A DNA stretch of 34,000 nt, from assembly GCA_013820875.1 (NCBI GenBank), contig JACDHS010000052.1:1-34000 (forward strand). Direction: 5' to 3'. Source of the DNA: Verrucomicrobiota bacterium (GTDB taxonomy: Bacteria > Verrucomicrobiota > Verrucomicrobiia > Limisphaerales > JACDHS01). The stretch's first letter is position 1; each line of letters opens with the position of its first letter. This document shows, in pieces, positions 1-34,000 of the stretch. Made by a program: the position numbers and the translations under genes. The notes under the pieces are model-generated. The model searched no databases and was not told the DNA's origin. It was given only the letters and a program-made list of their open reading frames with translations.

Positions 1-2
1 AC

Positions 3-845
3 ACCAGTCTTTCCGGTCTGATTGCAGGTGAAACAGCCACCAAACAAGCCAAAGCGGAGTTGCGGGAGTGTCTGCAGGCGTTCAGGACAGCCAAGGCGAC
101 TGGGCGCGATTATATGTTCGTGGCGCGCGATGTCTTGAAACCGCATTTGGGCAAACAATATACCTCCGCCTGGGATGAAACAGGGTTTGTCCATTCCCTG
201 AGCGTGCCGCGCAATGAAGACAAGCTGTCGGCGGGATTATTGTCGTTGAAAGCTTATCTCACGGCGCATCCCGAGCATGAAAACACGCAGTTGAAGGCGA
301 CGGCAGCACGCGCCGTCACGGTCCACAATGAGTTGATCGCCGCGCGCAATGCGGTGAATCGCCAGAAGACGATCTGGGAATTAGCAATGACGGCACGCGA
401 TCTCCGGGCGGCCCAGATTCGCAAGCAGTTGCGGGCGTTGATTAAGGAATTGAGTGTTCGACTCACCCCGCTGGATGAGCGTTGGGCGGCGTTTGGTTTC
501 AACAAGCCGGGCGCAAAGGTGCGTCCGGAAGCGCCGACGAAGGTCACGGTGGTTTCGGTTGCGGAGAATGCGGTGGCGGTGCAGTGGGATAAATCACCGG
601 GCGCGGAGTATTATCGTGTGAGCATCAAAGTGGTGGGGGTGGATGAAGAACCGAGAGTGGTGGGCACGCCTGCGGATACGGATTTCATGTTTGAAGAGTT
701 GCCAGCGAATGCGGAGGTGGAAGTTATAGTTTCAGCGGTGAGCAAGGGCGGGGAGAGTTCGTGGAGTGAAGTGGTGACGATCCGAACGGGTGGGGAAGCG
801 GGGGCATCGTTGCTTTTGGAAACAGAATCGCGAGGGAGTCAATAG
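3..845 (+). CDS. Fibronectin type III domain protein, 5'-truncated by the window
   Basis: The reading frame is open to the left edge of the window, so the true start lies outside; a TTG at 60 is only an internal candidate. The visible part has an alpha-helical, charged N-terminal half without a recognised domain. A C-terminal FN3-like domain follows from about position 515 (starting near PEAPTKVTVVSVAENAVAVQ), with the usual W-x-K and YYRV strands. The protein at 32810-33799 is a clear paralogue: both share the stretch IKVVGVDEEP, then VVGTP, then DTDFMFEELPA, and the helical halves also align. No membrane segment is visible in this part. FN3 domains usually mediate binding; the substrate or partner is unknown. 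A hairpin follows at 872-891. Confidence 0.8.
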   Translation, partial: TSLSGLIAGETATKQAKAELRECLQAFRTAKATGRDYMFVARDVLKPHLGKQYTSAWDETGFVHSLSVPRNEDKLSAGLLSLKAYLTAHPEHENTQLKATAARAVTVHNELIAARNAVNRQKTIWELAMTARDLRAAQIRKQLRALIKELSVRLTPLDERWAAFGFNKPGAKVRPEAPTKVTVVSVAENAVAVQWDKSPGAEYYRVSIKVVGVDEEPRVVGTPADTDFMFEELPANAEVEVIVSAVSKGGESSWSEVVTIRTGGEAGASLLLETESRGSQ

Positions 846-871
846 TCCAGACTGGTTGGAAGTGATCGCTG

Positions 872-891
872 TTAGGGCTTCGCCGCCCTAA
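872..891 (+). terminator. Hairpin after the FN3 gene, possible terminator
   Basis: A 7-bp perfect stem (ttagggc/gccctaa) with a 6-base loop lies 26 bases after the FN3 stop codon. There is no T-run, so it may be a repeat hairpin or a transcript-end stabiliser and not a true intrinsic terminator. Confidence 0.35.
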
Positions 892-983
892 GTTCATCCG
901 ATTCCGAACCTGATAAAAATTGTCATTCAACAAGAAAGTTAGGGTTGCAGAGTTTGGGCAGACAGTGTAGAAGTCTTTCCACT

Positions 984-1241
984 ATGAAGAAATTGCTTAT
1001 TGCACTCTCCTTGATCGCCATCGTTTCCACCTCCGCCACATTCGCTGACGAAGGCAAAGCGGAGTGCAACAAAGAAAAAGCCGCTGCTTGTGACAAGAGC
1101 AAGAAAGCCGAGTGCGACAAAACCAAGGCCGCTGCTTGCGACAAGTCCAAGACAGTAGCTAAAAAGAGCGACTGCGCAAAAGCTTGTTCCAAAACAGCTT
1201 CCAAGCAGGCTGCTGTGAAAAAAGCTGACTCGAAGAGGTAA
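984..1241 (+). CDS. Small exported Cys/Lys/Ala-rich octapeptide-repeat protein
   Basis: The ATG at 984 gives 85 residues beginning with a textbook signal peptide (MKKLLIALSLIAIVST) and a likely cleavage site after ATFA. An upstream TTG in frame (945) would bury the signal peptide. The mature part is built of 8-residue units, KAECNKEK-AAACDKSK-KAEC and so on: four units each with one Cys, then SDCAKAC and a lysine-rich tail. No known family was recognised. Regular Cys in a lysine-rich, disordered-looking peptide could bind metal or be cross-linked in the periplasm, but this is inference only. The next gene also encodes an exported protein with 8-residue repeats, carrying His in place of Cys. 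Confidence 0.7.
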   Translation: MKKLLIALSLIAIVSTSATFADEGKAECNKEKAAACDKSKKAECDKTKAAACDKSKTVAKKSDCAKACSKTASKQAAVKKADSKR

Positions 1242-1286
1242 TTTGTTCGAGTAGCGTTTGGCTGCTTTGGAGACGACCTTCGGCTT

Positions 1287-1628
1287 ATGAAAAGAATACT
1301 CGTCCTGGCTGTATTAAGTGCTTTTGCTTTTGCGCCCCTTGTTGGAGAAGCGGGGCACCAGCAGAAGCGCAGTGGAGCTCACCAGGCTCCAAAGAGCGGT
1401 GCTCATCAAGCTCCGAAGAGCGGAGCGCACCAGGCTGCCAAAAGCGGTGCGCATCAGGCCCCAAGAAGCGGAGCCCACCAGGCGCCGAAAAGTGGCGCTC
1501 ATCAAGCTCCCAAAAGCGGGGCTCACCAGGCACCGAAAAGCGGAGCACATCAAGGCGCGAAGAGCGGTGCTCACCAGGGACCGGCCAGTGGCGCCCATCA
1601 GGGCCCCAGCAACGGAGCTGACAGATAA
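1287..1628 (+). CDS. Exported His-rich octapeptide-repeat protein (SGAHQAPK repeats)
   Basis: This encodes 113 residues: a signal peptide (MKRILVLAVLSAFAFAPLVG, cleavage near EAG) followed by ten head-to-tail copies of SGAHQ-A/G-P/A-K and a short NGADR end. Each copy has one His and one Gln. Copies differ mostly at third codon positions (gct/gcg/gcc, cac/cat, cag/caa, aag/aaa), which suggests the peptide is under selection even though the DNA copies have drifted. The family is not recognised. Histidine-rich repeats often bind Ni, Cu or Zn; that role is inferred. It lies 45 bp after the Cys-repeat gene and is followed by a strong terminator, so the two may be cotranscribed. Long overlapping ORFs in the other frames are a by-product of the 24-bp periodicity. 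Confidence 0.75.
   Translation: MKRILVLAVLSAFAFAPLVGEAGHQQKRSGAHQAPKSGAHQAPKSGAHQAAKSGAHQAPRSGAHQAPKSGAHQAPKSGAHQAPKSGAHQGAKSGAHQGPASGAHQGPSNGADR
1371..1610 (+). repeat. 24-bp tandem repeat, 10 copies, coding
   Basis: Copies begin at 1371 and every 24 bases to 1587. Each encodes SGAHQxxx. Variation is concentrated at wobble positions. Confidence 0.9.
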
Positions 1629-1648
1629 TATTTTTCTGATCCTTTCAA

Positions 1649-1687
1649 AACATCGCTGCTTCCACGGAGGCAGCGATGTTTTTATTT
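1649..1687 (+). terminator. Rho-independent terminator
   Basis: An 11-bp perfect stem (aacatcgctgc at 1649-1659 with gcagcgatgtt at 1670-1680) is followed by a T-rich run (tttttattt). It ends the transcript of the His-repeat gene. Confidence 0.85.
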
Positions 1688-1737
1688 AGAGGAATGAGTT
1701 GCCAAAGAAATTGAAGTCATCAGAGATTCGTTCCGGC

Positions 1738-2919
1738 ATGAAATCACTCTCATTTTTTTCAATAACATTGGCTGCGGTTCTGTTTTCGATGTGTTGCGCG
1801 GTGGGTAAGATCGAATGCATTGAGCCGAACCAACTCACCGGATCTGCAAAAGCGGTTGTCCTGGATGCAGCACCTTTGGCGCATACTGCACAAGTAATGC
1901 CGTTGAATAAGAAGGGTGAACTGGTTGGTAAATGGGACGTCAGCAAACAAGCCGAACAGGTTCTCTTGAATTTGGATGCAGTGTTGAAACGGGCAAAGTC
2001 GGATCTGGGGAAGGTGGTGAAGTTGAATGTATATGTGGCTCGCGCCGAGTTGAGCGATGACGTCTCCAAAGTCCTGGCGAAGCAGTTCCGTGGAAAGATA
2101 AAGCCCGCGGTGACATTTGTCGGCGGCGATCTCGTTCATCCAGAGGTGTTGGTGACGATGGATGCGGTGGCAGTTTCGACCTTTAAAACAAAAGGGAATG
2201 CACCGGTTCATTTTGCTGCGGAGGATGCGCAGTTTTCAGACGTGACCATTTTGCCCTCGGGCGACGCAGTGTACCTCGCGGGGATGGCAGCGAAAGGTGA
2301 GTTGGCCTCCGCCACACGTGAAACGATGGGAAAGATTCAGGATGCCATCGCCCATTTAGGGTTGAAACGCGGCGACATTGTTCAGCTCAAGGCGTTTCTC
2401 CTGCCGATGTCGCAGGCAGCGGTGGTGCGCGACGAGATCGGAAAGTTTTTTGGCGAGGAAGCTGTTCCAACGATCGTGTATGTGGATTGGAGCAGTTCGA
2501 GTGTGCCGGTGGAGATCGAAGCGATTCTGGCGGCGCCGAAGAGCCAATCTGAGGAAACGATTACCTATCATACACCGATCGGGACTACTGCTTCACCTGT
2601 TTACAGTCGTCTTGCGCGCATTCATTCGGGAAAGCGCATTTACATATCCGGCCTGTATGGCCGCTCAGAACAGGAGCACGACGTGAAGGAGATTTACGAG
2701 CAATTGGACCAGTTGCTTGAAAAAACCGGCAGTAGTCGCGATCACATGGCAAAAGCCACCTATTACTATTCTGATCCGAAGTCGAATGGCCGATTGGATG
2801 CATTTCGCCCTGCCTATTACAACCCGAAAACCCCGCCTACAGCTTCCAAAGTGCGGGTCAAAGATGTTGGAAAAGCGGACAGGGGAATAGTGATTGATAT
2901 GATTGGCGTGACAAAGTAG
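1738..2919 (+). CDS. Exported protein with three tandem Rid/YjgF-like domains
   Basis: ATG 1738 gives 393 residues starting MKSLSFFSITLAAVLFSMCC, a signal peptide or lipoprotein-like N-terminus. A TTG at 1699, five bases after AGAGGA, is an alternative that adds 13 residues. Three Rid (YjgF/YER057c/UK114) folds follow, at about residues 40-150, 157-275 and 280-393. Each has the central helix pattern (QAEQVLLNLDAVLKRA; TMGKIQDAIAHLGL; IYEQLDQLLEKTG) and the closing strand (VLVTMDAVA; VEIEAILAA; GIVIDMIGV). Known RidA enzymes hydrolyse reactive enamines using an Arg after the conserved Pro; here that place reads KPAVTF, VPTIVY and PPTASK, so all three domains seem to lack it. Deaminase activity is therefore doubtful; ligand binding outside the cytoplasm is possible. 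Confidence is high for the fold and low for function. Confidence 0.75.
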   Translation: MKSLSFFSITLAAVLFSMCCAVGKIECIEPNQLTGSAKAVVLDAAPLAHTAQVMPLNKKGELVGKWDVSKQAEQVLLNLDAVLKRAKSDLGKVVKLNVYVARAELSDDVSKVLAKQFRGKIKPAVTFVGGDLVHPEVLVTMDAVAVSTFKTKGNAPVHFAAEDAQFSDVTILPSGDAVYLAGMAAKGELASATRETMGKIQDAIAHLGLKRGDIVQLKAFLLPMSQAAVVRDEIGKFFGEEAVPTIVYVDWSSSSVPVEIEAILAAPKSQSEETITYHTPIGTTASPVYSRLARIHSGKRIYISGLYGRSEQEHDVKEIYEQLDQLLEKTGSSRDHMAKATYYYSDPKSNGRLDAFRPAYYNPKTPPTASKVRVKDVGKADRGIVIDMIGVTK

Positions 2920-2969
2920 AACACTGCGCTACGTTGGTCGTCGGCTGGGAAATATGCAGTTTTATTCGT

Positions 2970-2997
2970 AAAACCTTCGTTTCGAGGAGGGTTTTTT
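2970..2997 (+). terminator. Rho-independent terminator
   Basis: An imperfect hairpin (aaaacc near 2970-2975 pairing with gggtttt near 2989-2995) ends in six T. It lies 50 bases after the Rid-protein stop and before yajC. Confidence 0.65.
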
Positions 2998-3064
2998 CAT
3001 TCAATGTAATGCTTGCCAAAGCCAGCCTCATCCATAGATTTAACGGCTCAACATTTTGGAAATT

Positions 3065-3406
3065 ATGATGAATACAACCACCGCGCTTATTGCAATGGGC
3101 GCGCCGCCGGCTCAAGGTCAGGAAGCTCCACCTTTTTACATCACGATGGCTCCGTTCATTCTGATGTTGGTGGTGTTTTATTTCATCCTGATTCGTCCAC
3201 AGCAGAAGAAAGCGAAGCAACACCAGGAGTTGCTCAAAGGGTTGCGCTCAGGCGATAAGGTTCTGACCAGTGCCGGGATCCTTGGAACCGTCATTTCCGT
3301 GAAAGAGAAATCCGTCACTCTCCGTTCTGCAGATACCAAGATCGAAATTCTAAAATCCGCCGTTGCCGAGATCACCGAACGCGGCAATGAAGTAAAAGAA
3401 GCTTAA
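3065..3406 (+). CDS. yajC: Preprotein translocase subunit YajC
   Basis: YajC is a small inner-membrane partner of SecDF that associates with SecYEG during protein export. The product is 113 residues, usual for the family. An N-terminal membrane helix (PFYITMAPFILMLVVFYFIL) is followed at once by the family signature IRPQQKKAKQHQELLKGLRS, then by GDKVLTSAGILGTV and a small cytoplasmic beta domain. ATG 3065 and ATG 3068 are adjacent; GGAA at 3058 can serve either. The gene is separated from secDF by three bases, the classical yajC-secD-secF arrangement. Confidence 0.95.
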   Translation: MMNTTTALIAMGAPPAQGQEAPPFYITMAPFILMLVVFYFILIRPQQKKAKQHQELLKGLRSGDKVLTSAGILGTVISVKEKSVTLRSADTKIEILKSAVAEITERGNEVKEA

Positions 3407-3409
3407 CAC

Positions 3410-5896
3410 ATGAACCGCAAAAACACCTGGAAATGGGCACTGGTAATCTTCATCGTCGCCTGGTCGCTTTGGGAAGTGTACCCGCCCACCGGTCGCAACA
3501 TTGTCGAAGTCTTCCAAGAAGAAGCCGCCGTTAAAGATGCCAGATTCGATGAGATCGTTCAGCGTGCCCGGGAGTTGCAGAAGCAATATCCTGATCGCGG
3601 CTATCAGAATCTGGTTGATGCCGTCGGCACGAATGACATTCGCGCTTACTTTCCTTCTTACAGCATCGCAAAGGATATGGATCCCACTCGGGGCATCCTC
3701 AATAACGTGCAGAAGGCAGCCGCGGGTCAAATTCGTCTCGGGCTGGATTTGCGCGGGGGCACCTCCTTTTTGATGGGTGTTGATACAAGCACCATTTCGA
3801 CAAACCAGGATTCGAGCGCCGTGCTTTCCCAGGCGGCTGAAGTGTTGCGTCGCCGCGTTGACAAGCTGGGCGTCGCCGAACCGCTCATCCAGCCTGTGGG
3901 GACAGATCGCATTCTCGTTCAACTCCCCGGTATTTCTGAAGTGGATAAAGAAACGGCCCGCGCCACATTGGAACGAGCGGCATTTCTGGAACTGCGTCTT
4001 GTCCATCCGAACAGCGACGAGTTGATTGCTCAAGGCATCATTGAGCCGGGCTATGTTCGCCTGACTGAACTAAGCAAGGATTCTAAACCGGGCGAACGAA
4101 AAGATTATCTCGTCAGAAGAACCGCTGAGTTGACCGGCAAGAATATTGATCGGGCGATGGTGATCCCGAATCAATACACCGGGAAGCCTGAAATTGATTT
4201 CGTATTGGATACGGAAGGAGCCCAGATCTTCGCTCGCGTGACCCGTGAGAATGTGGGCCGTCAATTGGCAATCGTTCTCGATGGCGAACTCTATTCAGCA
4301 CCGAACATCAATGAGCCGATTGATACGGGGCGCGCTCAGATCAGTGGCAATTTCACACGGCAGGAAGCGTGGGAATTGGCCAACATCCTTGAGAATCCGC
4401 TCGAAAGGCCGGTGGAAATCCTGGAAGAACGCAGCGTTGATCCTTCTCTCGGAAAACAAACAATCCGCAGTGGTTTTTATGCCGCGGTTGGCGGCATTCT
4501 CATTATCGCCATTTTCATGTTGGTCTATTATATGGCCGGTGGATTGGTGGCGAATATCGCTCTACTCCTGAACATCATCGTTCTGTTGGGGGTGTTGTGC
4601 TCCATTGATGCCACACTCACTTTGCCCGGTATCGCCGGTATTGTCTTAACCATCGGCATGGCTGTGGATGCGAACGTCCTTATCTTCGAGCGCATTCGAG
4701 AAGAGCTAAGAACTGGCAAATCCATTCGGGGCGCGGTCACGGCGGGTTATGAAAAAGCGTTCAGCACGATTTTGGATGCGAACGTTACCACGCTCATTGC
4801 TTCCGTCATTCTTATCAACATGGGCACCGGTCCTGTCCAGGGTTTCGGTGTGACACTGACAATCGGTGTTGCCGTCAGTATGTTCACCGCGCTGGTGGTC
4901 ACCCGTCTCATGTTCGAATGGATGCTGTCGCGCAACCTTTTGAAATCTTTCAAGATGTTGCAACTGGTGAAAGACACGAACATCAACTTCATGAAGCTCG
5001 CCAAACCGGCATTCATCGGTTCGTGGCTTTTGATCATCGTTGGCATCGGTTGGGGCTTTAAACGCGGCAATGAAGCCATGGGGATTGATTTCGCGGGAGG
5101 CGATACTTTGACGCTCACTTTCGCGCAGAAAGTGGATGAGGACAAACTCCGCCAGGCTGTAGATGAATTGAAAATCGGCGATTCGTTGATTCAGTATCAG
5201 CGGGAAATTTCCACTGGCACGGAACGTCTCTATGTGACTTCTCAGTTTGATTCCGCAGACACGGTTCAGCAGGCGTTGGCGCAGACGTTTCCTCAAGCTG
5301 ATTTTCAACGAGTCGCATTGGACAAAGTTCAACCGACAATCGGCCAGGAAATCCTTGAAAAAGCGGTGATCGCTGTTTTGCTCTCGCTCTTTGGCATCCT
5401 CTTGTATGTCTCATTGCGCTATGAATTCTCATTCGCTATCGGGGCAATTGTCGCGGTGGTTCACGATGTGTTAATGGCATTGGGATGGTATTTCCTGTCT
5501 GGACGTGAACTGAACGCGACGGTAGTGGCGGCCGTTTTGACGGTCATCGGTTTCTCACTGAATGATACGATCGTCATTTTCGACCGCATTCGTGAAGACT
5601 TGAAACAAGGTGTGCGCGGGACTTTTGTTGAGATCATCAATAAAGCCCTGAATCAAACGCTGGCCCGCACGGTGATCACTTCCGGAACAACGTTCCTCGC
5701 AACGATGTCGCTTTACATCTTTGGCGGTGGTGCGATCAACGATTTCGCGTTTTTGTTCCTGGTCGGTATTATCGTGGGAACTTATTCCAGTATCTATATC
5801 GCCGGTGCGCTGGTTCTTTGGTGGCACAAAGGCGAGCGTCCGAAGATGGCTTCGAATGTCCCTATGGAAGAACTCGCAGTTCCAGCCAAGATTTAG
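3410..5896 (+). CDS. secDF: SecDF fusion, protein translocase membrane subunit
   Basis: This protein uses the proton gradient to pull exported polypeptides out of SecYEG. Its 828 residues fuse SecD (about 1-510) and SecF (about 520-828) in one chain, as in Bacillus, Bacteroidetes and many PVC bacteria. SecD part: first membrane helix 9-24, GLDLRGGTSF at 111-120, the large periplasmic domain, then five helices with GMAVDANVLIFERIREE near 415-433 carrying the proton-relay Asp. SecF part: a membrane helix (SWLLIIVGIGWGF), GIDFAGGDTLTLTF near 557, then helices with VIGFSLNDTIVIFDRIRED near 713-731. It is cotranscribed with yajC and followed by a strong hairpin terminator. No frameshift or missing motif was seen. 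Confidence 0.97.
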   Translation: MNRKNTWKWALVIFIVAWSLWEVYPPTGRNIVEVFQEEAAVKDARFDEIVQRARELQKQYPDRGYQNLVDAVGTNDIRAYFPSYSIAKDMDPTRGILNNVQKAAAGQIRLGLDLRGGTSFLMGVDTSTISTNQDSSAVLSQAAEVLRRRVDKLGVAEPLIQPVGTDRILVQLPGISEVDKETARATLERAAFLELRLVHPNSDELIAQGIIEPGYVRLTELSKDSKPGERKDYLVRRTAELTGKNIDRAMVIPNQYTGKPEIDFVLDTEGAQIFARVTRENVGRQLAIVLDGELYSAPNINEPIDTGRAQISGNFTRQEAWELANILENPLERPVEILEERSVDPSLGKQTIRSGFYAAVGGILIIAIFMLVYYMAGGLVANIALLLNIIVLLGVLCSIDATLTLPGIAGIVLTIGMAVDANVLIFERIREELRTGKSIRGAVTAGYEKAFSTILDANVTTLIASVILINMGTGPVQGFGVTLTIGVAVSMFTALVVTRLMFEWMLSRNLLKSFKMLQLVKDTNINFMKLAKPAFIGSWLLIIVGIGWGFKRGNEAMGIDFAGGDTLTLTFAQKVDEDKLRQAVDELKIGDSLIQYQREISTGTERLYVTSQFDSADTVQQALAQTFPQADFQRVALDKVQPTIGQEILEKAVIAVLLSLFGILLYVSLRYEFSFAIGAIVAVVHDVLMALGWYFLSGRELNATVVAAVLTVIGFSLNDTIVIFDRIREDLKQGVRGTFVEIINKALNQTLARTVITSGTTFLATMSLYIFGGGAINDFAFLFLVGIIVGTYSSIYIAGALVLWWHKGERPKMASNVPMEELAVPAKI

Positions 5897-5915
5897 TTGT
5901 TGAATTCACTATCAA

Positions 5916-5948
5916 GGGTGCAGGTATTCCAACCTGCACCCTCATTTT
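5916..5948 (+). terminator. Rho-independent terminator after secDF
   Basis: A perfect 10-bp stem (gggtgcaggt/acctgcaccc) with a 6-base loop is followed by tcatttt. It lies 20 bases after the secDF stop codon. Confidence 0.8.
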
Positions 5949-5954
5949 GTAAAG

Positions 5955-6926
5955 ATGCTTGCTACCGCGCAAATCAGCATCTGGCATTGGGCCGGGTTTA
6001 TTGCCGTCATCTTGATTTTCCTGGCACTTGACTTGGGCGTTTTTCATCGCAAAGCCCACGTCATCAAGTTCAAAGAAGCACTCATCTGGACCTTTGTCTG
6101 GTTCACGACGGCGATGCTGTTTGCCGGGTTGCTCGTGCCGTGGCGGGGCAGGGAAGAGTCCCTGGAGTTTGTCACCGGCTATATCATCGAACTTTCGTTG
6201 TCCATGGACAACGTTTTCGTCATAGCGCTGATTTTCTCATATTTCCGCGTTCCACTGAGTTATCAGCATCGTGTTCTTTTCTGGGGGATCATTGGCGCTC
6301 TTGTGATGCGCGGAGTCATGATTGGGGTGGGGGCTGTTCTGATCCAGAGATTCCACTGGATGATCTATGTCTTCGGGGCATTTCTTGTGTTGACTGGCAT
6401 AAAAATGCTTTTTGCCGGTGACGAAGGGGTGCATCCGGAAAAGAATCCAGTCATCCGTTTGGTGCGACGTCTATTTCCTGTTTCCTCGGAGTTCAATGGT
6501 CAGAAATTCTTTACCGTCCTCAATGGGCAGAAGATGCTCACTCCTCTGGCGATTGTCCTTATCATGGTGGAAACGACGGACCTCATTTTTGCAGTCGATT
6601 CGATTCCCGCAATTTTTTCCGTAACCACCAAACCGTTTATAGTTTTTACCTCGAATGTTTTTGCCATTCTCGGTTTGCGTTCACTTTATTTCGTCCTCGC
6701 GAATGCCATCGGACTGTTTCGCTATTTGAAGGTTGGGCTTTCGTTCGTGCTGGTATTCGTTGGAGTTAAAATGATCATTGCACCGCCGCCCGACGTGGAG
6801 GTGCTTTCCTGGTTTCACTTCAAAATTCCGACATCAGTCTCGCTGGTGGTTGTGGCTGCGATCATCCTTCTTTCAATTGTGATTTCAATTGTCACAGCGA
6901 AGCGCAAGCCGGATTCTGTGGCGTGA
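5955..6926 (+). CDS. TerC/Alx family integral membrane protein
   Basis: The product has 323 residues and about eight to nine hydrophobic helices. Family signatures are the LDLGVFHRK segment after helix 1, ELSLSMDNVFVIALIF around 79-94 and VETTDLIFAVDSIPAIFSVT around 206-225, with acidic residues in the membrane typical of TerC/Alx proteins. The best studied relatives move Mn2+ and help load exported metalloproteins; the original tellurite-resistance name describes only some members. Its stop overlaps the GTG start of recJ by four bases (GTGA), which suggests translational coupling. The start ATG 5955 comes just after the secDF terminator and has no strong Shine-Dalgarno sequence. Confidence 0.92.
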   Translation: MLATAQISIWHWAGFIAVILIFLALDLGVFHRKAHVIKFKEALIWTFVWFTTAMLFAGLLVPWRGREESLEFVTGYIIELSLSMDNVFVIALIFSYFRVPLSYQHRVLFWGIIGALVMRGVMIGVGAVLIQRFHWMIYVFGAFLVLTGIKMLFAGDEGVHPEKNPVIRLVRRLFPVSSEFNGQKFFTVLNGQKMLTPLAIVLIMVETTDLIFAVDSIPAIFSVTTKPFIVFTSNVFAILGLRSLYFVLANAIGLFRYLKVGLSFVLVFVGVKMIIAPPPDVEVLSWFHFKIPTSVSLVVVAAIILLSIVISIVTAKRKPDSVA

Positions 6927-8650
6927 ACAAGGATGCTCCACGCTATCGCTGGTCCATTGCGCCGGTTCAAACGAGTTTGCGAGAACGACTGGCTGTGGAT
7001 TGCGATCTTTCTCCATTGCTTGCGCAATGTCTTCTCAATCGCGGGCATGCCGAACCGGGAACAATCCTAAACTTTCTTGATCCAAGGCTTAAGAACCTGG
7101 CCGATCCGTATCTCTTGCCAGACATGCAGTTGGCCGTCGAACGGCTTGTTGCGGCGCGGGAAAGCAAAACGTCGATCGTCATTTTCGGCGACTACGATGT
7201 GGATGGCGTCACTTCGACGGCACTATTGCTGGAAGCTTTCGGCGCCCTCGGATTCGCGGTGAATGGCTACCTGCCAAATCGCATGGAGGAAGGCTACGGC
7301 CTCAGCTCCGAAGGTGTTGCCAATTGCCTGGAGAAATTTCCCGTGAAACTCTTGCTGGCCGTGGACTGCGGATCCACCTCGGTGGAACAGATTGGTTGTC
7401 TTGCGCAACGCGGAGTGGACGTGATTGTTCTCGATCATCATCAAATCTCCGATCCGCCTCCCGAACCGATCGCATTGGTGAACCCCAGAAAAAATCCGAC
7501 CGGCCGGTTCCATGAGCTTTGTTCCGCGGGGCTGGCTTTCAAACTGGCGCACGCATTGGTGAAAAGATTGCGTGAACTGAATTGTCCTCGTGCGGAAGCC
7601 TTCGATTTGAAACCGCTTCTCGATCTCGTGGCGCTTGGTACGATTGCCGATATCGTTCCGTTGACTGGTGAGAATCGTATTTTTGCCACACGCGGACTTG
7701 AATGGCTTAATACCACGAAACGCGCTGGCCTGGTTGCCTTGAAGAGCGTCGCACAAACGAACGAATCAATTGGCGTGCATGAGGTGGGATTTCAACTTGG
7801 ACCTCGATTGAATGCGGCAGGCCGATTGGAAAATGCCCTGCAGGCTTTGGACCTGTTGCGTGCCACCTCCATTGCAGAGGCGAAACCGTTGGCCGATGCC
7901 CTTGATTCCTGTAATGGCGAACGGCAGAAAATCGAGCGAGGTATCAGCGAACAGGTGATCGGCGCCGTGCGCGCACGGTTCAATCCGGAAACGGATTTCG
8001 TCATTGTTGAAGGACAACCCCTTTGGCATATCGGTGTCGTGGGAATTGTTGCCTCACGCGTTTTGCATGAATTTTATCGTCCGACGATTATCGTGGGCGG
8101 AGAAGGGGTCGAATGGCGTGGGTCGGGCCGTAGTATCGAAGGATTCGATTTGGCCGCTGCATTGCGCGAGTGCGATGACCTGCTGATACGTCACGGTGGG
8201 CATGCGATGGCAGCCGGCCTGACGATCGACCCGGAGAAGTTGGAACTATTTCGCACCCGGATGAATGAGATTGCCCGGTGCAAAATCAAGCCTGAGGAGT
8301 TGAAACCGGTATTGCGTCTTGATGCAGAAATTCAATTGAGCGATTTAACTGTAACGAGTGTGACCGAACTGGAACGACTAAAACCGTTCGGCTCACAGAA
8401 TCCCTCCATTCAACTTGTCGTGCGGGGTGTCAGTCATCAGCGGGCTCCACAACGAATCGGCAAAGAGGGGCAGCACGTTAAGTTTCGGGTGACGGATGGC
8501 AAGCGAACGTTCGATGCGCTGTGGTGGAATTGCGGAACCGACACAACCTTACCGAAAGTGATGTTTGATCTCGCTTTTGTGCCGCAGATAAATGAATTCA
8601 ACGGCAACTCAAGCGTGCAATTAAAAGTCCTGGATTGGTGCTCCGTTTAG
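6923..8650 (+). CDS. recJ: Single-stranded-DNA-specific 5'-3' exonuclease RecJ
   Basis: RecJ degrades single-stranded DNA 5' to 3' in RecF-pathway recombination, mismatch repair and base excision repair. The 575 residues match the usual length. DHH-superfamily motifs are complete: DYDVDG at 90-95 (motif I), AVDCGS near 150 (motif II), LDHHQ near 170 (motif III) and LGTIADIVPL near 236 (motif IV). The DHHA1 part carries GGEGVEWRGSGRSIEGFDL and HGGHAMAAGL (about 424-433). The C-terminal OB-like domain (LERLKPFGSQNP onward) is present. The GTG start overlaps the terC stop. Confidence 0.96.
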   Translation: MNKDAPRYRWSIAPVQTSLRERLAVDCDLSPLLAQCLLNRGHAEPGTILNFLDPRLKNLADPYLLPDMQLAVERLVAARESKTSIVIFGDYDVDGVTSTALLLEAFGALGFAVNGYLPNRMEEGYGLSSEGVANCLEKFPVKLLLAVDCGSTSVEQIGCLAQRGVDVIVLDHHQISDPPPEPIALVNPRKNPTGRFHELCSAGLAFKLAHALVKRLRELNCPRAEAFDLKPLLDLVALGTIADIVPLTGENRIFATRGLEWLNTTKRAGLVALKSVAQTNESIGVHEVGFQLGPRLNAAGRLENALQALDLLRATSIAEAKPLADALDSCNGERQKIERGISEQVIGAVRARFNPETDFVIVEGQPLWHIGVVGIVASRVLHEFYRPTIIVGGEGVEWRGSGRSIEGFDLAAALRECDDLLIRHGGHAMAAGLTIDPEKLELFRTRMNEIARCKIKPEELKPVLRLDAEIQLSDLTVTSVTELERLKPFGSQNPSIQLVVRGVSHQRAPQRIGKEGQHVKFRVTDGKRTFDALWWNCGTDTTLPKVMFDLAFVPQINEFNGNSSVQLKVLDWCSV

Positions 8651-8712
8651 TGTGTTCGACATCCTGAAAGGTTTGCTGTTTTCGTTGAGATTGGGTTACT
8701 CTCCGATTTGCT

Positions 8713-11700
8713 ATGCAGATGTGTCGTTTTGTTTTTGCGTTTTACTTTGCCTTTCTTTCTGCCAGCGCACTGCGAGCTCAATCCGCTGACGGTATTCTGC
8801 GGATGCGGTTTCAGGACAGCCAGACCGGCTATGCCATCCAACCGAGCGTGGCAATTAGCGGCCTCAAGGATGGCAAGATTTTGCCTGTGCCGATTGACGC
8901 CAGTGGACGCGCTCATATCTTATTGCCTGAAGGCGATTACACGATCGCCATCACGTCTGACAGTCATCAATCGTTCGCGTCTGCTGTAGCGATCAAAGCT
9001 TCAACTCCACCACTGCAATTCTCTTTGGATCCGCTTCTCAGGCCGGCGCCATTGAATCCTGAAAACATCGTTCCATTACGCCGTCCAGATGCGACTGTCT
9101 TTGTCGGATATGTTGTCAATGAAGAGAGCGGGCAACCGATCGAGAATCTTAACGTGTTTTCCGAACCGAGCGGAATCGAGACTTTGACGGACGCTTATGG
9201 TTTTTTTCGAATTTATGTTCCTCTCCAAAGCGACGCAGAGTGGCGATCACTTCCGGCGAAGCTGCTGTTTGCAAAAGACGGTTTTGTCACCGAAGAACAT
9301 CAGAGCCTGCAGGTCGGGTCAAACAGCGATTGGATTTTGCGCATTCAAATGGCTTCTGGCAGCGGGACGAACGTATTGAATCAAGGGGGCAAACGAATCA
9401 AATTCGGTCCATTCCCAAAAGGTGATTCACTGGAGATGCAAAACAAAGAAATTCCAGTAGCGAGTGCAGCCGGCGGAGACGGTCCGACCATTCGGATTCC
9501 CACGAACATCCGCGTATTGATGACAAATGGAACCATCGAATACGTCTCGATGGAGACTTACACCGCGAGGTCTGTTTCCCATGAATGGTTTTCCAGTTGG
9601 GGTAATTACAGTGGAGGAATGAACTCGTTGAAAGCGGGCACTGTCGCGGTGCGTTCCTATGCGGCCTGGTATGTGAATAGCGCGACCAGTGAAAGCGACT
9701 ATGACATTTGCGCTACTACTTCGTGCCAGGTTTATCGGACTACCTCTTCATCGAATGGCAATGCTGCTACCAGTCAAACGACTGGTTACGTGATTGTGGG
9801 ATCCAACAATACCATTTCCCGCAGTGAATATTCCGCTGAGAACAATTCCGCCGGATTCTCTTGTGGAGACGGGTTTACCCAGCCGACTGGCGGATGCATC
9901 GCCGACCCGGTATGCAGCGGCGAGACGCGATTTGGTCACGGTCGTGGAATGTGCCAATGGGGAACTTTCAAATGGGCCACTGGCTTGAAGGTATCCGGCA
10001 ATGGAAGCAGCTATCCGTCTAATGCCAACAGCGGAATCACGAATGGCCAACCGAAACAGGATTGGATCTGGATTGTGAATCATTACTACCCGAATCTCAG
10101 GCTGATCCAGGCAATGCCGTTGGTGATCGGTGATGCCGTCAAAATCGTTGGGGCTTCATCAAGGGATGTGCGCATGTGCGGCGATGGCGGCATCAGTAGC
10201 GGAGTAAATTGTACGTTCATCGCAACGAAAGCAGTTGGATCAACCGGTGCAATCACCATCGGACCGGTGCGCGTCACGTCGGATGGCGAAGGTTTCACCT
10301 GGTGGAAAGTTTCCTGGAGCGACGGTCAAATTGGCTGGATCCCCGAAAACTGGCTTGAGCGAGTGATCCCACTGCCACCTGCTCCGACCAATTTACATGC
10401 GTTTGCCATTGCTACCAACCAGGTGAACCTGACTTGGAGCGTGGATGCGAGTGACAAGCTGGGTTACAGAATTCAACGCCGGCCCAATCCCACTGCAACC
10501 TGGGTGCAAATCGACGATATTCCCGTCGGCGTGACAAGCTACAGTGATACAACCGCCCAGCCGTCAACCACCAACTATTACCGCATCCGCGCTTACAATT
10601 TGGGTGGCAATTCTTCCTTCTCCAACACAACCAATGCGATCACCCCGGGGATCCCCCCGACATTGGCCTCCATTTCAAATCGCACCGTAGCCGAAGAGGC
10701 GAATCTGACCTTCACAGCAATTGCAACTGCGCCTGATTTCATCACGCTGCTAGCAGATTTTGAAAATTATTCGGACGGTGATGCCGTCATGTTTCGTAAT
10801 CCGATTCATTCAGGAAGCACCAGTGCCCATATTGGCGCCGGGAGCAGTTCCGCAGTGTCAGCCTCCTTTCCGACAAGTGCCGGAACCGGAACTCGTGTCC
10901 TTAAAGCGAGTTGGAGTTTCAACACTGGCACCAGTAATCCCTGGCTTCGCCTGACTACAAGTGCCGCGGCCAATCTGCCAAACCCGGTAATCGATTTCAC
11001 AAAAAAGCTTCGCTTCGACGTTCGCACCGACAAAACATTAAAGGTGGCTCTTGGTTGCCGCGAAACGACAAATGCAGTGGGCACTGCAATCGGTTCCGAT
11101 GGCGGTTCCTTGGGCGCGATTGAATTTGTGGGTGTTAATACCGGTACGCAGCCGAATCCTATTCGAACGGTTGTGTCGAATACCTGGACAACGCTGACAT
11201 TCGATATGCCTGACGAACCGGTAAGAAGCTTCTCGGGAGGGAACCATGTTCTCTCCACCGCATCCGGTTTGGGTGTGTTGGAACATCTTGCGTTTGTTCC
11301 AAATGGCGGGTTGGGTGATTACAATGTTTACCTCGACAACTTCGTTGTGGCTCAATCGAAAATCCTCACATTCAGTCTTGATCCGGGGGCTCCGGCTGGT
11401 GCGACCATCCACCCGTCGAGCGGCGTTTTCTCGTGGACACCCACTGAAGCCCAGGGCCCGGGAAGTTATCCGATAACTGTTCGGGTGACTGACAACGCAG
11501 CTCCGGCGCTAAGTGATTCGAAAACGTTTACTGTCACGGTGACAGAAGTGAACACCGCACCAGTATTGGCTGTTATTGCCAACCTCACCGTTCATGCCGG
11601 GAATAGCATCGTATTCACTAACTTTGCTTCGGATGCGGATATTCCGGCAAACACATTGAGCTTCAGTCTCGATCCGGGAGCCCCGCTCGGCTCGGGGATT

Positions 11701-12054
11701 CATCCAGTGAACGGCGTGTTTTCATGGACCCCGAATGATTCGTTTGTGGGTAGTAACAACAGTATCACCGTCCGGGTCACCGACAGCGGTTCGCCCCAGA
11801 AAAGCGATGCCAGAACCTTCGGTATTTCCGTTGTGGCAAAGCCTTCCTTTGAAGGAATCAATACTGATGGAGAAAACGTGACTCTCTCGTGGAGCGTGAT
11901 TTCGGGCAGAAGTTATAAGGTGCAATATAAGAGCAGCCTCAGCGACCCCGTATGGACAGACATTGCGACGGTGGTAGCCAGCGCTGATACCGCATCGAGA
12001 ATGGAACCGATCGGGACAGGGCAGCGCTATTACAGGATAGTTGCGCTGGATTAG
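8713..12054 (+). CDS. Secreted SpoIID/LytB-domain protein with SH3, FN3 and putative-Ig modules
   Basis: The protein has 1113 residues with a signal peptide (FVFAFYFAFLSASALRAQ). After a carboxypeptidase-regulatory-like N-terminal region (about 30-230) comes a SpoIID/LytB domain (about 260-430) with METYTARSVSHEWFSSW, LKAGTVAVRSYAAWYV and RFGHGRGMCQWG. SpoIID proteins cleave peptidoglycan glycan strands; a Glu in the position of the catalytic one (SHEW) is present. Six or more Cys in the domain suggest disulfides. Then: an SH3-like domain (about 466-550, ending WKVSWSDGQIGWIPENWL), FN3 (556-642), a putative-Ig domain that appears split by a ~200-residue jelly-roll-like segment (646-674, insert 678-880, 882-945), a second putative-Ig domain (948-1043) and the C-terminal ~65-residue domain also found at the end of the amidase at 18826-21522. 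Likely role: surface or cell-wall remodelling. Domain limits are by eye. Confidence 0.85.
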   Translation: MQMCRFVFAFYFAFLSASALRAQSADGILRMRFQDSQTGYAIQPSVAISGLKDGKILPVPIDASGRAHILLPEGDYTIAITSDSHQSFASAVAIKASTPPLQFSLDPLLRPAPLNPENIVPLRRPDATVFVGYVVNEESGQPIENLNVFSEPSGIETLTDAYGFFRIYVPLQSDAEWRSLPAKLLFAKDGFVTEEHQSLQVGSNSDWILRIQMASGSGTNVLNQGGKRIKFGPFPKGDSLEMQNKEIPVASAAGGDGPTIRIPTNIRVLMTNGTIEYVSMETYTARSVSHEWFSSWGNYSGGMNSLKAGTVAVRSYAAWYVNSATSESDYDICATTSCQVYRTTSSSNGNAATSQTTGYVIVGSNNTISRSEYSAENNSAGFSCGDGFTQPTGGCIADPVCSGETRFGHGRGMCQWGTFKWATGLKVSGNGSSYPSNANSGITNGQPKQDWIWIVNHYYPNLRLIQAMPLVIGDAVKIVGASSRDVRMCGDGGISSGVNCTFIATKAVGSTGAITIGPVRVTSDGEGFTWWKVSWSDGQIGWIPENWLERVIPLPPAPTNLHAFAIATNQVNLTWSVDASDKLGYRIQRRPNPTATWVQIDDIPVGVTSYSDTTAQPSTTNYYRIRAYNLGGNSSFSNTTNAITPGIPPTLASISNRTVAEEANLTFTAIATAPDFITLLADFENYSDGDAVMFRNPIHSGSTSAHIGAGSSSAVSASFPTSAGTGTRVLKASWSFNTGTSNPWLRLTTSAAANLPNPVIDFTKKLRFDVRTDKTLKVALGCRETTNAVGTAIGSDGGSLGAIEFVGVNTGTQPNPIRTVVSNTWTTLTFDMPDEPVRSFSGGNHVLSTASGLGVLEHLAFVPNGGLGDYNVYLDNFVVAQSKILTFSLDPGAPAGATIHPSSGVFSWTPTEAQGPGSYPITVRVTDNAAPALSDSKTFTVTVTEVNTAPVLAVIANLTVHAGNSIVFTNFASDADIPANTLSFSLDPGAPLGSGIHPVNGVFSWTPNDSFVGSNNSITVRVTDSGSPQKSDARTFGISVVAKPSFEGINTDGENVTLSWSVISGRSYKVQYKSSLSDPVWTDIATVVASADTASRMEPIGTGQRYYRIVALD

Positions 12055-12179
12055 AAGCTGAGGTTTCCATCTCAGGATTGCTTTACATTTGTTCTGGAAT
12101 TTGGAGATTGAGTGCGGGTAGCAGCCCAGCAGGACGGACTATGGCTGATTCATTTTTATTTCACGCACTGGATTTTCTT

Positions 12180-12653
12180 ATGCCGAAAACACCTGAACTC
12201 ACATTGAAGGAAGGCGATTACGCGCCGCCGTTTACCGCAATGACCAGCGGAGGGGGGAAGCTTTCCTTGGCCGATCTGCGCGGGCAAAACGTGATTCTCT
12301 ATTTTTATCCAAAGGACGATACCCCCGGATGCACCAAGGAGGCGTGTAGCTTTCGCGACAACTACGAGGTTTTTAGAAAACGCGGGGCTGTTATTCTCGG
12401 CGTCAGCACGGATCCAGCGAAGTCACACGACAAGTTCATCGAGAAATATCGACTGCCATTCACGTTGCTGGCGGATGACGATCAGAACATCGTGAAAGCG
12501 TATGGCGTGTGGGGTGAGAAAAGTTTTATGGGCCGAAACTATTTCGGCACGCATCGGGTTACGTTCCTGATCGGACCAGATGGTAAAATCAAAAAGATTT
12601 GGACCAAAGTGAAGCCCGAGGAACACGCGGCGGAAGTCCTGGCGGCATTGTGA
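12180..12653 (+). CDS. bcp: Peroxiredoxin, Bcp/PrxQ family
   Basis: This is a thiol peroxidase that reduces hydrogen peroxide and organic hydroperoxides. From ATG 12180 it has 157 residues, the normal Bcp size; upstream in-frame starts (12078, 12141) would add an unconserved N-terminus. The thioredoxin fold shows VILYFYPKDDTPGCTKEAC: peroxidatic Cys51 and resolving Cys56 five residues on, the PrxQ atypical 2-Cys pattern. GVSTDPAKSHDKFIEKYRLP, the Arg in GTHRVTFLIGPDGKI and the C-terminal helix are also conserved. No operon partner is evident. Confidence 0.94.
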   Translation: MPKTPELTLKEGDYAPPFTAMTSGGGKLSLADLRGQNVILYFYPKDDTPGCTKEACSFRDNYEVFRKRGAVILGVSTDPAKSHDKFIEKYRLPFTLLADDDQNIVKAYGVWGEKSFMGRNYFGTHRVTFLIGPDGKIKKIWTKVKPEEHAAEVLAAL

Positions 12654-12882
12654 ACAGGTTCGGTGGATGGTTGACGATCTTCTCGCTGTCATCAGATTTT
12701 TTCCGATGATTCTCTACCGCTCCAATTTTATATTAACATTTGCATTTGAATGGAGAAATGTCATGTTGCGCACGATTGATAGTCACTTCTCTGGTGCGGA
12801 ATCTCCTCGAAGAAGCTAAGCCCGGCGGTCGGGAACAGTCGAAGCGAAAATCGGTCAGTGAAACACAGTAGTACCGTTAAAT

Positions 12883-13482
12883 ATGTCTTTTTTGTTTTGG
12901 ATGGCGATTGGCTTCATTTCAGGAGTAGTCTTCGCCTCATTTTTTGAGTGGTTCCTGCATCGTTATTTCATGCATCGTCCCGTCGGTCCGTTCCGTTATC
13001 CTTTTGAGCGTCACGCGTTGATTCATCATCATATTTTTCGGGCGGATCACACTTATCATCTGGTCAATGAGGCCGACAAACACACCATCCCAATGGCGTG
13101 GTGGAACGGTCCGGTGCTGGTCGGTTGCTGTCAGGTTCCGTTTTTGATCGGAGCGATTTTCTTTCAGAAGTGGGGTCTTCTTGTTGGGGCTGCCGTCTCC
13201 TGCACAATTTATTATGCCGCTTACGAATATATGCACTGGTGCATGCACTTGCCAAAACGCCGGCATGTCGAGCGTTCCGGGATTTTTTTTCGTCTGAACG
13301 GCCATCACCTGTTGCATCACCGTTACATGCACAAAAATTTTAACGTCGTTTTCCCGTTGGCCGATTTTTGTCTCGGCACGATGATCTTCCGCTCAAAAGT
13401 TCATTTTAAACAAGCGGAAGGTCCAGCGGTTCCCAATGTTCAACCTAAAACTTCAGTTCGTATTCCGGTGACAACTGCCTGA
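12883..13482 (+). CDS. Fatty acid hydroxylase/sterol desaturase-superfamily membrane protein
   Basis: The product has 199 residues and four likely membrane helices. Histidine clusters typical of membrane di-iron enzymes are HRYFMH (27-32), HALIHHH, HWCMH and HHLLHHRYMH. Such proteins hydroxylate or desaturate lipids, sterols or carotenoids; the substrate here cannot be told. It is short compared with most fatty acid hydroxylases, closer to the small bacterial carotenoid-hydroxylase-like group. The start ATG 12883 lacks a clear Shine-Dalgarno sequence. It lies 42 bp before the helicase gene. A second, longer member of the superfamily is at 21681-22511. Confidence 0.8.
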   Translation: MSFLFWMAIGFISGVVFASFFEWFLHRYFMHRPVGPFRYPFERHALIHHHIFRADHTYHLVNEADKHTIPMAWWNGPVLVGCCQVPFLIGAIFFQKWGLLVGAAVSCTIYYAAYEYMHWCMHLPKRRHVERSGIFFRLNGHHLLHHRYMHKNFNVVFPLADFCLGTMIFRSKVHFKQAEGPAVPNVQPKTSVRIPVTTA

Positions 13483-13524
13483 AGAAATAGTTGATTACGG
13501 TTCGTTTACCGCAGAAATTAAATT

Positions 13525-14763
13525 ATGCCATTCACATCCTTTGGTTTGTCTCCAGCGCTGCTCCAGGGCGTGAAGGCGATGGGCTACGTAGATCCGACCC
13601 CCATCCAGTTGCGCGCGATTCCGCTGATCATTCAGGGAAAAGACCTTATCGGCAGCGCGCAAACAGGTACCGGCAAGACCGCGGCTTTTGCGCTTCCGAT
13701 TCTTTCCAAACTCGGAGAACACGAAGCAGGAGGAGCCCGGGTATTGATTCTGGAACCAACCCGCGAACTCGCTGCCCAGGTGGAAACTGCCATCCGCGAT
13801 TTCGCCCGGTTCACTAATCTGACGGTGTCAGTCATCTTCGGGGGCGTTGCTTACGGTAAGCAGATGGATGAAATGAAGCGCGGGGTGGACATCATCGTCG
13901 CGACACCAGGCCGTTTGCTGGATCACATGGAGCGCGGAACCTGCAAGTTGGATAAAGTCCAATATGTCGTTCTGGACGAAGCCGACCGTATGCTCGACAT
14001 GGGATTTTTGCCGGACGTAAAACGCATTGTCGAAAAATCGCCTCGCGACCGGCACACGTCACTCTTTTCCGCAACCATTCCACCGCAGATCGAGTCGCTC
14101 ATCAAATGGGCCATGAAGGATCCGGAGACGATTGAGATCGGTGCCCGCCGGACTCCTGCGGAGACTGTCAAGCATGTGATTTACCCGGTTTCGGAACGCC
14201 AGAAGCAGGATCTGCTTCGCGCCTTGCTGGATCAGGTGAACTACGATTCGGTTATTATTTTTTGCCGAACCAAGCATCGTGCGGATTCGATTTCCAACTT
14301 GTTGAAAAAGAACCAACACGCTGTTGCGGTGCTCCATTCCAATCGCACCCAGCGCGAACGCGAACAGGCTTTGAAAGGTTTTCGCGATGGACGTTTTGAA
14401 GTCCTCGTGGCGACTGATATTGCGGCCCGCGGATTGGACATCGCCGATGTCAGCCACGTCATCAACTACGATGTGCCGCAACATCCGGAAGATTACATCC
14501 ACCGGATTGGCCGCACAGGACGCGCGGAAGCAACGGGTGATGCCTTCACTTTAATGGTCGCGGAAGATTCAGCTTACGTGATGCGGATCGAACGTTTCAT
14601 CAGCCAAAGAATTCCCCGGTTAAGATTGGAAAACTTCAACTACGAATACACCGCTTTGTTTGAAGAAGAGAAACCGAATCAACCTCGCACCGAACGGAAG
14701 ATCCAGGGTGTCCGGTTGAGCGGTGGGTATTATTTCGGTCCGGCCCGGAAACGCCGGAGATAA
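13525..14763 (+). CDS. rhlE: DEAD-box ATP-dependent RNA helicase, RhlE type
   Basis: DEAD-box helicases unwind short RNA duplexes in ribosome assembly and RNA decay. All motifs are present in order in 412 residues: Q motif (FTSFGLSPALLQGV...PTPIQ), AQTGTGKT (45-52), PTRELA, GG, TPGRLLDH, VLDEADRMLDMGF, SAT, IIFCRTKHRAD, ATDIAARGLDI and HRIGRTGRAEATGD. The C-terminal tail is short and ends in a basic GPARKRRR. RhlE is the best fit by overall layout and length; other small DEAD-box subfamilies cannot be excluded. Confidence 0.92.
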   Translation: MPFTSFGLSPALLQGVKAMGYVDPTPIQLRAIPLIIQGKDLIGSAQTGTGKTAAFALPILSKLGEHEAGGARVLILEPTRELAAQVETAIRDFARFTNLTVSVIFGGVAYGKQMDEMKRGVDIIVATPGRLLDHMERGTCKLDKVQYVVLDEADRMLDMGFLPDVKRIVEKSPRDRHTSLFSATIPPQIESLIKWAMKDPETIEIGARRTPAETVKHVIYPVSERQKQDLLRALLDQVNYDSVIIFCRTKHRADSISNLLKKNQHAVAVLHSNRTQREREQALKGFRDGRFEVLVATDIAARGLDIADVSHVINYDVPQHPEDYIHRIGRTGRAEATGDAFTLMVAEDSAYVMRIERFISQRIPRLRLENFNYEYTALFEEEKPNQPRTERKIQGVRLSGGYYFGPARKRRR

Positions 14764-15059
14764 GCAGGTTCGGCCAGTTCCTCAGTTCTACCGTTGGGCG
14801 TTCAAGCGACCGCTTTTTCTTAATCCTAATCTTCATCATAATCCTAATCAGCCCGGGGAGAGATTAAGATTACGAGTGAGATTAAGAACACACTTCCAGA
14901 CCTATAACCGCCCCAGGTGCGGGATACTCTCGCAATGTCTATTCATTCTGAGTTCCTGATATTCTTTTATCAGGCCTTTCCCTGTCATCATTTCATGGAA
15001 ATCTCACGTTGAATCGGGTTTTCGGTGTGGTTCGTTATAGAAAGAAGGAGGAATAACGA
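14764..15059. other. Intergenic region with an imperfect inverted repeat
   Basis: This spacer of 296 bases holds no convincing gene. The only structure seen is the inverted repeat at 14818-14889. A strong ribosome binding site (AAGGAGG, about 15046-15052) at its right end serves the next gene. Confidence 0.6.
14818..14889. repeat. Imperfect inverted repeat built of TAATC-type units
   Basis: The left arm contains repeated taatc words (tcttaatcctaatcttcatc). The right arm contains their complements (agattaagattacgag, then gagattaaga). The arms can fold into an imperfect hairpin around agcccggggag. There is no T-run. It looks like an intergenic repeat element and not a terminator. Confidence 0.5.
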
Positions 15060-15572
15060 ATGCAATCAGACAATCCGCAGATTACCACTCAGGAACCCTC
15101 CGCGCAGGAACCCACCTGGAACGAGTTTCCTGAATCGCTGGCCGGACAAGAGGCTGGCAAAACACGGGAAGTAGCTGAAGAGGTTCGGAGGACCGGTGCT
15201 GAAACCATGCGCCGCACTAAAGAACAGGGGGAAGCATTTCTCGGAGAACAAAAACACACCGTAGCCGAAACACTGCATCATTGCGGTGATGCCTTGAGAG
15301 GCGCCGCCGGGCAGCTTCGCGAAAAGCAGGATCAAAATCTTGCTTCTATCGCGGAAAGCATCGCGGCACGGCTGGATAAGACATCGAATTACCTGGATGG
15401 AAAACAACTTCAGGACATTCGCAACGACGTTGAAAACTTTGCGCGCAAACAGCCGCAGGTTTTTTACGGTTCAATGTTCGTGGCGGGCCTCGCTCTCTCA
15501 CGTTTCTTCAAAGCCTCGAAGTCGGGACAAACCGGCTTTGCAGAATCCGAGGCGGAAAATATCAACCAATAA
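15060..15572 (+). CDS. DUF883-like membrane-anchored helical protein
   Basis: The product has 170 residues. A long charged, amphipathic helical region (about 25-130) is followed by a C-terminal hydrophobic anchor in the pattern KQPQVFYGSMFVAGLALSRFFKAS, which resembles the tail of DUF883/YqjD-like and 'nutrient-deprivation-induced' proteins. It opens a four-gene set with holin-X, DUF3618 and YihY proteins that recurs in many soil bacteria. A strong AAGGAGG lies 7 bases before ATG 15060. YqjD-type proteins bind ribosomes at the membrane in stationary phase; whether this one does is unknown. Confidence 0.6.
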   Translation: MQSDNPQITTQEPSAQEPTWNEFPESLAGQEAGKTREVAEEVRRTGAETMRRTKEQGEAFLGEQKHTVAETLHHCGDALRGAAGQLREKQDQNLASIAESIAARLDKTSNYLDGKQLQDIRNDVENFARKQPQVFYGSMFVAGLALSRFFKASKSGQTGFAESEAENINQ

Positions 15573-15587
15573 ATTGGAGGAGGTTTT

Positions 15588-16061
15588 ATGGAAACTTATA
15601 AATCAACACGAGGAATACGACCCGAGACGGACGAGCGATCCGAGGCACAGGTCGGCCATAGCATCGCTGACTTACTTCGGGAATTACGGGAGGAGACGGT
15701 GACACTTGCCAGGCAGGAAGTCGCTCTGGCCAAAACTGAGATGAAAGAAAAAGCCGGTAAGCTGGGCAGAAACGTTGCCTATCTCGCGGTGGGTGGCTTG
15801 ATCGCCTACGCAGGTTTGATCTTTCTTTTGTTTGCTGGAATGCGCGGGCTCACCTTTGGATTGGTAGCGGGTGGAATGAACCCAGAGACAGCGCTGTGGC
15901 TGAGTCCGCTCATCATAGGCCTGGTAGTGCTTTTGATCGGCGTCGCCCTGGCAATGAAGGCAAAGAACGCGATGGCTCGCGAATCACTCGTGCCGGAGAA
16001 AACAATTCAATCACTGAAGGAGGAAACATCATGGACTCGAGCAAAATTAAAAGAGGCGTAA
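15588..16061 (+). CDS. Phage holin family protein (holin-X, holin superfamily III)
   Basis: The product has 157 residues. The N-terminal cytoplasmic part (SIADLLRELREETVTLARQE) is the family signature. Two membrane helices follow (VAYLAVGGLIAYAGLIFLLF and LWLSPLIIGLVVLLIGVALA). Despite the name, chromosomal members of this group are thought to be envelope/stress proteins and not phage lysis proteins; nothing phage-like is nearby. GGAGGAGG lies 6 bases before ATG 15588. The gene is 15 bp after its upstream partner and overlaps the DUF3618 gene by 31 bp. Confidence 0.85.
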   Translation: METYKSTRGIRPETDERSEAQVGHSIADLLRELREETVTLARQEVALAKTEMKEKAGKLGRNVAYLAVGGLIAYAGLIFLLFAGMRGLTFGLVAGGMNPETALWLSPLIIGLVVLLIGVALAMKAKNAMARESLVPEKTIQSLKEETSWTRAKLKEA

Positions 16062-16912
16062 CGCCCAATGGCGGTTCGCATGACAGCGACGAGATCCTTT
16101 CGGAAATTAGAACGACCCGCACCCGGATGGATCATACATTGGATGAACTCGGCGACAAACTGCAACCCCGGCATCTGATGGAAGATGCGGTGGATTACTT
16201 CTGGACTCGTGAACGCCATACCGCTGACAAGGCGAAACAGTCCGTCAACAAGATGGGCCGGAAAGTTGTGGATGAAGTGCGGGAACATCCGTTGCCTTCG
16301 CTTTTGATAGGCGCAGGAGTGATCTGGCTGCTCTCGCAACAACGGGAAAGGGCTCGTTCTGTAGACTCGGGCGAGGAGGCTGGTCCCGGGCTAAAAGAAA
16401 AGGCAAGCGAGGCACTCGACTCCGCGAAGGAACGCTTGCAGGGATTGAAGGAAAGCGCGAAGGAAAGCACGGAATCGATGAAGGAGAAAGCATCGGAAGT
16501 GAGCGGTAAAGCACGCGAGAAAATCGGCTCTGCGCTGGGCACTGCGGGTGAGAAATCTTCCGAGATAAAGGAAAAAGCCAAAGGCTACTACCAGCAAACC
16601 AGCCAAAGAGTCCAGGAGACCGCGCAAACGCATCCCCTCGCGGTTGGGCTTGGGTGCATGGCAGCAGGGCTCATCGCTGGAGTGATAGCTCCGAGGACGC
16701 GCGCCGAGGATGAAACGTTTGGCAGCGCCGCGGATCGGCTCAAGGAGGAAGGGAAGCGGCAGGCCGGGGAGATTGCAGAGAAGGGGAGTCATGTAGCAAG
16801 TCACGCTATGGAAGCCGCGAAAGCAGAGGCGCGACAACAGGATCTCACGCCGGAAGGGCTGACGGGTAAAGGGGAGGAATTCATCCGCCCGGGGGAGCCG
16901 CAGGGTCTCTGA
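16031..16912 (+). CDS. DUF3618 domain protein with LEA-like helical repeats
   Basis: ATG 16031, preceded by AAGGAGG, gives 293 residues; this start lies inside the holin-X gene, so the two are translationally coupled. The N-terminal DUF3618 domain reads DEILSEIRTTRTRMDHTLDE then LGDKLQPRHLMEDAVDYF. It is followed by a hydrophobic helix (LPSLLIGAGVIWLLSQ), a ~100-residue stretch of Lys/Glu/Ala/Ser 11-mer-like helical repeats (KEKASEALDSAKERLQGLKE and similar) reminiscent of LEA proteins, a second membrane helix (HPLAVGLGCMAAGLIAGVIA) and a charged tail. Likely a membrane-anchored stress protein; the biochemical role is unknown. Confidence 0.85.
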   Translation: MDSSKIKRGVTPNGGSHDSDEILSEIRTTRTRMDHTLDELGDKLQPRHLMEDAVDYFWTRERHTADKAKQSVNKMGRKVVDEVREHPLPSLLIGAGVIWLLSQQRERARSVDSGEEAGPGLKEKASEALDSAKERLQGLKESAKESTESMKEKASEVSGKAREKIGSALGTAGEKSSEIKEKAKGYYQQTSQRVQETAQTHPLAVGLGCMAAGLIAGVIAPRTRAEDETFGSAADRLKEEGKRQAGEIAEKGSHVASHAMEAAKAEARQQDLTPEGLTGKGEEFIRPGEPQGL

Positions 16913-16919
16913 AACAATC

Positions 16920-16948
16920 GGTCGAACTCCCATCAGCGGAGTTCGACC
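16920..16948 (+). other. Perfect 11-bp hairpin between DUF3618 and yihY-like genes
   Basis: Arms ggtcgaactcc (16920-16930) and ggagttcgacc (16938-16948) enclose a 7-base loop. No T-run follows, so an intrinsic terminator is unlikely; it may attenuate or stabilise the polycistronic message. It lies 8 bases after the DUF3618 stop codon. Confidence 0.6.
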
Positions 16949-16992
16949 CATCTGCCGGGGCGGAAACCCGCGCTCAAGAGGATTCAATCATT

Positions 16993-17979
16993 ATGAACAA
17001 ATCGAAGAGAGGAAAAGAAAACGATTCCGCCGATGCAAAAAACCGCGGGCGCGAAGCCGAGAGGCCTACCGCGATTCCGCGCAAAGGTTGGCGCGACATT
17101 CTGAAACGGACGAAAGCTGAGATGGATGATGACAACATGCTCATCATCGCAGCAGGGGTGGCGTTCTATTTGTTGATCGGGATCGTTCCCGGTTTGATCG
17201 CGCTTATTTCCATCTATGGTTTGATCGCTGATCCAGGGCAAGTGCAGCAACAGTTTGCTGCCATCTCCGGAGTTTTACCGCAGGCAGCATCGGAGTTGCT
17301 CTCTGGACAAATGCAGCGTATCGCGGGCAACAACACGGCTGCGGGATGGGGAGCTGCCATCAGTATATTGGCGGCACTATGGGCGAGTAGCAGCGCCATG
17401 AAAGCGCTCGTCAGAGCACTTAATATTGCCTACGACGAGACGGAGAAAAGAAGCTTCATCAAACTGACCGCCATCACCCTGGTGTTAACTTTGGGAGTTG
17501 TGGCGACTGGCATTGTCGCCATTGGCGCAATTGTCTTTCTGCCGATGGTATTAAACTTCGTTGGTTTTGGGGACAATTCTCAACTGATCGCGAACCTGAT
17601 ACGATGGCCGTTGCTTGCCTTGATTGCGGTTCTTGGCCTGGCGGTTCTTTATCGATTCGGTCCAAACCGTACGGAGCCGCAGTGGCGCTGGGTCTCGGGG
17701 GGGGCAGTTGTGGCGATGCTTCTGTGGGTGCTCGCTTCTGCCGCCTTTTCATTCTACGTCTCGAATTTCGGAAACTACAATGAGATGTACGGATCGCTCG
17801 CCGCGATTGTCATCATGATGTTGTGGCTTTATCTCTCATCTTTGGCGGTATTGATTGGGGCTGAACTGAACGCCGAAATGGAGCATCAAACGGCGAAGGA
17901 TACTACCAAACAACCGGAGAAACGGATGGGGAAACGCGGTGCTCATGTCGCCGACGATCTCGGTGAATCCTATGCATAA
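16993..17979 (+). CDS. YihY/virulence factor BrkB family membrane protein
   Basis: The product has 328 residues. After a charged N-terminus come six membrane helices. Family features are WRDILKRTKAEMDDDNMLII, AAGVAFYLLIGIVPGLIALI, WASSSAMKALVRALNIAYDE and the final YGSLAAIVIMMLWLYLSSLA-VLIGAELNAE. BrkB-family proteins were once called RNase BN by mistake; their transport function is not established. Its place after the DUF3618 gene is a recurring arrangement and supports a shared envelope-stress role. A terminator follows at 18038-18063. Confidence 0.9.
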   Translation: MNKSKRGKENDSADAKNRGREAERPTAIPRKGWRDILKRTKAEMDDDNMLIIAAGVAFYLLIGIVPGLIALISIYGLIADPGQVQQQFAAISGVLPQAASELLSGQMQRIAGNNTAAGWGAAISILAALWASSSAMKALVRALNIAYDETEKRSFIKLTAITLVLTLGVVATGIVAIGAIVFLPMVLNFVGFGDNSQLIANLIRWPLLALIAVLGLAVLYRFGPNRTEPQWRWVSGGAVVAMLLWVLASAAFSFYVSNFGNYNEMYGSLAAIVIMMLWLYLSSLAVLIGAELNAEMEHQTAKDTTKQPEKRMGKRGAHVADDLGESYA

Positions 17980-18037
17980 TTAAGCATGCGTTTTGAGTTT
18001 TCCCGCTACAGCGGAGACCGATTCCGATTCTCCGCCG

Positions 18038-18063
18038 CAGGTTTGGAGCAAAAACCTGTTTTT
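18038..18063 (+). terminator. Rho-independent terminator of the envelope operon
   Basis: A perfect 7-bp stem (caggttt/aaacctg) with a 7-base loop is followed at once by five T. It lies 58 bases after the yihY-like stop codon. Confidence 0.65.
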
Positions 18064-18244
18064 GGGGGAAAATTGCAAAAAACGGATTTTTGACTCCCAA
18101 CACACTGTGCTGAAGCTCAAAAAGCCTTTTTGCGTCTTCCGCAAGGTGCGTGTTTTGCGGGCAGGTGCGAAAGCTTCATCCGCGCAAATTGTCGAAAAAT
18201 AAGGGGTTTTTCACTTTGGGGCGCCAGAAACGTGGCCTGGAGAG

Positions 18245-18552
18245 TCTCAAGGCCACTTTGATATCAAATCAAAACCGTCTGGATGGTCTCAAGGCCACTT
18301 GAATATCAAATCAAAACCGTCTGGACGGTCTCAAGGCCACTTGAATATCAAATCAAAACCGCCTGGATGGTCTCAAGGCCACTTAAATATCAAATCGAAA
18401 CCGCCTGGATGGTCTCAAGGCCACTTAAATATCAAATCGAAACCGCCCGGATGGTCTCAAGGCCACTTGAATATCATATCGAAACCGCCTGGATGGTCTC
18501 AAGGTCACTTGAATATCATATCAAAACCGCCTGGACGGTCTCAAGGCCACTT
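18245..18552. repeat. 42-bp tandem repeat (minisatellite), 7.3 copies
   Basis: Copies start at 18245, 18287, 18329, 18371, 18413, 18455, 18497 and a partial at 18539, an exact 42-base period with no indels. Each begins tctcaaggccactt and contains atatcaaatc or atatcatatc and aaaccg. There are no spacers, so it is not CRISPR. In one frame (SQGHLNIKSKPPGW per unit) several of the differences are silent, but no start codon with a ribosome binding site precedes it. Confidence 0.92.
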
Positions 18553-18658
18553 CCGCCGGTGTAGGAAATATCCGTTTTGCGGACAGGCTCTACGCAGCGT
18601 CCGCAGTTGCGAGTTCGGGGACGGTTCCTGGTGCCGGTTCGCAGAACGAAACGTGAAC

Positions 18659-18677
18659 ACTGGGCGAGACGCCCAGT
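18659..18677. repeat. GAGAC-loop hairpin
   Basis: A perfect stem actgggc/gcccagt encloses the loop GAGAC. The same loop recurs in hairpins at 18683-18701, 25640-25660 (other strand) and 33809-33840. Confidence 0.6.
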
Positions 18678-18682
18678 AAACT

Positions 18683-18701
18683 CGCAACCGAGACGGTCGC
18701 G
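18683..18701. repeat. GAGAC-loop hairpin, one mismatch
   Basis: Arms cgcaacc and ggtcgcg (one A-C mismatch) surround GAGAC. It lies 5 bases after the preceding hairpin of the same type. Confidence 0.5.
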
Positions 18702-18825
18702 CTACAAGTGGGAACCGCCGTCAATTACCGCAAATGATGTGTTTCTTCCCCAGAAGCTTTGTCGTCGTGTTTCTCATTTTTCTGGCGTAATGCACCCGGA
18801 ATGTTGTTTTCTATGGTGCTTGAAA

Positions 18826-21522
18826 ATGTTGTTACGAGTTTTCCCCCTCCTGATCGGTTGCTTTCTTTCCACTGTTCAACTGTCGGTTGCAGAAAGTGAG
18901 TTTTTTGAAACGTTGCCGAATGGCGAACGCCCTCCGGTTATCTCAGGCGAAACTTCATGGGAAACTAATTTCGTCGGCGCTGCGCGACAACCTTCCGGGA
19001 ATCTCGCTAACCGATTAATTTTCACCTGTGGCGGTCATGGCTGGACCTGGAGCAGCAAGAAAGGTTGGTACACCCAACGCGGCGTTGGCCAGGAGATGAA
19101 CGAGGACTATGGCAACCTCGACCAGATGAATTCTTTTGTGCCCTATGCCTTCAACTCCGGGGCAACGGTGGTCACATTTCGCCCGGTGGGTCAGCAAACG
19201 AACGAAGTGGTGCTGGATAATGATTCGCGTGGTGTGACCTTCTCGGGCAAATGGTTCAATAGTAGTTCGGAAATTTTCTTCGGCAAAGAAGGCGCGCTTC
19301 CATACCGCTTCGCACCCCTGGCTGCTGCCGAAACGGCCACTGCGACCTACACTCCGAAAATTCCGCTCGCCGGTTTTTACCCGGTTTACACATGGGCGCG
19401 ACATGGCGCCGATCGCACGAGTCAGCTCTACCGCATCCTCCATACCGGCGGACAAACGCTCGTCCGTGTGCCGCATCACATGGTGGGCAATGGCTGGGTT
19501 TACCTGGGTACCTATTATTTCGATGCCGGCGCGAATCGCTGGAAAGGTTCTGTCGTCATCAGCAATCTGCAGCCGTCACCCGGCTTCGGCAGTGTGGCCA
19601 TCGCAGATGCTGTTCGTTTCGGCAATGGCATGGGCGATTTCGTTCCGGAAGGTGGAACAGTTTCCGGCTATCCACGCGAGGAAGAAGCATCGCGTTACTG
19701 GGTGGAAAGCAGCTTTGGGCAAGGGCAGACGAATTTTCTCGCCCGCGGATCGAGCGAGCATCAAGGCGGCAATGTCGGCGCGCCAATCCGTTTGGCGCGC
19801 GAGATGAATCGCGAAAGCGAAGGCAACATGTTCAAGCGCATTTACCTTGGCTTCCATTCAAACGCGGGCGGTGGCCGCGGCGTGATTGGGCTTTGGAATA
19901 ATCCTGAACTTTTTCCCGGCACAAAAACGCCCAACCAGGAACGTTGGGCTGAACTGCTCGGCATTGAGGTGAATGACACGTTCACCGCGATGAGCACTCC
20001 TCCGTTGGAGGTTCCGTGGTTCGGTCGCACACGCCTCATCTATGCGCGTGACGATTACGCTTTCGGCGAACTGAACGATCGCTACATCGGCGGCGAATTC
20101 GACGCCACCATCCTCGAAGTTGCATTTCATGATAGTGCCGATGATGCGAAACTGCTGCGTGATCCGAAAGTGCGGGACATCCTGGGTCGTTGTAGTTACC
20201 AGGCGACGGTGCGGTATATGAATGAATTTGATGATGTGCCGATGGAATACCTTTCGCAGCCGCCGCAGAATCCGCGTGCGCGCAGCTCCGGCGATGCCGT
20301 TGTCGTGGCGTGGGACAGGCCGGTGGATGTGAAACAAAACACACCGGAGTCATACCTGGTCTATCGTTCTGAAAATGGATACGGCTTCGGAAAACCAGTG
20401 CGTGTTCCTGCCACGAAATCCTCCGTGCGATTGGAAGGTCTGCCGAAGAATAAGGCCGTTTATTTCCGTGTGACCGCGTTGAATGCAGCGGGTGAATCGT
20501 TGCCATCGACAGTGGTCGGCGCTCGCCGTCCTTCCAGAGCGACTGAGACAAAGGTTCTTTTCGTCAATGGTTTTACGCAGTTCGATCGTTTCAATAATCC
20601 AAGACAAACCATTGCATCGACCAATTACATTGCGCCGGGTGCTTTCGGAAAAATGGATCGGGTGATTCCGCGTTTAAACAATGCCTTCGATTACGTGGTG
20701 CAACATGGCAATGCATTGGATAAAAAACGTCGTGCCTTCGATTCATGCCAGCGCGATGCGATCTCAAGCGGGTTAATTAATCTCGATCATTACTCCGCCG
20801 TGATTTGGGCATCAGGCCGCCAACAAACCAATCTGTTCGATGCCAGCGAACAGCGCGCCTTGAGCAGATATGTGGCAGCGGGAGGAAATTTGTTCCTCTC
20901 CGGCGCGCACATCGCGGAAGGATTGGCTCAGCTACGCAGCCCAGAGCCGTCAGCGTTGGAGGAGATATTCGGATGCGACGATTGTCCATCCTTGCAAATC
21001 CAATCGTTCTCGGCCAGCGCCGAGCAGGACACCATTTTTCGTCGAAACCGAAACATCACTTTTGGCGAAGGTCGCCATGACACTTATTTTCTGGCCACGG
21101 TTAATGCATTTAACACACCGAACACCGCGGTGACTGCGTTGCTCTACGGAGATGCCGCCGGCACGGCTGCGGTGCAGTTTGAAACCCCGGCTGGCGGTAA
21201 AGTGGTTTGTTTCGGGTTTCCATTTGAAACGATCTCCTCGGAGAAAAGCCGCGCGGAATACCTGTCAGACATCCTTGATTACTTTGAACTGAAAAGCCGT
21301 CCGAATGCCATTACCCCGCGACTGGCGGAAACGGAAGCTGGTTCGCACCTGATCTGGTTCGCGCAACCCGGTCGCCGCTATCAATTGCAAGCTTCCGAGA
21401 AGGGAACCAGCGCTGTTTGGAAGAATATCGGCGCACCGGTTTCAGCAACTGGTCTAACGGCGCGTTATACGGAAACTTTACCAGGCGAGCGTGTTACTTA
21501 CCGGGTTATCCGCTTGAACTGA
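18826..21522 (+). CDS. Secreted N-acetylmuramoyl-L-alanine amidase-like protein with golvesin, FN3 and GATase1-like domains
   Basis: ATG 18826 gives 898 residues starting with a signal peptide (MLLRVFPLLIGCFLSTVQLS). ATG 18790 is a weaker alternative; the open frame reaches further upstream only by chance. The amidase seems split in two. The first half has IFTCGGHGWTW...TQRG...EDYGN (first zinc His). Then comes a golvesin/xanthan-lyase-type domain (GFYPVYTWARHGADRTSQLY to IADAVRFGNGMGDF). The second half has MFKRIYLGFHSNAGGGRG (second His) and ATILEVAFHDSADDAKLLRD. After this: FN3 (about 482-570), a GATase1/ThuA-like domain (TKVLFVNGFTQFDRF to SDILDYFEL) and the C-terminal ~65-residue domain shared with the SpoIID protein. 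Likely role: peptidoglycan cleavage outside the cytoplasm. Catalytic competence is not proven. Confidence 0.82.
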   Translation: MLLRVFPLLIGCFLSTVQLSVAESEFFETLPNGERPPVISGETSWETNFVGAARQPSGNLANRLIFTCGGHGWTWSSKKGWYTQRGVGQEMNEDYGNLDQMNSFVPYAFNSGATVVTFRPVGQQTNEVVLDNDSRGVTFSGKWFNSSSEIFFGKEGALPYRFAPLAAAETATATYTPKIPLAGFYPVYTWARHGADRTSQLYRILHTGGQTLVRVPHHMVGNGWVYLGTYYFDAGANRWKGSVVISNLQPSPGFGSVAIADAVRFGNGMGDFVPEGGTVSGYPREEEASRYWVESSFGQGQTNFLARGSSEHQGGNVGAPIRLAREMNRESEGNMFKRIYLGFHSNAGGGRGVIGLWNNPELFPGTKTPNQERWAELLGIEVNDTFTAMSTPPLEVPWFGRTRLIYARDDYAFGELNDRYIGGEFDATILEVAFHDSADDAKLLRDPKVRDILGRCSYQATVRYMNEFDDVPMEYLSQPPQNPRARSSGDAVVVAWDRPVDVKQNTPESYLVYRSENGYGFGKPVRVPATKSSVRLEGLPKNKAVYFRVTALNAAGESLPSTVVGARRPSRATETKVLFVNGFTQFDRFNNPRQTIASTNYIAPGAFGKMDRVIPRLNNAFDYVVQHGNALDKKRRAFDSCQRDAISSGLINLDHYSAVIWASGRQQTNLFDASEQRALSRYVAAGGNLFLSGAHIAEGLAQLRSPEPSALEEIFGCDDCPSLQIQSFSASAEQDTIFRRNRNITFGEGRHDTYFLATVNAFNTPNTAVTALLYGDAAGTAAVQFETPAGGKVVCFGFPFETISSEKSRAEYLSDILDYFELKSRPNAITPRLAETEAGSHLIWFAQPGRRYQLQASEKGTSAVWKNIGAPVSATGLTARYTETLPGERVTYRVIRLN

Positions 21523-21680
21523 GTGGCTTGATGCGCATGAGGACTCGCCAGGTCATGAAGACCCGAATAGTCCTTCGATTCCACGCCAATCTTATTCGTT
21601 TGAAATCGCGCCCGGATTCCATCTTATGAATTCTCCATTGTTGACGCATTTGCGTGTTTGGTGCTCCTTAACAGGGGCGC

Positions 21681-22511
21681 ATGAACAAGATACTGGAAAA
21701 TTATTGGAAGGTCTTCTCCTACGGTTATGTGGCGCATCTGGTCCGCTATATCGCCCTGGCCGGGTTGGCGTATCTTTTGTTTTACGTTTTTCTGCGACGG
21801 AAAACGATTCACCGGAAGATTCAGCAACTCTTTCCCAAAGGTGCTGAGATCCGGCGTGAGATATTTTATAGTCTCAGTTCATTGGCGATCTTTGCCGGGG
21901 TCGGTGTCCTCACGGTCATGCTGCGCAAGGCGGGCTTGATTCAACTTTACTTCGACATCAGCAAATATGGATGGACTTATCTGTGTATCTCCACGGTGGC
22001 CCTCATTTTTCTACATGATACCTGGTTCTACTGGACGCATCGGCTGATGCATACGCGGCGCCTGTTTCCGATCATGCATCGCGTGCATCATCTCAGTCAT
22101 AATCCGACTCCCTGGGCGGCTTTTGCGTTTCATCCGACGGAAGCGGTTGTGCAGGCGATTGTGTTTCCGGTGGTTGCACTTTTCATGCCGCTGCATCCGT
22201 TGACTGCGCTCGTCTGGCTGTTTTACATGACTCTGCTGAATGTGCTGGGACATCTCGGGTTCGAGATTCTGCCGCGTGGTTTTGTGCGGCACTGGTGGAG
22301 TCGCTGGCACAATACCTCGGTGCATCACAATATGCATCATCGCCACGTGAACTGTAATTACGGTCTCTATTTCAACATCTGGGATCGTGTGATGAAAACG
22401 AATCACGCGCGTTACGAAGAAGAGTACGAACGGGTCACGGAAGGGAATCGCGAAGTGCAGGGCGATTCGGTTTCTCACAGGGAAAGAGCAATGACAACCG
22501 GTGAGAAATGA
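21681..22511 (+). CDS. Sterol desaturase/fatty acid hydroxylase family protein
   Basis: The product has 276 residues and three to four membrane helices before the histidine region. The di-iron clusters are HDTWFYWTHRLMH, HRVHHLSHNPTPW and HNTSVHHNMHH, followed by NCNYGLYFNIWDRVMKTNH, which is diagnostic of the bacterial sterol-desaturase-like group. It probably hydroxylates a lipid alkyl chain or a sterol/hopanoid-like substrate; the substrate cannot be inferred from context. The C-terminal ~35 residues are charged and not conserved. AGGGG lies 5 bases before ATG 21681. It is followed 37 bp later by the SGNH hydrolase gene. Confidence 0.88.
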   Translation: MNKILENYWKVFSYGYVAHLVRYIALAGLAYLLFYVFLRRKTIHRKIQQLFPKGAEIRREIFYSLSSLAIFAGVGVLTVMLRKAGLIQLYFDISKYGWTYLCISTVALIFLHDTWFYWTHRLMHTRRLFPIMHRVHHLSHNPTPWAAFAFHPTEAVVQAIVFPVVALFMPLHPLTALVWLFYMTLLNVLGHLGFEILPRGFVRHWWSRWHNTSVHHNMHHRHVNCNYGLYFNIWDRVMKTNHARYEEEYERVTEGNREVQGDSVSHRERAMTTGEK

Positions 22512-22548
22512 CGTTGCAAATGGGTTCCGTGACCGTTAATCAGCCAGG

Positions 22549-23634
22549 GTGAAAGTGAAAGTTTTTCCGTGCGTTGCATTTCTAACTCTGCTCCTGATCT
22601 GCTCGGCGAGCGGACAAGCCCCCAGGCTGACGTGGCACGGTGTGCGCAGCCTTCCGATCGAAGGAAAAGGCTGGGAGGATACCAAAGATTTCTACGATAG
22701 GCTGCCAGCCCGCGCTGAGAAAATGGTGAGGCCGTCCGTTTGGAATTTGAGCCGTGATTCCGCGGGATTGTGCGCGCGTTTCGTGACGGATGCCGAATCC
22801 ATTTCGGCTAAATGGACCTTGCGTAAGGAGTCACTTTCCATGCCGCATATGCCGGCCAGCGGTATGAGTGGGCTGGATCTCTATGTGAAAGAGCAGGGGA
22901 AATGGCGATGGTTGGGAGCGGGGCGCCCAAAACAATTCCCGACAAACGAAGCTGTTCTCGTGAGGAATGTGCCGAAAGCGCAACGCGAGTATCTGCTTTA
23001 TCTTCCGCTCTATAACGGCGTGACTGCCGTGGACATCGGTGTGCCAGCCGAAGCGAAATTTCACGCCGCGCCTTCACGGGATGATAAGAAGCCGATCGTT
23101 TTCTACGGAACCTCCATCCTGCAAGGCGGCTGTGCCTCACGCCCGGGGCTGGCGTATCCGGCAATCATCGGACGCAAGCTGGATTGGCCAGTGATCAACC
23201 TGGGGTTCTCTGGCAATGCGAAGTCCGAACCGGAATTGGCCGAGCTCCTTGCTGAACTGGATCCCTCTGCTTACGTGCTGGATCCGCTGCCGAATATGGA
23301 TGCGGTTGCCGTGCGCGAACGAATCGAACCGTTCGTTCACACACTTCGCAGCGCCCATCCCAAAACTCCCATCATCCTCGTGGAAAGTCTTTCTTATACA
23401 GATGGATTTTTGGTGGAGACACGAAAAAATCGTTATACCTCATCCAACGCCGCGCTGCGTGAGGCGTTTAAAAATCTCAAGAAATCCGGTGTGAAGAATC
23501 TCCACTATATTCCCGGTAAAGATTTGATCGGTCAGGATGGCGAAGGAACAGTGGATGGCACGCATCCGAATGATCTTGGTTTCATGCGGATGGCCGACGA
23601 GATCGGACCGGTGTTGCGGAGATTGGTCAGGTAG
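22549..23634 (+). CDS. Secreted SGNH/GDSL hydrolase
   Basis: The product has 361 residues from GTG 22549 (a second GTG two codons on is equally possible). It begins with a signal peptide (VFPCVAFLTLLLICSASGQA). The first ~170 residues form the beta-sandwich domain that accompanies this SGNH subfamily (SGLDLYVKEQGKWRWLGAGR). The catalytic domain has block I IVFYGTSILQGG (nucleophile Ser), block II NLGFSGNA, block III LDPLPNM and block V DGTHPNDLGF (Asp and His). These enzymes are typically esterases, often deacetylating carbohydrates; the substrate is unknown. Confidence 0.87.
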   Translation: MKVKVFPCVAFLTLLLICSASGQAPRLTWHGVRSLPIEGKGWEDTKDFYDRLPARAEKMVRPSVWNLSRDSAGLCARFVTDAESISAKWTLRKESLSMPHMPASGMSGLDLYVKEQGKWRWLGAGRPKQFPTNEAVLVRNVPKAQREYLLYLPLYNGVTAVDIGVPAEAKFHAAPSRDDKKPIVFYGTSILQGGCASRPGLAYPAIIGRKLDWPVINLGFSGNAKSEPELAELLAELDPSAYVLDPLPNMDAVAVRERIEPFVHTLRSAHPKTPIILVESLSYTDGFLVETRKNRYTSSNAALREAFKNLKKSGVKNLHYIPGKDLIGQDGEGTVDGTHPNDLGFMRMADEIGPVLRRLVR

Positions 23635-23704
23635 CTGTTGGATCAAACTTCGGGGAGATAAAACTTTAGGGAAGTATGTTTTTTTGCTTCAATACCACTT
23701 CACT

Positions 23705-25120
23705 ATGGAGAAACAGCCTTTCCCCACATCGGACCGCAAAGTTTCTGTGATTGTTCCGGCTCTGAACGAGTCGGAGACAGTTGCTTCTGTGGTGGAATTC
23801 GCGCGGCGTTGTCCGCTGGTTGATGAAGTCATTGTTGTAGATGACGGTTCGGTGGATGGCACGCCGGAGTTGGCGTCCGCCGCGGGTGCAGTCGTTTTTA
23901 CCAGCACGATGCTCGGCAAGGGTGTCTCCATGGAAGACGGTCTTCATTATGCAAAAAATGAAACAGTTCTCTACCTCGACGGTGATTTGAGCAGTCTCAG
24001 CCCCGATGTCATTGAACGCATGGTCGAGCCGATTCTCACTGGCAACGCTGATTTTGTGAAAGCACGTTTCACACGCAGTGCGGGACGGGTCACCACACTC
24101 ACCGCGCGCCCTTTGCTGAAAACGTATTTCCCTGAGATCGCCCATTTCGTTCAACCATTGAGCGGCGTGATGGCGGCCCGGAAATCGTTTCTGGAAGACC
24201 TCCGGTTTGAGAACGATTACGGGGTGGATATCGGCCTCTTCATCGATGCTGCCATGAACCACGCAAGGGTGGCCGAAGTGGATATTGGACATATCGATCA
24301 CGACAGTCATCCGCTCGCTGTGCTGGAAGAGATGGCTACCCAGGTGGCCCGGACGATTTTGGATCGCGCGGCGACATACGGTCGTCTGCGTTACTCCTAT
24401 ATTCGTGAAGTGCAGGAAGATGAACGGCATCGCAAAGCCGAGTTGTCGAATGTTTTGCAACACATTCCGAAGTGCGAACAACTCGCTTTGTTCGACATGG
24501 ATGGTGTTTTGCTGAAGGACCGGTTTATTCGGGAATTGGCAAAGCGCACCGAGAAGGAATCGCAACTCGCCGAGTTTTTGGATCGTTTCGACATGGATGT
24601 CGAGGAGCGTGCCCGAAAAATTGCGGCTATTTTCACCGGTGTTGCCCGGAGCGTTTTTGAACAAACAGCCCGGGAAATGCCGCTGACTCCCGGTGCCGCC
24701 GAGACAATCGTAGGTTTGCGGAAAGCCGGTTTCCGCGTTGGGATTGTCACCGATAGCTATCATGTTGCAGCGGAAATTGTCCGAAGACGTGTCTTTGCCG
24801 ATTTCAGCTTCGCCAATTTAATGCGTTTCAAAAACGGCAAGGCCAGCGGAGGCATCACGCTTGCGCCGGGAATGGTATATGCCGGTGGTTGTTCGGTTCA
24901 CAAACACTGCAAGGTCAACGTCATGCGTCACCTCATGGAACGAATGGAGATTGGTCCGGACTGTGTGCTGGCGGTCGGTGATGGCGAAAATGACGTTTGC
25001 ATGCTCCAGGCAGCGGGTGTTTCCGTCGCTTTCGAACCCAAGACCGAGAACGTCCGCGCCGCCGGGCAACATATTGTTGAAGGCAATCTCACCGGAGTGC
25101 TTGAAGTTCTCCAAAAATAG
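23705..25120 (+). CDS. Fused GpgS-like glycosyltransferase and HAD phosphatase, predicted glucosylglycerate-type synthase
   Basis: ATG 23705 gives 471 residues. Residues 12-235 form a GT-A transferase: VSVIVPALNES, VDDGSVDGT (46-53), a DGD metal motif (92-94), GRVTTLTARPLL (127-138), FPEIAHFVQPLSG (142-154), YGVDIGLFID (172-181) and HPLAVLEEMATQVARTIL (202-219). The last four follow the pattern of glucosyl-3-phosphoglycerate synthase (GT81), which joins NDP-glucose and 3-phosphoglycerate. Residues 258-471 form a SerB-like HAD phosphatase: FDMDGVLLKD (motif I), IVTDSY (II), KHCK (III) and GDGENDVCML (IV). The pair would make the phosphorylated sugar-glycerate and remove the phosphate in one chain, giving a compatible solute. 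The mannosyl analogue MgsD of Dehalococcoides is a known synthase-phosphatase fusion. The sugar donor is not determined, and other HAD substrates are possible. Confidence 0.8.
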   Translation: MEKQPFPTSDRKVSVIVPALNESETVASVVEFARRCPLVDEVIVVDDGSVDGTPELASAAGAVVFTSTMLGKGVSMEDGLHYAKNETVLYLDGDLSSLSPDVIERMVEPILTGNADFVKARFTRSAGRVTTLTARPLLKTYFPEIAHFVQPLSGVMAARKSFLEDLRFENDYGVDIGLFIDAAMNHARVAEVDIGHIDHDSHPLAVLEEMATQVARTILDRAATYGRLRYSYIREVQEDERHRKAELSNVLQHIPKCEQLALFDMDGVLLKDRFIRELAKRTEKESQLAEFLDRFDMDVEERARKIAAIFTGVARSVFEQTAREMPLTPGAAETIVGLRKAGFRVGIVTDSYHVAAEIVRRRVFADFSFANLMRFKNGKASGGITLAPGMVYAGGCSVHKHCKVNVMRHLMERMEIGPDCVLAVGDGENDVCMLQAAGVSVAFEPKTENVRAAGQHIVEGNLTGVLEVLQK

Positions 25121-25135
25121 GAGATAAGTTCCGGC

Positions 25136-25621
25136 GTGCCTGAACTGGAAACGGAACTGATCTCATTTAAAAATTCACCAATCGACCGGTTGGGTGCCTT
25201 CGCCAGAAAGAAAATTCCGCGAGGCGCCCGCCTGATTGAATACATCGGCGAAAGAATCGACAAAGCCGAATCAGCCAGGCGATGCGAGGCGGAGAACTAC
25301 TACATCTTCACTCTCGACGACGATTGGGACATCGACGGCGACAAAGATTGGAACCCGGCCAAATACATCAACCACAGTTGCGCCCCCAACGCGGAAGCAC
25401 AGATCGTGGATGGCCATATCTGGATTTATGCTTTGTGCAAGATTGAGCCGGGTGAAGAAATCACCTTCAACTACGGCTACGATCTGGAGAACTACAAGGA
25501 TCATGTCTGCCGCTGTGGCGCGCGAACTTGTCTTGGCTATATGGTTGCCGAAGAGCTCTTTGACGAAGTGCGGAAGATTAACGAAGCCGCCGCATCAGCA
25601 ACCGAGCCTGCGACCGTGTAG
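25136..25621 (+). CDS. SET-domain protein lysine methyltransferase
   Basis: The product has 161 residues from GTG 25136 with AGGAG 13 bases upstream. It is nearly all SET domain: LGAFARKKIPRGARLIEYIG at the N-terminus, KYINHSCAPNAEAQ (the NHSC cofactor/active-site loop), GEEITFNYGYD (ELTFDY-like motif with catalytic Tyr) and a post-SET CxCx4C (CRCGARTC). SET enzymes transfer methyl from S-adenosylmethionine to lysines, classically histone tails; bacterial members are known in Chlamydia and others. The target here is unknown. It lies 15 bp after the GT/HAD gene and 126 bp before an SNF2 helicase gene. Confidence 0.93.
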   Translation: MPELETELISFKNSPIDRLGAFARKKIPRGARLIEYIGERIDKAESARRCEAENYYIFTLDDDWDIDGDKDWNPAKYINHSCAPNAEAQIVDGHIWIYALCKIEPGEEITFNYGYDLENYKDHVCRCGARTCLGYMVAEELFDEVRKINEAAASATEPATV

Positions 25622-25639
25622 GAGCGCTCCACCAACGTG

Positions 25640-25660
25640 CTGCCAGCGTCTCGCTGGCAG
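25640..25660. repeat. GAGAC-loop hairpin (minus strand), possible terminator of the SET gene
   Basis: A perfect 8-bp stem ctgccagc/gctggcag with loop gtctc on the plus strand reads GAGAC on the minus strand. A pyrimidine-rich tract follows. Just upstream is the 10-base palindrome ggagcgctcc (25621-25630). Confidence 0.55.
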
Positions 25661-25747
25661 GGTTTCCATTTCCATTTCCCCTTCTCCCCACGCCATAGAT
25701 AAATCTTTGGTGAAGCACGTGACGCGGTTTACGCTACCGGCTCGCAA

Positions 25748-28700
25748 ATGAGTGAAGTGCAACTCACAGATCAATTTTTCCAAGAGATCGCTGGTTGGGA
25801 AGCGGTCAAGCAGGCTCGCGCCTACATCACGATGGGCAAGGTGCTCAGTTCGAATTGGACGCCGCCTATCCTAAAAGGAGTTGTGCAGGCAGGGGAAACT
25901 TCTTATCGGGCCGGACTCGTCATCAAGAGCTCCAGCGATATCGAAAACATGTGCAGTTGCCGTGAATCGCGTGAGTGGGGAAAGATCTGTGCGCACTCGG
26001 TCGGTGTCGGGTTGCATCATTTGAACCGAGGGAAAGAGGAGTCGGCTGTCTCTTCTGCGCCCGGGGGACGAACTCCTGCCAAGACAGGAGCGACAATTAA
26101 ACCAGCGCCTGCTGGAAAAAGGCTCACCCGATCTGATAGTGGAGAACCAGTCGAGATTTTTGTAATATTGCCGCCCAATTTGGCGCAGGCAGCCGCTCGC
26201 GGTAAAGTGATGCTCGTGCTGGAAGGAAAGTGGAGCAGGGGACGGGCTCCACTAAATACACTCCCGCTGCAACAGCCGTTTCATTTTTCACCGGAGGATG
26301 CGGCATTACTTGAGGTGGCAGAAGAGGTCGCAGATGGTGATACCCCTGGAATGATGCAGATCGAGAACCGCGATTTCTCCAGGATTCTGAGCAAACTGGT
26401 GGAACATCCACGCGTCACTTTCGGCAGGACGACAGATGTGGAGATTTCTCGTGAACCGTTGCGGCTTGCCTTGAAAGCGACCCTGGAAAGTTCCGGCGAA
26501 ATTCTGCTCAGCCTCAAGACGAATCCGCAATCCCTGGCCCTGATCTCTGGCGACAAAACGTCGTGGGTCATCTCTGGCACTAAGATTCAACCGCTCGGAT
26601 TGTCGCGCGCGTATTTTCAAGTGTTGCAAGGGCCGGTCCGTCTGACCCGCAACCAGGTGCCGCAATTTCTTGGACAGGAATGGCCGCAGCTCCAGGCGAG
26701 TTGCGACATCGAGACGAATTTCCGGATTGAAGACTTTTTATTAGAACCCCAGGCGCCCAAATTCATTCTGGCGTTGGCTGGCGGCATGGCCCAACTCCAT
26801 GCCCAACTGCAATGCGCTTACGGTCCGCGGATCATGACGGTTGGTGTGACGTCGAAAGATGAATCACTCTGGTTGCCGGATCCCACAGATTCCAAGCGTT
26901 ATTCCACACGAGCTCTTGGGGCTGAACAGGCGGCGTTGAATCGTTTGTTGAAATATGGTTTCAACGGACCGGATGCACAGGGGCGTTATCAATTGCTTGG
27001 ACAGAACCAGGTGCTGACCTTCTTCGCGCGGGAATTTCCGAAGCTGGAAAAGGAATGGGAAGTGACGCTGGAAGAACGTCTGCAGTATAGCACGGCAAAA
27101 AACCTCGAACGAGTCGAACCACGCTTCGAGATTACTTCCTCGGGCATCCAATGGTTTGATCTCGGTGTTGTCTTTGACACAAGTGGAGGTGAGAAATTTT
27201 CGCAGGCGGATATTCAACGCCTCATCTTGTCCGGGCAAAGTCATACGCGTTTGAAGAATGGGAAATTCGCGCTGATCGATACCGGCGCTGTGGAAGAGTT
27301 GCAGGAAGTGCTGCTGGATTGTTCCCCAGACCAGGCTGGCGGAAAATACCGGATCAACAATACCCAGGCCGGTTTCCTCGAAAGCACGTTGCGTCAGCAA
27401 GGTTGGCGCGCGCAAGCTCCGACCCAGTGGCGCGAACGCGCACTATCGCAAAGCGGCGAGGCGAAACTCGAATGTCCGCCGCTCGGCGATTTGGAGAAGG
27501 TATTGCGCCCGTATCAAAAACATGGCGTGGCATGGTTGCATTTTCTGCGTGCGAACAAGTTTGGCGGAATTCTGGCAGACGAAATGGGGCTGGGGAAAAC
27601 GCTTCAGACGTTGGCGTTTCTGAATGGAGTAGTGGAGCGATGGAGTAATGGGAAAAATCAGCACTCCAACACTCCAGCACTCCAACACTCCGCTCCTGCT
27701 CTGATCGTCTGTCCAACCAGTCTCGTCTTCAATTGGGTCAACGAGGTGAAGAAGTTTACCCCTCATCTTCGGGTGCTGGCGTTGCACGGACCGGAGCGGC
27801 ACGGGAGGTTTTCGGAAATCCCCAATCACGATCTGATTGTGACAAGTTACGCCCTGGTCCGTCGTGATGCTGAGAAATACAGCGGCATCGAATTCGACAC
27901 GGTTGTCCTGGATGAAGCGCAACATATCAAGAATCGGCAGACTCAAAATGCACAGGCGGTGAAAGCCATCTGGGCAGAGCATCGGTTGGTTCTGACCGGC
28001 ACACCGCTGGAAAACTCGGTGTTGGATCTCTGGAGTATCTTTGATTTTCTCATGCCCGGTTATCTTGGGTCCGCCCAGGACTTCCGCGAACGCTACGAAC
28101 TTCCAATCGTCAAAGAAAAGAATGCTGAAGCTCAAGGGCGTCTCGCGCGTCGGTTGCGTCCATTCATTCTGCGCCGTCTGAAAGTTGATGTAGCGAAAGA
28201 TCTGCCCGCGAAGATTGAGCAGGTTTCATTCTGCGAACTCACGGACGATCAACGCACGGTTTACAACCAGATTCTCCAACTCAGCCGCAAAGAAGTTCTC
28301 GACGCAGTCGGCGCTCAAGGCGTGGCAAAGAGCAAGATGGTGATCCTGACGGCCTTGTTGCGGTTGCGGCAGATTTGTTGTGATTTAAGGCTTCTTAAAT
28401 TGGAACGGAGTGATGGAGTAATGGAGTCAGGGAGTGATGGGGAAGAACCCAATACTCCAGCACTCCAACACTCCATTACTCCGTCCGGCAAGTTGGACAC
28501 CTTCAGCGAGTTGCTCGACGAGATCATCGACGGTGGTCATCGCGTTCTTGTCTTCAGCCAGTTCACCACGATGCTCGGGTTGCTGCGTGAGAAACTGGAT
28601 GCTGAAGGGACGGAGTTTTGTTACCTGGACGGTTCCACCACAAATCGTGGCGCCGTGGTCGAACGTTTTCAAAAGACGAGCAGCATTCCTGTCTTTCTTA

Positions 28701-28990
28701 TCAGTTTGAAAGCGGGTGGCGTCGGCTTAAACCTGACCGGCGCAGATACTGTTGTGCATTTCGATCCATGGTGGAATCCAGCGGTGGAAGACCAGGCGAC
28801 CGATCGCGCGCATCGTATTGGTCAAAGCAAAGTGGTGACGAGCTACAAACTGATCACTCGTGACACGGTGGAGGAAAAGATTCTGAACCTGCAGACCCGC
28901 AAACGGGAACTGATCAAAGCAACATTGGCTGGTGAGGCGGAATTTGCGGCGGCGTTGTCGTGGGAGGAAATTCAGGAACTGCTGGCGTAG
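25748..28990 (+). CDS. SWIM zinc finger and SNF2-family DEAD/H-box helicase
   Basis: The product has 1080 residues. The N-terminal SWIM finger is C69-x-C71...C81-x-H83 (MCSCRESREWGKICAHSVG). A ~380-residue middle region without known motifs follows. The SNF2 ATPase begins at LRPYQKHGVAWLHFLRANKF: DEMGLGKT (~611-618), VCPTSLVFNW, DEAQHIKN, LTGTPLENSVLDLWSIFDFL, then lobe 2 with VLVFSQFTTML, LISLKAGGVGLNLTGADTVV, DPWWNPAVEDQATDRAHRIG and LQTRKRELI. Such proteins move along DNA and remodel protein-DNA complexes. Two palindromic repeats (27625-27696, 28402-28486) are read through in frame, each adding about 24-28 residues at loop positions just before motif Ia and before lobe-2 SGKLDTF; both contribute the peptide NTPALQHS. 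The last 76 bp are duplicated at 29521-29596. Confidence 0.93.
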   Translation: MSEVQLTDQFFQEIAGWEAVKQARAYITMGKVLSSNWTPPILKGVVQAGETSYRAGLVIKSSSDIENMCSCRESREWGKICAHSVGVGLHHLNRGKEESAVSSAPGGRTPAKTGATIKPAPAGKRLTRSDSGEPVEIFVILPPNLAQAAARGKVMLVLEGKWSRGRAPLNTLPLQQPFHFSPEDAALLEVAEEVADGDTPGMMQIENRDFSRILSKLVEHPRVTFGRTTDVEISREPLRLALKATLESSGEILLSLKTNPQSLALISGDKTSWVISGTKIQPLGLSRAYFQVLQGPVRLTRNQVPQFLGQEWPQLQASCDIETNFRIEDFLLEPQAPKFILALAGGMAQLHAQLQCAYGPRIMTVGVTSKDESLWLPDPTDSKRYSTRALGAEQAALNRLLKYGFNGPDAQGRYQLLGQNQVLTFFAREFPKLEKEWEVTLEERLQYSTAKNLERVEPRFEITSSGIQWFDLGVVFDTSGGEKFSQADIQRLILSGQSHTRLKNGKFALIDTGAVEELQEVLLDCSPDQAGGKYRINNTQAGFLESTLRQQGWRAQAPTQWRERALSQSGEAKLECPPLGDLEKVLRPYQKHGVAWLHFLRANKFGGILADEMGLGKTLQTLAFLNGVVERWSNGKNQHSNTPALQHSAPALIVCPTSLVFNWVNEVKKFTPHLRVLALHGPERHGRFSEIPNHDLIVTSYALVRRDAEKYSGIEFDTVVLDEAQHIKNRQTQNAQAVKAIWAEHRLVLTGTPLENSVLDLWSIFDFLMPGYLGSAQDFRERYELPIVKEKNAEAQGRLARRLRPFILRRLKVDVAKDLPAKIEQVSFCELTDDQRTVYNQILQLSRKEVLDAVGAQGVAKSKMVILTALLRLRQICCDLRLLKLERSDGVMESGSDGEEPNTPALQHSITPSGKLDTFSELLDEIIDGGHRVLVFSQFTTMLGLLREKLDAEGTEFCYLDGSTTNRGAVVERFQKTSSIPVFLISLKAGGVGLNLTGADTVVHFDPWWNPAVEDQATDRAHRIGQSKVVTSYKLITRDTVEEKILNLQTRKRELIKATLAGEAEFAAALSWEEIQELLA
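27625..27696. repeat. Palindromic repeat element 1, in frame inside the SNF2 gene
   Basis: The left arm repeats ggagt-type words (ggagtagtggagcgatggag); the right arm holds complementary ctcc words (cactccaacactccagcac, then tccaacactcc). The arms pair imperfectly around a short A-rich loop (aaaaatca). It encodes residues ~627-650, including NTPALQHS at 641-648. Confidence 0.8.
28402..28486. repeat. Palindromic repeat element 2, in frame inside the SNF2 gene
   Basis: The left arm (ggaacggagtgatggagtaa and on) is nearly complementary to the right arm ending ctccattactccgtcc, with a loop near ggaagaaccc. It shares a 21-base identical core with element 1 (28454-28474 against 27671-27691), read in the same frame as NTPALQHS (residues 902-909). 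Confidence 0.85.
28914..28989 (+). repeat. 76-bp direct repeat, copy 1 (SNF2 gene tail)
   Basis: By eye this is identical at every base to 29521-29596. It begins at tca and ends at gcgta of the stop region, covering the last 25 codons of the SNF2 gene. The base after the repeat differs (g here, a in copy 2), giving stop codons TAG and TAA. Confidence 0.97.
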
Positions 28991-29293
28991 CTACTTCTTT
29001 TGACGAGATTCAAACCATTGTTGCAATGACTTCTGACTTTCACCTGAGGGCATTCCATGCAAGACGTTCTCTACGCTGATGTCCTCATCCAGATCCGGCC
29101 AATGCACTCCCTCGCCTTGGCCAATCAAACGCCAATTGTTCCTTTCTTCGGTCGTTCCGTGCTGAAGGCGAGGATACCACGCTAATGGTGCGGAGATTGT
29201 GCGGCCATCAGCCAAGTCCAGAATCAGAGCGTCGTCATTAAGCACTGCTCTCAGGACTGTTGCTCTTTTTATCTCAAGGGTTGAAGTAATCAT
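28991..29293 (-). CDS. DUF2442 domain protein
   Basis: The product has 100 residues. The DUF2442 core is clear: LDLADGRTISAPLAWYPRL and GEGVHWPDLDEDISVENVL, then a GMPSGES tail. The function is unknown. Genes of this family often sit directly beside a DUF4160 gene, as here (20-bp overlap with the upstream gene), and the pair has been suspected to be a toxin-antitoxin-like unit; that is not established and not shown by the sequence. The start is ATG at 29293. The stop touches the convergent SNF2 stop. Confidence 0.88.
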   Translation of the reverse strand: MITSTLEIKRATVLRAVLNDDALILDLADGRTISAPLAWYPRLQHGTTEERNNWRLIGQGEGVHWPDLDEDISVENVLHGMPSGESQKSLQQWFESRQKK

Positions 29294-29510
29294 TCCAACT
29301 TTTAATTAGCTGCTCGTGGTATTCTACCACAAGCCTTTGGATTCGGTTAAGCTCATTTCCATTAAAGCCACCGCTGCTATGGAGGCGGACCGGCTCCAGC
29401 CAAAACTTCGCTATGTTTTGATCCCGCTCTACATGAACGTGCGGCGGTTCATTGCGATCTCCAGCGTAGAAGAAGAAGCGATACGGTCCTATTCGCAAGA
29501 TCGTCGGCAT
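29274..29510 (-). CDS. DUF4160 domain protein
   Basis: The product has 78 residues, the usual family length. The conserved pattern is present: MPTILRIGPYRFFFYAGDRN, EPPHVHVERD, AKFWLEPVRL and the C-terminal helix LNRIQRLVVEYHEQLIKSW. It is first in a two-gene minus-strand unit and overlaps the DUF2442 gene by 20 bp. Its upstream region, where a promoter would lie, is the second 76-bp repeat copy, so expression signals may come from duplicated SNF2 sequence read antisense. Confidence 0.88.
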   Translation of the reverse strand: MPTILRIGPYRFFFYAGDRNEPPHVHVERDQNIAKFWLEPVRLHSSGGFNGNELNRIQRLVVEYHEQLIKSWNDYFNP

Positions 29511-29520
29511 ATTGATTTAC

Positions 29521-29596
29521 TCAAAGCAACATTGGCTGGTGAGGCGGAATTTGCGGCGGCGTTGTCGTGGGAGGAAATTCAGGAACTGCTGGCGTA
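29521..29596 (+). repeat. 76-bp direct repeat, copy 2
   Basis: A perfect copy of 28914-28989. Here it no longer belongs to an SNF2 gene; its minus strand encodes the last ~25 residues of the metallo-hydrolase, and its first three bases are that gene's stop codon (TGA on the minus strand). Confidence 0.97.
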
Positions 29597-30417
29597 AACG
29601 TTTCGCTCAGGATGCCAGCCGCTGGCGGAGTGGGGCGCTTGTTTAGTTGGAAAGTTGCAGAGGGCGTTTTCTGGCAGGTTGCTTCAACGCGGACGTGTGT
29701 CGCTCCCATCTTCTGCAGGCGCTCGTTCACGGCGCGTAAGGCAAGTTCGGGTTTGTTACAATCGCGGCTCAGGTGACCCAAATAGATTTGTTCCATTCCC
29801 GCGTGGACCACTTGTTCGGCAACTTCCGCGCCGGCTTCATTCGACAGATGTCCGTGACGACTCAGTATCCGCTGTTTCAGACTCCAGGGACGCCGAAGAT
29901 CCTCTTGCAGCATTTTGATGTCGTGATTGGTTTCCAGGACGAGAACGTTGGCCGAGCGGACCCGTTCCAACACCAACTTGGTGGCATGGCCGAGATCGGT
30001 GAGAAAACCGATATTTCCCGAAGGCGTGCGGAGCATGAAACCCACTGGATCATCGGCATCGTGCGGGACGGAAAAAGTATCCACGATGACATCACCCACT
30101 TCAAAGGTGCTGCCTGTGATGAAAATCTGCGCGTTGATGCGGCCTTTGGTGTGGCGTTCGATCGCTTCCTTCGTAAGTCGATTGCAATAGATCGGCAAAT
30201 TCAGTTTTGACGCGAGACCGACGAGCCCCTGGATGTGATCAGAGTGTTCGTGGGTGATTAAGATGCCGTTCAATCCCTCCGGAGAACGCGCGATGGTGGC
30301 GAGCCGTTCACGAATCTGTTTTCCACTGAACCCGGCATCGATCAGGAGGCGTGTATCATCGGTTTCGAGGTAGGCACAATTTCCATTGGAACCGCTTCCT
30401 AAAATTGTGAACTGCAC
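29521..30417 (-). CDS. MBL-fold metallo-hydrolase, YycJ/WalJ-like
   Basis: GTG at 30417 gives 298 residues beginning MQFTILGSGSNGNCAYLETD, the normal start of this subfamily. In-frame GTG 30423 and TTG 30459 are alternatives. Metal ligands are THEHSDH (HxHxDH), H of SVPHDADDP, D of FLTDLGHAT and H of YLGHLSRDC. WalJ/YycJ proteins are probable nucleases linked to cell-wall signalling or DNA repair. The conserved domain ends near ATFQL; a Pro/Thr-rich tail (FTPAVPEFPPTTTPPQIPPH) follows that is the antisense of the duplicated SNF2 tail. This tail is unusual and may be unfolded. Confidence 0.88.
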   Translation of the reverse strand: MQFTILGSGSNGNCAYLETDDTRLLIDAGFSGKQIRERLATIARSPEGLNGILITHEHSDHIQGLVGLASKLNLPIYCNRLTKEAIERHTKGRINAQIFITGSTFEVGDVIVDTFSVPHDADDPVGFMLRTPSGNIGFLTDLGHATKLVLERVRSANVLVLETNHDIKMLQEDLRRPWSLKQRILSRHGHLSNEAGAEVAEQVVHAGMEQIYLGHLSRDCNKPELALRAVNERLQKMGATHVRVEATCQKTPSATFQLNKRPTPPAAGILSETFTPAVPEFPPTTTPPQIPPHQPMLL

Positions 30418-30615
30418 TGGCACTGCGAGACGATAGGAAGTCGTTGGAGCACTGCGCAATCTTTTTCAACCAATTGCCCACGAAACGGGTGGGTTCAAGA
30501 GATGTGAGATCGAAAAACAAACTGTTTTTTGAAGCAGCTTGAGCAAAGAGCTCCGGGGGAGCGGCATGAGTAATCCCGAGCGTGCGTTACCAATGGTGAC
30601 GAGATTACAAAGACG

Positions 30616-30640
30616 AACATGTCGCCCCGCTGGGGCTTGC
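30616..30640. repeat. Hairpin repeat, copy 1
   Basis: aacatgtcg is followed by the hairpin gcccc-gct-ggggc (30624-30636). The same frame of sequence recurs 50 bases downstream. Confidence 0.65.
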
Positions 30641-30665
30641 GATCCATTCACACATCGTATCTATA

Positions 30666-30690
30666 AACATGTCGCGCCGCTGGCGCTAGG
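30666..30690. repeat. Hairpin repeat, copy 2
   Basis: aacatgtcg is followed by gcgcc-gct-ggcgc (30674-30686). Relative to copy 1 one C-G pair has become G-C on both arms, so pairing is kept. Confidence 0.65.
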
Positions 30691-30759
30691 ACGCACCGCT
30701 TACGCGATTTTGGGGATGAGGCTGCGGAAAGCGATTATTCCAACTCTCACTCTCGTCAT

Positions 30760-31179
30760 TCACTCCGAGTTATCTACATTCCTTTTTTTGTTCTGCGTCT
30801 CCTGAATTGTCTTAATCACTTCTTCCCTACTCATACCTTCGCCAGCCACTCCATCATGTACAATCAAAATGAAGTCAGCCGAAACAGGTCGGGTCGAAGT
30901 CGGTCGTGCGAGAAAGATGAAGGCCTCATCGCCGTATTGGGTGCCTGCCTCAGTAGCCGGACCACTCACCGGCACTATCTGCCCTTGCGTGAACTGCACG
31001 CTTGTCGCATTCGTTTTGATTGCTTGCTTCGCCTTGTAGCGGACGGTGGGGCCGCTCACATCGATATCACACAGCCAAACGGCATCACTTCGTGCAGCTT
31101 GCGAAGGCACCTGTTGTATCAGACTGGGGTCGGTGCATGACGCGAGCAGCAACCCGAGCAATGGAATTAAGCGGTGCAT
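30760..31179 (-). CDS. Hypothetical lipoprotein
   Basis: The product has 139 residues. The N-terminus MHRLIPLLGLLLASC is a lipoprotein signal with the lipobox LLAS-C. The mature part (VWLCDIDVSGPTVRYKAKQA and on) shows beta-rich character; no family was recognised. The ATG at 31179 follows the attC-like site by only a few bases (GTTAGCC then AGCT then ATG on the minus strand), as expected for the next gene in an integron cassette array. No attC-like site was found after its stop codon, so if it was a cassette its own attC is lost. Confidence 0.6.
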   Translation of the reverse strand: MHRLIPLLGLLLASCTDPSLIQQVPSQAARSDAVWLCDIDVSGPTVRYKAKQAIKTNATSVQFTQGQIVPVSGPATEAGTQYGDEAFIFLARPTSTRPVSADFILIVHDGVAGEGMSREEVIKTIQETQNKKRNVDNSE

Positions 31180-31183
31180 AGCT

Positions 31184-31286
31184 GGCTAACGAGCTGATCG
31201 ATGATGAGGAGCGCGCCAAGAAAATACCAATTGAAACAAAGATGCGACCGCGCTCCTCATCATTCGATCCAGCGATTGGTTAGAAC
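31184..31286 (-). other. Integron attC-like recombination site
   Basis: On the minus strand the order is GTTCTAAC (R''), a spacer, ctggatcgaatgatgagg (L'' side), a ~40-base loop, ctcctcatcatcgatcag (L' side), ctc and GTTAGCC (R'). The arms pair over about 25 bp, with two unpaired extra bases only on the R'' side and unpaired spacers next to the R boxes, the architecture of attC sites. Folded length is ~103 bases, within the known range. R' departs from GTTRRRY at one position. Confidence 0.72.
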
Positions 31287-31682
31287 CGGTCATTATTGAG
31301 GCTGGTCTGTCCTGTTCGCTGCTCTCGATGTCTCTGCGACCAGATCCCAAAAGTTGGTTACGGCGTCTCCTTCGTGCCAAATATTGAATTCTCGCTGGAA
31401 CCTCTCGCATGCATGAACTACCTCGTTCGTACGCCCTGCAATCGACAACTTCTTAAGGTCGGCGACAAAGTCAGGTAGGCCTCCTCTAACGTAATGGTCC
31501 TGGACCTCGTGATAAGTGGAGACTTTCGTGGACCGAGAGACTGACAAACAACAAAGCACGACAAAAACAGTAAGTGAGCAAAGTCGCCATACAGGACGAG
31601 CCATGATCTGCACCGCGATAAAGCCAGCGAATACAATCACTATCAACAAGATGTAAAAAAGGAGGGTGCCCATGGGTTCTAA
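31190..31682 (-). mobile_element. Putative integron gene cassette (one ORF plus attC)
   Basis: The cassette would start after the G of GTTAGAAC (31683-31676, minus strand), two bases before the ORF's ATG, and end at the G of the attC R' box. The R'' box of its attC (GTTCTAAC) is the exact complement of the GTTAGAAC at its start, as expected when one circular cassette has been opened at its own site. The ORF stop lies 6 bases from the attC. No integrase gene is in the window. Confidence 0.65.
31293..31673 (-). CDS. Hypothetical cassette-borne membrane protein
   Basis: The product has 126 residues. An N-terminal hydrophobic region has two likely helices (LLFYILLIVIVFAGFIAVQI and LCSLTVFVVLCCLSV). 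A soluble, helical C-terminal part follows (LPDFVADLKKLSIAGRTNEV and on). No family was recognised, which is usual for integron cassette genes. Minus-strand AGGAGG-like sequence is not apparent before ATG 31673, because the presumed recombination site occupies the leader. It is convergent with nothing and is read in the same direction as the lipoprotein gene. Confidence 0.6.
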   Translation of the reverse strand: MGTLLFYILLIVIVFAGFIAVQIMARPVWRLCSLTVFVVLCCLSVSRSTKVSTYHEVQDHYVRGGLPDFVADLKKLSIAGRTNEVVHACERFQREFNIWHEGDAVTNFWDLVAETSRAANRTDQPQ

Positions 31683-31824
31683 CCATTTGATTCACATTTC
31701 ATTTGGCGCTGATAAGTGATGTTTGATCTGTTTTGCTGGCAACCATTCTGGTGGGTGTCATTGCGAAAAGTTTGAAGGGTGCCGACCGAAAGTCAACGCC
31801 GCCATCGCAGTCTGCCCCGTACGG

Positions 31825-32013
31825 GTGTGATTTTAAGTGGTGGGGATGGCAAACGGAGCGCGGTGTGCGAAGCATCAGCCGCAGCGCGTGAGATTGTTCG
31901 AGCGTCATAGAAAACCCTGCCGCGCGACGTTCCACCCTTGAGCGCTGCGGCTGATCCTACGGACACAGCCGCGCTCCGTTTCCTACGCCAATCTCACCCG
32001 CTTTTAATCACAC
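31825..32013. repeat. Long imperfect inverted repeat, MITE-like
   Basis: The left arm runs from gtgtgattttaagtgg through aaacggagcgcggtgtgcga to atcagccgcagcgc. The right arm is its imperfect complement, running from gcgctgcggctgat through gccgcgctccgttt to cttttaatcacac. Arms are about 65-70 bases, the centre about 55. No ORF in it looks like a transposase. Confidence 0.8.
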
Positions 32014-32278
32014 TTACCCCGAACGAAAGCGCCAGAGGACTTGCACTGGTCCAAAAAGCTAGCGAATCTTCGATGCACAGGGATCGCGCAAACGTTCTGG
32101 AGTGCGTCCAGCCTGGCGCATTCCCAACCGGCTCGTTTGCTCATGCTGCGGTGTGATTCAAACTGGCAGTCAGGCGCTCTGATCTTAGCGGAGCACTCAT
32201 GAATTCGCGTCAGCTTCTTGGACGAAACCGCTCTGCGGTTCAATGACTCTATAGTTCCGTCCCATGATCTCCCGGTCG

Positions 32279-32470
32279 TTTGACGATATCAGAGGATGCC
32301 TGCGGACGTTATTCCTGCCATTTGACGGCGTCGGGAGGGGCTCGGAAAGGTTATTTCCCGCGTTTGACGGGCTCGGAGGGGGCTTGAGAACGTTATTCCT
32401 GGGGTTTGACGGAATCGGGTGGGGTTAACAACGTTATTCCTCGCGTTTGACGAGATCGGGAGGGAGTTGA
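32279..32470. repeat. Degenerate 42-bp tandem repeat, about 5 copies
   Basis: The word tttgac occurs at 32279, 32321, 32363, 32405 and 32446 (periods 42, 42, 42, 41). It is followed by a tcggga/tcggag G-rich stretch and preceded by gttattcct-like sequence. It is not obviously coding. Confidence 0.8.
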
Positions 32471-32578
32471 GAACGTGCGGGACCGCAAAGCGGCAAATCG
32501 ACTCTACAGTTCTGTTTTTCTAGCCCGCCGAGTTCATGGAGGCAACACACCAATCGGTGCGTGTCGGATGCTCGAACA

Positions 32579-32620
32579 GTCGGCGGCAGGTTGCCGCCGA
32601 CAACGGGTTGGTAGCCCGTT
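32579..32620. repeat. Two adjacent hairpins
   Basis: The first has a perfect 10-bp stem gtcggcggca/tgccgccgac with a 3-base loop. Directly after it comes aacggg-ttggtag-cccgtt. A short T-run (catttttc) lies 7 bases downstream, so a terminator is possible but no gene precedes it. Confidence 0.6.
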
Positions 32621-32809
32621 CCACCCATTTTTCAGACAGGCTCATTTGGTGGATATCCCAAAAATATTTTTCACCTGTTTTGATGAAAATGGATGTAAAT
32701 GCCTTATCTGCGGTGGTTTACGGCGGTAAAAATAATTTGCCTGAAAAAATTGCTCCGACACTAGGTGACGGAGTGGCTGTGAGAGGATGTCTCGTTCGTT
32801 TAACAGGAA

Positions 32810-33799
32810 ATGGAGTTAAACGAGCGACGAAAACAGAACTTTAATCAGTTTGGAATCGATATTATGAGACAGAATATACCGGTTAGTCAGGGTGGATTGC
32901 TCGGCAGGATGAACGTTGCGATCAAAGCGGCGGATAGCCACAGCGCCACAGTGGTGTTGGCGCATAACTCGGCGGTGACAATGAGCCTGGCTCGAGCAGC
33001 AGCAGTTTTGGCGCGGGACGCTCGGGAATTGGGCAAGGATGAATTGCGCAAGCTGCGGGAACTGTTGGAGACGGAACGAATCGCAACGCGTGAATTTGCG
33101 TTGCTGGGCCGGGATCAATTGAAACCGGCGCTCGGACGGTTGTATCATCCGGGCTGGGATGTGACCGGGTTTCGCGGTGGGTTCCGGGTTTCGGAACGCG
33201 CCAGTGACCTGGAGGTGTGGGCGGAAACTTTTCATAATTACCTCGTTCAGAATCCTGGCAGGGAAGTTCCTGCGCATAACATCACGGCTGCCCAGGCAGC
33301 GGAACGATACAATGCACTTAAGACTGCGCGGACCGCTGTGAAAGCGCAGGAGGGCGCGTTGAGAACCCTGGTGCAGCAGAGTGACGCGGCGTTTGCTCTC
33401 TTGCTTAAGATGCTGCGGGGGTTGGTGAAGGAGTTATCGTTGACTTTAACTCTCGACGATGGACGTTGGACAGCGTTCGGATTCAACGCACCAGCGGCAA
33501 AGGAACGTCCGGAAACGCCGACGAATGTCACGGCGGTTTCGGTGACAGAGAATGCTATGGCTGTGCAGTGGGACAAAGCGCCGCGCGCGGAGTATTATCG
33601 GGTGCGCATCAAGGTGGTGGGCGTGGATGAAGAACCAAAAGTGGTGGGCACACCGTCGGATACGGATTTTATGTTTGAAGAGTTGCCAGCGGATGCGGTG
33701 GTGGAAGTGACGATTTCCGCGGTGAACAAGGGTGGGGAGAGTGCGCTGAGTGAGGTGGTGATGGTGAGGACGGGGGAGGAAATAGACAATCGGCAATAG
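32810..33799 (+). CDS. Fibronectin type III domain protein, paralogue of the left-edge gene
   Basis: ATG 32810 gives 329 residues; ATG 32864 (MRQNIPVSQGGLLGRMNVAI) is an equally likely start. The N-terminal ~220 residues are helical and charged (SLARAAAVLARDARELGKDE; ARTAVKAQEGALRTLVQQSD). The C-terminal FN3-like domain starts near RPETPTNVTAVSVTENAMAV and ends GESALSEVVMVRTGEE. There is no signal peptide or membrane segment. It aligns along most of its length with the protein at 3-845, best in the FN3 part, where the DNA is also very similar. The function is unknown; the helical part could form a coiled assembly. Confidence 0.82.
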   Translation: MELNERRKQNFNQFGIDIMRQNIPVSQGGLLGRMNVAIKAADSHSATVVLAHNSAVTMSLARAAAVLARDARELGKDELRKLRELLETERIATREFALLGRDQLKPALGRLYHPGWDVTGFRGGFRVSERASDLEVWAETFHNYLVQNPGREVPAHNITAAQAAERYNALKTARTAVKAQEGALRTLVQQSDAAFALLLKMLRGLVKELSLTLTLDDGRWTAFGFNAPAAKERPETPTNVTAVSVTENAMAVQWDKAPRAEYYRVRIKVVGVDEEPKVVGTPSDTDFMFEELPADAVVEVTISAVNKGGESALSEVVMVRTGEEIDNRQ

Positions 33800-33808
33800 C
33801 CGATAGCG

Positions 33809-33840
33809 ACCGGAGTGCGCCGAGACGGGCGCACTCCGGT
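33809..33840. repeat. GAGAC-loop hairpin, 13-bp stem, after the FN3 gene
   Basis: Arms accggagtgcgcc and ggcgcactccggt are perfectly complementary; the loop is gagacg. It lies 9 bases after the stop codon, without a T-run. A weaker hairpin (actgccg/cggcagt, 33867-33889) follows. Nothing else was recognised up to the window end. Confidence 0.65.
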
Positions 33841-34000
33841 AGCAGCGTCAACCAATCCCCAAGCCCACTGCCGTTTAGTTAGCGGCAGTTAAACTTTCAT
33901 ATCGCGGTTGCAACCGGCGGCGCGCAAGTCAGAACTGGAGAGTCGCTGCCCTTGGCGGGCTGGAGTGACGCGCCCTACCTTTTGAATTTGCGACAGACGA

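Follow-up and report, generated by a model that had tools for sequence, protein, structure and literature searches.

Introduction

The usual picture of an integron has a single integrase, a single attI and a single array. The locus examined here raises the question of how a complete-looking gene cassette comes to lie in bacterial DNA with no integrase gene beside it. The stretch analysed, referred to as the window, is 34 kb long and is the whole of contig C61 in a draft Verrucomicrobiota genome (5.70 Mb in 239 contigs, 98.99% complete, 2.2% contamination). A first-pass annotation had described the locus as a remnant or cluster of attC sites lacking an integrase; we asked what the cassette, its edges and the rest of the genome say about that description.

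Results

The cassette and its attC site

The features of the locus are collected in Table 1. The leading site, GTTAGAACC, stands two bases ahead of the ATG of the cassette ORF, as the first-pass annotation had it, and this sequence is present exactly twice in the 34-kb window (about 0.26 occurrences expected by chance), the second occurrence being its complement in the R'' box. The exact complementarity claimed earlier between R'' and the cassette's own leading site, which is of the TTRRRY type, holds at all nine bases. A single compact ORF lies between the leading site and attC and reads towards attC. Its product matched no family at its cut-off in a protein family search, and no homologue was found in 196 genomes of the same order. 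The attC fold does follow the stop codon, at a distance of 7 nt and not the 6 given before, which is near enough. Just past R', where a lipoprotein gene had been annotated, the lipoprotein-like ORF starts after four bases. It has no attC of its own, and the covariance model described below (R1) detects no second attC in the window; this ORF could be the last cassette of the array, without an attC, or the first gene beyond it. Just one marginal broken match to it was obtained among the 196 same-order genomes, where homologues of both ORFs were sought to locate the empty site and none was usable. Relatives with both genes around a non-folding spacer would have spoken against an attC; neither gene has a convincing relative in these genomes.

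Table 1. Features of the cassette locus, in window coordinates
Feature	Position	Strand	Basis or remark
Complete integron cassette	31683-31184	minus	leading site GTTAGAACC + 126-aa ORF + attC
Leading site GTTAGAACC	31683-31675	minus	9/9 complementary to R'' region
Cassette ORF, 126 aa, orphan, N-terminal hydrophobic segments	31673-31293	minus	ORF list
attC, 102 bases	31285-31184	minus	folding, model R1, genome copies, covariation
R'' TTCTAAC	31285-31279	minus	7 nt past ORF stop
L'' GCTGGATCGAATGATGAGGAGCGCG, 25 nt	31273-31249	minus	
L' GCTGATCGATGATGAGGAGCGCG, 23 nt	31215-31193	minus	
R' GTTAGCC	31190-31184	minus	
Lipoprotein-like ORF, 139 aa	30760-31179	minus	ORF list
Candidate diverged attI-like site, crossover G/TT at 31683/31682	31681-31798	minus	sequence only

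The hairpin has R'' and R' boxes whose five core bases pair, paired L'' and L' arms, and a loop of 33 nt between the arms. L'' is longer than the reverse complement of L' by two extrahelical bases, namely a G and one of two adjacent As, so that the unpaired bases do lie on one arm only, as had been noticed. Folded as single-stranded DNA, the site gives z = -5.0 (minus strand) and -5.3 (plus strand), with none of 200 shuffles as good, and a rule-based scan for attC architecture scores it 19, as compared to at most 10 in six shuffled windows. An Rfam scan of the window returned nothing at gathering thresholds. We built our own covariance model, R1, from 20 attC sites of other sequence families (alignment A3), some of which lie beside intact intI genes in same-order relatives; the sequence family of the window was left out and other sites of the window genome were included, which makes the model independent at the level of the sequence family and not of the genome. 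R1 matches the window attC across all 93 positions (27.7 bits, E 1.3e-6), a covariance-model hit whose absence would have counted against an attC, and the next match in the window (E 0.22) is a collapsed palindrome. In alignment A3, 92% of cells pair and the covariation score is 0.399, versus 0.128 for shuffled and at most 0.070 for slid alignments. In the alignment of the window's own attC family (A2, drawn from its own and relative genomes), 95.7% of stem cells pair, with compensatory changes that alter four pairs on both sides. The common attC layout consists of R'', ~5 spacer bases, ~4 pairs, an extrahelical base, 5-6 pairs, a second extrahelical base and the inner stem. Sites beside a complete intI in same-order relatives have a layout identical to that of the window attC; in one such relative (G042, locus L073) a complete intI at 8686-9633 is accompanied by attC sites at 10187, 10948 and 11435. 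Every feature of a cassette that can be tested from sequence is thus present, and by this measure 31683-31184 is a genuine integron gene cassette.

attC sites and cassettes across the genome

The proposed search of the genome for further attC sites and an integrase was carried out, and it returned ~70-90 attC sites on ~31 contigs and intI fragments only. R1 reports 79 sites at E<=1, of which 70 fall below E 0.001; together with the architecture rule it yields 91 candidates on 31 contigs, the weakest few of which may be false. The largest array, on contig C220, has 11 sites, and other contigs carry 2-11. Among the 74 cassettes that could be delimited, the median length is 543 bases, the longest ORF is on the cassette strand in all but two (72/74), and the median ORF start is 19 bases past GTT. 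The leading seven bases are the complement of the cassette's own R'' box in 39 of the 74; on average 5.88 of 7 bases match, versus 4.84 +/- 0.09 for shuffled pairs. One cassette of C220 is also found on C69 (98.8% identity over 333 bases), which indicates cassette movement or copying that is not very old. As a separate observation, the ORFs of three C220 cassettes (locus L052: 34822-34164, 34170-33530 and 33536-33140) and of one on C68 (31631-30920) extend into the attC of the same cassette and terminate in a nearly identical tail (..AAPNGGPA..GGPPSVS or similar); in these cassettes the attC supplies the C-terminus of the protein and its stop codon.

The body of the window attC is repeated in eight close copies (85-95% identity), which lie on eight other contigs, and this genome has many hairpin repeats; both observations are compatible with the hairpin being a terminator, or a palindromic repeat of the dispersed REP or MITE-like type, that resembles attC. 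In these copies, however, the body is constant and the R boxes vary, with R'' tending to match the leading site of its own cassette; arrays consist of alternating hairpins and ORFs, the latter all in one orientation, several attC sequence families have common extrahelical positions and covariation, and attI and truncated intI are found at the heads of arrays. The repeat or terminator reading is contradicted by the array and R-box structure and was rejected; we accord it practically no probability.

attI-like heads and integrase fragments

Two assembled intI-linked heads are identical from intI to ...CTGATAATCAATGGTT and then lead into different cassettes (GTTGGGC and GTTCGCC). Since they diverge exactly after GGTT, they define attI for this genome. 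We searched the genome stretches examined for segments of 62-75 bases that end in GTT and resemble the attI so defined. Nearly all matches share the strand of an array and precede its first attC by 0.25-0.9 kb. In total there are about 20 attI-like sites: 16 clear heads, one on C181, a weaker one on C9 (~23.5 kb), one on C21 and one in the window. Most stand at the head of a cassette array, and intI is either absent beside them or present there as a fragment only. Sites of the main type have ~150 bases in common, with the core ...CCTGTGAATCATATGGTT, and a TTGACTT motif is located ~110-130 bases before the junction. The flanks beyond this block differ among subgroups, and the block has no clear mobile-element ends. 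Minisatellites with 41-42-base periods are found behind the attI copies on C220, C69, C156 and C20, and the window has minisatellites of 41-42-bp period at 32306-32476 and 18235-18552.

The assembly of this genome contains no complete integron integrase, with the proviso that an intI could be absent from a draft of 239 contigs. The best match to TIGR02249 in the genome reaches only 84 bits, and we take the genes matching at that level to be XerC and XerD. An HMM derived from order-level relatives finds no intI in the window, and finds N-terminal intI pieces on C69, C220 and C56; C29 holds a further, weak N-terminal piece (E 0.0016), and C237 a C-terminal one. The pieces on C220 and C69 are divergent and adjoin the first cassette, and an intI divergent beside the first cassette is the usual integron layout. 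In this genome the integrase gene seems to have been lost. As only pieces of it are left, the array should be static today.

The arrays might instead be pieces of one large chromosomal integron whose intact intI was left unassembled. Many of the arrays are indeed found at the ends of contigs, and assemblies break at attC sites that resemble one another (PMC9024848). Yet a single array with a single attI could not account for about 20 attI heads, six of these heads (on C9, C20, C69, C220, C237 and C21) are located at least 10 kb inside contigs, which argues that they are not one array split by assembly, and the intI pieces on C220 and C69 are truncated inside contigs and followed by identical downstream sequence. 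Fragmentation is therefore a very improbable explanation.

The 5' edge of the window cassette

The 118 bases that precede the cassette junction (31798-31681, ...ATGTGAATCAAATGGTT) recur on C21 at 93% identity, and the identity stops at GGTT. On C21 the flank leads into GTTCGGTAAAG, a 209-aa ORF that encodes a DUF5076 domain, an attC (L123:5170-5277; 27.3 bits, E 6e-6 with R1) and a second ORF, with GTTAGAAATC before that ORF and TTTCTAAC after it. Two copies of the flank thus adjoin two different cassettes at the same point. Both flanks also align with the other attI sites over ~63 bases, up to the exact junction. When 15,865 GTT positions were scored for resemblance to attI, the window site scored 38 and the C21 site 49, and the best sites not already counted as heads reached 30 (the weaker C9 head and one other) and 27. 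Compared with a single reference attI alone, with random 90-mers as the null, the window site gives only p = 0.003.

The neighbourhood contains other repeated DNA. Window positions 31851-31981 belong to a high-copy repeat that has inverted arms and is dispersed in dozens of copies through the genome. Paralogous proteins are encoded at 32810-33799 and 60-845 of the window, on C21 (L123:2846-3829) and on C130 (L124), two of them with an fn3 domain, and C21 and C130 both have a duplicate of the segment upstream of the copy at 32810.

The alternative to an attI is an off-target insertion, in which an IntI encoded elsewhere placed the cassette in an ordinary GTT-type attG and the resemblance to attI is accidental. 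A search for intI remnants behind the window site found none, the window flank has diverged from the other attI copies, and the duplication of the neighbouring fn3 gene segment on C21 means that the common flank could be copied chromosome; each of these points would suit an attG. The alignment with other attI sites to the exact junction, a score above that of every background GTT position and the two different cassettes held at the same point by two flank copies speak against it, and we regard off-target insertion as unlikely. We conclude that the 5' flank is probably a diverged attI, with a chromosomal attG retained as the rival. With its 5' edge as one of about 20 attI-like copies and not plain chromosome, the locus is better described as an attI-headed array than as stray attC sites; the first-pass reading of a cassette with an attC and no integrase is supported, and what it had not recognised is the nature of this 5' edge.

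Related genomes

Among 58 sampled genomes of the order, 19 have an intI above the curated cut-off and 42 have attC sites by R1. A genome of the same family (G001) has attI-like sites without intI beside them on two contigs (C655 and C110). In G012 such heads are found on C574, C111 and C446, and the sole full intI is alone on C120. This solo full-length integrase (L132, G012:C120:2238-3515) has an unusual C-terminus (..TTQIYLRTARQTGVGIHSPLDE), and no attC was found within the surrounding 9 kb. G045 carries a complete intI on C183; its attI-headed arrays, on C107 and C214, have no intI match. G037, G047 and G054 were searched for the common attI heads, and none turned up. The pattern of the window attC family was found in 13 stretches from records labelled Verrucomicrobia, Verrucomicrobiales or Pedosphaera and in one labelled Deltaproteobacteria; a search of viral contigs found none. 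The last of these records (L105, JACRBZ010000073.1) is a MAG titled Deltaproteobacteria, and its window-family attC possibly reflects cassette transfer between phyla or a binning error.

Discussion

The window very probably holds a cassette (leading site TTAGAACC, ORF and attC) directly behind a diverged attI, as one of this genome's integron platforms without an integrase. The best reading of the array is an integrase-less, attI-headed one, in other words a CALIN whose attI was retained or copied. Of the parts of a complete integron, an attI at the array head is represented by the diverged attI-like site, and an intI adjacent to it is missing, with none in the window and fragments in the assembly. 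At some past time, an IntI would have recombined the folded single-stranded attC of a circular cassette with the G/TT of the attI-like site, and the empty site at the C61 and C21 loci is predicted to have read AAATGGTTAGCC. Such an insertion would make R'' the complement of the site that leads its own cassette, and R' (GTTAGCC) would derive half from attC and half from the adjoining downstream DNA. The array would now be frozen unless an integrase were supplied in trans, and any expression of it may come from an attI-linked promoter.

More tentatively, the attI platforms may multiply and scatter without intI in a distributed integron, in which one intI elsewhere, where it survives, serves all of them in trans. 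The arrangements in G045 and G012, with intI on one contig and attI-headed arrays on others, fit this proposal, which we consider possible though somewhat doubtful; under it, the integrase of the window genome would have been lost since.

CALINs are a recognised class whose proposed origins are off-target insertion, intI loss and rearrangement (PMC9024848, PMC8618304). The default of IntegronFinder 2, at least two clustered attC sites without intI, is a software threshold, and a single attC can be a true positive (PMC9024848); the window has one attC and so falls below it. Like the CALINs described in PMC9024848, the locus has attC-bearing cassettes with no intI beside them, but an attI-like site heads its array, and its genome has about 20 heads of this type at scattered places. 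In Xanthomonas, arrays persist after inactivation of intI and CALINs are present at several loci (PMC12444791). The window genome resembles this case in having sedentary arrays that outlast intI and CALINs at several chromosomal loci; it differs in having many dispersed attI-headed platforms, whereas in Xanthomonas intI, where kept, is at one locus (ilvD), and that account does not report CALINs elsewhere with their own attI (PMC12444791). Cassettes inserted at attG are likewise isolated, outside the main integron and joined at a GTT-type crossover, but the left junction in the window resembles the genome's attI over ~63 bases (such cassettes are described in PMC12901181 and PMC12444791). Delta-attI-type cassettes of class 1 and 2 integrons also have attI away from its usual place next to intI; in these, according to PMC12901181, short attI remnants replace attC at the cassette 3' end, whereas the window genome has ~150-bp attI blocks at the 5' head of arrays. 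Integrons from Verrucomicrobiota have already been recorded (PMC8618304).

The window site itself is of a known kind, and the novelty is the genome-level arrangement of many dispersed attI platforms. We know of no description of this variant, and a literature search covering few subscription papers found no account of a single genome with many integrase-less arrays headed by attI. To our knowledge, detection tools model attI only for mobile classes, and if the reading is true they would miss such arrays. Some CALINs would then be attI-headed and not stray attC clusters, and about 20 attI-headed arrays without an integrase would show attI platforms to be capable of spreading independently of intI. 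This genome would offer a concrete system in which to study how attI is copied and whether IntI acts in trans.
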